Shown here in pieces: positions 1 to 64,000 of a stretch of DNA of 64,000 nt (position 1 is its first letter; each line of letters begins with the position of its first letter). The notes beneath the pieces were generated by a model. That model was not told where the DNA came from, did no database searches, and was given only the letters and a program-made list of their open reading frames with translations. The position numbers and the translations under genes were made by a program. The stretch comes from Campylobacterales bacterium (GTDB lineage: Bacteria; Campylobacterota; Campylobacteria; Campylobacterales; Sulfurospirillaceae), in NCBI GenBank assembly GCA_016930915.1, contig JAFGFU010000027.1, forward strand, positions 1-64,000. The letters run 5' to 3'.

Positions 1-342
<342 letters not shown>

Positions 343-478
343 ATATTATTACGTATGATAATGCTATTTCACTTCCTTATTAAGTGTAAAGCGCTTTGTT
401 GACTAAGACAATAACTAAATTCACTAAAGAATGGTGAATTAAGCCTATTTAAGTATAATGCTAGATAGATTTAATTCA

Positions 479-602
479 CGATTCTGGTGGCTCTAGAGAA
501 GAGGAAACGCCCTGTCCCATTTCGAACCAGGAAGCTAAGCTCTTCATCGCCGATAATACTTTCCCTTACTGGGATGGAAACGTAGGTCGCTGCCAGTTCG
601 TG
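479..602 (+). rRNA. rrf: 5S ribosomal RNA
   Basis: The segment matches Campylobacterota 5S rRNA: the GAGAAGAGGAAACGCC block, the CGAACCAGGAAGCTAAGC loop and a terminal helix in which TCACG near 476-480 pairs with CGTGA near 599-603. It follows 23S by about 135 bp with no tRNA between them, the usual 23S-5S end of an rRNA operon. A T-rich stretch after 610 may terminate the operon, but I see no strong hairpin there. Ends are approximate. Confidence 0.95.
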
Positions 603-1050
603 ATTCTTCTTTCTTCAAAAATCTTTTTTTATTTAATTATTTTTTTTAAAATTACCCTTTCTCTTTTTTCTTTGTTACTTCCTTTTAAACTTAATGTTTC
701 TATATTTTTAGTTTAATCTTTCACGCTTTATTGCTTCGTTTCGCCCATCTCTCTTCCTTCCTTTAAAACTCTCTTACTAACTTCATATGTCACTTATAAT
801 TTAAAAATGCCAATAAATTATGATGCAATAGTTTGACAATTGTAGCATAGAAAATTTCTGCAGGTGTTTTGTAACCCAGTGATTTTGCACTTATGAGTTG
901 AATTGGCATTTTTATATAATTTTGAGATTTTTTATTAAATTTTTTCTAAATGTTATTTGCTTTTCAAGAGATTATTTTTGTTCATTTTAATTCCTATATA
1001 TTGATATTATTATTATTATGCCTAATGTCATTATTGATTCCTTTTTTATT
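603..1050. other. AT-rich intergenic stretch without an intact gene
   Basis: About 450 bp between 5S rRNA and the propeller gene. It is very AT-rich. The only structure I can support is a short transposase-like fossil at 790-909 on the minus strand, listed separately. An open frame from 950 on the plus strand is low-complexity and runs antisense into the propeller gene, so I do not call it. Confidence 0.7.
790..909 (-). pseudogene. Fossil of an integrase-core (IS30-like) transposase C-terminus
   Basis: Read on the minus strand from ATG at 909, this short frame encodes 39 residues including SLGYKTPAEIFYATI, then stops. The pattern LGYKTPAEIF is typical of the extreme C-terminus of DDE/integrase-core transposases, where it normally follows an LNxRPRK segment (family knowledge, IS30/IS3-like). 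The residues before SLGY no longer fit that segment, and no catalytic D-D-E region or inverted repeats are visible nearby. I infer a decayed remnant next to the rRNA operon. Without a database search the family assignment is tentative. Confidence 0.5.
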
Positions 1051-2211
1051 TTATTGGATATCAATTGAAGTGATATTTTCAGGTTTGATTTCAATGCGAG
1101 ACGTTGTATTTGTTTCAATATCTAGCAACCAAATCTGTCGTTCACTGCCTCTTGAAGGTAAAGTATCTGCCACAAAAACAGCTTTTTTCGCATCAGGTGA
1201 GAGTGCTGCATCTATAATCATCCATTGAAGGTCTGTTAATTGCTTCATCTGCTTATCTTTGTAGATAAAGAGTTCGTAATTGTAGTTGCCTTGATAATTT
1301 GTACGATGCAAATCACTTAGAGCCGTGCAGAGTATCTTTGTACCGTCCGCGGATATATCTTGAAAACCCGAATGATCTTTATAAATAATGGCTGGAATGG
1401 CTTGAGATGGCGAATTGTTACGATTAAAAATATAGATAGTATTGTCCTTATAGTATTTTGAATACTCTGGCTGAATACGCTTTGTATCATTTGCTCCATG
1501 GTGCGTAGGGTAGTCTGCCGACATGATGTAAGTATTTCCATCAGGAAAATAACGAAGATTTCCTCCCGCAAAAAAACCAAAAGAAGTTAGACGATGCTCC
1601 TTAAATGTTTCTAGTTCCATTTCATAAACATCAGTACCTTGATCGAGCATCTTTCCGTCTTTTGCTTGAACATATTCTCTTTGAAAATAGATCAGACGCT
1701 TAGCATCTGGTGAAAAAGCGAGATACTGTTTTCCATGATTTGATTTTAAAATATCCCTATAACCCCATGTTGCTAATTCCAATATTCCTATGCCTGAATT
1801 TTTAGGAGTATTTTCATTTAACTTATATGAAAATACTATTTTTCTTCCATCTGGTGAAAAACTTCCGTCATACCATAGTTTGTATTGAGAAGAAGGTCGT
1901 ATAAGTTCAAGATGACCTGTAGAAATATCCAGTATGCCCATATAGGAAATGCCATTTTCATTATGAATTTTTGGACGATAATTTAATATCACCTTGCTCC
2001 CATCTGGAGAAAAATTCCCAAACCTTATATCAGGGGCATTCGATGTTCGCAGCATCTCGTTATATCCTTTTGAGGTAAATCCATATTTTAATAAAATAGG
2101 AAATTTTGGGTTGAATACAATAAATGCTATAAAACTTATAAGAACTATCCATAAAACTATAGATAATCTTTTTCGCCATATAGGCAACGGTTTTTTACTC
2201 CATAAATTCAT
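1051..2211 (-). CDS. Membrane-anchored TolB-like beta-propeller protein
   Basis: 386 residues. One N-terminal membrane helix (about residues 17-36) is followed by a presumably periplasmic domain built of WD40-like/PD40 repeats: FSPDG at 67-71 and 118-122, FSPDA at 166-170, FPDG at 222-225, SADG at 287-290 and LSPDA at 337-341. Such repeats form TolB-type propellers used as binding scaffolds; no catalytic residues are evident. The start is supported by a GAGGGG ribosome site just upstream. It is monocistronic, divergent from tRNA-Arg and close to a transposase fossil, so it may be accessory. No Pal or Tol genes are adjacent, so I do not call it TolB itself. Confidence 0.75.
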   Translation of the reverse strand: MNLWSKKPLPIWRKRLSIVLWIVLISFIAFIVFNPKFPILLKYGFTSKGYNEMLRTSNAPDIRFGNFSPDGSKVILNYRPKIHNENGISYMGILDISTGHLELIRPSSQYKLWYDGSFSPDGRKIVFSYKLNENTPKNSGIGILELATWGYRDILKSNHGKQYLAFSPDAKRLIYFQREYVQAKDGKMLDQGTDVYEMELETFKEHRLTSFGFFAGGNLRYFPDGNTYIMSADYPTHHGANDTKRIQPEYSKYYKDNTIYIFNRNNSPSQAIPAIIYKDHSGFQDISADGTKILCTALSDLHRTNYQGNYNYELFIYKDKQMKQLTDLQWMIIDAALSPDAKKAVFVADTLPSRGSERQIWLLDIETNTTSRIEIKPENITSIDIQ

Positions 2212-2391
2212 TAATTCCCCTCTTTATTCTCAATCAAAGTGTAGAAATGCTCAGTTTTTAATGTAACAAAGTTTCAAATTGAAACTTAAACTAACTTGGT
2301 ATTTTGATTGCTTCGATTGGAGAGTTTATCTTGTTTGGCAATAAAATAGGTATGGCAATGTATTTTAATACTTTATTTATATTTCATAGGC

Positions 2392-2397
2392 TATAAT
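2392..2397 (+). promoter_or_regulatory. -10 box of the tRNA-Arg promoter
   Basis: TATAAT (in GGCTATAATACC) lies 21 bp before the mature tRNA 5' end, the spacing expected for a stable-RNA promoter. No clear -35 box is seen, as is usual for sigma70 promoters in this phylum, which rely on upstream AT-rich DNA. Confidence 0.6.
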
Positions 2398-2418
2398 ACC
2401 GACCTCGTTAAGAGATAT

Positions 2419-2495
2419 GCGTTCGTAGCTCAGATGGATAGAGCATTGGTTTGCGGTACCAACGGTCAGGGGTTCGAGTCCCTTCGAGCGCACCA
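2419..2495 (+). tRNA. tRNA-Arg, anticodon GCG
   Basis: A full cloverleaf can be drawn: acceptor GCGTTCG pairs with CGAGCGC (one G-U), the anticodon stem TTGGT/ACCAA encloses loop TTGCGGT, and the T loop TTCGAGT is conserved. CCA is encoded. The anticodon GCG (2453-2455) reads CGC/CGU arginine codons, where most bacteria use ACG modified to inosine. A -10 box lies immediately upstream. Confidence 0.93.
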
Positions 2496-2504
2496 CTTCT
2501 TCGT

Positions 2505-2963
2505 TTAAAACATTTCTTCAAATAATCTATATGGTGTTTTTTCTAATCCAAGTTCTTCGTATTTCTGTTGTGTTTCTTTATCGTCTTTATGAACGTAAAG
2601 TCGAATACCACATACGTCATAATGTTCTTTTGCTAAGTTTCTAGCTTTGGATAAAAGGGCATCATGAATCTCTTTTTCATTGGTATGATCAATAACAAAA
2701 ATACTTTGAATACAGTAAAATGCTCCATTGTTCCAATCACTCCATTCACGCGTAATCATTGTCATACCAACAATGGTATTATGGAGCGAGGCAATAAGAT
2801 AAAAGCCATTATGAAATTTAGTGAAGACTTGATGAACACCTTCTGTGGTCAAGGCTAAAGGAATATTTTTATTGATGGTTTCTTTAGCAAAGAGAACATT
2901 AAATTGAGCAATAGCAGGTGCATCGTCTCTTGTGGCAATACGAACAATAAGATCTTGTATCAT
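2505..2963 (-). CDS. GNAT-family N-acetyltransferase
   Basis: 152 residues, the standard size for a single GNAT domain. It starts with IVRIATRDDAPAIAQFN, the usual beta1-alpha1 of the fold, and ends with the acetyl-CoA-proximal pattern in which IRLYVHKDD precedes EELGLEK (about residues 120-141). The substrate is unknown; family members acetylate small molecules, antibiotics or protein N-termini. It lies 9 bp downstream of murG on the same strand, so it is probably the last gene of the ftsW-murG transcript. It converges on tRNA-Arg. Confidence 0.85.
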   Translation of the reverse strand: MIQDLIVRIATRDDAPAIAQFNVLFAKETINKNIPLALTTEGVHQVFTKFHNGFYLIASLHNTIVGMTMITREWSDWNNGAFYCIQSIFVIDHTNEKEIHDALLSKARNLAKEHYDVCGIRLYVHKDDKETQQKYEELGLEKTPYRLFEEMF

Positions 2964-2972
2964 GTTAGTTCC

Positions 2973-3992
2973 TTATGAAGAAGTTTTGAGAATATAATCA
3001 ACAATTTTTTGTGCTCCATCTGGATGAATCAGATGAGCTAGTTCACGTGAAATTTTGGATAAATTAAGAGTTAAAATTTGTTTGACAATCTCTTCTGCAT
3101 CTAAATTCTCTTGCGCCACAATCAGTGCCAACCCTTTTTCTGCAAGATTCTTTGCATTAAAATATTGATGATTAGCAGCTGCATGTGGATAAGGTATAAA
3201 TAATGCAGGGATTCTTGCTGCACAAAGTTCCCAAAGAGTACTTGCCCCTGAACGGCTTAGTGCAAAATCAGCTTGTTCTAATTTTTGAGGCATTTGATTT
3301 GAAAAAGCAAAAACATCGGCTGGAATTTTTTCTTCTTTGTAGAACTTTTGAATAGCTTCAAACTCTTTATGCCCTGTTTGATGAATAATAGCTATGTGAT
3401 TTTCATGCAGTATTTTTGCCATTTTAAGAGCTAATTGATTGATAAAAGAAGCCCCTTGACTTCCCCCTAAAAAAATAATGGTTTTTAAACTATTACGTTC
3501 TTTTTTTATCCTAAAGAATGCATTATTTACAGGATAGCTCGTCAGGATCGCAGTTGTATCGTATGAGCTAAAAAAAGCTTTTGCAAAAGGTCTTAGTAGT
3601 GAATTTAGTTTTCCTTGAATAGCATTTTGCTCATGGATATAGAGGGGCAATCCATAGATAAGTGCGCCAAAAGAAGCAGGCGCTGCGGAGTAACCCCCTA
3701 CGGAGAAGATGGCTTTTATGTTGTGTTTTTTAAAAAGTTCTTTACATGTAAAAGCCGAACGAACAATGGAACATAAAGATAAGAGTTTTTGCATACCTTT
3801 TTTATTAACAACGCCTTGGCTTTCTAAAAAATAGGTTTGTTCAAAACCTGTATCATTTTCAAACCATGCTTTATCTTGTCCTGATGTTGAACCTATGTAG
3901 ATGGGCTTGATACCACGACGATTAAGCTCTTCTTTAATGGCTTTAGCAATCACCAAATGTCCGCCTGTTCCTCCGCCTGTAATGGCAATCAT
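2973..3992 (-). CDS. murG: UDP-GlcNAc:undecaprenyl-PP-MurNAc-pentapeptide GlcNAc transferase
   Basis: Converts lipid I to lipid II at the cytoplasmic face of the membrane, the last intracellular step of peptidoglycan synthesis. The 339-residue protein shows the glycine-rich loop GGTGGHL at residues 6-12, GGYSAA near 98 and GGSQGA near 175, the loops that bind lipid pyrophosphate and UDP-GlcNAc in GT28 enzymes. The UDP-GlcNAc region SRSGASTLWE is near 247. Its start overlaps the ftsW stop by 4 bp, implying translational coupling; flippase-family FtsW and MurG act consecutively on the same lipid. Residues FTCK at a TTTACATGTAAA copy lie near 82. Confidence 0.97.
   Translation of the reverse strand: MIAITGGGTGGHLVIAKAIKEELNRRGIKPIYIGSTSGQDKAWFENDTGFEQTYFLESQGVVNKKGMQKLLSLCSIVRSAFTCKELFKKHNIKAIFSVGGYSAAPASFGALIYGLPLYIHEQNAIQGKLNSLLRPFAKAFFSSYDTTAILTSYPVNNAFFRIKKERNSLKTIIFLGGSQGASFINQLALKMAKILHENHIAIIHQTGHKEFEAIQKFYKEEKIPADVFAFSNQMPQKLEQADFALSRSGASTLWELCAARIPALFIPYPHAAANHQYFNAKNLAEKGLALIVAQENLDAEEIVKQILTLNLSKISRELAHLIHPDGAQKIVDYILKTSS
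3741..3752. repeat. TTTACATGTAAA, in murG (FTCK)
   Basis: Perfect 12-bp palindrome; encodes Phe-Thr-Cys-Lys. Confidence 0.95.
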
Positions 3993-5149
3993 AATTTAGC
4001 CTTTTTACTAATCATAAGCACCATACCAATTCCTATGGAAAGTGCTAAAATTGAACTACCTCCATAGCTAATAAATGGTACAGAAATGCCCTTAATTGGT
4101 GTAATGGAAGTAATGCCATAAGAGTTCATTAAAAAAGAGAAAACAATCAATAATCCAATGCCTAAAGAAAACAGATAATAAACTTTATTGGCACTGCGAG
4201 AAGCAATTTTAAAAATACGGTAAACAATAGTAATAATAACAAGCGTGAGGGCGGTAACGCCTAGTGCACCAATTTCTTCTGCAATCCCTGCTAAGACAAA
4301 GTCAGTATGTACTTCACTTAAGTAGCCTAGTTTTAGCATACCATTTCCAATGCCTTCTCCAAAAATACCACCATGCTTAATGGCATTGAGTGAGTGAGAA
4401 ATTTGATACGGTTCTGGTGCATCTTCAACACGTAACACAGAAGCAATACTTTCAGGGAAAAGGGAGAGTACCATATTTTGGATGGTTGCCCACCATGTTT
4501 TGATTCGAATGATACGATGTGTTGAGCTAAAAATAGCAATCAAAAAGACAAAAACAGAGCCTAAAATGGCTAACATAAAGAGTTGTAAACTGGTTCCTGC
4601 AAAAAAGGCCATGACTGCAAGCGTGAGAGCTAAAACAACGACTTGTCCTAAGTCATTTTGCATGACGGCAATGAGATAAATGACTAAAATAAAAACAGCA
4701 ATATACGGCAAAATGAGTTTAATTTCTTCTCTAAGTGTTTTTTTCTCATTATTGAGTTTACGTGCAAAACTCCATGCTAAAAAATAGACAAAACCAATTT
4801 TAAAAAATTCAACAGGCGCAAGCGAAAATCCTGGAAGTCTAATCCATCGTTTTGCTCCACCTGCTGATGTCACTAATGATTCAGGAAGATAGTGCATAAT
4901 ACCCATCAAAAAAAGGCAGCTTAGAAAAATACTAAAGCCTATACTGCTTAAAAACTTATCGGGGTCGAGTTGCGAAAGCGACCACATCATAGTGACACAA
5001 ATCATTCCAACTGCAAGTTGTCGAATAAAAAAATGGTATTCAGAATAATCAAAAAAAAGAGTGGTAAAAACGGGTAGTGAGAGTGAGAAAACAATTCCCA
5101 CAAAAATAGCAAATGTGCAAAGTGAAAAAAGGATTTTATCTGTTTCCAT
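3989..5149 (-). CDS. ftsW: SEDS-family peptidoglycan glycosyltransferase FtsW
   Basis: 386 residues with about ten membrane helices. SEDS signatures include GGAKRWI near residue 96, QNDLGQ near 164 and the C-terminal PFISYGGSS near 358. SEDS proteins polymerise lipid II together with a class B PBP. The assignment to FtsW over RodA rests on the 4-bp overlap with murG, the usual division-cluster arrangement, and on ftsI lying about 1.4 kb away on the other strand. No murD or mraY is adjacent, so the dcw cluster is broken up, as is normal in this phylum. Confidence 0.93.
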   Translation of the reverse strand: METDKILFSLCTFAIFVGIVFSLSLPVFTTLFFDYSEYHFFIRQLAVGMICVTMMWSLSQLDPDKFLSSIGFSIFLSCLFLMGIMHYLPESLVTSAGGAKRWIRLPGFSLAPVEFFKIGFVYFLAWSFARKLNNEKKTLREEIKLILPYIAVFILVIYLIAVMQNDLGQVVVLALTLAVMAFFAGTSLQLFMLAILGSVFVFLIAIFSSTHRIIRIKTWWATIQNMVLSLFPESIASVLRVEDAPEPYQISHSLNAIKHGGIFGEGIGNGMLKLGYLSEVHTDFVLAGIAEEIGALGVTALTLVIITIVYRIFKIASRSANKVYYLFSLGIGLLIVFSFLMNSYGITSITPIKGISVPFISYGGSSILALSIGIGMVLMISKKAKL

Positions 5150-5219
5150 GGCTTCTTATAATATTGAGATAGTTTGTAAGATTTTACATTAAAATAGATT
5201 AAACCTTATTATGGCATCA

Positions 5220-5238
5220 TTTGGAATAAAATTTGCTT
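5220..5238 (+). promoter_or_regulatory. Sigma54 (RpoN) promoter of the flgB operon
   Basis: TTTGGAATAAAATTTGCTT fits the Campylobacterota sigma54 pattern. The -24 GG (5223-5224) and -12 GC (5235-5236) are exactly ten bases apart, in a TTGGAA...TTGCTT context. It lies 33 bp before the flgB start. RpoN control of rod and hook genes is established in C. jejuni and H. pylori. Confidence 0.8.
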
Positions 5239-5270
5239 TTACAAATATACGATTAAAGGAAGGGTAAACA

Positions 5271-5705
5271 ATGGGCTTGGTAACTTCGAAATCAAATCAA
5301 CTTTTAGAATCAGCTCTTAATGCTAGAGCCATGAGGCAGGATTTAGTTTCAAGCAATATTGCAAACATTGATACTCCTTTTTATAAAGCACGGGATGTTG
5401 ATTTTGAGAGTGCTTTGATTGAGAAAAAAAAAGAGATATATGGTGCAAATGATACTTCTGTAAAACTTGAAATGGCACAGACCAGTGATGCTCATTTAAA
5501 CGGAACGACAGATTTTGACAGTACAAAAGCAACACTTTATCTTCGAGATGGTCATATGGCTCGAAATGATGGCAATAGTGTCGATTTAGATGTTGAGACA
5601 TCAGAATTGGGTAAGAACGCTATGATGTTTGATGCGTTGATGTCGGGATTACGTAAAAATGGTCTTATTTTTAAAAGTGTTTTAGAGTCTTCTGAGAAAG
5701 TATAA
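5271..5705 (+). CDS. flgB: Flagellar proximal rod protein FlgB
   Basis: 144 residues, typical size. The N-terminal flagellar basal-body rod motif is clear: LNARAMRQDLVSSNIANID (about 16-34) then PFYKARDVDF. The C-terminal region is the helical rod-forming segment. FlgB forms the most proximal axial rod layer in the periplasm and is exported by the flagellar type III system, so it has no signal peptide. It is the first gene of flgB-flgC-fliE. The start follows AAGGAAGGG by a few bases, and a sigma54-type promoter lies directly upstream. Confidence 0.97.
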   Translation: MGLVTSKSNQLLESALNARAMRQDLVSSNIANIDTPFYKARDVDFESALIEKKKEIYGANDTSVKLEMAQTSDAHLNGTTDFDSTKATLYLRDGHMARNDGNSVDLDVETSELGKNAMMFDALMSGLRKNGLIFKSVLESSEKV

Positions 5706-5714
5706 GGATAAACA

Positions 5715-6206
5715 ATGGCATATTTAAGCAGTTTTGATATTAGTAGTTATGGTCTTTCCGCTCAGCGTTTTCGTATGGACTTAATCAGCTCTAATATTGC
5801 CAATGCCAATACCACACGTACCAGTGAGGGTGGTCCTTATCAGCGAAAAGATGTTGTATTTAAAGCCATTGATTTTAGTAAAACATTGAATGACAAAATT
5901 GCAGAAAATAACAATATGCTTGAATATGAGAATCCTTTAGATGATTCATTTTTGCAGGAAAATGCCAATCCTGCTATAATGAGCGTTGTGGTAGATAAGG
6001 TAGTTCGTGATGAGAGTGAATTTACTTATAAATTCGAACCATCTCATCCTGATGCCAATGAAGAGGGTTATGTTGCTTATCCTAATGTAAATCCTGTGAT
6101 TGAAATGGCAAATTTAATTGAAGCAACCAGAGCGTATCAAGCCAATGTATCAGCATTTCAAAGTGCAAAAGCAATTGCGCAAAGCGCTATTGATATTTTA
6201 AAATAA
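5715..6206 (+). CDS. flgC: Flagellar proximal rod protein FlgC
   Basis: 163 residues. The basal-body rod motif YGLSAQRFRMDLISSNIANANTT (about 13-35, interrupted in families only by small changes) is present. The C-terminal signature NPVIEMANLIEATRAYQANV near 128-147 is characteristic of FlgC/FlgG proteins. It starts 9 bp after flgB with an AAGGATAA ribosome site. It works with FlgB and FliE to connect the MS ring to the distal rod. Confidence 0.97.
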   Translation: MAYLSSFDISSYGLSAQRFRMDLISSNIANANTTRTSEGGPYQRKDVVFKAIDFSKTLNDKIAENNNMLEYENPLDDSFLQENANPAIMSVVVDKVVRDESEFTYKFEPSHPDANEEGYVAYPNVNPVIEMANLIEATRAYQANVSAFQSAKAIAQSAIDILK

Positions 6207-6221
6207 GTTAGGGTAAACGTC

Positions 6222-6515
6222 ATGTACAGTAACATCGATAAAATTTCATCATTGACCAATACCTCCAGTGTACCTGTTGCAAAAACAGAATCGGGTAGTG
6301 AGTTTTCAGAAATATTACAAAAGTCTATTGATGAAATTAATGATACACAAGTCAAGGGAGATCGTGCTATGGCAGATCTTGCTACGGGAGAAGTTAAAGA
6401 TTTGCATCAAGCTGCTATTGCCATCAATAAAGCCGAAACAAGCATGAAATTAATGTTAGAGATTCGTAATAAGGCATTGAGCGCATACAAAGAGATCTCT
6501 AAAACTCAAATTTAA
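6222..6515 (+). CDS. fliE: Flagellar hook-basal body protein FliE
   Basis: 97 residues, usual length for FliE. The C-terminal helix DLHQAAIAINKAETSMKLML (about 66-85) carries the conserved D-x-H-x-x-x-I-A-x-x-K-A-x-x-S pattern. FliE is the adaptor between the MS ring and the rod and is among the first substrates exported. It starts 15 bp after flgC. The next gene, ftsI, follows within a few bases and could be read from the same transcript. Confidence 0.96.
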   Translation: MYSNIDKISSLTNTSSVPVAKTESGSEFSEILQKSIDEINDTQVKGDRAMADLATGEVKDLHQAAIAINKAETSMKLMLEIRNKALSAYKEISKTQI

Positions 6516-6527
6516 TTTTTGGCTTCT

Positions 6528-8327
6528 ATGGAACACTCTGACGCAAAAAAAATCAAAATTCTTTTTTTATTTGTTGTTGTACTTTTAGGATTTGTTATTT
6601 TTCTTGGGACACTTTTTTATTGGGCAACCATTGATCGAAGGCTTCCTCGCTTGGATCATAAAGAGGTCAATCATGCACTAAGAGGTAATATTATTAGTGC
6701 AGATGGTTTTAAACTTGCTACAAGTCAAAAGCTTTATAAAGCTTCTGTTGATACACGAAATATTGATCCTAAAAAATTTGATCTGTTTGTTAAACTCTAT
6801 TCGCTTTACAGTGGGGATGACCCAAAGGCTGTGGCGGCAACATTAAAAACCAATATAGGTACAACCGTTCTGTCTTATCGTATTGATTCTAAAACTGCAA
6901 AATATCTGCAAGAACTCTCTCGTAAACTTTATAAGCTAGGCGTGTTTAGAAGTTATGAAGATCCTAAGACGGGTGTGGCTTTTTTACACGGTCTTAGTGT
7001 CATTGAAAGTGGTGAAGATAGGGTCTACCCTTCTGTGGATTCTGCCACTCCCATTTTAGGTTATGTGAAAAAAATAGAGCATAAAAATATTACAAAAACG
7101 ACAGGCGTTAAGGGCATTGAGCGTTATTATGAAGATAAGCTTTCTGCTGTTCAGGACTCTTTACTTACGGGTTCTCGTGATATTTCTAATGCTATTATTT
7201 TGGATGGCGATAGTACGTCTTCAAGAAGGTATGATGGGTATGATGTTCATTTAACTATTTCTTTGAAAATACAAAAGATTCTTGAAAATGCATTAGATCA
7301 GCAGGCTAAAATCTTAGAAGCAAAAGAGATTGTTGTTGCGGTTATGAACAGTGAGACAGGGGAAATTTTAACACTGGCTTCTAGCAATCGTTTTAATCCA
7401 GATTTGATTGAAAAAAAAGATTATGGTGCGTTAAATATCTCTGCAGTAGAGTATATTTATGAACCAGGATCTGTTTTAAAACCTGTTGCTTTTGCGTTAC
7501 TTTTAAAAGCCAATAAAGTCAATCCATATGATATTGTGAATGTGCATGGAGGCAGTTATAAATTAGGTAATAAAATTATTAAAGATACACACAAGGCAGA
7601 TAAATTAACTGCTGAGGATGTTATTGTTGAGTCTAGTAATATTGGTACGGCGATTTTAGCGCAAAAGCTTGATGCGGTTGAATTCTATCAAGGGCTTAAA
7701 GATTTTGGATTTTCGTTAAGAAGTGGGGTTGATTTACCTTTTGAAAATCCTGGGGTAATTCCTGCAATGAACCGTTTTAATTCCTCCATTTATAAAGCAA
7801 CGGTTGCTTATGGGTATGGTATGAATGCAACGTTTATGCAAATACTCAAAGCCTATAGCGTTTTTAATAATAATGGTCGCATTTCAACACCTCGTTTGGT
7901 TAAAAAAATTGTTTCACCTGCTGGGCAAGAACTTTTTCCTGAAAAAGCTCCTGAAAATCAAGTGGTTCCTGTTTCGGTAGCAAAACGTATGCAAAAAATT
8001 CTTATTAAAGTTGTTCAAGAAGGTACTGCAAAGGGTACCCGTATGGAAGGTTTAGAAATTGGTGGAAAAACGGGAACGGCGCATATCGCTGAAGGTGGAG
8101 AGTATGTGCGTAGCTATAATGGTTCATTTTTTGGTTTTGCAAATGATAAAACCCATCACTATACCATAGGGGTACTGGTTCGAGAAGCTAAAAAAAGACA
8201 CGCTTATTTTGCGGCACAAAGTGCGGTACCTATTTTTAAAGAAGTGGTTGAAAAATTAGTAGAAAACGGCTATTTAACGCCGTCTTCTGAGATTCAAGTG
8301 AATCAAATTAGCAACAAAGCTCCTTAA
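6528..8327 (+). CDS. ftsI: Class B penicillin-binding protein (FtsI/PBP3, septal transpeptidase)
   Basis: About 599 residues from ATG 6528; a TTG three codons earlier (6519) is possible but neither has a clear ribosome site. One N-terminal membrane helix (about residues 9-33) anchors a periplasmic dimerisation domain and a transpeptidase domain. The active-site motifs are SVLK in YEPGSVLKPVAFA, SSN in VESSNIGTA, and KTGT in GGKTGTAHI. It cross-links septal peptidoglycan with FtsW. It follows fliE closely and its last 20 bp overlap the end of hemH on the other strand. RodA/PBP2-type function cannot be fully excluded from sequence alone. Confidence 0.92.
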   Translation: MEHSDAKKIKILFLFVVVLLGFVIFLGTLFYWATIDRRLPRLDHKEVNHALRGNIISADGFKLATSQKLYKASVDTRNIDPKKFDLFVKLYSLYSGDDPKAVAATLKTNIGTTVLSYRIDSKTAKYLQELSRKLYKLGVFRSYEDPKTGVAFLHGLSVIESGEDRVYPSVDSATPILGYVKKIEHKNITKTTGVKGIERYYEDKLSAVQDSLLTGSRDISNAIILDGDSTSSRRYDGYDVHLTISLKIQKILENALDQQAKILEAKEIVVAVMNSETGEILTLASSNRFNPDLIEKKDYGALNISAVEYIYEPGSVLKPVAFALLLKANKVNPYDIVNVHGGSYKLGNKIIKDTHKADKLTAEDVIVESSNIGTAILAQKLDAVEFYQGLKDFGFSLRSGVDLPFENPGVIPAMNRFNSSIYKATVAYGYGMNATFMQILKAYSVFNNNGRISTPRLVKKIVSPAGQELFPEKAPENQVVPVSVAKRMQKILIKVVQEGTAKGTRMEGLEIGGKTGTAHIAEGGEYVRSYNGSFFGFANDKTHHYTIGVLVREAKKRHAYFAAQSAVPIFKEVVEKLVENGYLTPSSEIQVNQISNKAP

Positions 8328-9246
8328 TACATGCTACAAACGCATCATCATCATTAGGACATTTAGCAACCAAATAATGCTCAAATCCTAAATGATGAGC
8401 TACTTCGGCGTATTCTATGCTTAGCTCAAATTCTGTTTCAGAGTTATCAATGGTAAAAGAGAGGGGTACAATGAGGGCATTTTTATTTTGAAGAGAGGAG
8501 AGCTTTTGCTCCAAAGAAGGCTCTAGCCATTTGAGTGGTCCTAGTTTGGATTGGTAGGCAAGATGAATTGCCTTAAAGTGCACTCCTTGTTTTGCCAAAA
8601 GTTCACTTAAAATCTTTACATGTAATTCAATCTCCTTTTGGTAAGGGTCACCCTTGTCGACAATTTTTTGAGGTAGAGAATGTGCTGAGAAAATAAGTTC
8701 GAATGTGTGTGCATCATATGCTCCTAGTGCCTCTTTGATTTTTTGGATGAGAAGTTGATTGTAAGAGGGGTTGTCATAAAAACGCTCAATCACACCTATT
8801 TTTCCTTTAAAGCCAAGTGCTTGAGCAACGTCCATAAAATCTTCAACAGAGGATTTTGTGGTTGTTGTTGAATAGTGTGGATAAAGAGGCAATAAAAGAA
8901 CTTCAGAGATTTCTTTTTCCATGATTTTTTGAATAACACCTTCACAAAAAGGAGGCGTGTAGCGCATTGCAAAGTTTACATGTAAAGAAGGAAGTTCTTT
9001 TTGCAGTTTTGCTACAAGTTTTTGGGTATAGCCAACCAGTGGCGATTTTCCTCCAAGCTTTGCGTAATTGGCTTGTGCTTTTTTAGTACGTGAAGCAGTA
9101 ATCATAAAAGCAATAAACCGTCTAAGCAGTGTACTTTTAGTTGTAATGATGTTTTTATCGTTGAACATATTGTTGAGAAAAAGCCCTACTTCTTGCAGAT
9201 TATTAGGCCCTCCCATATTGACTAGGATGAGTGCTTTTTGCGTCAT
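8308..9246 (-). CDS. hemH: Ferrochelatase
   Basis: Inserts Fe(II) into protoporphyrin IX (or the coproporphyrin intermediate) at the end of haem synthesis. The 312-residue protein has the N-terminal LVNMGGPNNLQEVGLFL, the metal-ligand histidine in FSAHSLP (about 186-192), and the conserved FTIDNSETEFEL with the catalytic glutamate near 270. It begins immediately after the stop codon of the small gene at 9247-9426, so the two are almost certainly co-transcribed. Its 3' end overlaps ftsI by 20 bp. A TTTACATGTAAA copy gives LHVN near residue 90, and a one-mismatch copy is at 8615. Confidence 0.97.
   Translation of the reverse strand: MTQKALILVNMGGPNNLQEVGLFLNNMFNDKNIITTKSTLLRRFIAFMITASRTKKAQANYAKLGGKSPLVGYTQKLVAKLQKELPSLHVNFAMRYTPPFCEGVIQKIMEKEISEVLLLPLYPHYSTTTTKSSVEDFMDVAQALGFKGKIGVIERFYDNPSYNQLLIQKIKEALGAYDAHTFELIFSAHSLPQKIVDKGDPYQKEIELHVKILSELLAKQGVHFKAIHLAYQSKLGPLKWLEPSLEQKLSSLQNKNALIVPLSFTIDNSETEFELSIEYAEVAHHLGFEHYLVAKCPNDDDAFVACIKELCC
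8975..8986. repeat. TTTACATGTAAA, in hemH (LHVN)
   Basis: Perfect copy; encodes Leu-His-Val-Asn. Confidence 0.95.
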
Positions 9247-9426
9247 TTAGTTCTTCTCCTTTTCTTGTTTTAAGCTTATGGGGTGACAGAGGTGTTTTTC
9301 TTCTTTTGAAACACGTGCGCACTTTTCACAGATAAATTTTGGTTTTGAGACAATTTTTACAAGTTTTTTCATGACGGTTTTTATCTCATCTTTTTTGAGT
9401 CCACAAAGCTTTTTTATTTTTCCCAT
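9247..9426 (-). CDS. Small zinc-ribbon-like protein, 59 residues, upstream of hemH
   Basis: A short frame from ATG 9426 (minus strand) encodes 59 residues. The first half is lysine-rich and helical (MGKIKKLCGLKKDEIKTVM). The second half has CEKC, then HLCHP, a C-x2-C...H-x2-C-H set that looks able to bind one metal ion. An AAGGAG ribosome site lies 7-9 bp before the ATG. The stop codon abuts the hemH start, implying translational coupling. I do not recognise a named family. A zinc-ribbon or metal/haem-related role is inference from residues and context. The codon pattern and ribosome site argue for a real gene. Confidence 0.82.
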   Translation of the reverse strand: MGKIKKLCGLKKDEIKTVMKKLVKIVSKPKFICEKCARVSKEEKHLCHPISLKQEKEKN

Positions 9427-9476
9427 GAAAGACTCCTTTTTAGATTTACAAGTCTAGCATAGAAAAGAAAATAATT

Positions 9477-9488
9477 TTTACATGTAAA
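9477..9488. repeat. TTTACATGTAAA, intergenic before GH17 gene
   Basis: Perfect copy in the divergent gap between the small zinc-ribbon gene and the GH17 gene, 50 bp from the former's start. Confidence 0.95.
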
Positions 9489-9543
9489 GGCTTTAAACTC
9501 CTTTTTTGTATAATCGCACCATTTCATACAGGAGCATTATGAC

Positions 9544-11496
9544 ATGAGTCATGCCGTTAAAATCGTTCTTTTTTACATTACCATGTTTCTTTCGTTGGGG
9601 CTGTTTTGGTTTTGGATGGCAAAGCCTTCAAGCGAGCTTATTACCTTACCATCCGATGTTAAATTGCAATGTCTCTCCTATGCCCCCTTTGGGAAAGATG
9701 ACTCTCCTTTTGATATTGCTAAGGGGTTTCGTCCCTCAAAAGAGCAGATGGAAGCAGATCTGGCAAAACTCTCAACGCTCACAAATTGTATTCGCACTTA
9801 CTCTAGTGTGGGCTTAGAAGCGTTACCTGAAATTGCACGCAAGCATGGATTGAAACTTTGGTTGGGGGCGTGGGTGAGTAGTGATGCTATGCTGACGCAA
9901 AAAGAGATTGAAACGGTTATCGATTTGGCGAAAGAACATCATGAGAATGTCGAAGCAATTGTTGTGGGAAATGAGGCGCTTTTACGCCGTGATGTCAGTG
10001 CTGCTCAGTTGGTTGGTTATATCGAACAGGTCAAGCGTGCTTTGCCTGATGTGGTTGTTACTTATGCGGATGTATGGGAATTTTGGAATAAGCATCCTGA
10101 AATTGCTCCTTCGGTGGATCGTGTGACCATTCATATTTTACCGTATTGGGAAGATAAGCCCATTAGTGTTGATAAAGCACTTTTACATGTAAAAAATATT
10201 TACAATGAAATGACGCAAAAAATCTCCAATAAAGAGATTGTGATTGGAGAGACAGGTTGGCCAAGCGAGGGTCGTATGCGAGAAGGTGCCTATCCTAGTG
10301 CACTTAATCAAGCTATTTTTACAAGGGGTTTTGTAAAAATGGCAGAAGAGAATGGGTGGAAATATAATTTTATTGAAGCGTTTGATCAGCCATGGAAGCG
10401 TATCAGCGAAGGCGCAGTGGGTGGATATTGGGGGTTATTTGATGCTAACCGTATTGATAAACATATTTTGCATGGTTTTGTTTCTAATTTCCCCAATGCG
10501 CTTTGGTTATTTGTGGGGAGTTTTATCCTTTCGCTGGTTGGATTGATTTGGTTATGGGGCATTCCAACATGTACATGTAAAAAAGCGCCTGTGTGGTTTG
10601 CCACTTTGTTTGGTGGTTCCGTGGCACTCACATGGCAAGCCAATATGTATTGGATTGTCTCGCGCAATACGTTAGAGTATGCTTGGGCAATTGTCTGTTT
10701 AGGAGTAGCTCTTATTTTGTGGCTTAAATTGGTGCAATTTCTTATAACAGAAGAGATAAGTTTTCATGGTTCTATGGCGCGGTTTATGCAAGTTATTACT
10801 TTAGGTGCGCCAAAAGGTGAGACATTTTGGGAAGATGCTTTGCATCTTTTAAGTGTTAGTATTGTGCTTATTATGGCACTCTCATTGGCATTTGATGGGC
10901 GATATTTAAACTTTGAGTTGGGAACCCTCGCACTGATTGCTATAACGTATGCCGTAATTTATGTGAGTACGGAGCGCTCATTACTCAATGGTTTAATGGA
11001 AAAAGTAAGTGGATTGGCGCTGTTTGTGTCGGCTTTAGTTGTTTTATTGCAAGAGAGTGCACGTAATGGATTTGCGTTGAATTGGGTTGTTTTAGTGGTA
11101 CTTTTTGGCTCCACGTTGTGGTTGTCCAAATCACGTTTGTGTGGTATTACGAAAAGCTTTTTGGTTCTTATTGCTAGTGCGCTTCTTTTTGTTCTTATTA
11201 AAGAGGGTGTTTATGTCAAAGAATCCCTCATCGAAGTGTGTGCAGCAGATGCGATGCTTTTTGTTTGTCAATTTCGAGCATTGCTTGGTAAGGTGATTTA
11301 TCTCAATTATATAGGTCTTGCAGGAAGTGTCGTTGCCATTTTTAGTGTGCTTTCTGGGAGTTATATTTTAGGGATGTTGAGCATGATTATGGGACTTTTT
11401 TGTCTTTTAACATTTAATGGTTTTTTAGGGGCAATTATTTTCACTTTGGGTTGGTGGGCAGTAGGCTATCGTTTAAATGAGAAGTGCGTATTGTAG
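9544..11496 (+). CDS. Membrane protein with glycoside hydrolase family 17 domain (beta-glucan modifying)
   Basis: 650 residues. A signal-anchor helix (about 5-25) is followed by a periplasmic GH17-like TIM barrel (about 38-310). The acid/base glutamate fits E144 in VVGNEALL and the nucleophile E236 in IGETGWPSEG. Residues 320-650 are highly hydrophobic, with about ten predicted helices. Bacterial GH17 proteins of this design cut or transglycosylate beta-1,3-glucans; a role in a periplasmic or exported glucan is inference. No glucan synthase is adjacent. Local protein-coding GC is somewhat higher than in neighbours. Two palindrome-related sites lie inside (10182 exact, 10570 one mismatch). Confidence 0.8.
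   Translation: MSHAVKIVLFYITMFLSLGLFWFWMAKPSSELITLPSDVKLQCLSYAPFGKDDSPFDIAKGFRPSKEQMEADLAKLSTLTNCIRTYSSVGLEALPEIARKHGLKLWLGAWVSSDAMLTQKEIETVIDLAKEHHENVEAIVVGNEALLRRDVSAAQLVGYIEQVKRALPDVVVTYADVWEFWNKHPEIAPSVDRVTIHILPYWEDKPISVDKALLHVKNIYNEMTQKISNKEIVIGETGWPSEGRMREGAYPSALNQAIFTRGFVKMAEENGWKYNFIEAFDQPWKRISEGAVGGYWGLFDANRIDKHILHGFVSNFPNALWLFVGSFILSLVGLIWLWGIPTCTCKKAPVWFATLFGGSVALTWQANMYWIVSRNTLEYAWAIVCLGVALILWLKLVQFLITEEISFHGSMARFMQVITLGAPKGETFWEDALHLLSVSIVLIMALSLAFDGRYLNFELGTLALIAITYAVIYVSTERSLLNGLMEKVSGLALFVSALVVLLQESARNGFALNWVVLVVLFGSTLWLSKSRLCGITKSFLVLIASALLFVLIKEGVYVKESLIEVCAADAMLFVCQFRALLGKVIYLNYIGLAGSVVAIFSVLSGSYILGMLSMIMGLFCLLTFNGFLGAIIFTLGWWAVGYRLNEKCVL
10182..10193. repeat. TTTACATGTAAA, in GH17 gene (LHVK)
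   Basis: Perfect copy, residues 214-217 of the barrel. A one-mismatch copy (TGTACATGTAAA) follows at 10570 in the linker to the membrane region. Confidence 0.95.
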
Positions 11497-11568
11497 AGAG
11501 TTTAATGATAGCCTTTAGGTTTTTTGGCTAAAATAGATGAATTTTTGATAATAAAATAGGACGAAAAT

Positions 11569-14109
11569 ATGGATGTTAGAGCTGAGTTTTTAAAGTTTTT
11601 TGAACAAAAAGGTCATAAGGTTATTGAGAGTTCTCCTCTTGTTCCTGATGATGCGACGTTACTGTTTACGAATGCGGGAATGGTTCCTTTTAAGAGCGTT
11701 TTTACAGGTGAAATTCCTCGCCCAAATCCTCCACGTGCGACAACGTGTCAGACATGTATTAGAGCAGGTGGTAAACACAATGACCTTGATAACGTTGGTT
11801 ATACAGCGCGCCATCATACTTTTTTCGAAATGCTTGGAAACTTTTCTTTTGGGGATTATTTTAAAGAAGATGCCATTTCTCATGCGTGGGAATTTGTGAC
11901 GGAAGTTCTAAAACTGCCAAAAGAGAAACTTTGGGTAACCGTTCATGAGAGCGATGATGAAGCTGAAGCAATCTGGAAAAAGCACATTGACGCCAGTCGT
12001 ATTATACGTTTTGGCGACAAAGACAACTTCTGGCAAATGGGCGATACGGGTCCTTGTGGCCCTTGTAGTGAAATTTTTATTGACCAAGGAGCGGAGAATT
12101 TCAATACACCAGAAGATTACATGGGAGGAGACGGAGACCGTTTCTTAGAAATTTGGAACCTCGTTTTCATGCAGTATGAAAGAGATGCTTCTGGGGTTTT
12201 ACACAAGCTTCCAAAACCTTCGATTGACACGGGTATGGGATTGGAGCGTGTGACCGCAGTGCAAGAGGGTGTTTTTAGTAATTACGATTCATCGTTGTTT
12301 GTCCCTTTGACGAGTAAAGTAGCAGAACTATGCGGTAAAGCATATGCCTACAAAACAGGGGCAAGTTACAGGGTCATTGCAGATCACATTCGCTCCGTTG
12401 CTTTTTTGGTGGCACAAGGTACTACTTTTGGTCGTGTAGGACGTGGTTATGTGTTACGTCGTATTTTACGCCGAGCAGTACGTCACGGCTATCTACTAGG
12501 TCTTCGTGAGCCGTTTATGTACAAGCTCTTAGATACTTTATGTGATCTTATGGGCAAACAGTATCCGTACCTTGTGGCTAAAAAAGAGGTGATTGCTGAG
12601 CAGATTAAAAATGAAGAAGAGAGCTTTTTTACAACTATTGCTTCAGGTTTAGAGTTGTTTGAGAAAGAACTACCCAATACCAAAGAGATGTTTAGTGGCG
12701 AAGTAGCGTTTAAACTCTACGATACTTATGGTTTTCCATTAGACTTAACCGCTGATATGCTGAGAGAAAAAGGTTTAAGCGTCAATGAAGCAGAGTTTGA
12801 GGCTTTGATGGCAGAGCAAAAAGCGCGTTCCAAAGCTTCATGGAAAGGCAGTGGCGATAAGGCAACCCAAGGTGAGTTTAAACCCCTTCTTGAAAAATTT
12901 GGTCTCAATGCGTTTGTCGGTTACACCCAAAAAGAAGCGAAAACAAAAGTCTTAGCACTGCTTGATGAGAACTTCAAAGAGGTTCAAAGCTTAGATGAAA
13001 ATGGTTGGGTGATGTTTGAAACCACTCCTTTTTATGCTATGAGCGGTGGACAAAGTGGCGATGAGGGTGAGATAGAAGGATATGGTAAAGTCATTGATAC
13101 GAAGAAATTTTTTGACCTCAATCTCTCTTTGGTAGAACTTGAAAAACCTTTACATGTAAACGATGAGGTTCATCTTGTGGTTGATGTGTCTCGTTTGGAA
13201 ATTGAAAAGCATCACAGTGCGACACACCTTCTTCACAGTGCGCTTCGCACCGTTTTGGGTGAGCATGTCTCACAAGCAGGAAGTTTGGTAGAGAAAGAGC
13301 GCCTTCGCTTTGACTTTTCACATCCAAAAGCACTCAGCAGTGAAGAAATAACTGCTGTTGAAGCGTTTGTAAACCGTGTGATTGCCAGTGGTGTTTCAGG
13401 TGAAACCAAATTGATGAATATTGAAGAGGCCAAAACAAGTGGAGCGATGGCTCTTTTTGGTGAAAAATATGGCTCTGAAGTACGTGTGGTGAGTTTTGGG
13501 GATGCCAGCATTGAACTCTGTGGTGGAACGCATGTGGAGAATGTGGCGAACATTGGAAGTTTTTTTATTTTAAAAGAGAGCGGTGTGAGTGCAGGTGTTC
13601 GTCGTATTGAAGCCATTTGTGGTGGTGCGGCTTTAGCGTATGCTCAAGCATTACGCACGGAGATGGAAGCGATTAAAGAGAGCGTGAAACACAAAGAGCC
13701 TTTGATTGGTGTTCACCGTCTTAAAGAAGAGATTAAGAGTTTGAAAACAGAGGTTGAGTCGCTCAATGCTCAAGCAGGTAAAGCGGTAGAATCTTTACAT
13801 GTAAACGGTGTTGAACTCATTGTGGACGTGTTAGGTGCTGGGGATATTAAAGCACGTATTGATGATTTGAAAAATGAGAAAGAGTCTGTTGCTGTGCTCT
13901 TATTGCAAGTAAAAGATGACAAAGTCTTGATCGCAGCAGGTGTAAAAAATGCGCCGATTAAAGCAGGTGCATGGATTAAAGAAATTGCTCCAATTGTTGG
14001 TGGTGGCGGTGGTGGAAGAGATGATTTTGCACAAGCTGGTGGTAAAGATGCCACTAAAGTTGAAGAGGCAAAAAATGCTGCATTGGCATATGCCAAATCT
14101 CTTTTATAA
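11569..14109 (+). CDS. alaS: Alanyl-tRNA synthetase
   Basis: 846 residues, full length. The class II catalytic core starts at the N-terminus ([17 protein letters not shown]), followed by the tRNA-recognition region [17 protein letters not shown] near 291. The editing domain has the zinc/catalytic residues HHSATHLLH (near 546) and CGGTHV (near 653). A coiled region and the DHHA1 domain ([15 protein letters not shown] near 812) end the protein. It charges tRNA-Ala and clears Ser/Gly mischarging. alaS-maf-PBP1A order is shared with Campylobacter, as I recall. It contains two TTTACATGTAAA copies, both read LHVN, in the less conserved linker regions. Confidence 0.99.
13149..13160. repeat. TTTACATGTAAA, in alaS (LHVN), first
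   Basis: Perfect copy, before the HxxxH editing motif. Confidence 0.95.
13794..13805. repeat. TTTACATGTAAA, in alaS (LHVN), second
   Basis: Perfect copy, in the coiled linker before DHHA1. Confidence 0.95.
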
Positions 14110-14118
14110 GGTAATGTG

Positions 14119-14616
14119 ATGCGAGATTTTTTTATTGAGAATTTTAGTGATTACAGTAGGGTTATTGTTTTTTTACATGTCATAAGTGCGGCATTGCTTA
14201 TTGGCAGTATGTTTATGATGCGCTTTGTGATTCACCCTGTTCAAAAAGAAGTCTCAGATATTAAAGTACGGTTTGAGAGTTGTATGAAAATGGTACAACA
14301 CTATATGCTTTTTTCTTTGCCAATGATGTTTGTGATTATCCTTACGTCTGTTTTTATGCATATTGGTTTGGGGTTTCGTGGGGGAAATCCTATTACCAAT
14401 GTGATGGTGCATACCAAGGAAGCTTTGTGGACATTTATTGCGTTTAATATGATTTATATGTATTTGAAATATCGTAGAGCAAAAAAAGGATTAGCGGATG
14501 AAAATTACATTGAGGTGGAAGAAAATGTGGTTTTGATTGTAAAGTATCTTATTCCTCTTAATCTTCTTTTGGCCACAATTTCTGCCTATTTTGGTGTTAT
14601 TTTACGAGGGTTTTAG
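14119..14616 (+). CDS. Four-helix integral membrane protein of unknown function
   Basis: 165 residues from ATG 14119 (GTG 14116 is an alternative). Four hydrophobic helices are evident: about 14-37, 62-86, 103-117 and 143-163, with a cytoplasmic basic loop KYRRAKKG. Conserved-looking histidines occur in helix 1 (FLHV), just after it (VIHP) and in helix 2 (MHIG), resembling CopD/DUF2269-type or cytochrome-like four-helix membrane proteins, but I cannot name a family securely. It sits 9 bp after alaS and its stop overlaps the region of the maf start, so it belongs to the alaS operon. Confidence 0.7.
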   Translation: MRDFFIENFSDYSRVIVFLHVISAALLIGSMFMMRFVIHPVQKEVSDIKVRFESCMKMVQHYMLFSLPMMFVIILTSVFMHIGLGFRGGNPITNVMVHTKEALWTFIAFNMIYMYLKYRRAKKGLADENYIEVEENVVLIVKYLIPLNLLLATISAYFGVILRGF

Positions 14617-14618
14617 TG

Positions 14619-15176
14619 ATGCAACAAATCGTTTTAGGTTCATCTTCACAAACCAGAGCGGAGATTTTAAAGGCGCATGGTATTGATTTTATTCAAAGAG
14701 AGTGTGGTTTTGATGAAGAGCAATTAAGCTTAGAAAATCCAGCACACTTTGTCTATCATGCGACAAAGGGGAAGATGCAAAGTTATAGGGAACGTTATGA
14801 TTTAGAGCTTCCTGTTTTGTGTGCCGATACCGTTGTCACTGCAAATGGAAAAATTTTACGAAAAGCTAAAGATGTAGAGGATGCAAGGCGTATTTTAGAG
14901 CTTCAAAGCGGTAATACCGTGAGTATTTTAACCTGTATGATGTATCAATCCAAAACCTTTGAGTTGATGGATCTTAGTGCAACACATTACCGTTTTAAGC
15001 CCTTTGATAAAGCCTCTCTTGATGCCTATTTAGAGGGCAATGAATGGAGAGGAAAAGCAGGTGCGTGTATGGTAGAGGGATTTTGTAAATCTTACATTCA
15101 AGAAGTTGTAGGCTTAGAGAGTACTGCTATGGGGCTTAGCATAGAGAAGCTTATCCCTTTTTTAACATATTCATGA
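14619..15176 (+). CDS. maf: Maf-like nucleoside triphosphate pyrophosphatase
   Basis: 185 residues. The N-terminal signature LGSSSQTRAEIL, the CADTVV segment near 67-72 with the catalytic Asp, and the KAGACMVEG region near 146-154 are Maf hallmarks. Maf proteins hydrolyse non-canonical or pyrimidine nucleoside triphosphates and have been linked to division arrest. The ATG start overlaps the preceding stop codon, and the 3' end overlaps bioF by 4 bp, indicating tight coupling. Confidence 0.93.
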   Translation: MQQIVLGSSSQTRAEILKAHGIDFIQRECGFDEEQLSLENPAHFVYHATKGKMQSYRERYDLELPVLCADTVVTANGKILRKAKDVEDARRILELQSGNTVSILTCMMYQSKTFELMDLSATHYRFKPFDKASLDAYLEGNEWRGKAGACMVEGFCKSYIQEVVGLESTAMGLSIEKLIPFLTYS

Positions 15177-16270
15177 TGATGTATCAGCACGAATTAAGCG
15201 CTCTTGCTAAGTCCAATCGCATGCGTACCCGTAAAATTTATGATGAAGCTTTATTGGATTTTAGTTCGAATGATTATTTAGGATTAGCCCAAAATGAGAT
15301 TCTCTTTCAGCGTACTGTAACACAGGTCTCAATGTATAAAACCCATGCTCCAAAAGCTTCTATTGTGGTGAATGGGTATCATCCGATTCATCAAGAATTT
15401 GAAGAATTTTTAGCACGCACTAATGGTTTTGAAGCAGGAATGGTGTGTGGTAGTGGTTTTTTAGCTAATTTTTCGCTCATTGAAGCTCTGCCTCGTAAAA
15501 AAGATTTGCTTATTTTAGATGAAGAGTACCATGCGAGTGGTATGGTCGCTGCAAAAACAGTTGACGCACAGGTTTTGCTCTTTGCTCATAATGATGCAAA
15601 CCATTTAGAACATCTTATTAACACGCACTCTTACAATCGTATCATCATTGCGGTTGAGGGTATTTACTCAATGAGTGGGGATCTTCTCAATCGTGAGATT
15701 TTTGAAGTGGCTAATCGTTACAATGCCCTTTTAATTGTCGATGAAGCGCACAGTGTGGGTGTTGTGGGTGATAATTTACGAGGTGTTTTTGATTTGTTTA
15801 ATATCACTCCAGAGGCAAATCACATCAAAATGGGAACACTAGGTAAAGCATTGGGAAGTTATGGTGCGTATATTTTATGTTCCAATCACATTGCAGAATT
15901 TTTGCAAAACAGAGCAAAAGCGATGATTTATACAACGGCTCCCTCTTTGTTTGACATTGCCTTGGGCTATCAAGGCTTTTTGTATGTGATGCGGCATAAA
16001 ACAAACCTTAAAGCAGAGATTGAAAAACGCCAGAGTTTAGTACTTCAGCATTTAGATATACAGATGGAAGGATTGATCTGTGCGTATCCTTTGGCCGAGG
16101 GCAGGGATGCTTTGCAGGTGCAAAATGCGCTTATGCACAAAGGTTTTTTAGTTGGAGCTATTCGCCCGCCGACAGTGATGAAACCTATTTTGAGGATTAT
16201 TCCTCGATTAGGTGAAAGTGTAGAAGCTTTAGAGATAGTGTGCCATGAGATTCAAAAAGGGCATTTTTGA
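15173..16270 (+). CDS. bioF: 8-amino-7-oxononanoate synthase (biotin synthesis)
   Basis: Condenses pimeloyl-ACP/CoA with L-alanine, the first committed step of biotin ring assembly. 365 residues of fold-type I PLP enzyme: LDFSSNDYLGLA near 28, VDEAHSVGVVG (189-199), and the PLP lysine K225 in MGTLGKALGSYG. Related alpha-oxoamine synthases (2-amino-3-ketobutyrate CoA ligase, HemA-type) look alike. The size, the SSNDYLGL motif and bioD in the same window favour BioF. Three ATG codons in a row leave the start uncertain by two residues. It lies between maf and an ABC ATPase. Confidence 0.88.
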   Translation: MMMYQHELSALAKSNRMRTRKIYDEALLDFSSNDYLGLAQNEILFQRTVTQVSMYKTHAPKASIVVNGYHPIHQEFEEFLARTNGFEAGMVCGSGFLANFSLIEALPRKKDLLILDEEYHASGMVAAKTVDAQVLLFAHNDANHLEHLINTHSYNRIIIAVEGIYSMSGDLLNREIFEVANRYNALLIVDEAHSVGVVGDNLRGVFDLFNITPEANHIKMGTLGKALGSYGAYILCSNHIAEFLQNRAKAMIYTTAPSLFDIALGYQGFLYVMRHKTNLKAEIEKRQSLVLQHLDIQMEGLICAYPLAEGRDALQVQNALMHKGFLVGAIRPPTVMKPILRIIPRLGESVEALEIVCHEIQKGHF

Positions 16271-16962
16271 GTTTTACATGTAAAAAGCTTTTGATTAAAA
16301 GCAAGGAGAAAACGCTATTGGATATAGGGTTCTCTTTTGAGCACTCTTTTGCGTTAATCGGGGAGAGTGGGAGTGGAAAAAGCTTAACACTTAAAGCTCT
16401 TTTAGGTATGTTGCCTCATGAACTTGATGTTATCTTAGAGTATGAATCCTCGTATACGTTGGTACGAGGAGAGAGCATGGCATTTGTTCCACAAAATCCT
16501 TTTACCGCACTTTCTCCTTTAAGTACAATTGAAAAACAGTTTATGACACCTGAGAAAAACACAGTTCACTATTTAGAAATGGTGGGATTGGAAGAAGGTT
16601 TTTTAAAGCGTTTCCCTTCTGAATTGAGTGGTGGTCAACTTCAACGTCTTATTATTGCTATGGCTTTGAGTATTGAGCCAAAACTTTTGTTGCTTGATGA
16701 ACCTACGACGGCATTGGATGAAGAGAGTAAAAGTGTGGTGCTTACATTAATTAAACAATTGCAAGCACACTATGGATTTGATATTTTATTTGTAACGCAT
16801 GATGTTGAAACAGTTGCCAATCTTTGCGATGAGGTAGGTATTATTCAAAGAGGATGTATGGTAGAGCAGGGTGGGGTTAACGAGGTATTAATGCATCCCA
16901 AAGAAATCTACACGCAACAACTTTTAAGTTCAGGATTTAGACAAAGGAGTTTTAGAACGTGA
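16267..16962 (+). CDS. ABC transporter ATP-binding protein (oligopeptide/nickel-type), orphan
   Basis: 231 residues from a TTG that overlaps the bioF stop. Walker A GESGSGKS (32-39), Q-loop Q76, signature LSGGQ (120-124), Walker B LLLLDEP (140-146) and the switch histidine H178 are intact, so it should hydrolyse ATP. It resembles the DppD/OppD/NikD group (PQNPFTALSPL). However, no permease or binding-protein gene is nearby, so its partner is elsewhere or it has another use. The first codons are TTTACATGTAAA, giving FTCK at residues 3-6. The stop overlaps the PBP1A GTG by 4 bp. Confidence 0.88.
   Translation: MSFTCKKLLIKSKEKTLLDIGFSFEHSFALIGESGSGKSLTLKALLGMLPHELDVILEYESSYTLVRGESMAFVPQNPFTALSPLSTIEKQFMTPEKNTVHYLEMVGLEEGFLKRFPSELSGGQLQRLIIAMALSIEPKLLLLDEPTTALDEESKSVVLTLIKQLQAHYGFDILFVTHDVETVANLCDEVGIIQRGCMVEQGGVNEVLMHPKEIYTQQLLSSGFRQRSFRT
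16273..16284. repeat. TTTACATGTAAA, at the start of the ABC ATPase gene (FTCK)
   Basis: Perfect copy, codons 3-6 just after the TTG start. Confidence 0.95.
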
Positions 16963-18884
16963 AATATATTATGACTATTTTTTCCATGGTGATTTTTGCC
17001 ACACTTATGGCTGTAATTTTTTTATATGCACAAATTCGATTTGATGCACATAAGATCATTAAGTATAACCCAAAATTAACCACACAAATTTATGATAGAA
17101 ATGGGGAGCTTATTGCCAATTTATTTGAGGAAGAACATCGTTTGTATGTTCCTTATGATGAGATTCCTGCGCGTATCATTGAAGCATTAGTCGCAACGGA
17201 AGATACTTCGTTTTTTGAGCACGGAGGTATTAATATAGAGGCTATTTTTAGAGCCATTGTTAAAGATATTAAAGCTATGAAATTGGTGGAAGGTGCAAGT
17301 ACTATTACACAGCAATTGGTTAAAAATACGGTTTTAACACGCCAAAAAACACTCTCAAGAAAGTTGAATGAAGCAGTTTTAGCCTATACGATTGAGGCGG
17401 AACTGAGTAAAGAGGAGATTTTAGAACGCTATTTTAATCATGTTTACTTTGGACATGGTTATTATGGTATCAAAACAGCAGCACTTGGGTATTTTAACAA
17501 ACCGCTTGATCGATTAAGTCTCAAAGAAATTGCAATGCTTGTAGGTCTTCCTAAAGCACCTAGTTCCTACGATCCTACTCGACATATGGATCTTTCTTTA
17601 AGTCGAGCTAATCAGGTGCTTAATCGTATGCATACCATTGGATGGATTAGTGAAGATGAGTATACGAAGGCTACATTAGAGCATCCTATGGTCTATGATG
17701 AAACATTAACACGTAATCGTGCGCCTTATGTGGTTGACGAAGTAATTAAAACACTTTTGCCTGAGTATGAAGATATCAAGCGTGGTGGATATCAAATTTA
17801 CACAAGTATTGATTTGAAATTACAACAATTAGCGCACGAATCACTTAACGTTGGCTATCAAGGTATGGTGGCGCGTGCTGGAAAAAATGCGAATGTTTCA
17901 GAACTAAATGGTGCAATGGTTGTTGTGGAAAATAATACAGGGCATGTTTTAGCATTAGTGGGCGGTTTGGATTATGCAAAAAGTAGTTTCAATCGAGCCA
18001 CACAAAGTAGAAGACAGCCAGGGTCTAGTTTCAAGCCTTTCTTGTATCAAAAAGCACTGGATTTAGGGTATTCTCCTTTGAGTGAAATTCCTGATATTTC
18101 ACGGACGTATGTCAACAGTGAAACCGATGAAACGTGGACACCAAGAAATTATGAAAATAATTTTGAAGGGCTAATTACCTTAAAAGAGGCGATTGTTCAT
18201 TCACGTAACCTTGCTACGATCAACCTTTTATCGCTTTTAGGGCTTGATAGTGTGTATAACGCATTTAAAAAAGATGGTTTTGAAAATCTCTCCATGGATC
18301 TTTCTATTGCCCTTGGAACCTTTGGCATTTCACCTTTAGAGTTTAGTAGTTTTTATTCGATGTTCCCCAATTATGGCGTAAAAGTAGAACCTCTTTTGGT
18401 AAAAAAAGTGGTTAATCGAAAAGGGGAAGAAAAAAGCTATCTTACCAAAACGCAAACCATTACTTCTGAAAAACAGAGCTTTTTAATGGTCGATATGCTT
18501 AAAGAGGTTGTTAAGCGAGGTACAGGGCGTAGCGCTTATGTTGAAGGCATTGAGATTGCTGGAAAAACAGGAACGACTAATAATAATATTGATGCGTGGT
18601 TTTGTGGATTTTCTCCCGATATCGAAGTATTAACGTGGTATGGAAATGATAATAATACCCCTATGCGAAAAAGTGAAACAGGCGGTCGTGCAGCGGCTCC
18701 GGCGTTTAAACATTTTATGACCAAATATCTTGAATTGCATCCTGAAACAACACGTGAATTTAAAGTTCCTGAGGGTGTTAATGCCAGAAAAGTAGATGGT
18801 GTTATGGAGTATTTTACAGATGTTTCTCCTTTACCAAAATCAAGCGCAAAAGAGCTTAAAGAAGAGGGTGGTTTGATTTTTTAG
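16959..18884 (+). CDS. mrcA: Bifunctional penicillin-binding protein 1A
   Basis: 641 residues: N-terminal membrane helix (about 5-25), GT51 glycosyltransferase domain with ATEDTSFFEHGG (near 82) and EGASTITQQLVKN (near 110), then transpeptidase with SSFK in RQPGSSFKPFLYQ (near 352), SRN (near 411) and KTGTTNNNIDAWF (near 537). It polymerises and cross-links peptidoglycan in the periplasm. The GTG start at 16959 is preceded by AAGGAG and overlaps the ABC gene by 4 bp. The alaS-maf-PBP1A association agrees with Campylobacter, with bioF and the ABC gene placed between. Confidence 0.95.
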   Translation: MKYIMTIFSMVIFATLMAVIFLYAQIRFDAHKIIKYNPKLTTQIYDRNGELIANLFEEEHRLYVPYDEIPARIIEALVATEDTSFFEHGGINIEAIFRAIVKDIKAMKLVEGASTITQQLVKNTVLTRQKTLSRKLNEAVLAYTIEAELSKEEILERYFNHVYFGHGYYGIKTAALGYFNKPLDRLSLKEIAMLVGLPKAPSSYDPTRHMDLSLSRANQVLNRMHTIGWISEDEYTKATLEHPMVYDETLTRNRAPYVVDEVIKTLLPEYEDIKRGGYQIYTSIDLKLQQLAHESLNVGYQGMVARAGKNANVSELNGAMVVVENNTGHVLALVGGLDYAKSSFNRATQSRRQPGSSFKPFLYQKALDLGYSPLSEIPDISRTYVNSETDETWTPRNYENNFEGLITLKEAIVHSRNLATINLLSLLGLDSVYNAFKKDGFENLSMDLSIALGTFGISPLEFSSFYSMFPNYGVKVEPLLVKKVVNRKGEEKSYLTKTQTITSEKQSFLMVDMLKEVVKRGTGRSAYVEGIEIAGKTGTTNNNIDAWFCGFSPDIEVLTWYGNDNNTPMRKSETGGRAAAPAFKHFMTKYLELHPETTREFKVPEGVNARKVDGVMEYFTDVSPLPKSSAKELKEEGGLIF

Positions 18885-18896
18885 GTGGATTTTGTT

Positions 18897-18908
18897 TTTA
18901 CATGTAAA
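18897..18908. repeat. TTTACATGTAAA, after PBP1A stop
   Basis: Perfect copy 12 bp past the stop codon, before the glnA terminator. Confidence 0.95.
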
Positions 18909-18933
18909 GATAAAAGAGAATAAAAAAAGAAGT

Positions 18934-18959
18934 AACAAAGGGGATAATTCCCCTTTGTT
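18934..18959 (-). terminator. Terminator between PBP1A and glnA
   Basis: AACAAAGGGGA and TCCCCTTTGTT form an 11-bp perfect stem around a 4-base loop. On the minus strand the hairpin is followed by a T-rich tract (ACTTCTTTTTTT), a typical intrinsic terminator for glnA. The converging PBP1A transcript may also end here. Confidence 0.8.
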
Positions 18960-18962
18960 GGT

Positions 18963-20393
18963 TTAGCAAGAGAACATTGTTTTAAATTCAAAGGCTGTAG
19001 GTCTTGCCTCATCTGGCCAAACTTGCGTTTCAAATTTGTAATGTTGGTAGGTGTCGATAAACTCTTTAGACATGACAGGTTTAAGATACTCGTTGTCACG
19101 AATCAATGCTTCAAGAGAACCTCTTAGGGTATGAGGCATTTGGTTAATCCCTTTCTCTCTGATTTCATCGAGTGTTAATTCAAATAAATCTTCATCCATT
19201 GGACCGATAGGTTCTGTTTGGTTGTTAATACCATCAATGCCTGCTAAAAGCATAGCTGAGAAAGCAAGGTACGGGCATGCTGTTGAATCAGGAAAACGCA
19301 TCTCAACACGAACCGTTTTTTCACCTGCACCGTAAGGAATACGACAACTAGCCGAACGGTTTTGCATAGAGTATGTCAAAATTGAAGGTGCTTCAAATCC
19401 TGGGATTAAACGTTTGTACGAGTTGGTTGATGGGTTTGTAAAGGCTGCAACACTTCTTGCATGCTTTAAAATACCGCCGATATACCATCGTGCCATATCG
19501 CTCAGGTTTGCGTATTCACCTGCTTTGTAAAATAAGTTTTTGCCATCTTTCCAGATAGATTGGTGAACGTGCATACCGCTACCATTGTCACCATACAGTG
19601 GTTTTGGCATAAATGTTGCTGTTTTACCGTTAAGGTGGGCAACCATTTTAACCACGTATTTGTATTTTTGAACGTTATCAGCCGCTTCAATGAGTGTTCC
19701 AAATTTCACACCAATTTCGCCTTGCCCTTGAGCCACTTCGTGGTGAACCACAAACACTTCAAGACCAATTTGTTTTAAAATTTGTACCATCTCAGCACGT
19801 AAATCGACCATTGAGTCAATTGGAGGAACAGGGAAGTAACCACCTTTTGTTCCTGGACGGTGACCTGTATTGTAGCCATCTTTGTACTCTTTCGCACTGT
19901 TCCAGCCACCCTCTTCAGAATCCACTTCATAGTATGAACAGTTAATGTCATCTCTGATTTTGACATCGTCAAACACAAAAAATTCATTTTCTGGGCCAAA
20001 GTAAGCTACATCACCTAAGCCAGTTTTTGCTAAATGTTGTAAAGTTTTTTTGGCAATACTACGTGGGCATTTTTCATACAATTCGTTTTTGTAGATGTCA
20101 TAAACATCACAGAAAACAACAATGGTAGGGTCGGCTGTAAAAGGGTCTGGGAACGCTGTTTCTGCTTCAGGTTTCAAAAGCATATCGGATTTATTAATTG
20201 GTTGCCATGCATCAATAGAAGAACCATCAAAAGGAATACCACTTGAGAAAGAATCTGCACTAATTGCCTCAATGGTATAAGTTACATGATGCCATGTTCC
20301 TTTCATATCGGTAAAACGAAAATCAACAAATTCAACTTCATTATCGGTGCAGTATTTGAAAAATTCTTCAACACTGTTAACGAACTTACCCAT
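18963..20393 (-). CDS. glnA: Glutamine synthetase, type I
   Basis: 476 residues. Motifs include DGSSIDAW (56-63), the glutamate metal ligands in GPENEFFVF (133-141), MHVHQSIW (274-281), [13 protein letters not shown] (320-332) and [12 protein letters not shown]. The enzyme condenses glutamate and ammonia with ATP in a dodecamer. The segment holding the adenylylated tyrosine in E. coli (NLYDLP) reads DLFELT here with F404, so GlnE-type adenylylation at that site is impossible; H. pylori GlnA is reported to have the same replacement. It is monocistronic, and an AGGAG ribosome site precedes the start. Confidence 0.98.
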
Positions 20394-20464
20394 GTCTAAC
20401 TCCTACAATTTTAAATTTTAGTAATTCTATCAGATTGAACTGAAAATAACGTTGCTTCTATTGC

Positions 20465-21244
20465 TTAAAAATTAACCAATTTACGTTCTCTATTTTGAAA
20501 TATTGCACATTTTTTATACCCATAGTTTTTTGCAATATTTCTTAGCTCATTGCTGCAAAAACCAATTTGCTCGGGTGCATGAGCATCTGAGCCAAAGGTA
20601 ATTGAAATATCATGCTCTGCAATCAGTTCCATAAGAGGGTTGCTTGGATATTGCTCTTGAATGGGTTTTCGAAATCCAGCTGCGTTGAGTTCAATGGTCA
20701 TATTGGCTTTTTTAATGGCTTTAATCGCATTTTGAGCAATGCTACGAACATCTTTTTTAGGGAGAAATTTAAACACTTTAATCAAGTCCAAATGTCCTAC
20801 AATATCGAAGAGTTGGCGTTTTGCCATTGTTTCAATGGCATCAAAATAGTGTGTCCAAATTTCATCAATATCTTTGTTCTGATATCCTCCAATAAATTCA
20901 GGATTATCAAATCCCCATTTTTCTAAAAAATGAACCGATCCAATGAAATAATCAACCTTGCGTGAAAGCACTTTTTCATCAATATATCCTTCTAAAAAAT
21001 CAACTTCATAGGCTAATAAAATGTCAATAGCAGATTGATATTTTTTCTTTACATGTAAAACTTCTTTTTCATAATCATCCATCTCCAAAAAGCTCATACG
21101 GTAAGCTTCATCAAAGTTCATAGGAGCATGATCTGAGAAGCCAAAAATATCTATTTTTTGCTCAATGGCTCTTTGAACATACGCTTCAATACTTCCACTC
21201 GCATGGTTGCATAGCGTGGTGTGGTTGTGTAAATCTACGATCAT
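20465..21244 (-). CDS. PHP-domain histidinol-phosphatase (HisJ type)
   Basis: 259 residues. PHP metal-binding motifs are clear: VDLHNHTTLCNHASG at 3-17, FSDHAPM at 36-42, HLDL near 152 and a C-terminal GSDAHAPEQIG near 219. These build the trinuclear metal centre. The closest functional family is HisJ histidinol phosphatase, the penultimate step of histidine synthesis, but PHP proteins have varied phosphoesterase roles and no his genes adjoin. A TTTACATGTAAA copy encodes LHVK near residue 63. Confidence 0.82.
   Translation of the reverse strand: MIVDLHNHTTLCNHASGSIEAYVQRAIEQKIDIFGFSDHAPMNFDEAYRMSFLEMDDYEKEVLHVKKKYQSAIDILLAYEVDFLEGYIDEKVLSRKVDYFIGSVHFLEKWGFDNPEFIGGYQNKDIDEIWTHYFDAIETMAKRQLFDIVGHLDLIKVFKFLPKKDVRSIAQNAIKAIKKANMTIELNAAGFRKPIQEQYPSNPLMELIAEHDISITFGSDAHAPEQIGFCSNELRNIAKNYGYKKCAIFQNRERKLVNF
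21048..21059. repeat. TTTACATGTAAA, in the PHP phosphatase gene (LHVK)
   Basis: Perfect copy, minus-strand gene. Confidence 0.95.
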
Positions 21245-21297
21245 TTGTATTGCCTTTTGCTTCAGGGTTTTAAAGTTAAATTATATATAAAGTTCAC

Positions 21298-21303
21298 TAT
21301 AAT
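21298..21303 (+). promoter_or_regulatory. Putative -10 box before cheZ
   Basis: TATAAT in CACTATAATAGACC lies 34 bp before the cheZ ATG, with an AT-rich upstream region and no obvious -35, matching the phylum's sigma70 style. It would drive the long cheZ-to-rluA series. The ribosome site TTAGGAGA follows. Confidence 0.5.
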
Positions 21304-21336
21304 AGACCATAATTTGTCTTTATTAGGAGAAAGCTT

Positions 21337-22074
21337 ATGACGCAAGAAGAACTTGATGCTTTAATGGCAGGTGAGTTAGATGATATGCAAGATGATGCCT
21401 CTGATGCGTTGGTGATGGATGAAAGTGAAGCTGTTGAAGATACTTCCCTGGTTGATAGTGATGCGCTCAATACAGAAAAAGAAAAAGCAACGCATCAATT
21501 GATGCAAGAATATCGTACATCCTCTACGGTGTCTTGGCCACCACCACCTCCAACGGATGACCATAAGATGGTTCATCAATTAGATGATGTCACCAAAGAT
21601 TCAGAATTGAAGGCAACACAGGTTTTCGATAAGCTTGAAACCATTAATAACTTTATGATGAGTGCTGAAGATAACGCCAAAGAGGTCATCAAACAGATTG
21701 ACTCTAACATTGCGTTATTTGAAACATTGGTCGCAAAATTCCCTAAAATTGAGCAATTTCAAAAAGCACTCGAAGATAATCAAGAAATGAAGGGTCGTGT
21801 TGAAGATATTTTGATGAGTGCGCAAATGGCAGAAGATGAAGTGATGATGACCATGGATGTGATGCAGTATCAAGATATTCATCGTCAAAAAATTGAACGG
21901 GTTATTAATGTTATGCGTGCATTATCTAAATATATGAATGCCCTTTTTGAAGGTAAAAAAGATGATGAAAAACGTGTGAGCTCTGCGGTTCACATTCATG
22001 GTGATACCTCCACAGAAGATGTTGTAACCAGTGAAGATATTGAGGCATTGATTGCTAGTTTAGGAAAGAAATAG
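21337..22074 (+). CDS. cheZ: CheZ-type CheY-P phosphatase of Campylobacterota
   Basis: 245 residues. The long helical hairpin (about 88-205) carries QYQDIHRQKI, in which D180 and Q184 occupy the positions of E. coli CheZ D143 and the catalytic Q147. The C-terminal tail SEDIEALIASLGKK (232-245) looks like the CheY-binding amphipathic helix. The N-terminus MTQEELDALMAGE resembles the CheY-binding N-terminal peptide of FliM (inference). An acidic linker and a proline run (WPPPPP) separate the two. Remote CheZ homologues are established in H. pylori and C. jejuni, and the cheZ-U32-purE order agrees with Campylobacter. Confidence 0.88.
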   Translation: MTQEELDALMAGELDDMQDDASDALVMDESEAVEDTSLVDSDALNTEKEKATHQLMQEYRTSSTVSWPPPPPTDDHKMVHQLDDVTKDSELKATQVFDKLETINNFMMSAEDNAKEVIKQIDSNIALFETLVAKFPKIEQFQKALEDNQEMKGRVEDILMSAQMAEDEVMMTMDVMQYQDIHRQKIERVINVMRALSKYMNALFEGKKDDEKRVSSAVHIHGDTSTEDVVTSEDIEALIASLGKK

Positions 22075-22075
22075 T

Positions 22076-23344
22076 TTGGAACATGTTGAACTTCTCTCCC
22101 CTGCGGGAAATTTTGAAAAATTAAAAATAGCACTTGCTTATGGCGCAGATGCGGTTTATGCGGGAGTGAGTCACTTCTCTCTTCGCATTCGTTCTGGCAA
22201 AGAGTTTACGTACGAAAGTTTTGAAGAAGCCATTAACTATACACATGAAAAGGGAAAGCATTTGCATGCCACCATTAATGGATTTCCTTTTAATGCGCAG
22301 ATCCCTTTATTGGAAAAACATATCGAGCGTGTGGCGGCGATGAATCCTGATGCCTTTATTGTGGCGGCTCCTGGCGTGATTAAATTGGCACGTAAAATTG
22401 CCCCACATATTCCCATTCATCTCTCAACACAAGCCAATGTTTTAAGTTATTTGGACGCGGAAGTTTACTCTGATATGGGTGTTAAGCGCATTATTGCTGC
22501 ACGAGAAGTGAGTCTGAAAGATTTAGAGCAGATTAAAAAGCATTTACCTCATTTGGAGTTAGAAGTTTTTGTGCATGGTTCTATGTGTTTTGCATACAGT
22601 GGACGTTGTCTCATTAGTTCTGTACAAAGTGGTAGGGTTTCTAATCGTGGAAGCTGTGCGAATGACTGCCGTTTTCCTTATACGCTTTATGCTCATAATG
22701 AGGAGAGTGGAACGCTTTTTAGGGTTGAAGAGAGCGAAGAGGGTACGCATATTATGAATGCGAAAGACCTTAATCTAAGCGCACATGTCAAAGAGATTTT
22801 AGACTCAGGGGTGATTGATTCTTTAAAAATTGAAGGACGTACGAAAAGTCCTTATTACGTGGGCATTACAACCAAAACCTATCGCCAAGCCATTGAAGAC
22901 TATTATGCCAATCAATTTGTAGCAGAAAAATACACCAAAGAGCTTGATTCAACGAAAAATAGAGGCTTTAGTGATGGTTATTTGGTGAATCGTCCTTTTG
23001 AAAAAAATGATACACAAAATTTAGCCCATTCCATTAGTGAAGGCACCCATCAAGTGGTTGCACAGGTAAGCGAAGATGGTAGTAACTGTCTTTGCAAAGA
23101 TGTTTTAAAATTACATGTAACGTATGAATTGGTCATGCCTGCTTCTGCTGTAGGTGTTAGTATCGATAATGAAATCGGTATGATTTTTGAAGAAAATGGA
23201 ATGTGGAAGATTCTTTTTAAAAAGCTTCAAACGTCAAATGGTAAGCAGTTCGATGAAATTCATAGTGGAAATATTCATGCGATTGTTTTACCTAGACCTG
23301 TGGCAGGATTTAGCTTTTTACGATTACAAATAAAGGATAAATAA
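22076..23344 (+). CDS. U32-family protein (TrhP/YegQ-like, tRNA hydroxylation)
   Basis: 422 residues from a TTG two bases after the cheZ stop. The N-terminus ELLSPAGNFEKLKIALAYG and the signature EVFVHGSMCFAYSGRC with NRGSCANDCR (about 163-199) define the U32 family, whose cysteines are thought to ligate an Fe-S cluster. E. coli TrhP uses prephenate to make 5-hydroxyuridine in tRNA wobble positions, and other members act on rRNA or ubiquinone. The former label 'collagenase-like peptidase' is probably wrong for this subgroup. The start codon is unusual but the spacing allows no good alternative. Confidence 0.88.
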   Translation: MEHVELLSPAGNFEKLKIALAYGADAVYAGVSHFSLRIRSGKEFTYESFEEAINYTHEKGKHLHATINGFPFNAQIPLLEKHIERVAAMNPDAFIVAAPGVIKLARKIAPHIPIHLSTQANVLSYLDAEVYSDMGVKRIIAAREVSLKDLEQIKKHLPHLELEVFVHGSMCFAYSGRCLISSVQSGRVSNRGSCANDCRFPYTLYAHNEESGTLFRVEESEEGTHIMNAKDLNLSAHVKEILDSGVIDSLKIEGRTKSPYYVGITTKTYRQAIEDYYANQFVAEKYTKELDSTKNRGFSDGYLVNRPFEKNDTQNLAHSISEGTHQVVAQVSEDGSNCLCKDVLKLHVTYELVMPASAVGVSIDNEIGMIFEENGMWKILFKKLQTSNGKQFDEIHSGNIHAIVLPRPVAGFSFLRLQIKDK

Positions 23345-23838
23345 TGAAGTTTGTTTCTATTCTAATGGGAAGCAAAAGTGATTATGCTGTGATGGAAGAG
23401 TGTGCAAAAACCCTTGAAAAATTTGGTGTTTTACATGAAGTTGTCGTTTCTTCAGCACATAGAAGTCCAGAGAGAACCCATCAATATGTCAAAAATGCAG
23501 AAGCCAAAGGCGCTAAAGTCTTTATTGCCGCAGCAGGAATGGCAGCACATTTAGCGGGTGTTGTTGCATCACTTACGACTAAACCTGTTATTGGAGTGCC
23601 GATGAAAGGCGGTGTAATGGAAGGAATGGATGCCCTTTTAAGCACAGCACAAATGCCAGGCGGTATGCCTGTAGGAACGGTTGCTATTGGCTCAGCAGGA
23701 GCGGTGAATAGTGCCTATTTAGCCATGCAAATTTTAGCCATTGAAGATGAAGAGTTGGCGGCCAAACTTAAGGAAGACCGTATTTTGAAAGCAAAAAAAG
23801 TGGAAACTGACTCGATGGGAATTGAAATTATTCTTTAA
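23344..23838 (+). CDS. purE: 5-(carboxyamino)imidazole ribonucleotide mutase
   Basis: 164 residues, class I PurE. GSKSDYAVME (9-18), VVSSAHRSPERT (34-45) and the AGMAAHLAGVVA substrate loop are present. It converts N5-CAIR to CAIR in purine synthesis. The start overlaps the U32 stop by one base (TAATG arrangement). purK is not in the window. Confidence 0.97.
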   Translation: MKFVSILMGSKSDYAVMEECAKTLEKFGVLHEVVVSSAHRSPERTHQYVKNAEAKGAKVFIAAAGMAAHLAGVVASLTTKPVIGVPMKGGVMEGMDALLSTAQMPGGMPVGTVAIGSAGAVNSAYLAMQILAIEDEELAAKLKEDRILKAKKVETDSMGIEIIL

Positions 23839-23847
23839 GGAGAACGC

Positions 23848-24339
23848 ATGAACAGTTGGATGAAAATTGAAGAGTTTTGTGCTTTGGTAAATTTAGACAT
23901 TGCAGCTGTTCAGGCTTTGATAGATGAGGGAAAATTGATATCCAAAGAGGATGAAGAGGGTGTTTGTTTTGTTGAGGTAAGTCGTAGCGCCCAAGCGCTT
24001 ATCCCTGCAACCAAAGGGGTTGTTTTGGATGAAGTATATGAGGGTGGCTCTGTATCAATGAGTTCTGAATTTGTTGAAAAAACGGTCGGGGCAATTTTGA
24101 GTTTGCATGAGAAGGTTTTGGATGCAAAAGAGGAGACCTTAGAGACTTTAAAAGGTGAAAACCGTTTTTTAAAAGAGGCTCTTTTTTCGATGCAGGAGCT
24201 TTATGACGAAGATCGTAAAACCATTGAAACCTTAACCAAACAAATTGAAATCTTGCAAGATGAGCTTGAATTTACCAAACGAAAATATAAAATGATGTGG
24301 AATAAAGCAGTGGAGAGCTATACGCCATCTGCAAAATAA
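23848..24339 (+). CDS. DUF3972-type protein, DNA-binding-like N-terminus with coiled coil
   Basis: 163 residues. The first 60 residues (MKIEEFCALVNLDIAAVQALIDEG and onward) look like a MerR/excisionase-type winged helix. From about 90 to 155 there is a strong heptad-like coiled coil (KEETLETLKGENRFLKEAL and following). Proteins of this type lie between purE and glyQ in Campylobacter and are grouped as DUF3972, as I recall; no function is known. An AAGGAG ribosome site precedes the ATG. A TTTACATGTAAA copy follows its stop by 2 bp. Confidence 0.75.
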   Translation: MNSWMKIEEFCALVNLDIAAVQALIDEGKLISKEDEEGVCFVEVSRSAQALIPATKGVVLDEVYEGGSVSMSSEFVEKTVGAILSLHEKVLDAKEETLETLKGENRFLKEALFSMQELYDEDRKTIETLTKQIEILQDELEFTKRKYKMMWNKAVESYTPSAK

Positions 24340-24341
24340 TC

Positions 24342-24353
24342 TTTACATGTAAA
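24342..24353. repeat. TTTACATGTAAA, between DUF3972 gene and glyQ
   Basis: Perfect copy 2 bp past the stop codon and directly before the glyQ ribosome site. Confidence 0.95.
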
Positions 24354-24364
24354 AAGGAAAGAGT

Positions 24365-25222
24365 GTGTTAACTTTTAGTCAAATGCTTTTAAATCTTCAA
24401 ACATTTTGGCAAGAACAAGGATGTACCATTGTTCAGCCTTACGATATGCCTGCAGGGGCAGGAACCTTTCATAATGCAACGTTTTTACGAAGCCTCAGTT
24501 CTAAGCCGTGGGCAACAGCGTATGTGGCTCCTAGTCGTAGACCTACCGATGGACGTTATGGTGAAAACCCAAATCGACTAGGCAGTTACTACCAATTTCA
24601 GGTTTTAATTAAACCTAGCCCTGATAATATTCAAGAGCTTTATCTCAAAAGCTTAGAGATGTTGGGACTTGATATTAAAAAACATGACATTCGCTTTGTG
24701 GAAGACAATTGGGAATCACCAACACTAGGCGCATGGGGTCTTGGCTGGGAAGTGTGGTTAGATGGTATGGAAGTCACACAATTTACTTACTTTCAACAAG
24801 TTGGCGGCATTCCCTGCAGTCCTATCTCCGTTGAAATTACCTACGGTGTTGAGCGACTTGCGATGTATTTGCAAGAAAAAGAGTCCGTGTTTGATTTGGT
24901 GTGGAATGAAAACCAATTTGGCGTGACAACGTATGGGGATGTACATAAACAAAGTGAGTATGAATTTAGCCGTTATAACTTTGAAGTGGCTGATGTGGCA
25001 ATGCTTTTTACGCAATTTGAAAATGCGAGTATTGAGTGCAAACGTTGCTTGGATGAAAATTTGCCTTTGCCTGCGTATGATTATTGTCTCATGGCATCAC
25101 ATACGTTTAACGTTTTAGATGCGAGAAAAGCGATTTCAGTGACACAACGTCAAAATTATATTTTAAAAATTAGAGAACTTGCTAAAGGATGTGCACTCAA
25201 GTATAAGGAAATTGTCGGTTGA
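24365..25222 (+). CDS. glyQ: Glycyl-tRNA synthetase alpha subunit
   Basis: 285 residues. The class II catalytic subunit of the alpha2-beta2 enzyme: [17 protein letters not shown] at the N-terminus, [20 protein letters not shown] near 58-77, and the aminoacylation core around [18 protein letters not shown]. It needs GlyS (beta), which is not in this window. The GTG start at 24365 sits behind AAGGAAAGAG. Its stop overlaps the next gene by one base. Confidence 0.98.
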
Positions 25223-25941
25223 TGCGTTTAGGTGAGATTTATGATTATTTGGATGCATTAAGTCCTTTTTCAACACAGGCTTTGTGGGATAATAGTGGTC
25301 TTCTCATAGGCAGTAAGGATGATGTGGTTGAACGTATCTATTTAAGTCTTGATATTGATACGTCACTTTTGGAAGAAGTAGTGGAAAATTCGCTGATTAT
25401 TACCCATCATCCGCTTATTTTTAGTGGTTTAAAAAAGCTTGATTTTGCAAAGTACCCTGCATGTTTGATACAAAAAATGATAGAAAAAAATATTTCACTT
25501 ATTTCCATGCATACCAATTTTGATCTCTCCCATCTTAATGCTTATGTTGCTTCAAAATTAGGTTTTAAAGTCATGAACTGTGAGGGTTTTGTGATTTATT
25601 GTGAAGTGAATCTTTCTTTTGATGATTTGGCTTTACATGTAAAAACAGTTTTTAATCTTGAACATTTACATGTGGCTAAGGCTAATTCATGGATTAAAAC
25701 ATGTGCAATTACGACAGGTTCTGGTGGGGATTTAATCTCTCAAATAGATGCGGATTGTTTTTTAAGCGGTGATTTTAAGTACCATCAGGCTTTAGAGGCG
25801 AAAGAGAATAAGCTTTCATTAATTGATATCGGACATTTTGAATCAGAGCGCTATTTCCCAGAGTGTTTGGCACTTTATTTGAAAAATTTTCCATTACAAG
25901 CTATAATGTCAAATTCGAAAAATCCGTTTGAGTATAGATAG
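25222..25941 (+). CDS. Nif3/YbgI-family dinuclear metal protein
   Basis: 239 residues from ATG 25222. The N-terminal DNSGLLIGS, the metal-binding LIITHHPLIFSGLK near 54-67, SMHTNFD near 94 and the C-terminal DIGHFESE near 206 are the conserved Nif3 elements, forming a two-metal site in a hexameric toroid. Often annotated as GTP cyclohydrolase I type 2, but its activity in bacteria is not settled. glyQ-nif3-flgZ-waaA order also occurs in H. pylori (HP0960 to HP0957, from memory). Two palindrome-type sites lie inside (25632 exact; 25664 partial). Confidence 0.9.
   Translation: MRLGEIYDYLDALSPFSTQALWDNSGLLIGSKDDVVERIYLSLDIDTSLLEEVVENSLIITHHPLIFSGLKKLDFAKYPACLIQKMIEKNISLISMHTNFDLSHLNAYVASKLGFKVMNCEGFVIYCEVNLSFDDLALHVKTVFNLEHLHVAKANSWIKTCAITTGSGGDLISQIDADCFLSGDFKYHQALEAKENKLSLIDIGHFESERYFPECLALYLKNFPLQAIMSNSKNPFEYR
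25632..25643. repeat. TTTACATGTAAA, in nif3-like gene (LHVK)
   Basis: Perfect copy; a partial copy (TTTACATGTGGC) 32 bp later reads LHVA. Confidence 0.95.
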
Positions 25942-25955
25942 AGGACAAAAAAGAG

Positions 25956-26675
25956 ATGAATAAGTATTTAGAACAGTTAATTGCGCTTTCAAAGTTAGAT
26001 AAAGAGATTGATGATTTTGCACCACGCATTGCGAAAGTTGAGAAAATGTTAAAACTTTCTTTAGATAAAGAGAAAGAGTTAAAACTTCAAGTAGAAGCAT
26101 TGGCTACAGATATTGCAGAGGCAAAACTCAAAAAAGGAAAAAATGAAGCCCATTTAGCTGAATTATCTTCCAAACTGAAAGATATCACCAAAAAAAGTGC
26201 GCTCGTTAAAACAGCAAAAGAGATTAAAGCGCTTCAACTTGAAGAAGAAATTTCAAAAGAGCAGTGTGATTTTGCGAATGATGAAATTAATCGTTTAGAG
26301 AAGATTATTGAATTAAAACAAACAAATAGCGTAATGATTGAAGAAAAAATTGTAGAAGTTTCTAAAGAGTCTGAGAGTATTAAAACATCTATTGATTCGC
26401 AAATTCAAGCTATTGAGGAAGAGCGAAAAGATGTTTATAAAGCCAAAGAAGAGCTTCTTTCTGAAATGAGTCAAAAAATCTTGACATTTTATGAAAAAAT
26501 TAGAAAATGGGCAGGAAACTCCACCGTTGTTCCTGTTAAAAAGCAAGCATGTTATGGTTGTTTTATGCGTCTTAATGATAAAACCTATGCAGGTGTTATG
26601 AAACAAGATGATATTGTAACGTGCCCACATTGTGGACGTATTTTATATAAAGAGATTGAGGAAGCAAAGGCGTAA
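25956..26675 (+). CDS. flgZ: FlgZ-like coiled-coil/zinc-ribbon protein (RpoN partner)
   Basis: 239 residues. A long antiparallel coiled coil (about 5-175) is followed by a C4 zinc ribbon: CYGCFMRL near 200 and CPHCGRIL near 224. This is the architecture of H. pylori HP0958 (FlgZ), which stabilises RpoN and binds flagellin mRNA; its genomic neighbours, nif3 upstream and waaA downstream, agree as well. A link to the sigma54-type flgB promoter seen in this window is plausible but inferred. CT398-type proteins are the wider family. Confidence 0.88.
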   Translation: MNKYLEQLIALSKLDKEIDDFAPRIAKVEKMLKLSLDKEKELKLQVEALATDIAEAKLKKGKNEAHLAELSSKLKDITKKSALVKTAKEIKALQLEEEISKEQCDFANDEINRLEKIIELKQTNSVMIEEKIVEVSKESESIKTSIDSQIQAIEEERKDVYKAKEELLSEMSQKILTFYEKIRKWAGNSTVVPVKKQACYGCFMRLNDKTYAGVMKQDDIVTCPHCGRILYKEIEEAKA

Positions 26676-26677
26676 GC

Positions 26678-27853
26678 TTGAGCTTTTTTTATTATGTTTT
26701 GGCAACGCTGTTGTATCTTTTGGCGTTGCCTCTTTTAGTCTACCTTCGCTTTAAAACAAAGTATCGAAAATCAATTCCCGCTCGTTTTTTTATGAAGCAC
26801 AATGCGCCTTTTTCAAAAGAAAATGGTATTTGGTTTCATGCGTGTTCTTTTGGGGAAGTACGTTCCTTGCGCCCTTTGATAGAAAAAGTTTCTAACCCGT
26901 TAGATGTTCGTATTAGCGTCATTACCCAGACAGGATTTGAGGAAGCACAAACGTATACAGACGCACAAGTCCGTTATTTGCCCTATGAAATTTTTTTACC
27001 TTTTTGGATGAAGAGGCAAAAAACGTTGATTGTGATGGAAGCAGAATTGTGGCCAATGCTTTTTTGTATTGCCAAAGTTAAAGGGATGAAAACGGTTTTG
27101 CTTAATGCCCGTATTTCTGATCATTCGTATGCATCTTATCAACGTTTTGCGTGGGTGTATCGCTGGATATTTGGTTATGTAGATATTATCCTCGCACAAA
27201 GTAATCGCGATGCAGAACGTTTACGCTTTTTAGGAGCTAAAGAGGTTTATGTTGCAGGGAACATTAAAACGTTTCAAGATTATACACCGACAAAGCAGTA
27301 TTTTAAAAAGGCACAAAAGCGAGTTGTTATTTTAGCGAGTACGCATGAAGGGGAAGAGGAACTTATATTATCGCATATCAAACTTCAACCTAATGACCAG
27401 CTCATTGTTGTGCCAAGACATCCTGAACGTTTTGAGCGGGTCAATATATTTTTGAACACGTTTGCTTTAAATGAGGGAAAGTGTTATGCAAGATTCTCGT
27501 TGGATATGTCTATGGTGCAAGATATTATACTATGCGATACAATGGGAGAGTTAGTTAATCTTTATGCCATAGCAGATGTAGTGATTTTAGGGGGTTCTTT
27601 TAAGGATGGTATTGGTGGTCATAATCCACTAGAGCCTGCTTATTTTGGTGTTAAACTCATTAGTGGAGAGTTCATTTTTAATCAAAAAGTATTGTTTGAA
27701 TCCGTAGAAAATGCCTTTACATGTAAAGAGGAAGATTTAGAAAATATTTTTGATCGTATTGACAATTATCCTAGCAGTGCGATTGCTCATCGTGGCGATA
27801 TAGCGCCACTTTTGGATAAAATATTAGGAAATGAAAATGGAAAAAGCGTATAA
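26678..27853 (+). CDS. waaA: 3-deoxy-D-manno-octulosonic acid (Kdo) transferase
   Basis: 391 residues from a TTG two bases after flgZ. An N-terminal membrane anchor (about 3-22) precedes a GT-B fold of family GT30: WFHACSFGEVRS near 51 contains the catalytic-region Glu, MEAELWPML near 121, and the C-terminal GGSFKDGIGGHNPLEPA near 307-323. It adds Kdo to lipid IVA in the inner membrane. One TTTACATGTAAA copy encodes FTCK near 348. The end overlaps the pseudouridine synthase gene. Confidence 0.96.
   Translation: MSFFYYVLATLLYLLALPLLVYLRFKTKYRKSIPARFFMKHNAPFSKENGIWFHACSFGEVRSLRPLIEKVSNPLDVRISVITQTGFEEAQTYTDAQVRYLPYEIFLPFWMKRQKTLIVMEAELWPMLFCIAKVKGMKTVLLNARISDHSYASYQRFAWVYRWIFGYVDIILAQSNRDAERLRFLGAKEVYVAGNIKTFQDYTPTKQYFKKAQKRVVILASTHEGEEELILSHIKLQPNDQLIVVPRHPERFERVNIFLNTFALNEGKCYARFSLDMSMVQDIILCDTMGELVNLYAIADVVILGGSFKDGIGGHNPLEPAYFGVKLISGEFIFNQKVLFESVENAFTCKEEDLENIFDRIDNYPSSAIAHRGDIAPLLDKILGNENGKSV
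27716..27727. repeat. TTTACATGTAAA, in waaA (FTCK)
   Basis: Perfect copy near the C-terminus. Confidence 0.95.
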
Positions 27854-28565
27854 ATTATTAGCATTGCAAGAGGGTATTTCAAACCGTGCTGCTAAAGAGT
27901 TAATTGACAGGGGCGTAGTGTATGCTGCTGGAAAAAAAGTGAGTGTTGCTCGTGAAGAGCTAAGTCCGAGTACAAAATTCAAAGTTGAGAAGATTGCACC
28001 TATTAAGGTTTTATTTGAAGATGAGTATATTATGGCTGTGGATAAACCTGCATTTATAACCTCAGAGGAGGTTGCTGAGATTAAGAAATTACCACTTTTG
28101 CATCGCTTAGATAGAGAAACCAGTGGGGTATTGCTTTTAACCAAAGATGATGCCTTTCGTGAAAAAGCTGTGAATGCATTTAAAAAACGCGAAGTTCAAA
28201 AAGAGTACATTGCTATTGTTGAAGGCAAAGTTGTTGAGGCAGTAGATGTGAATGCACCTATTTTAACGATTAAAAAAGGCAATTCTGCTTATAGTAAAAT
28301 TAGTCCTGATGGTAAAGAAGCCATTAGCCATATAGAGCCTTTAATGATTGAAGGGAAGCGTTCTAAAGTCAAAGTGAAAATTGAGACGGGACGAACACAT
28401 CAAATTAGGGTGCACCTTAAAAGTATTGGCGCTTCTATCTTAGGTGATACAGAATATGGCGGAAGACCTTATAAACGTTTAATGCTTCATGCCTCTAAAA
28501 TTATGCTCTTAGGTTACATTTTTCAGAGCAAAGAACCTGAAGATTTTATTAAATTTATCGCATAA
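27837..28565 (+). CDS. RluA-family RNA pseudouridine synthase
   Basis: 242 residues from ATG 27837, which is 7 bases after AGGA; ATG 27831 is too close to it. An S4-like N-terminal domain (about 1-48) precedes the catalytic domain with HRLDRETSGVLLL (near 84-96), containing the catalytic aspartate, and the C-terminal RTHQIRVHLKSIG. It isomerises uridine in rRNA or tRNA; the exact target cannot be told from sequence. It overlaps waaA by 17 bp and is the last gene before a hairpin-bearing gap. Confidence 0.92.
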   Translation: MEKAYKLLALQEGISNRAAKELIDRGVVYAAGKKVSVAREELSPSTKFKVEKIAPIKVLFEDEYIMAVDKPAFITSEEVAEIKKLPLLHRLDRETSGVLLLTKDDAFREKAVNAFKKREVQKEYIAIVEGKVVEAVDVNAPILTIKKGNSAYSKISPDGKEAISHIEPLMIEGKRSKVKVKIETGRTHQIRVHLKSIGASILGDTEYGGRPYKRLMLHASKIMLLGYIFQSKEPEDFIKFIA

Positions 28566-28737
28566 ATACTTTAAAAATAAACCATTATAAAGTACCATAA
28601 AATGGTACTTTCATGCAATTTGCATCTCTTTAAATAGGATGCTATCTTTAAGGTTTTATTTAGTTTAAAGTATTCTTTGGATAAACTTCTACTCGTTAAA
28701 AAAAGTACCATGAATAGATTTTTAAGAAGGATAATCT
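28566..28737. promoter_or_regulatory. 172-bp gap before ffh: probable promoter/regulatory region
   Basis: The gap carries an inverted repeat, a further half-repeat (AAAGTACCAT at 28702-28711), the small inverted repeat TGCAATTTGCA near 28614-28624 and AT-rich DNA. The long plus-strand series probably restarts here, since ffh and the ribosomal genes follow. No single -10 box stands out. Confidence 0.4.
28589..28611. terminator. Inverted repeat AAAGTACCAT / ATGGTACTTT after the pseudouridine synthase gene
   Basis: A perfect 10-bp stem with a 3-base loop lies 24 bp after the pseudouridine synthase stop. It lacks a long T-run, so termination is uncertain. The arm AAAGTACCAT recurs once more at 28702-28711, 27 bp before the ffh start, so a protein-binding role is possible too. 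Confidence 0.5.
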
Positions 28738-30078
28738 GTGTTTGAGGTTTTAACCGATTCGTTTCGAAGTGCCATTAATAAAATTCGTTTCAGCGATGAT
28801 GAAAAGTCTTTAAAAAGTGCGTTAGAAAATCTAAAAAAAGCACTCCTTAAAGCAGATGTTCATCATAAAATTGTACGTGATTTATTACGTCAAGTAGAGA
28901 TAGAAACTAAAGCAAAAGGTATTGGACAAGCCAACTTTTTACGCTCTTTAAAAACCCATTTAACAGATATTTTAACCGTTCCTGGTAGACAGGGATTTGT
29001 ATTTGCTTCAAAGCCACCAACAACTGTTCTAATGGTAGGACTTCAAGGAAGTGGTAAAACAACCACAACGGTTAAGTTGGCAAATTATTTAAAATTAAAA
29101 CAAAAAAAAGTTTTGGTTGTGGCATGTGATCTTCAACGTTTAGCTGCTGTAGAACAATTAAAACAGCTTTGTAGTGCCAATGAGATTGACCTCTACTTTG
29201 AAGATGAAAGTGTTAATCCTCTTGCGATTGCAAAAAATGCAATGAAAAAAGCTAAAGAAGGGCTTTATGATGTTGTATTAATCGATACAGCGGGTCGTTT
29301 AGCTATTGATACAGAATTAATGGAACAGTTAGAGTCTATTAAAAAAGAAGTGACTCCTGATGAAGTTTTTTATGTAGCAGATTCGATGACAGGGCAAGAT
29401 GCTGTACGTAGTGCCGTAACATTTCATGAAAAAATTACACTCAGTGGTGTCATTTTAAGTAAATTTGATGGCGATGGCAAAGGTGGTGTCGCCCTAGGTA
29501 TTGCTGAGCAAACCAATGTTCCTCTTCGTTTTATTGGTGTAGGTGAAAAGGTAGCAGATTTAGAGCACTTTATTCCTGATCGTATTGTCAGTCGTTTAAT
29601 GGGCGAGGGTGACCTTGAGACATTGGCTGAGAAAACGAGCGCAATTATTGATGAAAAACAAGCTAAAGCAATGAGCCAAAAAATTAAAAAAGGTCAGTTT
29701 AATTTCAATGACTTTTTAGAGCAGATGGAACAGATGAAAAAGCTTGGAAGTATGAAGTCTTTGATTGGGATGATTCCAGGACTCTCTTCTGTCGCAGGAA
29801 AGCTTCAAGATGTCGATATGGAAAACTCTGTGGAGATGAAACGCATTAAGGCAATGATAGGATCAATGACGAGAAAAGAGAGAGAAGACCCAGAATTACT
29901 CAATAACAGTCGAAAAAGAAGAATCGCAGAAGGTTCAGGACTTTCGCAAGTGGAAGTCAATCGCTTCTTAAAACAATTTGGAAATGCAGCGAAAATGGCA
30001 AAGAAATTTTCAGGCAAAAAAGGAATGCAAGACTTACAAAACATGCTTGCACAAAATAAACACGCACACCTTCGTTAA
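28738..30078 (+). CDS. ffh: Signal recognition particle protein Ffh
   Basis: 446 residues from GTG 28738, preceded by AAGGATAA. N and GTPase domains: [10 protein letters not shown] (101-110), DTAGR near 186, TGQDAV near 220 and [10 protein letters not shown] near 240. The methionine-rich M domain starts near 310 and ends in [12 protein letters not shown]. With 4.5S RNA it delivers nascent membrane proteins to FtsY. It leads the classic ffh-rpsP-khpA-rimM-trmD-rplS order. Confidence 0.98.
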
Positions 30079-30084
30079 GGTGTG
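30065..30084 (+). terminator. Hairpin over the ffh stop codon
   Basis: CACACCTT-CGTT-AAGGTGTG forms an 8-bp stem; the ffh TAA lies at the loop/stem border. Only a weak T-rich stretch follows, so it may be a partial terminator or an mRNA-stabilising hairpin, with some read-through into rpsP. Confidence 0.5.
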
Positions 30085-30107
30085 ACGGTTTATATCTACA
30101 TGTAACC

Positions 30108-30119
30108 TTTACATGTAAA
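30108..30119. repeat. TTTACATGTAAA, between ffh and rpsP, paired with a partial copy
   Basis: Perfect copy; the core ACATGT also occurs at 30098-30103 (TCTACATGTAAC), the two centres being 13 bp apart. Confidence 0.95.
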
Positions 30120-30158
30120 TCTAAGCCGTACAAACAAAATTTTAAGGAGACCATAAAA

Positions 30159-30389
30159 ATGGCAACAGTTGTAAGATTAACACGAATGGGTAGAAATAAA
30201 GCACCATTTTACAGAATCGTTGTAACAGACAGTAGAAAAAAACGTGATGGTGGTTCAATCGAGACGATTGGTTATTATAACCCACTAAGTAATCCTCAAA
30301 CTATTAAAGTAGATGAAGAGAGACTTGCTTATTGGAAAAGCGTTGGCGCAAAGCTGAGTGACAGGGTTGCAAAAATCACTGGTAAATAA
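30159..30389 (+). CDS. rpsP: 30S ribosomal protein bS16
   Basis: 76 residues, short form typical of the phylum. [19 protein letters not shown] at the N-terminus and the GYYNPL segment are diagnostic. An AAGGAG ribosome site lies 10 bp before the ATG. It assembles early in 30S central/body domains and is co-transcribed with 16S maturation and tRNA methylation genes downstream. Confidence 0.98.
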
Positions 30390-30391
30390 CC

Positions 30392-30637
30392 ATGATTGAG
30401 AAATTTCTCGAAGAGTTTGCCAAACTTTTGGTAGACAATCCAATGGGTGTTAGAGTTGAGAGAAGTGATGTTGATGGAACATTTTGTGAAGTAGTTATCT
30501 ATGCCGATAAAATTGACACAGGTAAATTAATTGGCAAAGATGGGAAAATGATCAATTCGCTCAAAACACTTATTTCTGGATGTAAAGCGAAAGACGGTAT
30601 CTCTTATCGAGTGACGGTCAAAGCAAACGATGAATAA
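30392..30637 (+). CDS. khpA: KH-domain RNA-binding protein KhpA
   Basis: 81 residues with a single type II KH domain; the RNA-binding GxxG loop is IGKDGKMI near 50-57. In other bacteria KhpA pairs with KhpB/Jag and binds many mRNAs and sRNAs. It starts 2 bp after rpsP and overlaps rimM by 8 bp, the usual arrangement between rpsP and rimM. Confidence 0.93.
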   Translation: MIEKFLEEFAKLLVDNPMGVRVERSDVDGTFCEVVIYADKIDTGKLIGKDGKMINSLKTLISGCKAKDGISYRVTVKANDE

Positions 30638-31169
30638 TCAATCTACACTCATTGAAGTCGCTCAAGTCGGGCGACTCGTGGGTCTTAAAGGGGAGTTGAA
30701 GCTACATCTTCAGTGTGATTTTCCTGAACAATTTAAAAAAGGCAAAACGTTTACCACTCAAAAAGGGGATACGCTTGAAGTCTTTTCTTATAACAGTGCG
30801 CGAGAGTTAATCTCTTTTGTTGGGTATCAAGAAAGAGAATTGGCGGCAAAGCTTGTCAATACTATTCTTTATACATCGCAAGAGGCTTCCATGAAAGAGT
30901 GCGCCCTTAAAGAGGGTGAGTTCTTTTGGTTTGATATGATTGATGCGCATGTGATTGATGCAGATGGTACGCTTTTGGGAATTGTGCAAGAGATTGAACG
31001 TATTGCCAATACGGATTATTTGGTGATAAAAACGGATAATGCGTTATTAGAAAAAGGGTATGCTAAATCCTTTTATATGCCTTATATTGAGCGCTATATT
31101 TGTGCGTTTGATAAAGTGCGTAAAGAAGTACACAGTCAAGATGGTTTGGGTATTTTGGAGAACTCCTAA
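30630..31169 (+). CDS. rimM: 16S rRNA processing protein RimM
   Basis: 179 residues. The N-terminal RimM domain starts [17 protein letters not shown], and the PRC-barrel domain (about 95-175) includes [16 protein letters not shown] and the late [10 protein letters not shown]. It binds bS19 and the 30S head during maturation. It overlaps khpA by 8 bp and its stop overlaps the trmD ATG by one base. Confidence 0.96.
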
Positions 31170-31861
31170 TGCAGTTTTCCTATGTGACACTCTTTGAAGG
31201 GTTGATCGCTTCTTATTTTGAAGATTCAATTTTAAAACGTGCCATTGCAAAAGGGCTTTTAGAAATTACTTTTTTGAATCCTAGAGATTATACAAAAAAT
31301 AAACACGGCAAGGTAGATGATTATCAGGCCAGTGGTGGAGCAGGACTTGTTCTTTTTCCTCAACCTTTATTTGATCTTTTGCGGAGTATGAAAGAAAAAT
31401 CGCCTGATGCGTATATTATTTTTCCTACGCCCGCAGGAAAGCTTTTTACGCAAAATGATGCTAAAAGGCTTGCGCATAAAGAGCATTTGGTTTTTGTAAG
31501 TGGTCGTTATGAGGGAATTGATGAACGTGTCATTGAAACGTTTGCTGATGAGCTTTTTTGCATTGGAGATTATGTTTTAACCGGGGGTGAACTTCCAAGT
31601 CTTGTCATGAGTGATGCGATTAGTCGTAACATTAAAGGCGTTCTTGGGAATGAGGATTCTTTAAGCATAGAGAGCTTTGAAAGCCCCCTTTTGGAGGCGC
31701 CGTGTTTTTCAAAGCCACCTCTTTATGAAGATAAATCGGTGCCCTCAGAGTTTTTAAAGGGAAACCACGCTAAAATCACAGGCTTAAAAAATAAAATGTC
31801 TGAATCTAAAACAAAATATTTCAGACCAGATCTGTTTTCTCGCTTTAGCGTGAAGTACTAG
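31169..31861 (+). CDS. trmD: tRNA (guanine-37-N1)-methyltransferase
   Basis: 230 residues. SPOUT methyltransferase with the trefoil-knot AdoMet site: [13 protein letters not shown] near 49, GRYEGIDER near 112, and [12 protein letters not shown] near 132-143. It methylates G37 next to the anticodon, preventing +1 frameshifts. Essential in most bacteria. It continues the ffh-rplS operon with no gap. Confidence 0.98.
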
Positions 31862-31880
31862 AATGATAAAAGGATAATAG

Positions 31881-32237
31881 ATGAGAAATAAATATATCGA
31901 AGCTTTTGAAGCAGGACAGATTTCTGCGAAGAATGTTCCTGATTTTAGAGCAGGTGACACAGTAAGAGTTGCTGTAAAAATTGTTGAAGGCGATAAACAA
32001 CGTATTCAAAATTTTGAAGGTATGTGTATTGCTAGACGAGGTTCTGGTACTGGCGAGACCTTTATGGTAAGAAAAATCAGTGCAAATAGTGTGGGTGTTG
32101 AGAGAATTTTCCCAATTTACTCAGACAGTATTGATGAAATTGTTGTAGTAAGACGTGGTGTAGTAAGACGTGCAAAACTTTTCTATCTTAGAGATAGACG
32201 TGGTAAAGCTGCAAAAATTAGAGAACTTAGAAAATAA
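31881..32237 (+). CDS. rplS: 50S ribosomal protein bL19
   Basis: 118 residues: [20 protein letters not shown] near 23-42, [16 protein letters not shown] near 51-66, [10 protein letters not shown] and the basic C-terminus [14 protein letters not shown]. It sits at the 30S/50S interface. An AAAGGATAA ribosome site precedes the ATG; the operon ends just downstream at a clear hairpin with a T-run. Confidence 0.98.
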
Positions 32238-32245
32238 TACTTTTT

Positions 32246-32274
32246 GGGGTAGTAGCATAGAGTGTGCTACTCCC
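32246..32274 (+). terminator. Intrinsic terminator of the ffh-rplS operon
   Basis: GGG-AGTAGCA pairs with TGCTACT-CCC (one bulged base) around a 7-base loop, immediately followed by TTTCTTCTTTTTT. It lies 8 bp after the rplS stop. Confidence 0.85.
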
Positions 32275-32317
32275 TTTCTTCTTTTTTATTCCCCAACTTC
32301 CTTTTTAAAAGATTTTC

Positions 32318-33181
32318 ATGAAAATTCAAGAACATTGTTTAGACTGTATTTATGATCAAAGTAAACGAGTTTGTAAGCTTTTACATGTAAAAGCTGAAAA
32401 AGCAGATGCCATTGATACTTTGGCCAAAGCGATGATTAAGACATTTGATATGAACCAAACTCCTCCTAACAATGCCGCACCTTTGTATGAAGCGATTGCA
32501 GAGATTTTGGAAGTTGAAGATTTGTATGCACAATTTAAAAAAGAGTCATCTCAAAAAGCTCAGGCATTTATTCCTCTTTGTCAATCGCATCTTGAAAAAG
32601 CAGAAGATATCTTTCTGGTTGCTACAAAAACAGCGGTTGCTGGAAATGTGATTGATTTAGCGGCTGTTATGCTTTATGATTTAGAAGAAGAATTGGAAAA
32701 AATTTATCATACGCCCTTTGCTATTGATGATGTCTCTTCTTTACGTCAAAAACTTGAAACCACAACAACATTGGTTTATTTAGCCGATAATGCGGGCGAA
32801 GAGATTTTTGACAAGCTCTACATTCAAACGATTAAAAAGCTTTATCCTCATATTGTTGTGTACTATTTTGTACGGGGTCGACCGATTATTAATGATCTTA
32901 CATGTAAAGATGCCTTTGCCTCTAAAATGGATGAAGTTGCAAGGATTGTGGACAGTGGGGTACCTACACCAGGTCTTGCTTTAGAGTTAATGAATGATCA
33001 TGCTCGGAGTATTTTTTATAAAGCAGAGTGTATTATTGCAAAAGGGATGGGAAATTATGAGTGTTTGGGCGAAACGAAAGGTTTGCCTATTTTCTTTCTT
33101 TTTAAAGTTAAGTGTAATGTCGTTGCAAATGCGGTAGGCGCAAAATTAGGTGATATTGTGTGTCAGGCCTCTCATCCATAA
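32318..33181 (+). CDS. DUF89/ARMT1-family metal-dependent phosphatase-like protein
   Basis: 287 residues. The N-terminal CLDCIYDQ (two cysteines), the central YLADNAGEEIFDKL near 151-164 and GMGNYECLGE near 247 are DUF89 hallmarks; the aspartate/asparagine set binds a divalent metal. Characterised relatives are damage-control phosphatases acting on sugar phosphates or related metabolites. The exact substrate here is unknown. A TTTACATGTAAA copy encodes LHVK near 23 and a one-mismatch copy lies at 32897. Confidence 0.82.
   Translation: MKIQEHCLDCIYDQSKRVCKLLHVKAEKADAIDTLAKAMIKTFDMNQTPPNNAAPLYEAIAEILEVEDLYAQFKKESSQKAQAFIPLCQSHLEKAEDIFLVATKTAVAGNVIDLAAVMLYDLEEELEKIYHTPFAIDDVSSLRQKLETTTTLVYLADNAGEEIFDKLYIQTIKKLYPHIVVYYFVRGRPIINDLTCKDAFASKMDEVARIVDSGVPTPGLALELMNDHARSIFYKAECIIAKGMGNYECLGETKGLPIFFLFKVKCNVVANAVGAKLGDIVCQASHP
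32380..32391. repeat. TTTACATGTAAA, in DUF89 gene (LHVK)
   Basis: Perfect copy near the N-terminus; CTTACATGTAAA recurs at 32897. Confidence 0.95.
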
Positions 33182-33201
33182 GGTTATTTGAGGAATATAG
33201 A

Positions 33202-33696
33202 ATGAGAAAAATTTTCAAAACACATGCAACATCGCAGCGATTTGAACAATTTATTCAAAAGTATCGTATTCAAAGAGAGTACCTTTTTATTAATCGAAAA
33301 ATGGTAACGAGGGCACTTTTTATTGGAATATTTATTGCGTTGATTCCCATGCCTTTTCAGATGGTAGCTGTTGTGGGAATGATATTTTTTGTAAAATTTA
33401 ATGTTCCCCTTGCTCTTTTAATGGTTTGGTTGAGTAACCCCTTAACGATGCCTTTTATGTACTATATTGAATATATCACAGGATGTTATCTGCTTGGAAT
33501 TGAGCCACAATCTGTGGTGTTTAGTCTTGAGTGGTTTGAGAGCCATTTTTCTAAGATTTTTTTACCCTTGTATGTGGGAACACTTTTTTATGCAGCAATT
33601 ATTGCTCCATTGCTCTATGTTGTTGTTGATCGTTTGTGGATTTATTCGGTACGTCAAGAGCGTAAAAAAAATCGACTCAAGAGGGGCTCTCTTTAG
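33202..33696 (+). CDS. DUF2062 membrane protein
   Basis: 164 residues from ATG 33202 behind TGAGGAATA; an upstream GTG would overlap the previous gene and has no ribosome site. Three hydrophobic segments (about 37-68, 70-87 and 112-141) include FQMVAVVG and WLSNPLTMPFMYY, the conserved DUF2062 core. Function unknown; relatives are often near glycosyltransferase or lipid genes. It ends inside a bidirectional terminator. Confidence 0.82.
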   Translation: MRKIFKTHATSQRFEQFIQKYRIQREYLFINRKMVTRALFIGIFIALIPMPFQMVAVVGMIFFVKFNVPLALLMVWLSNPLTMPFMYYIEYITGCYLLGIEPQSVVFSLEWFESHFSKIFLPLYVGTLFYAAIIAPLLYVVVDRLWIYSVRQERKKNRLKRGSL

Positions 33697-33703
33697 AGAG
33701 CCC
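33684..33703. terminator. Bidirectional terminator between DUF2062 and aminotransferase genes
   Basis: GGGCTCTC-TTTA-GAGAGCCC is a perfect 8-bp stem that includes the DUF2062 stop codon. It lies 2 bp past the stop codon of the convergent aminotransferase gene, so it serves both transcripts. Confidence 0.75.
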
Positions 33704-33704
33704 T

Positions 33705-34865
33705 TTATCGTTCAGTATAAGCAGCATGCAGGGCTTTTACTCCTTCTTCAATCTGTTCTAACGTAGAATTTGTATAATTGAGTCTGCCATAAGAGCTAAT
33801 GCGTTTATCAGAAAAAAAGACACTTCCTGGCACAAAAGCAACTCCTTTTTTAATGGCTCTATCAAAAAGTTGCATGCTATCAGCACATTTTTTGAAATTT
33901 ACCCAAAGAAACATACCTCCCTCAGGAATTACAAATTCTATACTCTCTCCAAAATAACGTTTTAATGCCTCCACAAGAGCATCTCGTTTGGGGCGATAAT
34001 ATTCAACGAGTTTTTCAATATGGGTATTTAATTCGCCTTTTTCCATCATGCGTGCACAAATGTATTGAAAAAATTTCGAATTTTGCAGATCTGTACTCTC
34101 TTTTGAGAGGGTAAGTGCGCTAATAATCTCTTGAGGTGCTTTAATCCATCCAATTCGAAAATCAGGTGCGAGTGTTTTTGAAAATGTGCCTAGCGCAATG
34201 GTAAGCGTCGGCAGTAAGTCAGCAAAAGAGACCGTTGATTTTCCATCGTAACGTAATGCTTCATAAGGGCTGTCTTCGAGTAAAATAACATTATATTTTT
34301 GTGCAATTTTGACAACTTCTTGACGATTTTCTAAACTATAAGAGTATCCTGTTGGATTTTGAAATACAGGGATGGTGTAAAAAAACTTTGGTTGATATGT
34401 TTTAAACAGCCTTTCAAGTTCTTGGGTGTCAACTCCATTAGCATGCAAAGGAACGGCTTTGATGGTGGCATTATACATATGAAAAAGTCCTAAAGCCGCC
34501 AAATAACTAGGATCTTCTACGATAATACAATCTTGTTCATCTAAAAAGGTTTTACACACCAAATCAAGTCCTTGCTGAGAGCCGTTGGTTAGCATGATTT
34601 CAGAGGCTAGAGCGTGAGTATATTTTTTAGCAATTTCTATTTTCAGTGCTTCAACACCAGAGGCATTACTGTATTGAAATAAGCGATTATCTTGCGTTTC
34701 AAAGAGATTTTTTGCATGTTTTTCAATATTTTCACGTGGAAAAAGTGCAGCGTCAGGAAGCCCACCTGCAAATGAAATGATTGAATTTTGAGAGGTTAAA
34801 TCGAGAATAGTGCGTGTAAAAGAACGTGATGCTGTCGTGATGCGTTTTGCAAATTTGCTTTTCAT
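33705..34865 (-). CDS. PLP-dependent aminotransferase, class I/II (2-aminoadipate/MocR-core type)
   Basis: 386 residues from ATG 34865 (an open frame extends upstream but lacks homology-like sequence and a ribosome site). Fold-type I signatures: ISFAGGLPDAALFP near 30-43, NPTGYSYS near 173, and the PLP lysine in LGTFSKTLAPDFRIGWI near 225-241. The closest families are LysN-type 2-aminoadipate and multi-substrate aminotransferases. No HTH domain is present, so it is not a MocR regulator. Substrate cannot be set. It is divergent from the AraC-family gene. Confidence 0.85.
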   Translation of the reverse strand: MKSKFAKRITTASRSFTRTILDLTSQNSIISFAGGLPDAALFPRENIEKHAKNLFETQDNRLFQYSNASGVEALKIEIAKKYTHALASEIMLTNGSQQGLDLVCKTFLDEQDCIIVEDPSYLAALGLFHMYNATIKAVPLHANGVDTQELERLFKTYQPKFFYTIPVFQNPTGYSYSLENRQEVVKIAQKYNVILLEDSPYEALRYDGKSTVSFADLLPTLTIALGTFSKTLAPDFRIGWIKAPQEIISALTLSKESTDLQNSKFFQYICARMMEKGELNTHIEKLVEYYRPKRDALVEALKRYFGESIEFVIPEGGMFLWVNFKKCADSMQLFDRAIKKGVAFVPGSVFFSDKRISSYGRLNYTNSTLEQIEEGVKALHAAYTER

Positions 34866-34958
34866 AAAAAAGTACCTTTTAAAATAATCTGCAAAAGTAT
34901 AATGGATTGGATATTTTTCTACCACAGAAAATAAGGGATTATCTTTGTCCATTTGTGC

Positions 34959-34964
34959 TATAAT
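34959..34964 (+). promoter_or_regulatory. TATAAT just before the AraC-family gene
   Basis: A consensus -10 box lies only 7 bp before ATG 34971. Transcription from it would begin at or next to the start codon, suggesting a leaderless mRNA, or the box may be fortuitous in this AT-rich gap. Confidence 0.35.
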
Positions 34965-34970
34965 TTTTCC

Positions 34971-35834
34971 ATGAAACACAAACAAATGACTAAAAATGAC
35001 TATTTAGAACGCATCAATGAAATACTTTTTAATATTCATGGTGATTTACAAAAGAATTTTTTAGTTAAAGAACTTGCCTCGTTGGTTGCGATGTCCCCGT
35101 TTCACTTTAACCGTATTTTTAAAGAACTCGTGGGTGAGAGTGCGCATGCGTATAGTAAGCGAGTAAAGTTAGAACATGCCGCAAATTTGCTCTTATTTAA
35201 TCCACAAGCAACGATTACACACATTATGCGTGAAGTTGGTTTTAGTTCAAATGCATCGTTTTCTCAAGCTTTTAAAGAGAATTTTGGTGTGACGCCTACG
35301 AAGTGGAGAGAGGTGGATAAAGCCAATGAAAAACGAGACTTTACCTTTTCACAAAAATCTTTACATGTAAAGATTCAAACCATGCCCTCTTTTGATGTGG
35401 CGTATGTTCGTCATAAAGGGTACGACCGAAGTATTCAGAAGGCATGGCTTAAGTTACAAGATTGGGCGTTACGCCATGGGGTTGAGTTTTCAAAACAGCG
35501 CATGATTGCCTTGCATCATAGTAATCCTCGTTTTGTAGAGTCTTCACAGTGTCATTATGTTGCCTGTTTGGAGTTACCTTCTCATCAAACATTTTATCGA
35601 AGTGCTGAAATTGGAGTGATGAAAATTCCTCAAACATTTTGTGCTGTTTTTTCGTTACAAGGCGTTTATGGTGATTTAAAAAAATATATGGATGTGATTT
35701 ATCATGAGTGGTTTCCAAAAAGTGAGTATGAAAAAATCTCTTTACCTTCCTTTGCTATTTACCGTGAAAATCATTTTATTAATGCCGATGAACGGTTTGA
35801 TTTGGATTTTTGTGTACCCGTGCGTTTTAAATAG
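34971..35834 (+). CDS. AraC-family regulator with GyrI-like ligand domain
   Basis: 287 residues. An N-terminal AraC double helix-turn-helix (about 12-112; LVAMSPFHFNRIFKELVG and REVGFSSNASFSQAFKENFG) is joined to a C-terminal GyrI-like/SOUL-type effector-binding domain (about 123-285). This order, HTH first, is the Rob/SoxS-with-GyrI design that senses small hydrophobic compounds. A TTTACATGTAAA copy encodes LHVK near residue 131, in the linker. The likely targets are unknown; the divergent aminotransferase gene is the nearest candidate. Confidence 0.88.
   Translation: MKHKQMTKNDYLERINEILFNIHGDLQKNFLVKELASLVAMSPFHFNRIFKELVGESAHAYSKRVKLEHAANLLLFNPQATITHIMREVGFSSNASFSQAFKENFGVTPTKWREVDKANEKRDFTFSQKSLHVKIQTMPSFDVAYVRHKGYDRSIQKAWLKLQDWALRHGVEFSKQRMIALHHSNPRFVESSQCHYVACLELPSHQTFYRSAEIGVMKIPQTFCAVFSLQGVYGDLKKYMDVIYHEWFPKSEYEKISLPSFAIYRENHFINADERFDLDFCVPVRFK
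35360..35371. repeat. TTTACATGTAAA, in AraC-family gene (LHVK)
   Basis: Perfect copy at the junction between DNA-binding and effector domains. Confidence 0.95.
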
Positions 35835-35861
35835 ATATAATTCCCTAAAAAAAGAGTGCTC

Positions 35862-36536
35862 ATGAAATATTCTCCTATTTTTATTACTGCAACCAATACC
35901 AATGTGGGTAAAACACATACGACGCTTAAACTTTTGGAAGCTTTGAGTGCGAAAGGCTTAAAAGTTGGGGTGATGAAACCCATTGAAACAGGTGTCCTCG
36001 ATGCTCCTTTGGATGCGAGGCTTTTGTTTGAAACAGCCAAACGCTTTCATCCCGATTTGGCAAAACTCTCTTTAAAAGAGATTGTTCCTTACCAATTTGG
36101 GCTTCCTGCATCTCCTTTTGTGGCAAGAGGTCGCAAAAAAGTTTCGGTTGAGGTCTTACAAAGTGCCTACGAAAAAATTGCTTCTTTGTGTGATATCGTT
36201 TTAATTGAAGGTGCTGGCGGATTGCTTGTGCCTATTGATGATGATTTTTACATGTACGATCTTATTCGTCTCTTTGAAGCCAAAACGCTTTTAGTCGGAC
36301 ATGATGCGTTAGGGTGTATTAATGATATTTTACTCAATTTGCATCTGCTTGATAGTTTAGGCGTTGAGGATTATGAGTGGTGTGTCAATTTTAAAGAGGA
36401 GCGTGAAAGCTTTGATAAAATCACCCTGCCATTTTTTAAAAAAACTTTTGGCAGGGTTCTTTCTGTTCAAGAGGATATGCCTTTGATTGTGAAGAGTTTA
36501 GTAGCTTACCGTGACGTGGATGGTGATAAACTCTAA
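35862..36536 (+). CDS. bioD: Dethiobiotin synthetase
   Basis: 224 residues from ATG 35862. P-loop FITATNTNVGKTHTTL near 7-22 and EGAGGLLVPID near 114-124 match BioD, which closes the ureido ring of dethiobiotin using CO2 and ATP. bioF is 20 kb away in this window; other bio genes are not seen. The last 39 bp overlap the convergent glycine-zipper gene. Confidence 0.94.
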   Translation: MKYSPIFITATNTNVGKTHTTLKLLEALSAKGLKVGVMKPIETGVLDAPLDARLLFETAKRFHPDLAKLSLKEIVPYQFGLPASPFVARGRKKVSVEVLQSAYEKIASLCDIVLIEGAGGLLVPIDDDFYMYDLIRLFEAKTLLVGHDALGCINDILLNLHLLDSLGVEDYEWCVNFKEERESFDKITLPFFKKTFGRVLSVQEDMPLIVKSLVAYRDVDGDKL

Positions 36537-37010
36537 GGGATGGTCTGAGTATTTGACAATGGTTTGATTCTTGTAGATTGCTGTGTTGCGATATCCCATA
36601 AATTTTTCAGAACCTTTTTCTTCATAACGTGTTACACAACGGCGCTCAGTACGGTATGTGGGAGAAGGGGCTTGGGTGTTTTGTTCGGCAACGTTTTTAC
36701 CAACCAATGTTCCTACAATCGCGCCACCCACGGTTGCAGCCGTTTTTCCAGTGCCTCCACCCACTTGATGTCCTAAAACGCCACCTGCCACACCGCCAAT
36801 AATGGCACCAACGGTTCCGCTACCTTGTGTTTGTGGGGCAGAGTGTACTTCAACGGGTTCATCCCAGCACTCCTGATAAGGCGTTTGTGAGGTGATCGTG
36901 CGGTATTCAGGTTTGGAGCTGATGACACGTAGGGATTCTTGAAATGTTATACTCTCTGCACACAGGAGAGAACCTACAAGCAAGAGTGGAAATGAGATAG
37001 TTTTTTTCAT
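36498..37010 (-). CDS. Exported glycine-zipper (2TM) outer-membrane-type protein
   Basis: 170 residues from ATG 37010, with GGAGAC 7 bp upstream. A signal peptide (MKKTISFPLLLVGSLLCAES) precedes a mature protein whose centre is a glycine zipper: GAIIGGVAGGVLGHQVGGG with GGAIVGTLVGKNVA (about 68-104). This is the Rickettsia 17-kDa/SlyB-like 2TM motif, known to insert in or lie at the envelope. The C-terminus (about 120-170) has cysteine-containing ERRCVTRYEEK. Role unknown. Its 3' end overlaps bioD. Confidence 0.82.
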   Translation of the reverse strand: MKKTISFPLLLVGSLLCAESITFQESLRVISSKPEYRTITSQTPYQECWDEPVEVHSAPQTQGSGTVGAIIGGVAGGVLGHQVGGGTGKTAATVGGAIVGTLVGKNVAEQNTQAPSPTYRTERRCVTRYEEKGSEKFMGYRNTAIYKNQTIVKYSDHPLEFITIHVTVSY

Positions 37011-37082
37011 GATTGTCTCCTTTTTTTCGAATTGTAGCACAGGGATGGTAATGAAATGTTAATCGTAAAAGGAAATTAAGAA

Positions 37083-38045
37083 GTGAATAAAGCTTTTATA
37101 GAGAAGCTCAATGCCTTTGGCAAGAAAAGAGAACCCTTTTTCTTTGTGATTGATTATGCCCAAAAAAACTTTTATGCCGAAGCTCTTTCTCTTTTAGCAG
37201 AGGACGTGTTGTACGCTTTTGAAGAGCCCCAGCCTACGAAAACGCTTTTTACATGTAAAGAATTTGCTTGGCACAAAAACTATCCTTTGTATAAAAATTA
37301 TCAGGAGCGTTTTGAGAGCGTTATAGAGGAGATTAAAGCGGGAAATACCTATATGCTCAATCTTACGGCACCCACAAAGGTAGAACTTACTTTGGATTTA
37401 AAGTCTCTTTTTTATGCCAGCCATGCTGCTTTTAAGCTCTATTTTAAAGATCAGTTCGTCTGCTTTTCTCCAGAACGATTTGTCAAAATTGAAGAGAATC
37501 ACATTCATACCTTTCCTATGAAAGGAACGATTGATGCGAGTATTCCAAATGCAGAAGCGATTATTTTGGCGGATGAAAAAGAAAAAGCTGAGCACGTCAT
37601 GGTCGTTGATTTGTTGCGTAATGATCTCTCTAGGGTAGCAACTAAAGTGCGTGTGGAAAAGTTTCGTTATATTGAAAAGATTTACACGGCTCAAAAAGAG
37701 TTATTGCAAGTGAGTTCACATATTCAAGGGCGCTTAGTGGAAAATTGGCATGAGCAGATGGGTGAAATTCTTTCAAAACTACTGCCAGCAGGTTCTATCA
37801 GTGGAACTCCTAAGCGCAGTAGCATGGAGATTATTTCACGTGTTGAAGGGTATGATAGAGGGTTTTATACAGGTGTTTTTGGGGTATATAATGGCAAAAC
37901 ATTAGACAGTGCCGTGATGATTCGTTTTTTAGAAAAAACTCCATCGGGGTATGTGTTTAAAAGCGGAGGAGGGATTACCCTTTTAAGCGATAAGGAGAAA
38001 GAGTACGATGAGCTATGTGATAAAGTCTACCTCCCCGTGTTTTGA
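37083..38045 (+). CDS. pabB: Aminodeoxychorismate synthase component I
   Basis: 320 residues, shorter than stand-alone PabB of enterics because the N-terminal beta region is reduced. The chorismate-binding domain is intact: AGNTYMLNLT near 89, MKGTIDA near 141, VVDLLRNDLSRV near 174 and PAGSISGTPKRSSMEII near 238-254. It makes 4-amino-4-deoxychorismate for folate. It starts with GTG and overlaps the aminotransferase-like pabC gene by 38 bp; in some relatives the two are fused. FTCK from a TTTACATGTAAA copy lies near residue 56. Confidence 0.93.
   Translation: MNKAFIEKLNAFGKKREPFFFVIDYAQKNFYAEALSLLAEDVLYAFEEPQPTKTLFTCKEFAWHKNYPLYKNYQERFESVIEEIKAGNTYMLNLTAPTKVELTLDLKSLFYASHAAFKLYFKDQFVCFSPERFVKIEENHIHTFPMKGTIDASIPNAEAIILADEKEKAEHVMVVDLLRNDLSRVATKVRVEKFRYIEKIYTAQKELLQVSSHIQGRLVENWHEQMGEILSKLLPAGSISGTPKRSSMEIISRVEGYDRGFYTGVFGVYNGKTLDSAVMIRFLEKTPSGYVFKSGGGITLLSDKEKEYDELCDKVYLPVF
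37248..37259. repeat. TTTACATGTAAA, in pabB (FTCK)
   Basis: Perfect copy in the reduced N-terminal region. Confidence 0.95.
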
Positions 38046-38601
38046 AACCATAAAAGCAGTGGATGGACGTTTGGAGCATTTAGCGTTTCATCAAGCCCGT
38101 TTTGATAAAACACGTCAAGCACTCTTTAGGACATCTTCTAAAATGATGTTAGCGGAGCATTTAAATCCACCAAAAGATTCAATCTATCGGGTACGTGTTG
38201 AGTATACATCGAAGATAGAAAAAGTGACCTATATGCCTTATGAACCACGTGTATTTAAGCGTTTTAGCTTAGTAGAGTGTGTTATAGATTATCGGTATAA
38301 ATATTGTGATAGACATGCGTTAGAAGCTTATGCTTGTGATGCGAATGAAGATATCATCTTTACATGTAAAGATGTTTTACAAGATACGCGTATTGCAAAT
38401 ATTGCACTTTTGATTGATGGACAGTGGCAAACACCTTCGCACCCTCTTTTAGAGGGAACAACCAGAGCACGTTTGCTCGCAAGTGGTTTTCTCAAAGAGG
38501 CATTTTTAACACGCCATAGCCTTCAAAAAGCCGAGAAATTTGCTATAATGAATGCTCTTATAGGATTTAAAATCATTCATAACGTATTTATTAAGGACTA
38601 A
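38008..38601 (+). CDS. pabC: Class IV aminotransferase-like protein (probable aminodeoxychorismate lyase)
   Basis: 197 residues. An N-terminal SPCFETIKAVDGRLEHLAFHQARF resembles the start of PLP class IV enzymes. The candidate PLP lysine is in DYRYKYCDR near 95. DTRIANIALLIDGQWQTP and LLEGTTRARLL near 128-158 match the cofactor-binding C-terminal lobe. It is shorter than the 270-residue norm. The 38-bp overlap with pabB strongly suggests it converts PabB product to p-aminobenzoate. FTCK from a palindrome copy lies near 118. Confidence 0.82.
   Translation: MSYVIKSTSPCFETIKAVDGRLEHLAFHQARFDKTRQALFRTSSKMMLAEHLNPPKDSIYRVRVEYTSKIEKVTYMPYEPRVFKRFSLVECVIDYRYKYCDRHALEAYACDANEDIIFTCKDVLQDTRIANIALLIDGQWQTPSHPLLEGTTRARLLASGFLKEAFLTRHSLQKAEKFAIMNALIGFKIIHNVFIKD
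38359..38370. repeat. TTTACATGTAAA, in pabC-like gene (FTCK)
   Basis: Perfect copy; a GTTACATGTAAA variant follows at 38721 in pepF. Confidence 0.95.
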
Positions 38602-38604
38602 AAT

Positions 38605-40326
38605 TTGAATTGGGATCTTACTGCACTTTATAACACAGAAGCCTCTTTAGAAGCCGATTTACTTGATGCAACGCAGCGTGCAAAGGGTTTTGAATCGGTG
38701 TGCAAAGGAAAACTCAAAGAGTTACATGTAAACGAATTTTTAGAATCAATTCGTGAGTATGAGGCGATTAATGAGAAACTTGGTCGCATCATGACCTATG
38801 CATTTTTACGGTTTGCTACCAATAGTGAACAAGGTGGCTTTTATGCAAAATATCAACAAGAACACAGCAAAATTGCTGAAAATTTACTCTTCTTTGAATT
38901 GGAATTCAACAAACTTCCTAAAGCAAAACAAGAGGAATTAATTGCGTCTGCGCCGATGTATAAATTTTATTTAGAATCGTTAATGGAAGAAAAACCTTAC
39001 CAGCTTTCTCAAAAAGAAGAGCGTATTTTACTCAAAAAAGAGATGACCTCCGCTTCGGCATTTAGCAGACTTTTTGATGAGCATTTTAGCCGTTTAAAAT
39101 TTACCTACGAGGGAAAAAAACTTTCAGAAGAAGAGATTTTGAGTAAATTGCAAGACGCTAATCGTGAAGTGCGAAAAAAAGCAGCCAGCGTTTTTACTAA
39201 AGGCATTAGAGAACATCAGCCCTTGCTAGGATATATTTTTAATATGATTAAAACTGATTTGGCGAGTGAGTGTGAACTTCGAGGGTATAAAAATGCGGAA
39301 CAGCCTCGCCATATGGACAATAAAATTACCCAAGAAAGTGTGGATGCCCTCGTCAACACTGCAGAGCAAAGCTTTCATTTGGTACAGAACTACTACACCC
39401 AAAAAGCAAAACTTTTAGGTCTTAAAGAGCTTTTTGAGTATGACCGTTACGCACCTCTTGAAGATTCTAATGCCGTGTATGATTTTGAAACCTCTCAAAA
39501 AATTGTGCTTGAAGCCTTTGCAAAGTTCAATCCAAAATTTCATGAAATCGCTTCTATGGCGTTTGAAAAGGGGTGGATTGATGTATTTCCTAAAGAGCGA
39601 AAACGAGGTGGAGCATTTTCGCATCCAGCTACACCTTCTACCCATCCGTATGTGCTTTTAAATCATACCAATACCAGACGAGACCTTTTTACCTTAGCGC
39701 ATGAATTAGGTCATGCCATTCATCAGTATCTCTCTCGTGATGTTGGATATTTGGGGAGTGATACGCCCCTTACTACCTCTGAAACTGCTTCGGTTTTTGC
39801 GGAAATGCTCGTTTTTGATGCGATTAAAAATGGCTTGAGCAAAGAAGAGAAGCGTTCTTTGTATGCAAGTAAAATTGAAGATGTTTTCTCAACGCTTTAC
39901 CGTCAAATTAACTTTACAACCTTTGAGCGAAAAGTACATGCACATGAGGGTGAATTAGATCTTGAAACCTTTAATCGTTATTGGATGGAAGAGAGTCAAA
40001 AAATGTTTGGCAACAGCATTACTCTCTCTAACGATTATTCCTTATGGTGGAGTTATATTCCTCATTTTATTCACTCTCCTTTTTATTGTTATGCGTACAG
40101 TTATGGTCAATTACTCGTTTTAGCACTCTATGGTTTATATAAAAAGAGTGATAAAGAGCAGTTCGTGCAAATCTATACGGCTTTTTTAAGTGCGGGGGGA
40201 AGTCAAAGTCCAAAAGAGTTGATTCAAAAGTTTGGGTTTGACATTGAAGATGAGAATTTTTGGAAATTAGGTATTGGTGAAATTGAAATCCTCTTAGAGG
40301 AGTTTAAAGGATTGTGTGATGATTGA
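38605..40326 (+). CDS. pepF: Oligoendopeptidase F, M3 family
   Basis: 573 residues from TTG 38605. The zinc motif HELGHAIH (near 368-375), with downstream glutamate in TSETASVFAEML, defines an M3 metallopeptidase. The N-terminal helical domain (about 1-190) fits PepF. It degrades 7-17 residue peptides in the cytoplasm. The next gene starts before its stop codon. A GTTACATGTAAA near-copy of the palindrome lies at 38721. Confidence 0.95.
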   Translation: MNWDLTALYNTEASLEADLLDATQRAKGFESVCKGKLKELHVNEFLESIREYEAINEKLGRIMTYAFLRFATNSEQGGFYAKYQQEHSKIAENLLFFELEFNKLPKAKQEELIASAPMYKFYLESLMEEKPYQLSQKEERILLKKEMTSASAFSRLFDEHFSRLKFTYEGKKLSEEEILSKLQDANREVRKKAASVFTKGIREHQPLLGYIFNMIKTDLASECELRGYKNAEQPRHMDNKITQESVDALVNTAEQSFHLVQNYYTQKAKLLGLKELFEYDRYAPLEDSNAVYDFETSQKIVLEAFAKFNPKFHEIASMAFEKGWIDVFPKERKRGGAFSHPATPSTHPYVLLNHTNTRRDLFTLAHELGHAIHQYLSRDVGYLGSDTPLTTSETASVFAEMLVFDAIKNGLSKEEKRSLYASKIEDVFSTLYRQINFTTFERKVHAHEGELDLETFNRYWMEESQKMFGNSITLSNDYSLWWSYIPHFIHSPFYCYAYSYGQLLVLALYGLYKKSDKEQFVQIYTAFLSAGGSQSPKELIQKFGFDIEDENFWKLGIGEIEILLEEFKGLCDD

Positions 40327-40771
40327 AGCACTGCTTGGAGATGAGGCATTTCACGGTATGATGAAAAAACACACCCATGAGATTGTGGAGTTACTCCTTA
40401 AAAAAGGGGTTCACTTTTCCATTTTGACGAACGTTTCAGATGTCAATTTTGACCCTGAATTACCTGAAAATATTACGCAAAGTTTTAAACCGATTACCAT
40501 GTTTTTTTTAGCAGGATATACCTTTGAAAGTGCTCAGGTTTATAACGATACATTGAGTTTTGAGGCAGGTTTTGGAAATGAAAATTTTGGCTCTTTGGTG
40601 AGTGTCTCTTTGGATGCTATTTTACAGATTGTGGTTGAAGAAGTACCTGTGTTTATCAATCTAAGTACACCTTCTAAAGTGATGAAAAAAGTTCCAAAAG
40701 AAAAAGGCATCAAACGCTCTATGGAAGCGTTGATGTCTAATCCTGAAAATCAAAAATTGATTAAAAAGTAG
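40319..40771 (+). CDS. SspB-like protein (candidate ClpXP adaptor)
   Basis: 150 residues from ATG 40319. I compared its order of elements with SspB by eye: a strand FSILTNV, an aliphatic-proline strand around DPELPENI, then LSFEAGFGNENFGSLVSVSLDAILQIVV, which parallels the SspB segment with F-x-A-x-F-G followed by VPLAAVLAI. A lysine-rich tail (PKEKGIKRSMEALM) follows the fold, where SspB carries its ClpX-binding tail. This is remote pattern similarity, not a database result. It overlaps pepF by 8 bp and lies 4.9 kb before smpB and 6.5 kb before clpS-clpA. Without the comparison it would be a hypothetical protein. Confidence 0.55.
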   Translation: MIEALLGDEAFHGMMKKHTHEIVELLLKKGVHFSILTNVSDVNFDPELPENITQSFKPITMFFLAGYTFESAQVYNDTLSFEAGFGNENFGSLVSVSLDAILQIVVEEVPVFINLSTPSKVMKKVPKEKGIKRSMEALMSNPENQKLIKK

Positions 40772-41684
40772 GAATAGTTACTTTATTGGGGTGCTTACTC
40801 ATCAGATAATTAATCACGCTATCAATCAGCGCATCGTGTTTACGATCTTTAAGATAGCAGAGGTAAAGCATACGGGTGAGTTTTAAGCTCTTCATTTTGG
40901 AAGTAAAAAGTTCGCCTCGTTCAACTTCATCGGCAATAATATGTTTTGAAAGTATTGAAACGGTTGGTGTTTTTTCCTCAAGTTTACATTTTAAAAGTGT
41001 TTGCTTCACAGCCGTTGAACTGGTTAAAATACTTTTGACCTTAAAACTTTTACAATCAACATCAATTTTTTCAAAGGTATCGTGAATAATTTTACGAGTA
41101 TTTGACTCTTCTTCCCTGCAAATCCAATTAAAACTAAGCAAATCTTCTTTGGTTAAATTTTTAGGGAGTGGATATTTGCTCGTAATCACCAACTCATCTT
41201 CCATCCATTCACGGTAAATAATGCCTTCTTGAAAATAGGGTGCTTCGACAAGTGCTAAATCCACTTTTTTATCCAGTAATTTTTCAGTAATTTCAGCGGT
41301 ATTTTCCACTTTAAGCATGACATTATTTTTTATCGCATCTTGAATGTCATTGAGAAAATCGGGTAAAATGTAATTGCCAATCACCGCTGAAGCCCCTAGC
41401 ACAAAAATCACCTCTTTATTGACAAGTCTTAGCATTTCACGCTCTGCTGCTAAAATCTGTTTTTCAAGTTTAAGGGCTACTTTATGGAGCTCTTCTCCTG
41501 CGGTCGTCAGTTTGATCCCATTTTTTTTACGATCGACAATTTGAATGTCTAAATACTCTTCTAAAAGTTTAATTTGTTGCGTCACTGCTGGCTGGCTAAT
41601 CCCTAATTTTTTAGAGGCTTTAGAAAAACTTTTTTCTTTAACAACCGTTAAAAATGTCTCTATTTTAGAAAAATCTTTAAGCAT
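40761..41684 (-). CDS. LysR-family transcriptional regulator
   Basis: 307 residues. The N-terminal winged HTH is typical (FLTVVKEKSFSKASKKLGISQPAVTQQIKLLE, in parts, residues 8-40), followed by a periplasmic-binding-like effector domain (about 90-300). Effector and targets are unknown. It is divergent from uvrD with a 137-bp gap, and its 3' end overlaps the SspB-like gene by 11 bp. Some Campylobacterota relatives control sulfur or nitrogen genes, which I cannot decide here. Confidence 0.9.
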   Translation of the reverse strand: MLKDFSKIETFLTVVKEKSFSKASKKLGISQPAVTQQIKLLEEYLDIQIVDRKKNGIKLTTAGEELHKVALKLEKQILAAEREMLRLVNKEVIFVLGASAVIGNYILPDFLNDIQDAIKNNVMLKVENTAEITEKLLDKKVDLALVEAPYFQEGIIYREWMEDELVITSKYPLPKNLTKEDLLSFNWICREEESNTRKIIHDTFEKIDVDCKSFKVKSILTSSTAVKQTLLKCKLEEKTPTVSILSKHIIADEVERGELFTSKMKSLKLTRMLYLCYLKDRKHDALIDSVINYLMSKHPNKVTIPTF

Positions 41685-41785
41685 TTTATAAATCCTTATG
41701 ATGATGAACGTTTGATGAGCATTATAACTAAAATTAATAAATTTACTCAGAGCGAAACGACACGTTTGCCTTAAACTTTTTTTGC

Positions 41786-41791
41786 TATAAT
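41786..41791 (+). promoter_or_regulatory. Extended -10 promoter before uvrD
   Basis: TTGCTATAATAAAG contains TATAAT, 30 bp before the uvrD ATG. It is the likely start of the uvrD-truB-csrA-ispE-smpB transcript. LysR reads away from it. Confidence 0.55.
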
Positions 41792-41821
41792 AAAGACTAT
41801 ATCAAACAAAGTGGAAAATGT

Positions 41822-43867
41822 ATGCAAGATTTAGCAACGTTAAACGAATCACAACAAGATGCGATCAAATGTGTGGATGGTCCTGTACTTATCTTAGCAG
41901 GGGCAGGCAGTGGTAAGACAAAAACAATTACATCACGACTTTCGTATTTGCTCTCTTTAGGCATTCCAGCAGCCAATACCCTGACACTTACCTTTACGAA
42001 CAAAGCTGCTAGTGAGATGAGAGAACGTGCTATGGCGATGATAGACTCGCACTCGTATCCTCCACTTTTGTGTACATTTCATAAATTTGGTTTACTTTTT
42101 CTGAAATTTCATATGGATAAATTGGGTCGAAAAAATAGCTTTGTGGTGATTGACACTGATGATAAAAAACGTATTTTAAAAAGCTTAAATACATCCAGTG
42201 AACTTCCAACAGGTATGATTGCTAGCGAAATTTCACGCTACAAAACTTCTTTGCTGGATCCTAAGATGGCGTGGGAAAAAGCAGAACAGCAGAGTTATCA
42301 AATTATTGCAAAATTGTATGAACAGTATGAAGATTATTTGCTTTCCAATAATTTAGTTGATTTTGATGACCTTTTAGTGCTTCCGTATAAAATTTTGGAG
42401 AGCAATGAGAGCTTGTGTGAAGAGACCAGTCGACGTTATCAGTATATTATGGTGGATGAGTATCAAGATACGAATGAACTTCAGTACAAACTGCTTCGTA
42501 AACTTTGCCATACGCATAGTAATTTATGTGTGGTGGGTGATGATGATCAGAGTATTTATGGCTGGCGGGGAGCGAACATTAAAAACATTTTGGAGTTTCA
42601 CGAATCCTTTGAGAATGTGAAAATTGTAAAATTGGAAAAAAATTACCGTTCAACTACGCAAATTTTAAAAGCGGCCAATGATTTAATTGAGCATAATCGT
42701 GGACGCATTGGCAAAGTGCTAGAAAGTACAAAGGGAGAGGGTAAAGCGATTGAGGTGCTTGAATCTCACGATGAAAATCAAGAAGCCTTGAGTATTGCTC
42801 GAAAAATTCGAAAGCTTATTGAAAGCGGTGTGAGTCCTAGAGATATTGCGGTGTTGTACCGTATCAATGCGCTGAGCCGTTCTTTGGAAGAGGGCCTCAA
42901 CAAAGAGAAAATTCCTTACAATATGGTCGGAGGCGTGAAGTTTTACGAGCGTGCTGAGGTCAAAGATGTTATCAGTTATCTTCGTGTCATCGCCAATCCT
43001 CATGATGATTTTTCCATTAAGCGCATTATCAATCGTCCTAAGCGAGGATTGGGGAAAGTAACGATGGAGCGCATTTTTAAAGCAGCGTATGACAATAGCC
43101 AATCCATTTACGAATATCTTACATGTAATGAGCAGAGTATTGAAAAAGAGGCCACTAAAAAAGCAGCACTCGCACTCAAGGAGTTTGTTCACGATATCGC
43201 TCGTATGCAAACCATCCAAGCCCATTCTACCTACGATATGATTGATGCGATTGAAGAGGCATTTGCCATTAAAGAGTATTATAACAATCAACCAGACTCG
43301 CTAGATCGCCTCTCAAATATTGATGAGTTTTATGGACTTTTTCGAGATTATGTGAAACAAAATCCACAAATGGGTGTGGATGATTTTTTAAATGAATTGG
43401 CACTTCAAAGTGACCAAGATCAGATCGATAGTGAAAATATCTCCATTATGAGTATTCATGCGAGTAAAGGTTTAGAGTTTGAATACCTTTTTGTGATTGG
43501 TTTGGAAGAGGGATTTTTCCCATTAGTTGGCGATGGAAGCGATATAGAAGAAGAGCGTCGTTTGGGGTATGTCGCCATTACTAGAGCAAAAAAAGAGCTG
43601 ACCCTTAGTTTTTCAGGAAGTCGTTTTTACAAAGGAAGACGAACGGAACTTTCGAAAAGTCGTTTTTTAAAAGAAGCAGGGGTGTGTGAGGGAAGTTTGA
43701 TTTTAGAGAGAACCACATCGTTTAAAAAAGGGGATTTGGTCAAACACAAAATCTTTGGAATTGGTCGTGTCACTGAAGTGAGTAAGGTGGGTAGGGAGTT
43801 TAAATTACAAATTAATTTTAGTGGAACCAAACGTGATATTTTGGCTTCCTTTGTCGAGAAAATTTAG
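41822..43867 (+). CDS. uvrD: UvrD/Rep/PcrA-family DNA helicase
   Basis: 681 residues, SF1A helicase. Q motif LNESQQDAI, Walker A GAGSGKTKTI near 28-37, DEYQDTNELQY near 213, DDQSIYGWRG near 239, YRSTTQIL near 277 and the late SIHASKGLEFEYLF near 541 with YVAITRAKKEL. Translocates 3'-5' in repair and replication restart. Rep versus UvrD/PcrA cannot be separated securely. It leads a tightly packed series ending in smpB; truB begins within its stop codon. Confidence 0.93.
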   Translation: MQDLATLNESQQDAIKCVDGPVLILAGAGSGKTKTITSRLSYLLSLGIPAANTLTLTFTNKAASEMRERAMAMIDSHSYPPLLCTFHKFGLLFLKFHMDKLGRKNSFVVIDTDDKKRILKSLNTSSELPTGMIASEISRYKTSLLDPKMAWEKAEQQSYQIIAKLYEQYEDYLLSNNLVDFDDLLVLPYKILESNESLCEETSRRYQYIMVDEYQDTNELQYKLLRKLCHTHSNLCVVGDDDQSIYGWRGANIKNILEFHESFENVKIVKLEKNYRSTTQILKAANDLIEHNRGRIGKVLESTKGEGKAIEVLESHDENQEALSIARKIRKLIESGVSPRDIAVLYRINALSRSLEEGLNKEKIPYNMVGGVKFYERAEVKDVISYLRVIANPHDDFSIKRIINRPKRGLGKVTMERIFKAAYDNSQSIYEYLTCNEQSIEKEATKKAALALKEFVHDIARMQTIQAHSTYDMIDAIEEAFAIKEYYNNQPDSLDRLSNIDEFYGLFRDYVKQNPQMGVDDFLNELALQSDQDQIDSENISIMSIHASKGLEFEYLFVIGLEEGFFPLVGDGSDIEEERRLGYVAITRAKKELTLSFSGSRFYKGRRTELSKSRFLKEAGVCEGSLILERTTSFKKGDLVKHKIFGIGRVTEVSKVGREFKLQINFSGTKRDILASFVEKI

Positions 43868-44694
43868 TGCAAAACCGTCTTTTTGTGGCATATAAGCCAG
43901 CGAACATGGTATGTAACCATTTTTTAAGTCGTATCAAAAGGCGTTATGGTGTAAAAAAAGCAGGGTTCTCAGGCACGCTTGATCCCTTTGCTCAGGGCGT
44001 TTTAATTGTAGCATTTGGTCAGTTTACCAAACTGTTTCGTTTTTTAAAAAAAGTGCCTAAAACCTACCGTGCTACGTTATGGATTGGTGCTTCTAGCCCA
44101 ACCTTAGATATCGAAAAAATTGAGCATGTTGAAGAGATAATGCCCTTTCATCCTGATTCGATTGCTATTGCACTTCAAAGTATGGTAGGTGATATAAGCT
44201 ATTTACCGCCTAAATATTCGGCTAAAAAAATAGAGGGTAAACGGGCGTATGATTTAGCACGCAGTGAACAAGACTTTGAGATGAAAGCCATCACAAGCCA
44301 TGTGTATGAGTGTCATTTAGTCCATTATGCTCATCCTTTTTTAACCTTTGAGATTACCATTTCAGAGGGTGGATATGTACGAAGTATAGGTGCTTTAATA
44401 GCTCAAAAATTGGGTTTTAGTGGTTCTTTAAGTGCTTTACATCGTTTAAATGAAGGTGCTTTTATGTATGAAAACGAAAAAGCGCTCAATCCTTTAGAGT
44501 ATCTTGATTTAGCTATCAACACCTACTGTGGCGATGTGAGTGATGTATTGCTTGGGCGAAAATTGCAGGTAGAAAATTTTGAAAAACAAGAAGAGGGTAT
44601 TTATTACATTCTTAATGAAGAGATGCTAAGTATTGTGCAACTCAGTGCAGATGGAGTAGAATACCTTTTAAATTCATTATCGCTAAAGGCGTAG
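43867..44694 (+). CDS. truB: tRNA pseudouridine-55 synthase
   Basis: 275 residues from GTG 43867, overlapping the uvrD stop by one base. The catalytic motif KAGFSGTLDPFAQGVL (30-45) contains the nucleophilic aspartate, and PPKYSAKKIEGKRAY near 115 is the KaPPxxSA motif. TruB converts U55 to pseudouridine in the T loop. The PUA domain is reduced, as in related species. Confidence 0.96.
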   Translation: MQNRLFVAYKPANMVCNHFLSRIKRRYGVKKAGFSGTLDPFAQGVLIVAFGQFTKLFRFLKKVPKTYRATLWIGASSPTLDIEKIEHVEEIMPFHPDSIAIALQSMVGDISYLPPKYSAKKIEGKRAYDLARSEQDFEMKAITSHVYECHLVHYAHPFLTFEITISEGGYVRSIGALIAQKLGFSGSLSALHRLNEGAFMYENEKALNPLEYLDLAINTYCGDVSDVLLGRKLQVENFEKQEEGIYYILNEEMLSIVQLSADGVEYLLNSLSLKA

Positions 44695-44695
44695 C

Positions 44696-44923
44696 ATGTT
44701 AATACTAACACGAAAAATAGGTGAGGGTGTTATTTTGAATGATAATATCACTGTGCGAGTAATCGACATCTCTAAGGGCATGGTCAAATTAGGATTTGAC
44801 GCACCCAAAGAGATGATGATTTTGCGTGAAGAGTTAGCGCAAGCGATTAAAGAGACCAATATTGAAGCGAGTCGCAGTGTCGCTTCCGAAGCCCTGTTCG
44901 ATTTGAGTAAGAAGCTTTTTTAA
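44696..44923 (+). CDS. csrA: Carbon storage/flagellar translation regulator CsrA
   Basis: 75 residues, normal CsrA: MLILTRKIGEGVILNDNITV with the RNA-binding Arg in LTRK, and the second site FDAPKEMMILREELA with R48. It represses translation by covering ribosome sites; in this phylum the FliW-CsrA pair controls flagellin. fliW is not in the window. It is packed between truB (1-bp gap) and ispE (1-bp overlap). Confidence 0.98.
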   Translation: MLILTRKIGEGVILNDNITVRVIDISKGMVKLGFDAPKEMMILREELAQAIKETNIEASRSVASEALFDLSKKLF

Positions 44924-45711
44924 TGCAGTACCACGCACATGCTAAAGTCAATATTTTTCTTAAAATTGTGGGGACTCGTGGAAATTACCATAGCTTGATT
45001 TCTCGCTTTATGCGCGTTTCTAATCTTTTTGATACCCTCGTTTTTGTGCCAAAAACGTCTTCTGAGCCTTTTGAGTTAGTGGGTGATTTTAACTGCTCGC
45101 TTGAGCACAATACACTTTATAAAATGTTTCAAATGCTTGAGCGTCATGGTTTTGCTCAAGAAGTGGATGCAATTATGAGAGAGTATGCTTTACATGTAAA
45201 AAAAGTAATTCCCAAAGGAGCAGGTCTTGGGGGAGGAAGCAGTGATGCTGCCACGTTTTTAACTATGCTTAATGATATTGGAAATTTAAAACTGAGTGTG
45301 CAAGAAAAAATGGAGTTAGGAAGCAGGGTTGGTGCGGATGTTGCTTTTTTTGCCTCAGGGTATGAGAGTGCCAATGTCAGTGGCATTGGTGAAGTGGTTG
45401 AAAAGTGTGAGGAAACAGCGTTAGATTTAGAGGTTTTTACGCCTCCTCTTGCGTGTGAAACAGCCCGTGTTTATAAAATGTATAGGGAATGTTTTTTGCA
45501 ATCGATGAATATTCCTTTGGCTCACGTCATGGTTGAAATGAAAAGTGAAGCTTTGCTAAAAACCTATGGGAAAGAAGCACTTAATGATTTGTATCCTGCG
45601 TGTTTAAAAGCGTATCCTACCTTAGCGTCGTACGCCAAAGAGGGATGGTTTTTTAGTGGCAGTGGTAGTAGTTTTTTTAGAATGAAAGAGAAGGTAGAGC
45701 AGAATGGGTGA
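44923..45711 (+). CDS. ispE: 4-diphosphocytidyl-2-C-methyl-D-erythritol kinase
   Basis: 262 residues. GHMP kinase: [18 protein letters not shown] at the N-terminus, the P-loop-like [17 protein letters not shown] near 93-109 and the C-terminal [10 protein letters not shown]. It phosphorylates CDP-ME in the MEP isoprenoid pathway. A TTTACATGTAAA copy encodes LHVK just before the ATP loop. The end overlaps smpB by 8 bp. Confidence 0.96.
45189..45200. repeat. TTTACATGTAAA, in ispE (LHVK)
   Basis: Perfect copy, just before the ATP-binding glycine loop. No exact copy occurs in the preceding 6.8 kb, the largest gap in the window. Confidence 0.95.
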
Positions 45712-46168
45712 AGCGGTTGCACGCAATAAAAAAGCGTTTCATGATTATGAAATTTTAGAGAAATTAGAAGCAGGTATCGTCCTTCAAGGCAGTGAAGTCA
45801 AAGCGATTCGTCAAGGCAGAGTCAACCTTAAAGATTCGTTTGTGAAGATTATTAAAGGGGAGGCATTTTTACTGAATGCACATATTTCACACCTCTCAAC
45901 AGCCAATCTTAATTTTGCACCGAATGAAAGAGCGCCTCGAAAATTGCTTTTACATGTAAAACAATTACGTAAGTGGGATATGAAAGTGGCCAAAGATGGC
46001 TTGACGATTGTTCCTCTTGCCATCTATTTCAATGCAAAAAACCTTGCTAAAGTGGAAATTGCACTCGCTCGTGGTAAAAATGAACATGATAAACGAGAGA
46101 GTTTAAAAGAGAAAGATGCACGACGAGAGGCGCAAACAGCCATGAAAAATCATGCGTACAAAGAGTAG
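45704..46168 (+). CDS. smpB: SsrA-binding protein SmpB
   Basis: 154 residues. [38 protein letters not shown] and a basic C-terminal tail ([14 protein letters not shown]) are diagnostic. SmpB carries tmRNA into stalled ribosomes so that a degradation tag is added; tagged proteins go to ClpXP/ClpAP. clpS-clpA and the SspB-like gene lie nearby, though ssrA itself is not visible here. A TTTACATGTAAA copy encodes LHVK near residue 84. Confidence 0.97.
45949..45960. repeat. TTTACATGTAAA, in smpB (LHVK)
   Basis: Perfect copy, mid-gene. Confidence 0.95.
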
Positions 46169-46224
46169 TTTACAGATTATTTATCTAAAAAAAGTAGAAT
46201 AAGCCAAAAAATATGAGGGATACA

Positions 46225-46830
46225 ATGAAAAAGTATATCGGTTTTATGGTCGTTTTGATAGGACTACTGTTGATTGGTTGTAGTTCTGAGCCTAAAAATG
46301 AAGCCATAAGTGTTGTGAAAGAGACTTATAAAGAGGGCGAAAAGGTTGAGCTTAAAAGTGTGGCTGGTGCTAAATTAACCTTAGTGCGTAAAAATGGTGG
46401 GTTTGTTATCGAAGAGGATGAAGGTAAGATTATTTTAATTGATATTTTTGGTACGTTTTGTGCACCATGTCAGGAGGAAGCTCCTTCCTTGATGGATTTT
46501 CAGCTTCAAAACAGTGATGACGTCATGCTGATTGGGCTTAATTTTCTTGAAGAAGTCAGTGATGAGTATGTGATTGAAAATTTTGCGGCAAAATACAATG
46601 CGTACTATTTCATTAGCAATTCACCTAAAAATAAAAAAGTTGTTGAGACAATTTTGCAAGATATCGCTTATAAACAAGCACTTCAAGTGCCGTTTAAAGT
46701 ACTTTTAAAAGAGGGTGTTTACCAAAAGGTGACGGATATCTATCAAAATGACCCTAATAATAAATTTTACATTGGTAAAGTTTCACTGGATGTGATTCAA
46801 AAAGATGTTGATAAATTAGTATCGAAATAG
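46225..46830 (+). CDS. Thioredoxin-like (TlpA-type) lipoprotein
   Basis: 201 residues from ATG 46225, placed 7 bp after GAGGGA. Lipobox LLIGCSS (cysteine near 19) marks a lipoprotein. The thioredoxin-like domain has the active-site FCAPCQEEAPSLMDF with CAPC near 84-87. Such TlpA/ResA-type proteins reduce disulfides in the periplasm, often for cytochrome maturation; the role here is inference. It stands between smpB and clpS, as in Campylobacter. Confidence 0.87.
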   Translation: MKKYIGFMVVLIGLLLIGCSSEPKNEAISVVKETYKEGEKVELKSVAGAKLTLVRKNGGFVIEEDEGKIILIDIFGTFCAPCQEEAPSLMDFQLQNSDDVMLIGLNFLEEVSDEYVIENFAAKYNAYYFISNSPKNKKVVETILQDIAYKQALQVPFKVLLKEGVYQKVTDIYQNDPNNKFYIGKVSLDVIQKDVDKLVSK

Positions 46831-46839
46831 AGAATTTGG

Positions 46840-47148
46840 ATGCAGCAGCGTAATCCAGCGTTTGAAAATGAAACGATTGAGCTCATTGAGATTAAAGAGC
46901 CTAGATTGTACAAGGTTCTTTTACTGAATGATGATTATAGTAGTATGGAATTTGTCATTAAGGTTTTGATGCAGATTTTTCATCACAGTTTTGAAAAAGC
47001 GACTGAAATTATGTTGAGTGTGCATGAAAAAGGTAAAGGCTTATGTGGGGTTTATGCCTATGAAATTGCTGAGACGAAAGTGTCGCAGGTAAGAAAAATG
47101 GCAAAAGAAGAAAAATTCCCATTGCGTGCCATTATGGAAGCAGAATAA
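46840..47148 (+). CDS. clpS: ClpS, N-degron recognition adaptor of ClpA
   Basis: 102 residues. The ligand pocket motif YKVLLLNDDYSSMEFV (about 24-39) and the helix VHEKGKGLCGVYAYEIAETK near 68-87 match ClpS. It hands proteins with N-terminal Leu, Phe, Tyr or Trp to ClpAP. It is followed after 10 bp by clpA and then by aat, which adds Leu/Phe to N-termini, so the full N-degron branch is in one operon. Confidence 0.97.
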   Translation: MQQRNPAFENETIELIEIKEPRLYKVLLLNDDYSSMEFVIKVLMQIFHHSFEKATEIMLSVHEKGKGLCGVYAYEIAETKVSQVRKMAKEEKFPLRAIMEAE

Positions 47149-47158
47149 GGAGAAGAGT

Positions 47159-49357
47159 ATGGTAAGTCAAGAACTCAATTTTGTGTTTAATGATGCGATT
47201 GCGTTTGTAAGAAAACACCGTTTTGAGTATATCACGGTGGATCATCTCTTTTTTGCTCTTTTAAGCAATGAACACATTGTTCATTTACTTCAAGAAGCTG
47301 GGCTAAGCATTGCTTTTTTAAAACGCTCTATGGAAAAATACTTTGCAGCACATCCTCAAATCGTTCCTAGTGATGAAAATTATGAACCTGCAGAAACGGT
47401 GGCATTGTCTCGTGTTATTGAATCAATGATGTTACATGTAAAGAGTGCGGGAAAATCTGAAGCGAGTGTGTATGACCTTTTAATTGCAATGATGGACGAA
47501 CAAAATGCTTTTTGTGTTTCGTTGTTAATGCAACATGGGGTGGATAAATTAATGATTATTGAAGAGGTGACAGCGCTGAGTCTTCCTGAGGAAAAAGTAG
47601 AGAATAAAGAGGAAGAAAAAGAGAGTGCGCTTGTAAAATATACGATTGATTTAATTGCCCTTGCGAAACAAAAACAGATTGACCCTTTAATTGGAAGGGC
47701 TGATGAACTCAAACGCATGATGCAGGTTTTGTGTCGCAGAAAGAAAAACAATCCTTTGCTTGTGGGTGAACCAGGTGTTGGGAAAACAGCTATTGTTGAG
47801 GGCTTGGCACTTTACATTAGTGAAAACAAAGTGCCTGAAATTTTAAAAAATACCCCTGTGTATGCGCTGGATATGGGCGCATTAATTTCAGGAACAAAGT
47901 ATCGAGGAGATTTTGAAAAGCGTCTCAAAGAGATTCTCGTAGAACTGGAAGCACAAAAAGGGGCTATTTTATTTATTGATGAGATTCATACCATTGTGGG
48001 GGCTGGTGCAACAGGCGGTGGGTCTATGGATTTATCGAATCTGTTAAAACCTGCCCTTGCCTCGGGTAAATTGCGTTGTATTGGGGCAACCACGTATGGC
48101 GAATTTCGTAACTTTTTTGACAAAGATAAAGCCCTAAGTCGTCGTTTTGCTAAAATTGACATTTTAGAGCCTAGCCTTGAAGATGCATTTGCGATTGTGA
48201 AAGGGTTAAAGAGTCATTATGAAGCGCATCATGGCGTGAAATATTCTAATGAGGTGATTAAAGCCTCCGTAGAATTAGCTAAAAAATACATCAGCGATAA
48301 ATTTTTACCCGATTCTGCGATTGATTTAATCGATGAAGTAGGTGCGTCGTTTCATTTGGCCAAAAAACGTAAAAAAGTGGTAGAACTCGCAGATATTGAA
48401 GCGGTACTCTCCAAAATTGCCAATATTCCTAGCCGCAGTGTGAGTCAAGATGAGGGCGAAGTGATGGCGCACTTGGAGGCACATTTAAAGGCTAAAATTT
48501 TTGGGCAAGATAAAGCGATTGAGGCTTTGTGTAAAGCCATTAAGCGAAGCCGTGCAGGGCTTGGAAATCCTACCTCGCCTATTGGCTCTTTTTTGTTCGC
48601 AGGCCCTACGGGTGTAGGAAAAACGGAAGTGGCAAAGCAGTTGGCGTATGAGTTGGGTGTTCATTTTGAACGCTACGATATGAGCGAATATATGGAGAAG
48701 CATACTGTTAGCCGTTTGATTGGTGCACCTCCTGGTTATGTGGGATACGATGAGGGTGGTCAGCTTTCTGAGGCGATTAAAAAACATCCTTATTGTGTGC
48801 TTTTGCTCGATGAAATCGAAAAAGCACATCCTGATATGCTCAATATTTTATTGCAGATTTTTGATAGTGCGACCTTGACGGATAATAATGGCACGAAGAT
48901 TGATTTTCGCAATGTTATTATTATTATGACTTCCAATTTAGGAACGAAAGAAGCGCCTACGATGGGCTTCACTAAAAATGAGACCTCTCGTATGGATGAG
49001 GCGATTAAAGCCTTTTTTGCGCCAGAGTTTCGAAACCGTTTGGATGAGGTGATTCATTTTGCACCACTCAGTGAAGCTGTTATGGTCAATATTGTTGAAA
49101 AACTTTTAGAGGAACTCTCTGAACAGCTTAAAGATAAAAATGTGCTAATTGAAGCGACTCCTGCGGCAAAAATGTTTTTGGCGAGCGAGGGATATAGCAA
49201 AGAGATGGGAGCTCGGGTGATGCGTCGAGTGATTCAAGAGCAGATTAAAACACCACTTGCCGAAGAGGTACTCTTTGGAAAGCTTAAGCAAGGTGGTGTA
49301 TGCACGATTGATGTGAAATCTAAAAAATTAGTCTTTAGTTATAGCGGTGGCAAGTAA
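47159..49357 (+). CDS. clpA: ClpA ATPase subunit of ClpAP protease
   Basis: 732 residues from ATG 47159 behind AAGGAGAAG. A Clp-N domain (about 1-140) is followed by two AAA+ modules: Walker A GEPGVGKTAIVE near 200 and GPTGVGKTEVAK near 482; the ClpP-binding region is in D2. It unfolds substrates brought by ClpS. clpP is not adjacent. The Clp-N region has a GTTACATGTAAA near-copy (47431). The end overlaps aat by 11 bp. Confidence 0.96.
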   Translation: MVSQELNFVFNDAIAFVRKHRFEYITVDHLFFALLSNEHIVHLLQEAGLSIAFLKRSMEKYFAAHPQIVPSDENYEPAETVALSRVIESMMLHVKSAGKSEASVYDLLIAMMDEQNAFCVSLLMQHGVDKLMIIEEVTALSLPEEKVENKEEEKESALVKYTIDLIALAKQKQIDPLIGRADELKRMMQVLCRRKKNNPLLVGEPGVGKTAIVEGLALYISENKVPEILKNTPVYALDMGALISGTKYRGDFEKRLKEILVELEAQKGAILFIDEIHTIVGAGATGGGSMDLSNLLKPALASGKLRCIGATTYGEFRNFFDKDKALSRRFAKIDILEPSLEDAFAIVKGLKSHYEAHHGVKYSNEVIKASVELAKKYISDKFLPDSAIDLIDEVGASFHLAKKRKKVVELADIEAVLSKIANIPSRSVSQDEGEVMAHLEAHLKAKIFGQDKAIEALCKAIKRSRAGLGNPTSPIGSFLFAGPTGVGKTEVAKQLAYELGVHFERYDMSEYMEKHTVSRLIGAPPGYVGYDEGGQLSEAIKKHPYCVLLLDEIEKAHPDMLNILLQIFDSATLTDNNGTKIDFRNVIIIMTSNLGTKEAPTMGFTKNETSRMDEAIKAFFAPEFRNRLDEVIHFAPLSEAVMVNIVEKLLEELSEQLKDKNVLIEATPAAKMFLASEGYSKEMGARVMRRVIQEQIKTPLAEEVLFGKLKQGGVCTIDVKSKKLVFSYSGGK

Positions 49358-50027
49358 AATTCTTATTCCACAGCTTCATCCAAAGGATTTTAGTTTCCCT
49401 AATCCTTTGGAAGCGAGCGATGAGGGGCTCTTGGCGTGGGGAGGAGACCTCTCTTCTGAGCGTTTATTGGTCGCATATCAACACGGTATTTTTCCATGGT
49501 TTAATGAAAATGACCCTATTTTATGGTGGTCTCCTAATCCTCGTTTGATTCTTTTTCCTGATGCGATAAAAATCAGCAAAAGTCTTCACAAAAGTATGAA
49601 ACATTTTGAGATACGCTATGACACGCATTTTGAAAACGTGATGCGTTTGTGTTTGGAAACACGTCTGCAAAAAGGGCAAAAGAGTTGGATAAGTGAAGCG
49701 CTGATTGAGGCGTTTTGTGCTTTACATGTAAAGGGTTTTGTGCATAGTGTAGAGACGTTTTTTGAAGGAGAGCTTGTAGGTGGACTCTATGGGCTTTGTC
49801 TTGGGGGTGTTTTTTGTGGAGAGTCGATGTTTTCCACCAAACGTGATGCTTCCAAAGCTGCTTTGGTGGGGCTGTGTGAGAAAATAAGTGCTTTAGGGGG
49901 TGATTTTATTGATTGCCAGTTGCCCACTGAACACCTCAAATCTTTGGGTGCCTGTGAAGTTTCACGAGAAGTTTTTTTAAAAAAACTGCATGAACGTTTA
50001 GAAAATACTTCCCCACAATCGTGGTAA
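49347..50027 (+). CDS. aat: Leucyl/phenylalanyl-tRNA-protein transferase
   Basis: 226 residues from GTG 49347. Motifs LLAWGGDLSSERLLVAYQHGIFPWF near 28-52 (in pieces), ILWWSPNPR and the late GGVFCGESMFS near 152 with LGGDFIDCQLPTEHL near 185 are the Aat fold. It transfers Leu or Phe from tRNA to N-terminal Lys/Arg, creating N-degrons read by ClpS. It overlaps clpA by 11 bp. A palindrome copy encodes LHVK near residue 126. Confidence 0.96.
   Translation: MASKILIPQLHPKDFSFPNPLEASDEGLLAWGGDLSSERLLVAYQHGIFPWFNENDPILWWSPNPRLILFPDAIKISKSLHKSMKHFEIRYDTHFENVMRLCLETRLQKGQKSWISEALIEAFCALHVKGFVHSVETFFEGELVGGLYGLCLGGVFCGESMFSTKRDASKAALVGLCEKISALGGDFIDCQLPTEHLKSLGACEVSREVFLKKLHERLENTSPQSW
49721..49732. 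repeat. TTTACATGTAAA, in aat (LHVK)
   Basis: Perfect copy; a GTTACATGTAAA variant lies upstream in clpA at 47431. Confidence 0.95.
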
Positions 50028-50293
50028 AGATTGATATATGTCAAAGAAATTTTTATGGAAAAAGGAGTATTATACTCCCTTTAGGAAAACGGCGGTGAAC
50101 CCTTAGGGTTCAAGTTCAAACTTTTAACTTTTATTTTATGTTTCGTCTTCATTGAAACCATAAATGGAAAACAAAAGGATGGAAAACAAGTTTTCAAACT
50201 TTATGCTTTCGAGTCAAGCATAAAAGCTTTTAAAAAATGAGAGTTTTTTAAAACGTGTTTGAAAATAGGAAAACAAAGAAATGGAAAACAAAA
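50028..50293 (+). promoter_or_regulatory. Hairpin-rich leader of metK
   Basis: The 266 bp before metK hold four consecutive self-complementary segments: GGAGT/ACTCC (50064-50078), GAACCC-TTA-GGGTTC (50097-50111), TTTATGCTT/AAGCATAAA (50200-50224, 9-bp stem, 7-base loop) and TTTTAAAAAA/TTTTTTAAAA (50228-50253, loop TGAGAG). ATGGAAAACAA occurs three times (50164, 50179, 50281). I do not recognise a known SAM riboswitch class. A structured, possibly SAM- or methionine-responsive leader is inference; the first hairpin could also simply end the aat transcript. Confidence 0.5.
50164..50223 (+). CDS. Possible 19-residue leader peptide before metK
   Basis: ATG 50164 opens a frame reading MENKRMENKFSNFMLSSQA, with three methionines in 19 residues. 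Its stop lies inside the 50200-50224 hairpin, as in translation-coupled attenuation leaders. No ribosome site is visible before it, so translation is doubtful. A second short frame starting MENK begins at 50281 and overlaps the metK start out of frame. Both follow copies of ATGGAAAACAA. Confidence 0.22.
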   Translation: MENKRMENKFSNFMLSSQA

Positions 50294-51508
50294 ATGGAAC
50301 ACACACAACACTACCTTTTTACCTCTGAAGTGGTAAGCCCAGGACATCCTGATAAATGTGCGGATATCATCGCTGATAGCATTGTTGATACCCTTTTAAT
50401 TGCCGATAAAAACTCTCGTGTCGCTAGTGAGGTTTTTGTGGCGGGAAAGCATGTTATTATCGGGGGAGAGGTGAATACAAAGAGTATTCTTTCTTTTGTG
50501 GATTATGAGAAAATTGTCAAAGATGCACTGGCAAAAATTGGTTACGATGGTAAGTCAGCATTTACTAAAGAGCAATGTTTGCACCCTGATGAAGTCAAAG
50601 TGCAAGTTTTACTCAACCAGCAAAGTAGCGATATTAATCAAGGCGTGGATCAGAGCAGTGGTGAAATTGGTGCGGGTGATCAGGGAATTATGTTTGGATT
50701 TGCCTCCTGCGAAACCGCTGATTTTATGCCAGCTGCTATTACGTATGCGAGAATGCTTTGTGATAAAGTGTATCAGTATGCGCTTAAACACAATCATAAA
50801 CTCGGTGTGGATATTAAAACTCAAGTGACAGTAGATTATGGTACGAAACAAAACTTTGAAGAGTGCAAACCTCAAAAAATTCATACCATTGTTGTCTCTG
50901 CTCCTTCAAATGAGCATATGAGCATTGAAGAGGTACGTACACTGATTAAGGGCTTAATTGATGATACAGGGCTTCCAACGGATTTGTATGATCCAAATGA
51001 TACGATTATTCATATCAACCCCACAGGGCGTTATGTGAATCACAGTTCCCTCCACGATTCAGGGCTCACTGGTCGTAAACTCATTGTCGATAGTTTTGGT
51101 GGCTATGCTCCTATTGGTGGAGGGGCACAATCAAGTAAAGATTATACGAAAGTAGATAGAAGTGGACTGTATGCAGGTCGTTGGATTGCTAAAAATATCG
51201 TAGCAGCAGGATTGGCTAAAAAATGTTCGGTTCAACTTTCTTATGCGATTGGTGTTGCAAAACCCGTATCTGTTTCTGTGGATACCTTTGGTACGTACAC
51301 CAGCGTGAGTGATGATGTTCTCTCAGAGTTTGTCTTAAATACCTTTAGTTTAACCCCTCGTTGGATTACAGAAAAATTTGGTTTAGATAAGCCAAGCGAA
51401 GATACTTTCTTGTATGCCGATGTTGCCGCTCGTGGACAAGTAGGTCAGAGTGATTATCCGTGGGAAAAACTTGACGCAGTAGAGCTTTTTAAAACCCTCA
51501 AAAAATAG
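50294..51508 (+). CDS. metK: S-adenosylmethionine synthetase
   Basis: 404 residues from ATG 50294; an in-frame GTG at 50255 would add a lysine-rich 13-residue extension unlike MetK. YLFTSEVVSPGHPDKCADIIAD in the first 25 residues, GAGDQGIMFG near 130, GGGAQSSKDYTKVDRSG near 276 and DVAARGQVGQ near 386 are family motifs. It makes SAM from methionine and ATP. A hairpin-rich leader precedes it, and a TTTACATGTAAA copy followed by a terminator-like stem lies just after the stop. Confidence 0.98.
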   Translation: MEHTQHYLFTSEVVSPGHPDKCADIIADSIVDTLLIADKNSRVASEVFVAGKHVIIGGEVNTKSILSFVDYEKIVKDALAKIGYDGKSAFTKEQCLHPDEVKVQVLLNQQSSDINQGVDQSSGEIGAGDQGIMFGFASCETADFMPAAITYARMLCDKVYQYALKHNHKLGVDIKTQVTVDYGTKQNFEECKPQKIHTIVVSAPSNEHMSIEEVRTLIKGLIDDTGLPTDLYDPNDTIIHINPTGRYVNHSSLHDSGLTGRKLIVDSFGGYAPIGGGAQSSKDYTKVDRSGLYAGRWIAKNIVAAGLAKKCSVQLSYAIGVAKPVSVSVDTFGTYTSVSDDVLSEFVLNTFSLTPRWITEKFGLDKPSEDTFLYADVAARGQVGQSDYPWEKLDAVELFKTLKK

Positions 51509-51518
51509 ATATTTTCTT

Positions 51519-51530
51519 TTTACATGTAAA
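51519..51530. repeat. TTTACATGTAAA, after metK stop
   Basis: Perfect copy 10 bp past the stop, overlapping the left arm of the metK/lnt hairpin. Confidence 0.95.
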
Positions 51531-51552
51531 GATGAGTGAGTCTCATCTTTAC
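51526..51552. terminator. Bidirectional hairpin between metK and lnt, merged with a palindrome copy
   Basis: GTAAAGATGAG-TGAGT-CTCATCTTTAC is an 11-bp perfect stem. Its left arm shares GTAAA with the TTTACATGTAAA copy at 51519-51530, and its right arm contains the lnt stop codon. It probably ends both convergent transcripts, though neither side has a strong T-run. Confidence 0.65.
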
Positions 51553-52811
51553 GGTAAAATTACCCCACTTTTACCACTATTTGCACTGTGATAAATTACT
51601 GTTTGATATTTTTTTGCATAATAGCGAAGCAGTAAATGTTGTAGTGTTTGTTCAATGGAAGGACTAAACCACGCATTATTACTAATGGCAATCATTTGTT
51701 TTGGATTTCCCTCAAAGAGTTTATCTGTCGTTGCTTCAAAACAAATAGCACTTCTAAAAGGTATGCCATTAATAAGAAAATCGTGCGGTTCTTTGGCTTT
51801 TTGGTAATCTTTTGCTCCATCAAAAAAAAGTTTATTAATGATTTCTACCATAAAAGAAGGAAAAGGAACCTCTTCTCCAAAAGGCACTAAAATAATTTTG
51901 TGAGCAATATGCATCTCTTCATTCTGAAAGAAATAAGATGAGTTAAAAAATCCTTGTTTTTCTTCATAGGTTAATGCCCCTGTAACAATAGCTATTTTCT
52001 TTGAATAAGCCTTAAGTGCTTCAATGATCTTAGGCGCACGATTAAGGTAGAGTGGGAAAGCACTTTCTGGAAAAATAATGAGCTCTTTTTTCTCTTCAAT
52101 CGCCTTTTCAATCAATCTAAAATTAAGGGAAATCGCCTCTTTTTGGTAGGCTTCATCCCATCGTTGGGATTGAGGAATATTCATAAGAGGTAACGCAACA
52201 TTAATTGTTGGTGGTGTTATAGACATAGACGTTTGCCACGATATTGCAAGAAAAAAAGGAATGATTGCGATAAGTTTGTACCTTTTTGGAAATGCTTTTA
52301 GCAGTGTTAGCGCTCCCAATAAAGCGCCAAATGCGAGATGTGACGTTGAAAAATAAGTATCAAGAAGTGTGAGGTGAAGTTTGAGCCAATTAAAACCAAA
52401 AGGGTCTACAAAATTAACCCCAAAAAGTAAGGGTGCTTGTATATAAATGGAACGCCCAATTTTTGCGATACACCAAAAAAGTAGCGCATAAATGAGAGCA
52501 ACGCCTAAAATGATAAAGGGAATTAAAAAGGCTAGTTCATAATAAACAAAACTAAAACTAATCCAATAAAACCATAAAAGTCCTATAAAAAAGCCACTCC
52601 AAAACCATACCACACGATTTTCGCCTAAGAGTAGGTAAAAACCAATGATTGCAAAAAGAGAATTGAGTGCTAACACGGTGATGTCAAAATAATTAAAGTA
52701 GATAAAGGCACTTAAGCAAAAGGCTATAAGAAAGGCTTTTATTATATAAATGCGGGTAAAATAAATATCAAAAATTTTTTTTACAAAGGATTTCCATGCA
52801 AGGTTCTGCAA
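51549..52811 (-). CDS. lnt: Apolipoprotein N-acyltransferase
   Basis: About 420 residues. Six or so membrane helices at the N-terminus lead into a carbon-nitrogen hydrolase domain: IIFPESAFP with the catalytic Glu, then GALTYEE, IVLVPFGEEVPFP-like segment with the Lys/Glu neighbourhood, and RSAICFEATT with the nucleophilic cysteine. It N-acylates mature lipoproteins in the inner membrane. The start is uncertain: TTG 52811, GTG 52835 and TTG 52853 all overlap divergent yajC, and no ATG precedes the first helix. The product is shorter than the enteric Lnt (about 510). Confidence 0.88.
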   Translation of the reverse strand: MQNLAWKSFVKKIFDIYFTRIYIIKAFLIAFCLSAFIYFNYFDITVLALNSLFAIIGFYLLLGENRVVWFWSGFFIGLLWFYWISFSFVYYELAFLIPFIILGVALIYALLFWCIAKIGRSIYIQAPLLFGVNFVDPFGFNWLKLHLTLLDTYFSTSHLAFGALLGALTLLKAFPKRYKLIAIIPFFLAISWQTSMSITPPTINVALPLMNIPQSQRWDEAYQKEAISLNFRLIEKAIEEKKELIIFPESAFPLYLNRAPKIIEALKAYSKKIAIVTGALTYEEKQGFFNSSYFFQNEEMHIAHKIILVPFGEEVPFPSFMVEIINKLFFDGAKDYQKAKEPHDFLINGIPFRSAICFEATTDKLFEGNPKQMIAISNNAWFSPSIEQTLQHLLLRYYAKKYQTVIYHSANSGKSGVILP

Positions 52812-53071
52812 GTTTAATTTCGTCTTTACTTCCACTCGTTGTTCTTTTCGCAATTTTTTATTTTCTTGTGATTAGACCCCAACAAAAACAGGTTAAAAAA
52901 CACAAAGAGATGATTGATGCCCTTAAAAAAGGTGATAAAGTCATTACTAATGGTGGATTAATCTGTGAAGTTGTCAAACCTGAGGAGGATTCTATCAAAG
53001 TTAAGCTTAATGATGAAGGGATGGTTGTTAAGGTTTCACGCGATTATATTTCAAAGAAAATCGATGAGTAG
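52796..53071 (+). CDS. yajC: Preprotein translocase accessory subunit YajC
   Basis: 91 residues with one membrane helix (about 8-28), the FYFLVIRPQQKQVKKHKEM signature and GDKVITNGGLICEV near 45-58. It associates with SecDF-SecYEG. The ATG follows AAAGGATTTCC. secD begins inside its last codons, giving the usual yajC-secD-secF operon. Confidence 0.96.
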   Translation: MQGSASLISSLLPLVVLFAIFYFLVIRPQQKQVKKHKEMIDALKKGDKVITNGGLICEVVKPEEDSIKVKLNDEGMVVKVSRDYISKKIDE

Positions 53072-54644
53072 TGGTAAATTGAATTACCGTTTAGTTATCT
53101 TTTTTATCGCAATTATTTTTGGAGTAGGCATGTCAATGCCTACGTTTTTACAGAGCGAAAAAGGTGCTAAAGTCTCTTTAGGTCTTGACCTTCAAGGCGG
53201 TCTTCATATGCTTTTGGGTGTTAAAACCGAAGAAGCTATCCAATCAAAAATTAAATCTATTGCCTCTAGTATCAAATTTTTTGCCCAAAGAGGTGATATT
53301 ATTATTGATGACCTTCGCATTGCCGAAGAGAAAATCACCCTCACCCTTTTGGATAAAGATGAAGAGAAAAAACTTGATGCCATGCTTAAAGAAATTAGTG
53401 GTTTACATGTAAATAAAGAGGCTCTTGCTTATACGTTGACACTGGATGAAAAAGAGAAGGTTTTAATTAAAGAGTATGCGATTTCACAAGCGGTTGAGAC
53501 GATTCGTAACCGTTTGGACCAATTTGGTTTAGCAGAACCCAATGTGGCAAAACAAGGTGAAGATAAAATCTTAGTGGAGCTTCCTGGTATTAAAACGGCT
53601 GAGGATGAACAAAGAGCGCGTGAATTGATTGCAAAAGCGGCTCATTTACAACTCATGGCTGTGGATGAGAAAAAACAAGACCGTGCAAACAGTATGAGTC
53701 CAAATGAAGCAGCACAATACGGAGATGTTATTTTAAATGATGCAAAAAGTGATACGATTCGTTATATTTTAAAAGAAATCCCTGTTCTTGATGGCAGTAT
53801 GCTAAGCGATGCAAAAGTTGGCTTTAGCGATATGCAACAACCTGTGATTAATTTTACCCTTAACTCTGAGGGCGCCAAAATATTTGGTGACTTTACTGCG
53901 AATAATATAGGTAATCGTTTAGCCATTGTTTTGGATAATAAAGTTTATTCTGCGCCTAATATTCGTGAGCGTATTGGTGGGGGCAGTGGACAAATTAGTG
54001 GTGGCTTTAGCGTGAAAGAGGCACATGATGTTGCTATTGCTTTGCGTAGTGGTGCACTATTGGCGCCTGTCACTCTTTTGGAAAAACGAAGTGTAGGTCC
54101 TTCTTTGGGAGCAGATAGTATTCAAGCAAGTTTAATTGCACTTATTTCTGGTTTTTCATTGGTTGTTGTATTTATGATGTTTTATTATCGTTTGGCAGGT
54201 TTTATTGCAAATATTGCTTTAATTGTAAATCTTTTTTTGGTGCTTGCCGTCATGGCGATTTTTGGAGCAACGCTCACTCTTCCTGGTATGGCAGGTATTG
54301 TTTTAACCATTGGTATGGCAGTTGATGCCAATGTCATTATTAATGAGCGGATTCGAGAGTTGTTGAGAGAAGGTCTTGCGGTAAGACAAGCTGTCGAAAA
54401 AGGGTATGCGAATGCCATGAGTGCTATTGTTGATAGTAATTTAACCACCTTAATCACTTCGATTATTCTTTATGTGTACGGAACAGGTCCTGTTAAAGGA
54501 TTTGCTGTGAGCATGAGTATTGGTATTATGGTTTCAATGTTAACAGCCATTTTAGGAACACATGGCATTTATGAATTTTTGATGCCACGCATCGAGAAAA
54601 GTCGCAATGTAACCTTATGGTTTGGCATTAAAGGGAGTAAGTAA
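53064..54644 (+). CDS. secD: Protein translocase subunit SecD
   Basis: 526 residues from ATG 53064, overlapping yajC by 8 bp. The first helix (about 9-30) is followed by LGLDLQGGLHML (48-59), a large periplasmic domain with the DQFGLAEPN stretch near 152, and the C-terminal RND-like helices starting near 355 with GMAGIVLTIGMAVDANVIINERIRE (in parts). SecDF uses the proton gradient to pull substrates out of SecYEG. A palindrome copy encodes LHVN near residue 114. Confidence 0.97.
   Translation: MSSGKLNYRLVIFFIAIIFGVGMSMPTFLQSEKGAKVSLGLDLQGGLHMLLGVKTEEAIQSKIKSIASSIKFFAQRGDIIIDDLRIAEEKITLTLLDKDEEKKLDAMLKEISGLHVNKEALAYTLTLDEKEKVLIKEYAISQAVETIRNRLDQFGLAEPNVAKQGEDKILVELPGIKTAEDEQRARELIAKAAHLQLMAVDEKKQDRANSMSPNEAAQYGDVILNDAKSDTIRYILKEIPVLDGSMLSDAKVGFSDMQQPVINFTLNSEGAKIFGDFTANNIGNRLAIVLDNKVYSAPNIRERIGGGSGQISGGFSVKEAHDVAIALRSGALLAPVTLLEKRSVGPSLGADSIQASLIALISGFSLVVVFMMFYYRLAGFIANIALIVNLFLVLAVMAIFGATLTLPGMAGIVLTIGMAVDANVIINERIRELLREGLAVRQAVEKGYANAMSAIVDSNLTTLITSIILYVYGTGPVKGFAVSMSIGIMVSMLTAILGTHGIYEFLMPRIEKSRNVTLWFGIKGSK
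53402..53413. repeat. TTTACATGTAAA, in secD (LHVN)
   Basis: Perfect copy in the periplasmic domain. Confidence 0.95.
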
Positions 54645-55615
54645 TGGAATTTTTTGCAAAAGGTAAAATTTATGATTTTATGGGCAAAAGCGTTTTTTTG
54701 CTTACGATTTCGGCACTGTTGGTGATTGCTTCCTGGGGACTTCTTGCAATGAAAGGTCTTACCTATGGTATTGATTTTTCAGGTGGAACATTGGTTCAAG
54801 TTAAGTATGAACAGCATGCGCCTATTGCTCAAATTAGAGAACAAATTACACAAGATAAGCTCTTCGCTAACGCCTTAATTACTGAATTTGGTACGCCAGA
54901 AGAGGTGGTGATCCGTTTTGCTTCTACCACAGATAATGTAGGACAAGATGTGGGTGATCGTATTCGTGAACTTCTTCAAGGTACAGGCAAATTTGATATT
55001 CGTAAAGTTGATATTGTTGGACCTAAAGTAGGAAGTGAATTGCGTGAAAAAGGGATGATGGCTGCAGGTCTTGGAATTTTAGGTATTTTGCTTTATATTG
55101 CTTTTCGCTTTGAATGGCGTTTTTCCATTGCTGCTATTGTTGCATTAATTCACGATGTTTCTATAACGATGGGCGCTATTGTTCTTTTTGATATTGAAAT
55201 GAGTTTGGATGTTTTAGCTGCCATTCTTTCTTTGATGGGTTATTCCATTAATGACACGATTATTGTTTTTGATCGTATTCGAGAAGAGTTGACAAAAAGT
55301 AAAAAAGATAATTTATTGGAAATTATTAATTATTCTGTATCGAAAACAATTTCTCGAACAACGCTTACGTCATTCACAACCTTTTTAGTCGTTGCAACGC
55401 TCTTCTTCTTTGGTGGAGAGATTATTCATGGATTTAGTTTTACACTCTTAATTGGCATTATTGTAGGAACATACAGCTCTATTTTTATTGCGGCTACCTT
55501 ACTTAAATGGTTTGGTTTTGATGTAGAAGCGTATAAAACCAAAGAAGCACTCAAAGAAAAAAATAAAATAGAAAAAGCAAAAATGCGTGCAATGTATGAA
55601 AAGGGCACGGTTTAA
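54644..55615 (+). CDS. secF: Protein translocase subunit SecF
   Basis: 323 residues. Helix 1 (about 16-36), YGIDFSGGTLVQVKY near 43-57, and the RND-like half with ILSLMGYSINDTIIVFDRIRE near 197-217 are SecF signatures. It starts at the secD stop (TAATG). An extended charged C-terminus (KEKNKIEKAKMRAM) is predicted to be cytoplasmic. Confidence 0.97.
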   Translation: MEFFAKGKIYDFMGKSVFLLTISALLVIASWGLLAMKGLTYGIDFSGGTLVQVKYEQHAPIAQIREQITQDKLFANALITEFGTPEEVVIRFASTTDNVGQDVGDRIRELLQGTGKFDIRKVDIVGPKVGSELREKGMMAAGLGILGILLYIAFRFEWRFSIAAIVALIHDVSITMGAIVLFDIEMSLDVLAAILSLMGYSINDTIIVFDRIREELTKSKKDNLLEIINYSVSKTISRTTLTSFTTFLVVATLFFFGGEIIHGFSFTLLIGIIVGTYSSIFIAATLLKWFGFDVEAYKTKEALKEKNKIEKAKMRAMYEKGTV

Positions 55616-55630
55616 TTTGATGGAGAGAGA

Positions 55631-58078
55631 ATGCAGTATAATCCTTTAGAAATTGAGAAAAAATGGCAAAAAGCGTGGGATGAGACCCATGCATTTGAGC
55701 CTTCAAATGATTTTAGCAAAGCAAAAAAATATATTTTAAGTATGTTCCCGTATCCTAGTGGGCGGATTCATATGGGACACGTGCGTAACTATACCATTGG
55801 GGATGCTATCGCAAGACATCATCGTAAAAATGGTTTTAATGTGTTGCATCCCATTGGGTGGGATAGTTTTGGTATGCCTGCTGAAAATGCAGCGATTAAG
55901 CATGGGGTACATCCTAAAAAATGGACGTATGAAAATATTGACTATATGCGAAAAGAACTTGCCTCTTTGGGGCTCTCTTTTTCTAAAAAAAGAGAGTTTG
56001 CTGCTAGCGATGTGCTTTATACCAAACATGAACAACGTATTTTTATTGAGATGTTCAATAAAGGATTGGTGTATCAAAAAAGTGCAACCCTTAACTGGTG
56101 TAATACGTGTCAAACCGTTCTTGCCAATGAACAAGTCGAAGAGGGGTGTTGTTGGAGGTGTGATAATCCTGTTGAACAAAGACTTCTTCCAGGGTATTAC
56201 CTCAAAATTACGCAGTATGCACAAGAATTATTGGATGATTGTGAAAAGCTAAAATCTGGTTGGCCAAATCAAGTTTTAACCATGCAGGAGAATTGGATTG
56301 GACGCAGTGAAGGCTTAGAGTTTTCATTTAGCTTAAGTGCAGAATCCAAAGCAAAACTTGCTCATCAATTTGAGAGTTATAAGGTTTTTACCACACGTCC
56401 TGATACCATTTATGGAGTGAGTTATTCTGCTTTAGCGCCTGAACATGCGATTGTTAAGTATTTAATCGAGCATAAGCTTTTAAGTGAAGAAAAGATTGCG
56501 CAGATTAAAAAGATGCAAAGTGTGGGAGCAAGGGAGCGGGCACAAGCACCTAAAGAGGGTGTGAGCTTGGAAATCAATGTGATTCATCCTTTAACAGGTG
56601 AAAAAGTGCCTGTTTGGGTGGCAAACTTTGTTTTAATTGAATACGGTGGTGGTGCTGTTATGGCGGTTCCTGCTCATGATGAGAGAGATTTTGAATTTGC
56701 TACCAAATATAATTTACCGATTATTCAAAGTATTGAGAGTAGCACGCCTTTTGATGGTACGTGTGCAACGACTGAATACGGTAAACTTGTTAATTCTGCT
56801 AACTTTAGTGGTCTTGCATCTAAAGAGGCACAAAAAGCAATTATTGCTCATTTTGAAGCACAGAAAATGGGTACAAAAGTCATTAACTATAAATTACGAG
56901 ATTGGGGAATTAGTCGTCAGCGTTATTGGGGTGCACCTATTCCTATGATACATTGTCCTAAGTGTGGATTAGTACCTGAGAAGTTTGAAAATCTTCCTGT
57001 GGCATTGCCTGAAGATGTTGAAATTAAGGGGGAAGGAAATCCTTTAGATAAACATCCAACGTGGAAATATACAACGTGTCCATGTTGTGGCGAAGATGCC
57101 ATTCGTGAAACCGATACGATGGATACGTTTTTTCAATCCAGTTGGTATTTTTTACGGTATACCACAGATCCATCGTTATGGAATGACGTGCCGTTTGATA
57201 AAGCGAGTGCTAATTATTGGATGAATGTGGATCAATACATTGGTGGCATTGAACATGCAATTTTACACCTTTTGTATGCACGTTTTTTCACCAAAGTGCT
57301 TCGTGATTTAGGCTATGTTAATACCGATGAGCCTTTTGCGAATCTTTTAACACAAGGTATGGTCTTAAAAGATGGCTCAAAAATGAGTAAAAGTAAAGGC
57401 AATACGGTTGATCCTGATGCGATTATTAAAACCTATGGGGCGGATACGGCACGTTTGTTTATTTTATTTGCAGCACCTCCGCAAAAAGAGTTGGAGTGGA
57501 ATGACAGTGCGGTTGAAGGAGCGTTTCGCTTTTTAAAACGCTTTGCACAAAAAGCTGAAAATGCTTTTACATGTAAAGAAATTCCTAACATTAACCATGC
57601 AGCACTTTCTAAAGAGTCAAAATATGCTCGTAAAAAAGTGTATGAAGCTTTAAAAAAATCGAATGAGATTTTTGAGGGTGGATATACCTTTAACACATTG
57701 ATTGCGGCATGTATGGAAGCGCTAAATGCCCTAAGCGATCAAAACGATGCGACTGTGTGGAGTGAAGGCTATTTTGTACTTCTGAATATCCTAGAACCGA
57801 TTGTTCCTCATGTATGTTGGGAAATGAGTGAAACACTTTTTGGGTGTTCGAATTTTTCACCCATTGCAATCAAAGAAGAAGTTTTTGTAGAAGAGAGTAT
57901 GATACTTGCTGTAACGGTGAATGGTAAGAAACGCACAGAAATTGAGGTAGAAACGTCTATTTCAAAAGAAGAAGCACTTAGCCGTGGTAAAGAGAGTGCC
58001 GCAAAATGGTTAGAGGGCAGTGAACTTATTAAAGAAATTTATGTCCCTAATAAATTGATTAACTTGGTGGTAAAGTAA
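55631..58078 (+). CDS. leuS: Leucyl-tRNA synthetase
   Basis: 815 residues. HIGH motif as HMGH in [17 protein letters not shown] near 42-58, the CP1 editing domain with [10 protein letters not shown] near 255, zinc-binding cysteines CNTC/CWRC near 158-176 and CPKC/CPCC later, and KMSKS in [11 protein letters not shown] near 590. The editing domain removes mischarged isoleucine/norvaline. FTCK from a palindrome copy lies near 647. leuS-lptE adjacency is widespread. Confidence 0.99.
57566..57577. repeat. TTTACATGTAAA, in leuS (FTCK)
   Basis: Perfect copy in the anticodon-binding region. Confidence 0.95.
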
Positions 58079-58079
58079 G

Positions 58080-58598
58080 ATGAAACAACTATTTCTTGGA
58101 CTCTTGATAGCAGTGTTTATCAGCGGATGTGGGTATAAACCTTCGTCGTATTATGCTAAAAGGGCATTAGGAGATAAAATTTACGCAGATGTGAGTATCT
58201 CTAGGCAAGATCCAAGAAACAGTGTGTTGATTAAAGATGCTGTTAATGAAGCCGTGGTGAGCCGTTTTAGTGCAAAATTGGTAAGTAAAGAAGAAGCGGA
58301 CAGTATTTTACATGTAAAGATAGGTTCTATCTCCTTTTCACCGATTGTGTATGATATTTATGGGTATGTGATTGCTTATAAAACAACGGTTGTCTTAGCC
58401 ATTGAGTATGAAGATGTGAATAAAAAAGTTGAAAAGCTAAAGGTTTCTGGGGAGTATGACTTCTCTATTGAATCCAACAGTGTTATTTCTGATTCTAACC
58501 GCTTTGAAGCGATTCGTAAAGCTGCTGCAGATTCTTTAGATGAATTCGTCTCTAAAATTGCTATTAAAGGATTACGTAATGGCAACAACAATCAATGA
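58080..58598 (+). CDS. lptE: LptE-like LPS-assembly lipoprotein
   Basis: 172 residues. Lipobox FISGCGYKPSS (Cys near 17) ends the signal peptide. The remaining protein has alternating strands and a helix (ADSLDEFVSKIAIK) as in LptE, which plugs the LptD barrel in the outer membrane. Recognition rests mostly on the position after leuS, GCGYKPSS and size. A palindrome copy encodes LHVK near 77. The end overlaps the diguanylate cyclase gene. Confidence 0.85.
   Translation: MKQLFLGLLIAVFISGCGYKPSSYYAKRALGDKIYADVSISRQDPRNSVLIKDAVNEAVVSRFSAKLVSKEEADSILHVKIGSISFSPIVYDIYGYVIAYKTTVVLAIEYEDVNKKVEKLKVSGEYDFSIESNSVISDSNRFEAIRKAAADSLDEFVSKIAIKGLRNGNNNQ
58307..58318. repeat. TTTACATGTAAA, in lptE (LHVK)
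   Basis: Perfect copy, mid-gene. Confidence 0.95.
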
Positions 58599-60123
58599 GA
58601 TTATTAAAGAAGCCCTAGAGCGTGTCAAAGCTGAACATCTCAATTTAACACCTGATAATTATGCCGCTGTCTTTTGCAAAGTGGCTAAACAAAAAGGGGT
58701 GATTGTTGAGGATTGCCAAAAAGTTGATAAATATACGAAAAAATTAGAGGCAAGTGTCCTTGCAGATATGAAGCGCTTTTCTATCGCTTCACTGGATGAT
58801 TTGCTCTCATTTTTAGTGGCAAGGGTTAATCGTGTTAATGAAGGTGATGCCATTAAAATGATTAATGCTTTAAGTCTTTTAATCAAACGTGTTTTACAGG
58901 CTATTACCTTACTACATGATGCTAAAGCAAGCAGTCTCGCTCATGCCTCCTTGGAGCGTATTGATTTTCATCAAAACCTTCAATCTATTGAGCTTGTCAA
59001 AGAAAAATGGTTTGATTTTATTTCAAACTATAATGACAATTATCTTAAAAAATTAGATATGTATGGACATGTGAGCAAGGATGACCTTGAAAGCATGGTT
59101 AAAGATATTATTAAAATTTTAGAAAAAGATAATAGCAGTGAACTTTATCGGGCATTAGTTCCTTTGATTATTGCTTCCCTTGCTCCGTCTATTGCTTCGG
59201 GCATGAATGATGAATTAGCCAGTATCAGTTCAGAACTTCGCCAATCTCCTGATGCGCTTGGAACACCTGCACTTCAAAAAGAGATTCGTGAGTTGATTGG
59301 AAAGAGAATTGAACTTGATAAGGCGGAAGTTCAAAAAAAAGTTTCTACGCTTGATAAAATTTTAGATGAAATTAATAAAAAAATTGTCGAACTGATTCAA
59401 AGTAGCAGTTATAGTCATGAGCAAGTTAAAGGTATTAAAGAGGATTTACAACGCATTGATTTTTCTCAGGATAGCTTTGAAACGGTACATACAAAACTTT
59501 TACGTATTGCTTCTTCTTTAGAAAATGAGACGAAAACGTTAAATGAAAAGATGATTAGTAATCAAGAAACGATTACAAAATTGCAAAATCGTGTCAATAA
59601 ATTAGAATCCGCACTAGTAGCTGCAAAACAAGAAGTAAAAGTAGACTTTTTAACGCATGTGGCAACAAAACGTGCTTTAAGTACGGAACTTGGGCGTGTT
59701 GATGATGCTTTTATGCGATACAAAATTGATTATACCCTCTGTTTTATCGATATTGATCATTTTAAAATGGTGAATGATACCTATGGGCATGAAGCAGGTG
59801 ATGTCATCCTTTCAACGGTTGGAAAAATTTTACGTAAATATGTTCGTCAGGTTGATTTTGTAGGACGTTATGGTGGTGAGGAATTTTTGGTGATATTGCC
59901 AAGTACAGATCTTGCACATGCGATTCATTTTGCCGATAAAATTCGATCCATTGTTGAGCAGTTTAAATTTCTGTATAAAAATGAACGCATCAACGTGACG
60001 GTGAGTTGTGGTGTTTCTCAGCGCTCTTTATGCAAGAGTAAAGAAGATACCCTAAGTACAGCAGATGCTCTTTTATATAAAGCAAAAGAGACTGGACGAA
60101 ATAAAGTGATGCCTGTACTTTGA
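58579..60123 (+). CDS. GGDEF diguanylate cyclase with helical sensory N-terminus
   Basis: 514 residues from ATG 58579, overlapping lptE by 20 bp. The first 330 residues form an unfamiliar all-helical region ending in a coiled coil (about 320-355). The C-terminal GGDEF domain is intact, with GGEEF at 432-436 and the inhibitory I-site RQVD at 423-426. It should make c-di-GMP and be product-inhibited. No membrane helix is seen, so it is cytoplasmic. Its position between lptE and folC, within the envelope/shape cluster, is unusual and suggests linkage to surface or shape control. Confidence 0.9.
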   Translation: MATTINEIIKEALERVKAEHLNLTPDNYAAVFCKVAKQKGVIVEDCQKVDKYTKKLEASVLADMKRFSIASLDDLLSFLVARVNRVNEGDAIKMINALSLLIKRVLQAITLLHDAKASSLAHASLERIDFHQNLQSIELVKEKWFDFISNYNDNYLKKLDMYGHVSKDDLESMVKDIIKILEKDNSSELYRALVPLIIASLAPSIASGMNDELASISSELRQSPDALGTPALQKEIRELIGKRIELDKAEVQKKVSTLDKILDEINKKIVELIQSSSYSHEQVKGIKEDLQRIDFSQDSFETVHTKLLRIASSLENETKTLNEKMISNQETITKLQNRVNKLESALVAAKQEVKVDFLTHVATKRALSTELGRVDDAFMRYKIDYTLCFIDIDHFKMVNDTYGHEAGDVILSTVGKILRKYVRQVDFVGRYGGEEFLVILPSTDLAHAIHFADKIRSIVEQFKFLYKNERINVTVSCGVSQRSLCKSKEDTLSTADALLYKAKETGRNKVMPVL

Positions 60124-61271
60124 TGATTTTAGAGCATTTCTTAGAACAAAAACCACTCTATTATGATGTGATTGATTATGAACGTATGCCCAAAGCGTAT
60201 GAAAAAATACGTCAGCATTTTAAAATCCCTAAAATTATTCATATTGTTGGTACGAATGGGAAAGGGACTACAGGACGTTTTTTAGCGCAGATGCTACATG
60301 CTAATGGTTTACATGTAGGACATTATACTTCTCCTCATATTTTGAAATTTAATGAACGTATTTGGTTAGATGGTGCGGATGTGGATGATACAATTCTTGA
60401 AAAAGCCCATCAAACATTATTGTCGTGGTTAGATGCTGATGTTGCTGATTCTCTTTCGTATTTTGAATATACAACACTTCTTTCTATGATCATCTTCTCT
60501 AAACATTGTGAATATGTGGTTTTAGAAGCAGGGCTGGGGGGAGAATATGATGCGACAAATATTTTTCCTAAAATTCTCTCTATTGTAACACCTATTGGCA
60601 TTGATCATCAAGCCTTTTTAGGTGAGAGTATTGAAGCGATTGCTCAAACAAAGATAAACAGTATTCGTACAGACGTGGTTTTAGCCAAACAAGATGCCAA
60701 AGAAGTTTACCCTATTGCTCAAACACGTGCGAAGCAATATGGCGCTCATATGTACAGGGTTGAAGCATGTTTTGATGAAAAAACAAAAAATGAATTAAGT
60801 AACACTCTTTCTTCCCTGCAATTACCTCCATTTTTAGAAGAAAATTTTAAAACAGCACTTTGTGCATTAAGAGTACTGGGATATGATATAGCTCAGAAAA
60901 GATTGGATTTTAATGTTCTAAATGGGCGTTGCCAGAAAATTTTGCCTAATGTGACGATTGATGTAGGGCATAATGCTATGGCGGCGGAAGCTTTGGCTAA
61001 AACTTTTTTTGGAAAACGTATTTTTTTAATTTACAACAGTTATAAAGATAAAGATTTTACAGCTATTTTGAAAATTTTACAGCCGATTATTCACACACTT
61101 TTAGTGATTGAGATTCAGAGTCCTCGTGCGGCATCGCAAAACGATATTTATGCGGTGGCATTAGCATTAGGAATTAACACTGAGCCTTTTTGTGGGATTG
61201 ATGAGGATAAAGAGTATTTAGTCTTTGGCTCTTTTTCTGTGGTTGAAGCTTTTTTAAAAGGGGTCAAATGA
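60123..61271 (+). CDS. folC: Folylpolyglutamate/dihydrofolate synthase
   Basis: 382 residues from ATG 60123. Mur-ligase-type P-loop HIVGTNGKGTTGRF near 40-53, TSPHILKFNERI near 70, and EAGLGGEYDATN near 135. It adds glutamate to folates, and possibly makes dihydrofolate from dihydropteroate. The start overlaps the cyclase stop by one base. pabB and pabC, also folate genes, lie 22 kb upstream in this window. Confidence 0.95.
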   Translation: MILEHFLEQKPLYYDVIDYERMPKAYEKIRQHFKIPKIIHIVGTNGKGTTGRFLAQMLHANGLHVGHYTSPHILKFNERIWLDGADVDDTILEKAHQTLLSWLDADVADSLSYFEYTTLLSMIIFSKHCEYVVLEAGLGGEYDATNIFPKILSIVTPIGIDHQAFLGESIEAIAQTKINSIRTDVVLAKQDAKEVYPIAQTRAKQYGAHMYRVEACFDEKTKNELSNTLSSLQLPPFLEENFKTALCALRVLGYDIAQKRLDFNVLNGRCQKILPNVTIDVGHNAMAAEALAKTFFGKRIFLIYNSYKDKDFTAILKILQPIIHTLLVIEIQSPRAASQNDIYAVALALGINTEPFCGIDEDKEYLVFGSFSVVEAFLKGVK

Positions 61272-62167
61272 AAGATAGATTTACCGTAACGATTTCAGAT
61301 GTTCATGGTTCACGTCATTTTCTATTGCATCAATTGATTAAAAAATTTTTGCTTTATTTCACACTTTTTGTCGCATTGGTAATTTTAGTGGGAAGTTTTG
61401 TAATTTTGTTTTTAACCAAAGAGCTTTCAAGTTTAGAAGCAAAAAAAGAGAGTGCCGTTAAAGAGCGCAACATTTTGGTTGAGCAAAATGAGGTTTTGCA
61501 AGCTCAAATTTCAGAAAAAGCGCAAGAGTATGAAAATATTCGTGACAAAATAGGTTCCATGGAAGAATTGATTGGTTTGCGGGTTAACGAAGAAGAGATG
61601 CTAGAAGTAAGACTAGAAGAGCTGGATTTAAACATTTTACAGCAAAAAACATTTTTTGATAATATTCCTAGCGGTGAAGTGATCGCCCACAATGGAGTCT
61701 CTTCAAAATTTGGCTGGAGAGATAATCCTATTTTAAAACGTAAAGAATTTCATACAGGTTTAGATTTAAGGGCGTCTATTGGCACGCCAATTTTAGCACC
61801 AGCAGATGGTGTTGTTAAATTTATAAAGTATCATCAAAGCAGTGGGTATGGCAATGTTGTATCCCTCAGTCATAATTATGGGTTTGAGAGTTATTATGCT
61901 CATTTACAGAATAATTCAGTTGTCAAAGAGGGGCAATTTGTACGAAAAGGGGATGTTATTGCCTATTCTGGAAATACTGGAATGTCTACAGGTCCTCATT
62001 TGCATTATGAAATAAAGTTTATTGGTAGAACCTTAGATCCTGAACCGTTTGTAAAATGGAATGGCGCTAATTTTATGGAAATCTTTAAAAAGGAGAAGAG
62101 AGTCACATGGGAATCTTTAATAAAGCTGATCAATGCACAATCCCCGCTTCTGAAACCACTATCATAG
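61268..62167 (+). CDS. M23 (LytM) peptidoglycan endopeptidase, Csd1/Csd2-like cell-shape protein
   Basis: 299 residues. A membrane helix (about 29-51) precedes a coiled coil (about 55-130) and the M23 domain with zinc ligands in FHTGLDLRASIGTPILAPADG near 160-180, YYAHL near 215 and GPHLHYEIKF near 244. H. pylori Csd1/Csd2 of this design and the adjacent bactofilin CcmA set helical shape (established there). Only one M23 gene is present here, against two in H. pylori. It overlaps ccmA by 61 bp. Confidence 0.9.
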   Translation: MKDRFTVTISDVHGSRHFLLHQLIKKFLLYFTLFVALVILVGSFVILFLTKELSSLEAKKESAVKERNILVEQNEVLQAQISEKAQEYENIRDKIGSMEELIGLRVNEEEMLEVRLEELDLNILQQKTFFDNIPSGEVIAHNGVSSKFGWRDNPILKRKEFHTGLDLRASIGTPILAPADGVVKFIKYHQSSGYGNVVSLSHNYGFESYYAHLQNNSVVKEGQFVRKGDVIAYSGNTGMSTGPHLHYEIKFIGRTLDPEPFVKWNGANFMEIFKKEKRVTWESLIKLINAQSPLLKPLS

Positions 62168-62499
62168 CCAGTGGTGCCAAAGTTGAGGGTGTTTTTAATT
62201 GCCAAACACGTTTACATGTGGATGGAGAAATTATTGGGAAAGTGCTCTCTGAGAGTATTGTAACGATTGGAAAGCAAGGTCGTATCTCTGGTGAAATTCA
62301 TGCCAGTCGTTTGATTGTTAATGGTCTTTTTGAAGGCAATGCAGATTGTGAGAACGTGGAAGTGCTTGAGGGTGGAAAGTTTTTAGGAAAAGTTTTTTCC
62401 AAAGAGCTGGTTATTGAAGCCAAAGCTATTTTTGAGGGTGAGAGTAAAATAAAAACTGAGAGCATTCAAACATTAACCTACGAAGAACCGAGGGATTAA
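62107..62499 (+). CDS. ccmA: Bactofilin (CcmA-like) cytoskeletal protein
   Basis: 130 residues, DUF583. Repeated short strands with a hydrophobic rhythm (VEGVFNCQTRLHVDGEIIG, VLSESIVTIGKQGRISGEI) form a beta-helix that polymerises without nucleotide. ATG 62107 lies within the M23 gene, in a different frame, after AAAGGAGAAGAG. The bactofilin probably organises the upstream peptidase at curved regions, as in H. pylori. mfd follows at once. Confidence 0.93.
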   Translation: MGIFNKADQCTIPASETTIIASGAKVEGVFNCQTRLHVDGEIIGKVLSESIVTIGKQGRISGEIHASRLIVNGLFEGNADCENVEVLEGGKFLGKVFSKELVIEAKAIFEGESKIKTESIQTLTYEEPRD

Positions 62500-64000
62500 T
62501 TGTTACAAGCTGCGTTTTATGAATTTTTACAAACAAAAAATGATCTTCAACTTTTAGGGGTTAGAGGGGATAAAGAGGCATTTAATGCTTCTGAAGTCGC
62601 CCTTTACCTTGAAAAAAAATGTTATGTTTTACCTGACCTTCGAGCCAATAAAGGAGATGACTTACTCTCTTTTCATGAAGAAATGGTGGAGCTTTTACGT
62701 GTGCTTCATGCTTTTTATAATGATGCTTCTTCTAAAAAAATTCTTATCGCACCTCTTCGAACCCTTTTAACACCGCTTCCAAAAGCAGAACTGTTTGATA
62801 CGTTTAGCCTTGAATTTGGAATGCGTTTGCATTTAGAACGCTTTCGTGAACAGATGTTTTACTGGGGATACTTGGCGGTTGATGTGGTGCAAGGAAAAGG
62901 AGAAATTTCGATTCGTGGGGATATTATTGATATTTTTCCACCCGATTGTGAAAAAGCTTTACGCATTAGTCTGTTTGATGATGAGATAGAGAGTATCCGT
63001 TTTTTTGACTGTGAAAGTCAAAAAAGTGCGAAAGATGAAGTGGAGTCTTTTGCACTCTTCCCTGCACTGTTTGCTCTTGATGAAGAGCGTTATACCCAGA
63101 TGCAAAGACGGATTGATACGCTTAAAAGTGATAGTTTTACCAAAGATATTCACTCTCTTGGTTTATGGGTTTTAGGGGAGAGTGGGACGGTTTATACGCA
63201 AAATTTTAAAACGTATTTGAGTTTGGATGCCATCGAAGAACTTAAGGAGATAGCTCTTTTTGATGAAGAGAGTGTACAGAAGCTTCAAAATCTTGCTCAG
63301 ATTTCTGAGCCAAAACAGTACCGTGAGATCGCTCCTAGTAACATCAAAACATTTATAGAACTGCATCAAAAAAAGAAAATAACTCTTTTAGCGAAGAATG
63401 AAGTTTTACTGCGTATGGTGGATGTGGATGCTTTACATGTAAAATGGATTCAGAGTGAACGCATTGTGAATATCATGAGTGCGGATGAGGTGATTCTCTC
63501 TTTAAACAAACCGACAACTAAAATCAAACGAAAAAGTGCACGCATTGTCTTAGATGAGTTAAAAAATGGCGATTATGTGGTGCATGAAAATTATGGTATT
63601 GGTATCTTTAAAGGCTTAACGCAAGCCACTGTTTTAGGCGCAACAAAAGATTTTGTTCTTATTGAGTATTTAGGTGATGATAAACTCCTTTTGCCTGTTG
63701 AAAATTTACATGTAATAGACCGCTACATTGGTGAGAGTGGTGGTTTGGTGAGTGTGGATCGTTTGGGCAAAGGAAGTTTTCAAAAACTGAAAGCCAAAAC
63801 CAAAGAGCGTCTTTTAGAAATTGCCAGTGAAATTGTCGCAATCGCTGCGAAACGTGAAATGATTGATGGGTTGTGCCTAAATGTGAATGAAACTGAAATG
63901 GCACATTTTGAAGCCGATGCTGGTTTTGTTTACACAGACGATCAAAAGCGAGTGATTGGTGAAATTTTAAGTGATTTTAAGAGCGGCAAAATGATGGACA
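62500..64000 (+). CDS. mfd: Transcription-repair coupling factor Mfd, 5' part (cut by the window end)
   Basis: The frame opens at TTG 62500, directly after the ccmA stop, and stays open to 64000, giving 500 codons. The N-terminal UvrB-like region includes QLLGVRGDKEAFNASE-type folds (approx. 18-60) and IFPPDCEKALRISLFDDEIESI near 145. The RNA-polymerase-interacting CarD-like module starts at DYVVHENYGIGIFKGL near 362, and YTDDQKRVIGEI near 477 opens the helicase. Mfd removes stalled RNA polymerase and recruits UvrA. Two palindrome-type copies are present: 63432 exact and 63705 with one mismatch. Confidence 0.93.
   Translation, partial: MLQAAFYEFLQTKNDLQLLGVRGDKEAFNASEVALYLEKKCYVLPDLRANKGDDLLSFHEEMVELLRVLHAFYNDASSKKILIAPLRTLLTPLPKAELFDTFSLEFGMRLHLERFREQMFYWGYLAVDVVQGKGEISIRGDIIDIFPPDCEKALRISLFDDEIESIRFFDCESQKSAKDEVESFALFPALFALDEERYTQMQRRIDTLKSDSFTKDIHSLGLWVLGESGTVYTQNFKTYLSLDAIEELKEIALFDEESVQKLQNLAQISEPKQYREIAPSNIKTFIELHQKKKITLLAKNEVLLRMVDVDALHVKWIQSERIVNIMSADEVILSLNKPTTKIKRKSARIVLDELKNGDYVVHENYGIGIFKGLTQATVLGATKDFVLIEYLGDDKLLLPVENLHVIDRYIGESGGLVSVDRLGKGSFQKLKAKTKERLLEIASEIVAIAAKREMIDGLCLNVNETEMAHFEADAGFVYTDDQKRVIGEILSDFKSGKMMD
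63432..63443. repeat. TTTACATGTAAA, in mfd (LHVK)
   Basis: Perfect copy; TTTACATGTAAT recurs at 63705. Confidence 0.95.

Follow-up and report, generated by a model that had tools for sequence, protein, structure and literature searches.

The described systems which come closest to the small protein analyzed here are the RCKP rubredoxin-like family (NF045720), the Zn_Ribbon_TF family (PF08271), the rubredoxin-like domain of rubrerythrin (PF21349) and the C2H2 finger arrays in PDB (PRDM9 and others). In PMC545781, rubredoxin-like proteins are described as electron donors in the oxidative stress of Desulfovibrio. The small protein, which is encoded in the window (the whole 64-kb stretch of DNA that was analyzed), is tiny and lysine-rich like NF045720 and shares with it a CxxC followed by a cysteine in a C-K-P context; the 15 over-cut-off members of NF045720 that were examined, however, have CxxC, then RCKP and then a second CxxC, whereas the small protein has one CxxC, a distant N-terminal cysteine and no second CxxC. 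Identity with NF045720 was rejected: the window protein gives no match, 3 of 29 family members match with a best E of 0.013 (the cut-off is 45 bits), and neither the window protein nor the rows examined of the family alignment (A4) have the second CxxC. No protein over the cut-off was found in 101 Campylobacterota genomes, the window's own included; matches at loose E (<=1) appear in 83 of these 101 genomes and in 13 of 14 controls, and they are meaningless because the controls match too and none is above the cut-off. PF08271 has a CxxC knuckle with short spacing to a further cysteine in common with the small protein, and 4 of 29 members match it at E<=1 (best E 0.002), the window protein not among them; the small protein differs by its fourth ligand, which is N-terminal and stands before a helix. 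PF21349 is present in the rubrerythrin adjoining the small gene at one locus (L058), but the window protein does not match it and has no second CxxC. The C2H2 arrays show a local likeness of 18 residues around KP-x-x-C-x-x-C-x-R; this identity was also rejected, as PRDM9 reaches its E of 5e-9 over the whole chain by summing repeats whose individual E is at least 10, and the best single stretch gives E 2.9 (ZBTB17).

Annotation tends to miss small proteins, and the family of this one is missing from the libraries searched. The window protein reached a best E of 0.11 in Pfam and also in PHROGs, and no match in NCBIfam (E<=10) or PADLOC (E<=0.01). The best single E over 29 members was 0.002 in Pfam, 0.013 in NCBIfam and 0.0027 in PHROGs, and over 47 members it was 0.0028 in PADLOC; phrog_16024, whose function is unknown, gave weak matches with 13 of 29 members (best E 0.032). 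No family of these four libraries fits, and the family is uncatalogued in them. No paper on it was found in the open-licence literature. The features of the locus are as follows.

9247..9426, minus strand: small gene, 59 aa, 6.85 kDa, pI 9.8, net charge +11 (ATG 9426-9424, TAA 9249-9247)
9433..9438, minus strand: ribosome site (AAGGAG) for the small gene, 6 nt 5' of its ATG
9403..9405, minus strand: codon of Cys8, likely metal ligand, Cys in 47 of 47 aligned members
9319..9330, minus strand: Cys33-x2-Cys36, likely metal ligands, both Cys in 47 of 47
9286..9288, minus strand: codon of Cys47, likely metal ligand, Cys in 45 of 47 and His in 2 of 47
9247..9261, minus strand: 3' terminus of the small gene, in which the hemH ribosome site (AAGGAG, 9261-9256) supplies in frame the Lys-Glu of a tail specific to the lineage
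8308..9246, minus strand: hemH, ferrochelatase, ATG begins at 9246
8261..8288, minus strand: terminator-like stem-loop 3' of hemH (consensus scan)
9544..11496, plus strand: divergent gene of 650 aa, glycosyl hydrolase family 17-like

The minus-strand frame encodes the full protein MGKIKKLCGLKKDEIKTVMKKLVKIVSKPKFICEKCARVSKEEKHLCHPISLKQEKEKN and is preceded by AAAAAGGAGTCTTTC-ATG. The initial annotation had described a ribosome site at good spacing, a stop codon abutting the hemH ATG and a cysteine cluster, and these are all borne out: the AAGGAG stands at 9438-9433, the TAA directly abuts the hemH start, and the protein contains FICEKCARVSKEEKHLCHP, to which a fourth conserved cysteine (C8) near the N-terminus is now added. 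The AAGGAG of hemH lies within the 3' end of the small gene, 9 nt 5' of the hemH ATG, and the hemH product is a true ferrochelatase (PF00762, E 2e-94; TIGR00109 over its cut-off). The two genes look like a two-gene unit because a stem-loop follows hemH and a divergent gene starts at 9544. The consensus scan found 3 terminator-like sites in 8200..9700 against 1.3 expected by shuffling, and an Rfam search of the same interval gave nothing above the gathering score.

The small gene is real, coding and under selection, and its product is presumably translated. It was matched in 19 of 24 genomes of the same genus (one further match, L020 with E 0.041, was left out of the counts), and in 18 of these 19 the start codon, C8 and the ribbon lie in one frame. 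The exception is G012, in which the ribbon is preserved yet out of frame with the start and C8, owing to a shift within a run of A; this is either decay or a sequencing error. Among 17 sequences the median dN/dS is 0.137, with values below 1 in all 59 usable pairs of 136, that is, those with dS between 0.05 and 2; the window and its nearest comparison (L003) differ in 5 codons, 4 of them non-synonymous, which is too few to weigh. Conservation of the frame in close relatives, on which the initial annotation had staked its proposal, holds. A chance open frame without function might be supposed from the short length, the five genus genomes without a match and the frame-shifted sixth, but this reading is already refuted because the frame is conserved, and the dN/dS together with homologues across many phyla leaves it practically no probability.

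Relatives of the small protein were found in many bacterial phyla, and the distribution of the family is patchy. A profile scan of the phylum gave matches in 27 of 397 genomes at E<=6e-5 and in 39 at E<=0.01; the remaining 12, with E from 9e-4 to 1e-2, are weak and were excluded from the count, at least one of them (L049) looking real because it is flanked by the same neighbours as L043. Further profile scans, each counting its seed genome, matched 36 of 247 genomes at E<=1e-5 in the phylum of the Desulfobacteraceae genome of L083; within the class to which Fusibacter belongs they matched 3 of 245 genomes (E<=1e-5), and within that of Aeromonas 3 of 369 (E<=1e-6). When named records were scanned, 49 loci (L051-L099) were found, many from metagenome-assembled genomes, which include Sulfurospirillum, Sulfuricurvum, Malaciobacter, Aeromonas, Thaumasiovibrio, Chlorobaculum, Fusibacter, Desulfobacteraceae, Marinilabiliales, Opitutaceae, Calditrichaeota and others; one of them (L094) has two stops within the match and was left out of alignment A4. 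The family, marked by one CxxC ribbon and a distant N-terminal cysteine, reaches across many phyla and is present in cultured Sulfurospirillum, Aeromonas and Fusibacter. We take the groups which carry it to be often anaerobes and microaerophiles. No phage match was found by tblastn, and 85 pattern matches in viral contigs included no relative; the plasmid search gave one Aeromonas caviae record, which is chromosome-sized (4.9 Mb) and has no annotated features at the match.

Variants of the family were also seen in the Desulfobacterota. Proteins at three loci (L145, L148, L150) carry what read as tandem CxxC...C ribbon units related to the family, and those at seven others (L130, L131, L134, L135, L137, L140, L141) form a subfamily that starts with Cys-x-Gly-(Asp/Asn/Glu)-His, has an H-x-C close by and carries a CFNCGR ribbon. 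Five genomes in the scan of the phylum of L083 contain three family matches each.

C8, P29, C33, K35 and C36 are invariant in 47 aligned members, R38 is kept in 45 and L46 in 46, while H48 of the small protein is not conserved. C47 is Cys in 45 members and His in two Desulfobacteraceae rows, so the ligand set with the spacing of the window reads C-x24-C-x2-C-x10-C/H and gives the four conserved Cys/His ligands generally taken to mark a zinc ribbon. Such a set is as expected of a structural zinc-type site, and zinc binding is likely from this pattern. Zinc sites tolerate a Cys-to-His swap, and the swap at C47 speaks against a rubredoxin-type iron site and against a plain disulfide. The zinc-ribbon-like, metal-related character proposed at first is in this way supported as a prediction. 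The net charge of 46 members has a mean of +9.7 and a range of 0 to 14. The AlphaFold2 model of the small protein has a mean pLDDT of 82 and a pTM of 0.57, with five models spanning pLDDT 64-82, and it places a predicted helix (12-27) between C8 and the ribbon. Foldseek with this model gave 15 matches, none at E<=0.001, and none of the 16 chains compared by VIA-align matched structurally at Z>=2.

The search for homologues before hemH, suggested in the initial annotation, gave the homologues in 19 of 24 genus genomes, with abutment to hemH in 5 of these 19. Four of the five have no gap (G000, G016, G020, G003) and one has 2 nt (G002). The small gene lies 0.6-0.7 kb upstream of hemH in four genomes (G007, G011, G013, G015), about 2 kb upstream in two (G006, G009) and 2.8-3.3 kb upstream in five (G001, G008, G010, G012, G017); in 11 of the 19, other genes stand between the two. 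In G014 and G018 they are on different contigs, and in G023, where the small gene is on a 7-kb contig, hemH was not seen. The genes intervening in the longest arrangement are of the Lcl_C-domain, short-chain-dehydrogenase-like, DegT-like and Gfo/Idh types (Pfam for Lcl_C at L055 and Gfo/Idh at L180, the others read from sequence). Among 49 named loci with flanks of up to 5 kb, hemH is present in only 7, all of the hemH-linked Sulfurospirillum type (L051-L057), and was not found in the 42 others (L058-L099). Since abutment is limited and hemH is missing from most named loci, a role cannot be argued from hemH; the coupling described at first stands for this locus, where the direction is shared, the stop abuts the start, the hemH AAGGAG is inside the frame and a terminator-like site follows, but not for the genus, and the metal-related or regulatory role drawn from the partnership is unlikely.

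The hemH contact is confined to one clade. Out of 20 genomes in which the hemH start was examined, 4 belong to the window clade (G000, G016, G002, G003), which is supported at 96/98 in a hemH tree without outgroup, 12 have the 3' end of a Gfo/Idh-type gene 0-4 nt before hemH, and four (G006, G009, G011, G015) have neither at this place. The Gfo/Idh-hemH junction is by parsimony the older one, because the genomes with it include G019, G021, G022, G014 and G018, all placed by the hemH tree outside the large cluster that the other species form, and the small gene probably came to abut hemH once the intervening genes were lost; as the tree has no outgroup, the polarity of this change is a matter of inference. 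The C-terminal tails KEKN, KEKL and KEKK occur in the window clade only and are absent elsewhere in the genus, and as the tail is the hemH AAGGAG read in frame as Lys-Glu, it suggests a derived junction. The hemH link looks like an accident of one lineage, and the case is a worked caution, since a textbook-looking contact proved limited to one clade.

Two observations were made around these junctions. In G020 (L051/L002), hemH is split into two frames in a metagenome-assembled genome, perhaps through an assembly error. In L053-L057 and L180 the small gene comes after a gene of some 186-199 aa (e.g. L054:4330-4929), which has no Pfam match (tested on L054) and is absent from the arrangement of the window.

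The small gene can be dispensed with, and part of the genus is losing it while retaining hemH: 5 of the 24 genus genomes lack it and a sixth carries a frame-shifted copy. All five genomes without a match keep hemH, one of them (G019) being only 77% complete. At the old site in G004 there is a remnant of 26 nt (L181:602-627) in which both the beginning and the end of the small gene are recognizable and which reflects an internal deletion; the frame-shifted copy of G012 (L016 from 1482) belongs to a neighbour of G004 in the tree.

The preceding ORF is on the same strand as the small gene in 35 of 42 loci holding one, and the following ORF is on the opposite strand in 24 of 45, so that the small gene often ends a run. 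A Desulfoferrod_N-rubrerythrin gene stands before it in 5 of 8 named Sulfuricurvum loci (L058, L059, L074, L082, L089); of the three others, one starts at the edge of its contig. Catalase precedes it in L064 (316 nt away), AhpC in L069, MsrBA in L076 (Calditrichaeota), a rubrerythrin-type gene in L150, an ankyrin gene that itself follows catalase in L078, and a CCP/MauG gene, 379 nt before, in a Campylobacterales; ferritin adjoins it in L072 (divergent), L123 and L144. These neighbours were assigned by Pfam in L058, L064, L069, L072, L076, L123, L144 and L150, and in L059, L074, L082 and L089 by likeness to L058. Polyphosphate genes form another set, assigned by Pfam on L080 and L083 and by likeness for L086, L090 and L093. 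In Fusibacter and kin (L080, L086, L090) a Ppx/GppA gene and then polyphosphate kinase lie 3' of the small gene, with a CHAD-HD protein gene before it in L080; in Desulfobacteraceae (L083, L093) CYTH lies before and a SixA-like phosphatase after; and in L127 PPK2 and then a Ppx-like gene lie 3'. Many other neighbours (FliL, SAM methyltransferase, HDOD, sugar enzymes) have no such theme.

Counted over 47 loci, peroxide/iron genes make up 10 of 89 adjacent ORFs against 4 of 301 farther ones, with five of the ten from Sulfuricurvum, and polyphosphate genes 8 of 89 against 6 of 301; both counts are post hoc, as the trend was seen first and the seeds were drawn from the neighbours. With outside seeds in 29 Desulfobacterota loci, the pairwise search gave 1 of 57 adjacent against 0 of 39 others for peroxide/iron, to which Pfam adds L144 and L150, and 1 of 57 (weak, E 5e-4) against 3 of 39 for polyphosphate, PPK2 not being seeded. 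The peroxide/iron trend is not clearly repeated there and is a lead, not a result. The frequent peroxide/iron or polyphosphate neighbours suggest a stress-linked accessory protein.

The reading which we tentatively prefer, with confidence somewhat below even, is a small basic zinc-ribbon accessory of a widespread uncatalogued family which acts in peroxide, iron or phosphate stress and whose position before hemH is lineage-specific. The protein would be basic and probably cytosolic; C8 before the helix and C33, C36 and C47 in the ribbon after it would hold one zinc ion and give a compact lysine-rich fold. Most likely it would have no enzymatic activity and would serve as an accessory that docks on a partner protein or a polyanion under such stress, with zinc thiolates that may be either structural or peroxide-sensitive, and the place before hemH would be a junction of the lineage and not a function. 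Conservation in the genus and across phyla, the low dN/dS, the invariant ligands, the model with its helix, the charge, the peroxide/iron neighbours and the junction argument speak for this reading, whose stress role is plausible. Against it stand the post hoc count, the weak Desulfobacterota repeat, the theme-less neighbours and the dispensability, and on the side of the fold the pTM of 0.57, the pLDDT range of 64-82 and the lack of a solved-fold match.

Part of the same evidence may be read as a zinc ribbon whose lysine-rich surface binds polyphosphate or RNA, with zinc only holding the fold, and we regard this as possible though clearly less probable. The mean charge agrees with it, as do the flanking polyphosphate genes of L080, L086, L090, L083, L093 and L127 and the post hoc excess of polyphosphate seeds. 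Basic charge alone, however, is common among small proteins, the Campylobacterota loci of the 47-locus count had no polyphosphate seed match, and in the Desulfobacterota the single adjacent match was weak. A role for the four thiolates in holding iron, as a rubredoxin-like electron carrier feeding rubrerythrin or peroxidase, is unlikely: the five Sulfuricurvum loci beside rubrerythrin and the slight likeness of three members to the RCKP model would favour such a carrier, but a second CxxC knuckle is lacking, one ligand can be His, the gene also stands beside genes without a redox role, and the rubrerythrin of L058 already has its own rubredoxin-like domain.

A hemH-related role, in which the small protein would deliver metal to HemH or regulate hemH by translational coupling, is likewise unlikely. 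It could draw on the abutting stop, on the hemH ribosome site inside the small frame and on the 16 of 19 genus genomes that have hemH in the same orientation no more than 3.3 kb downstream, but abutment occurs in only five of the 19, the gene is lost without loss of hemH, a Gfo/Idh-type 3' end sits equally tight before hemH in 12 of 20 genomes, and the 42 named loci L058-L099 show no hemH. To the stress-accessory reading we add a more specific and rather speculative form: a tiny zinc-thiolate family appended by anaerobes and microaerophiles to peroxide/iron and polyphosphate genes, which might act as a peroxide-released zinc switch or a polyphosphate-binding adaptor. If true, it would link oxidative stress to phosphate storage.

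The window also contains a repeated palindrome. The sequence TTACATGTAA occurs in 32 copies in 64 kb against 0.15 expected from dinucleotide shuffles (for example 9478-9487, 8976-8985 and 10183-10192), with a median spacing of 1.9 kb and 25 of the 32 copies inside ORFs of at least 100 aa, which cover 92% of the window. Its 12-mer TTTACATGTAAA, which was not found in open-licence papers, is a highly iterated palindrome of Sulfurospirillum and may be likened to HIP1 of cyanobacteria or to an uptake signal. It has 681 copies in the 2.23-Mb genome, where the reversed control has 0, and 14 to 792 copies in each of the 24 genus genomes; among the other 17 of the 41 genomes searched, one from another genus of the family has 27 copies and the remaining 16 have 0-1.
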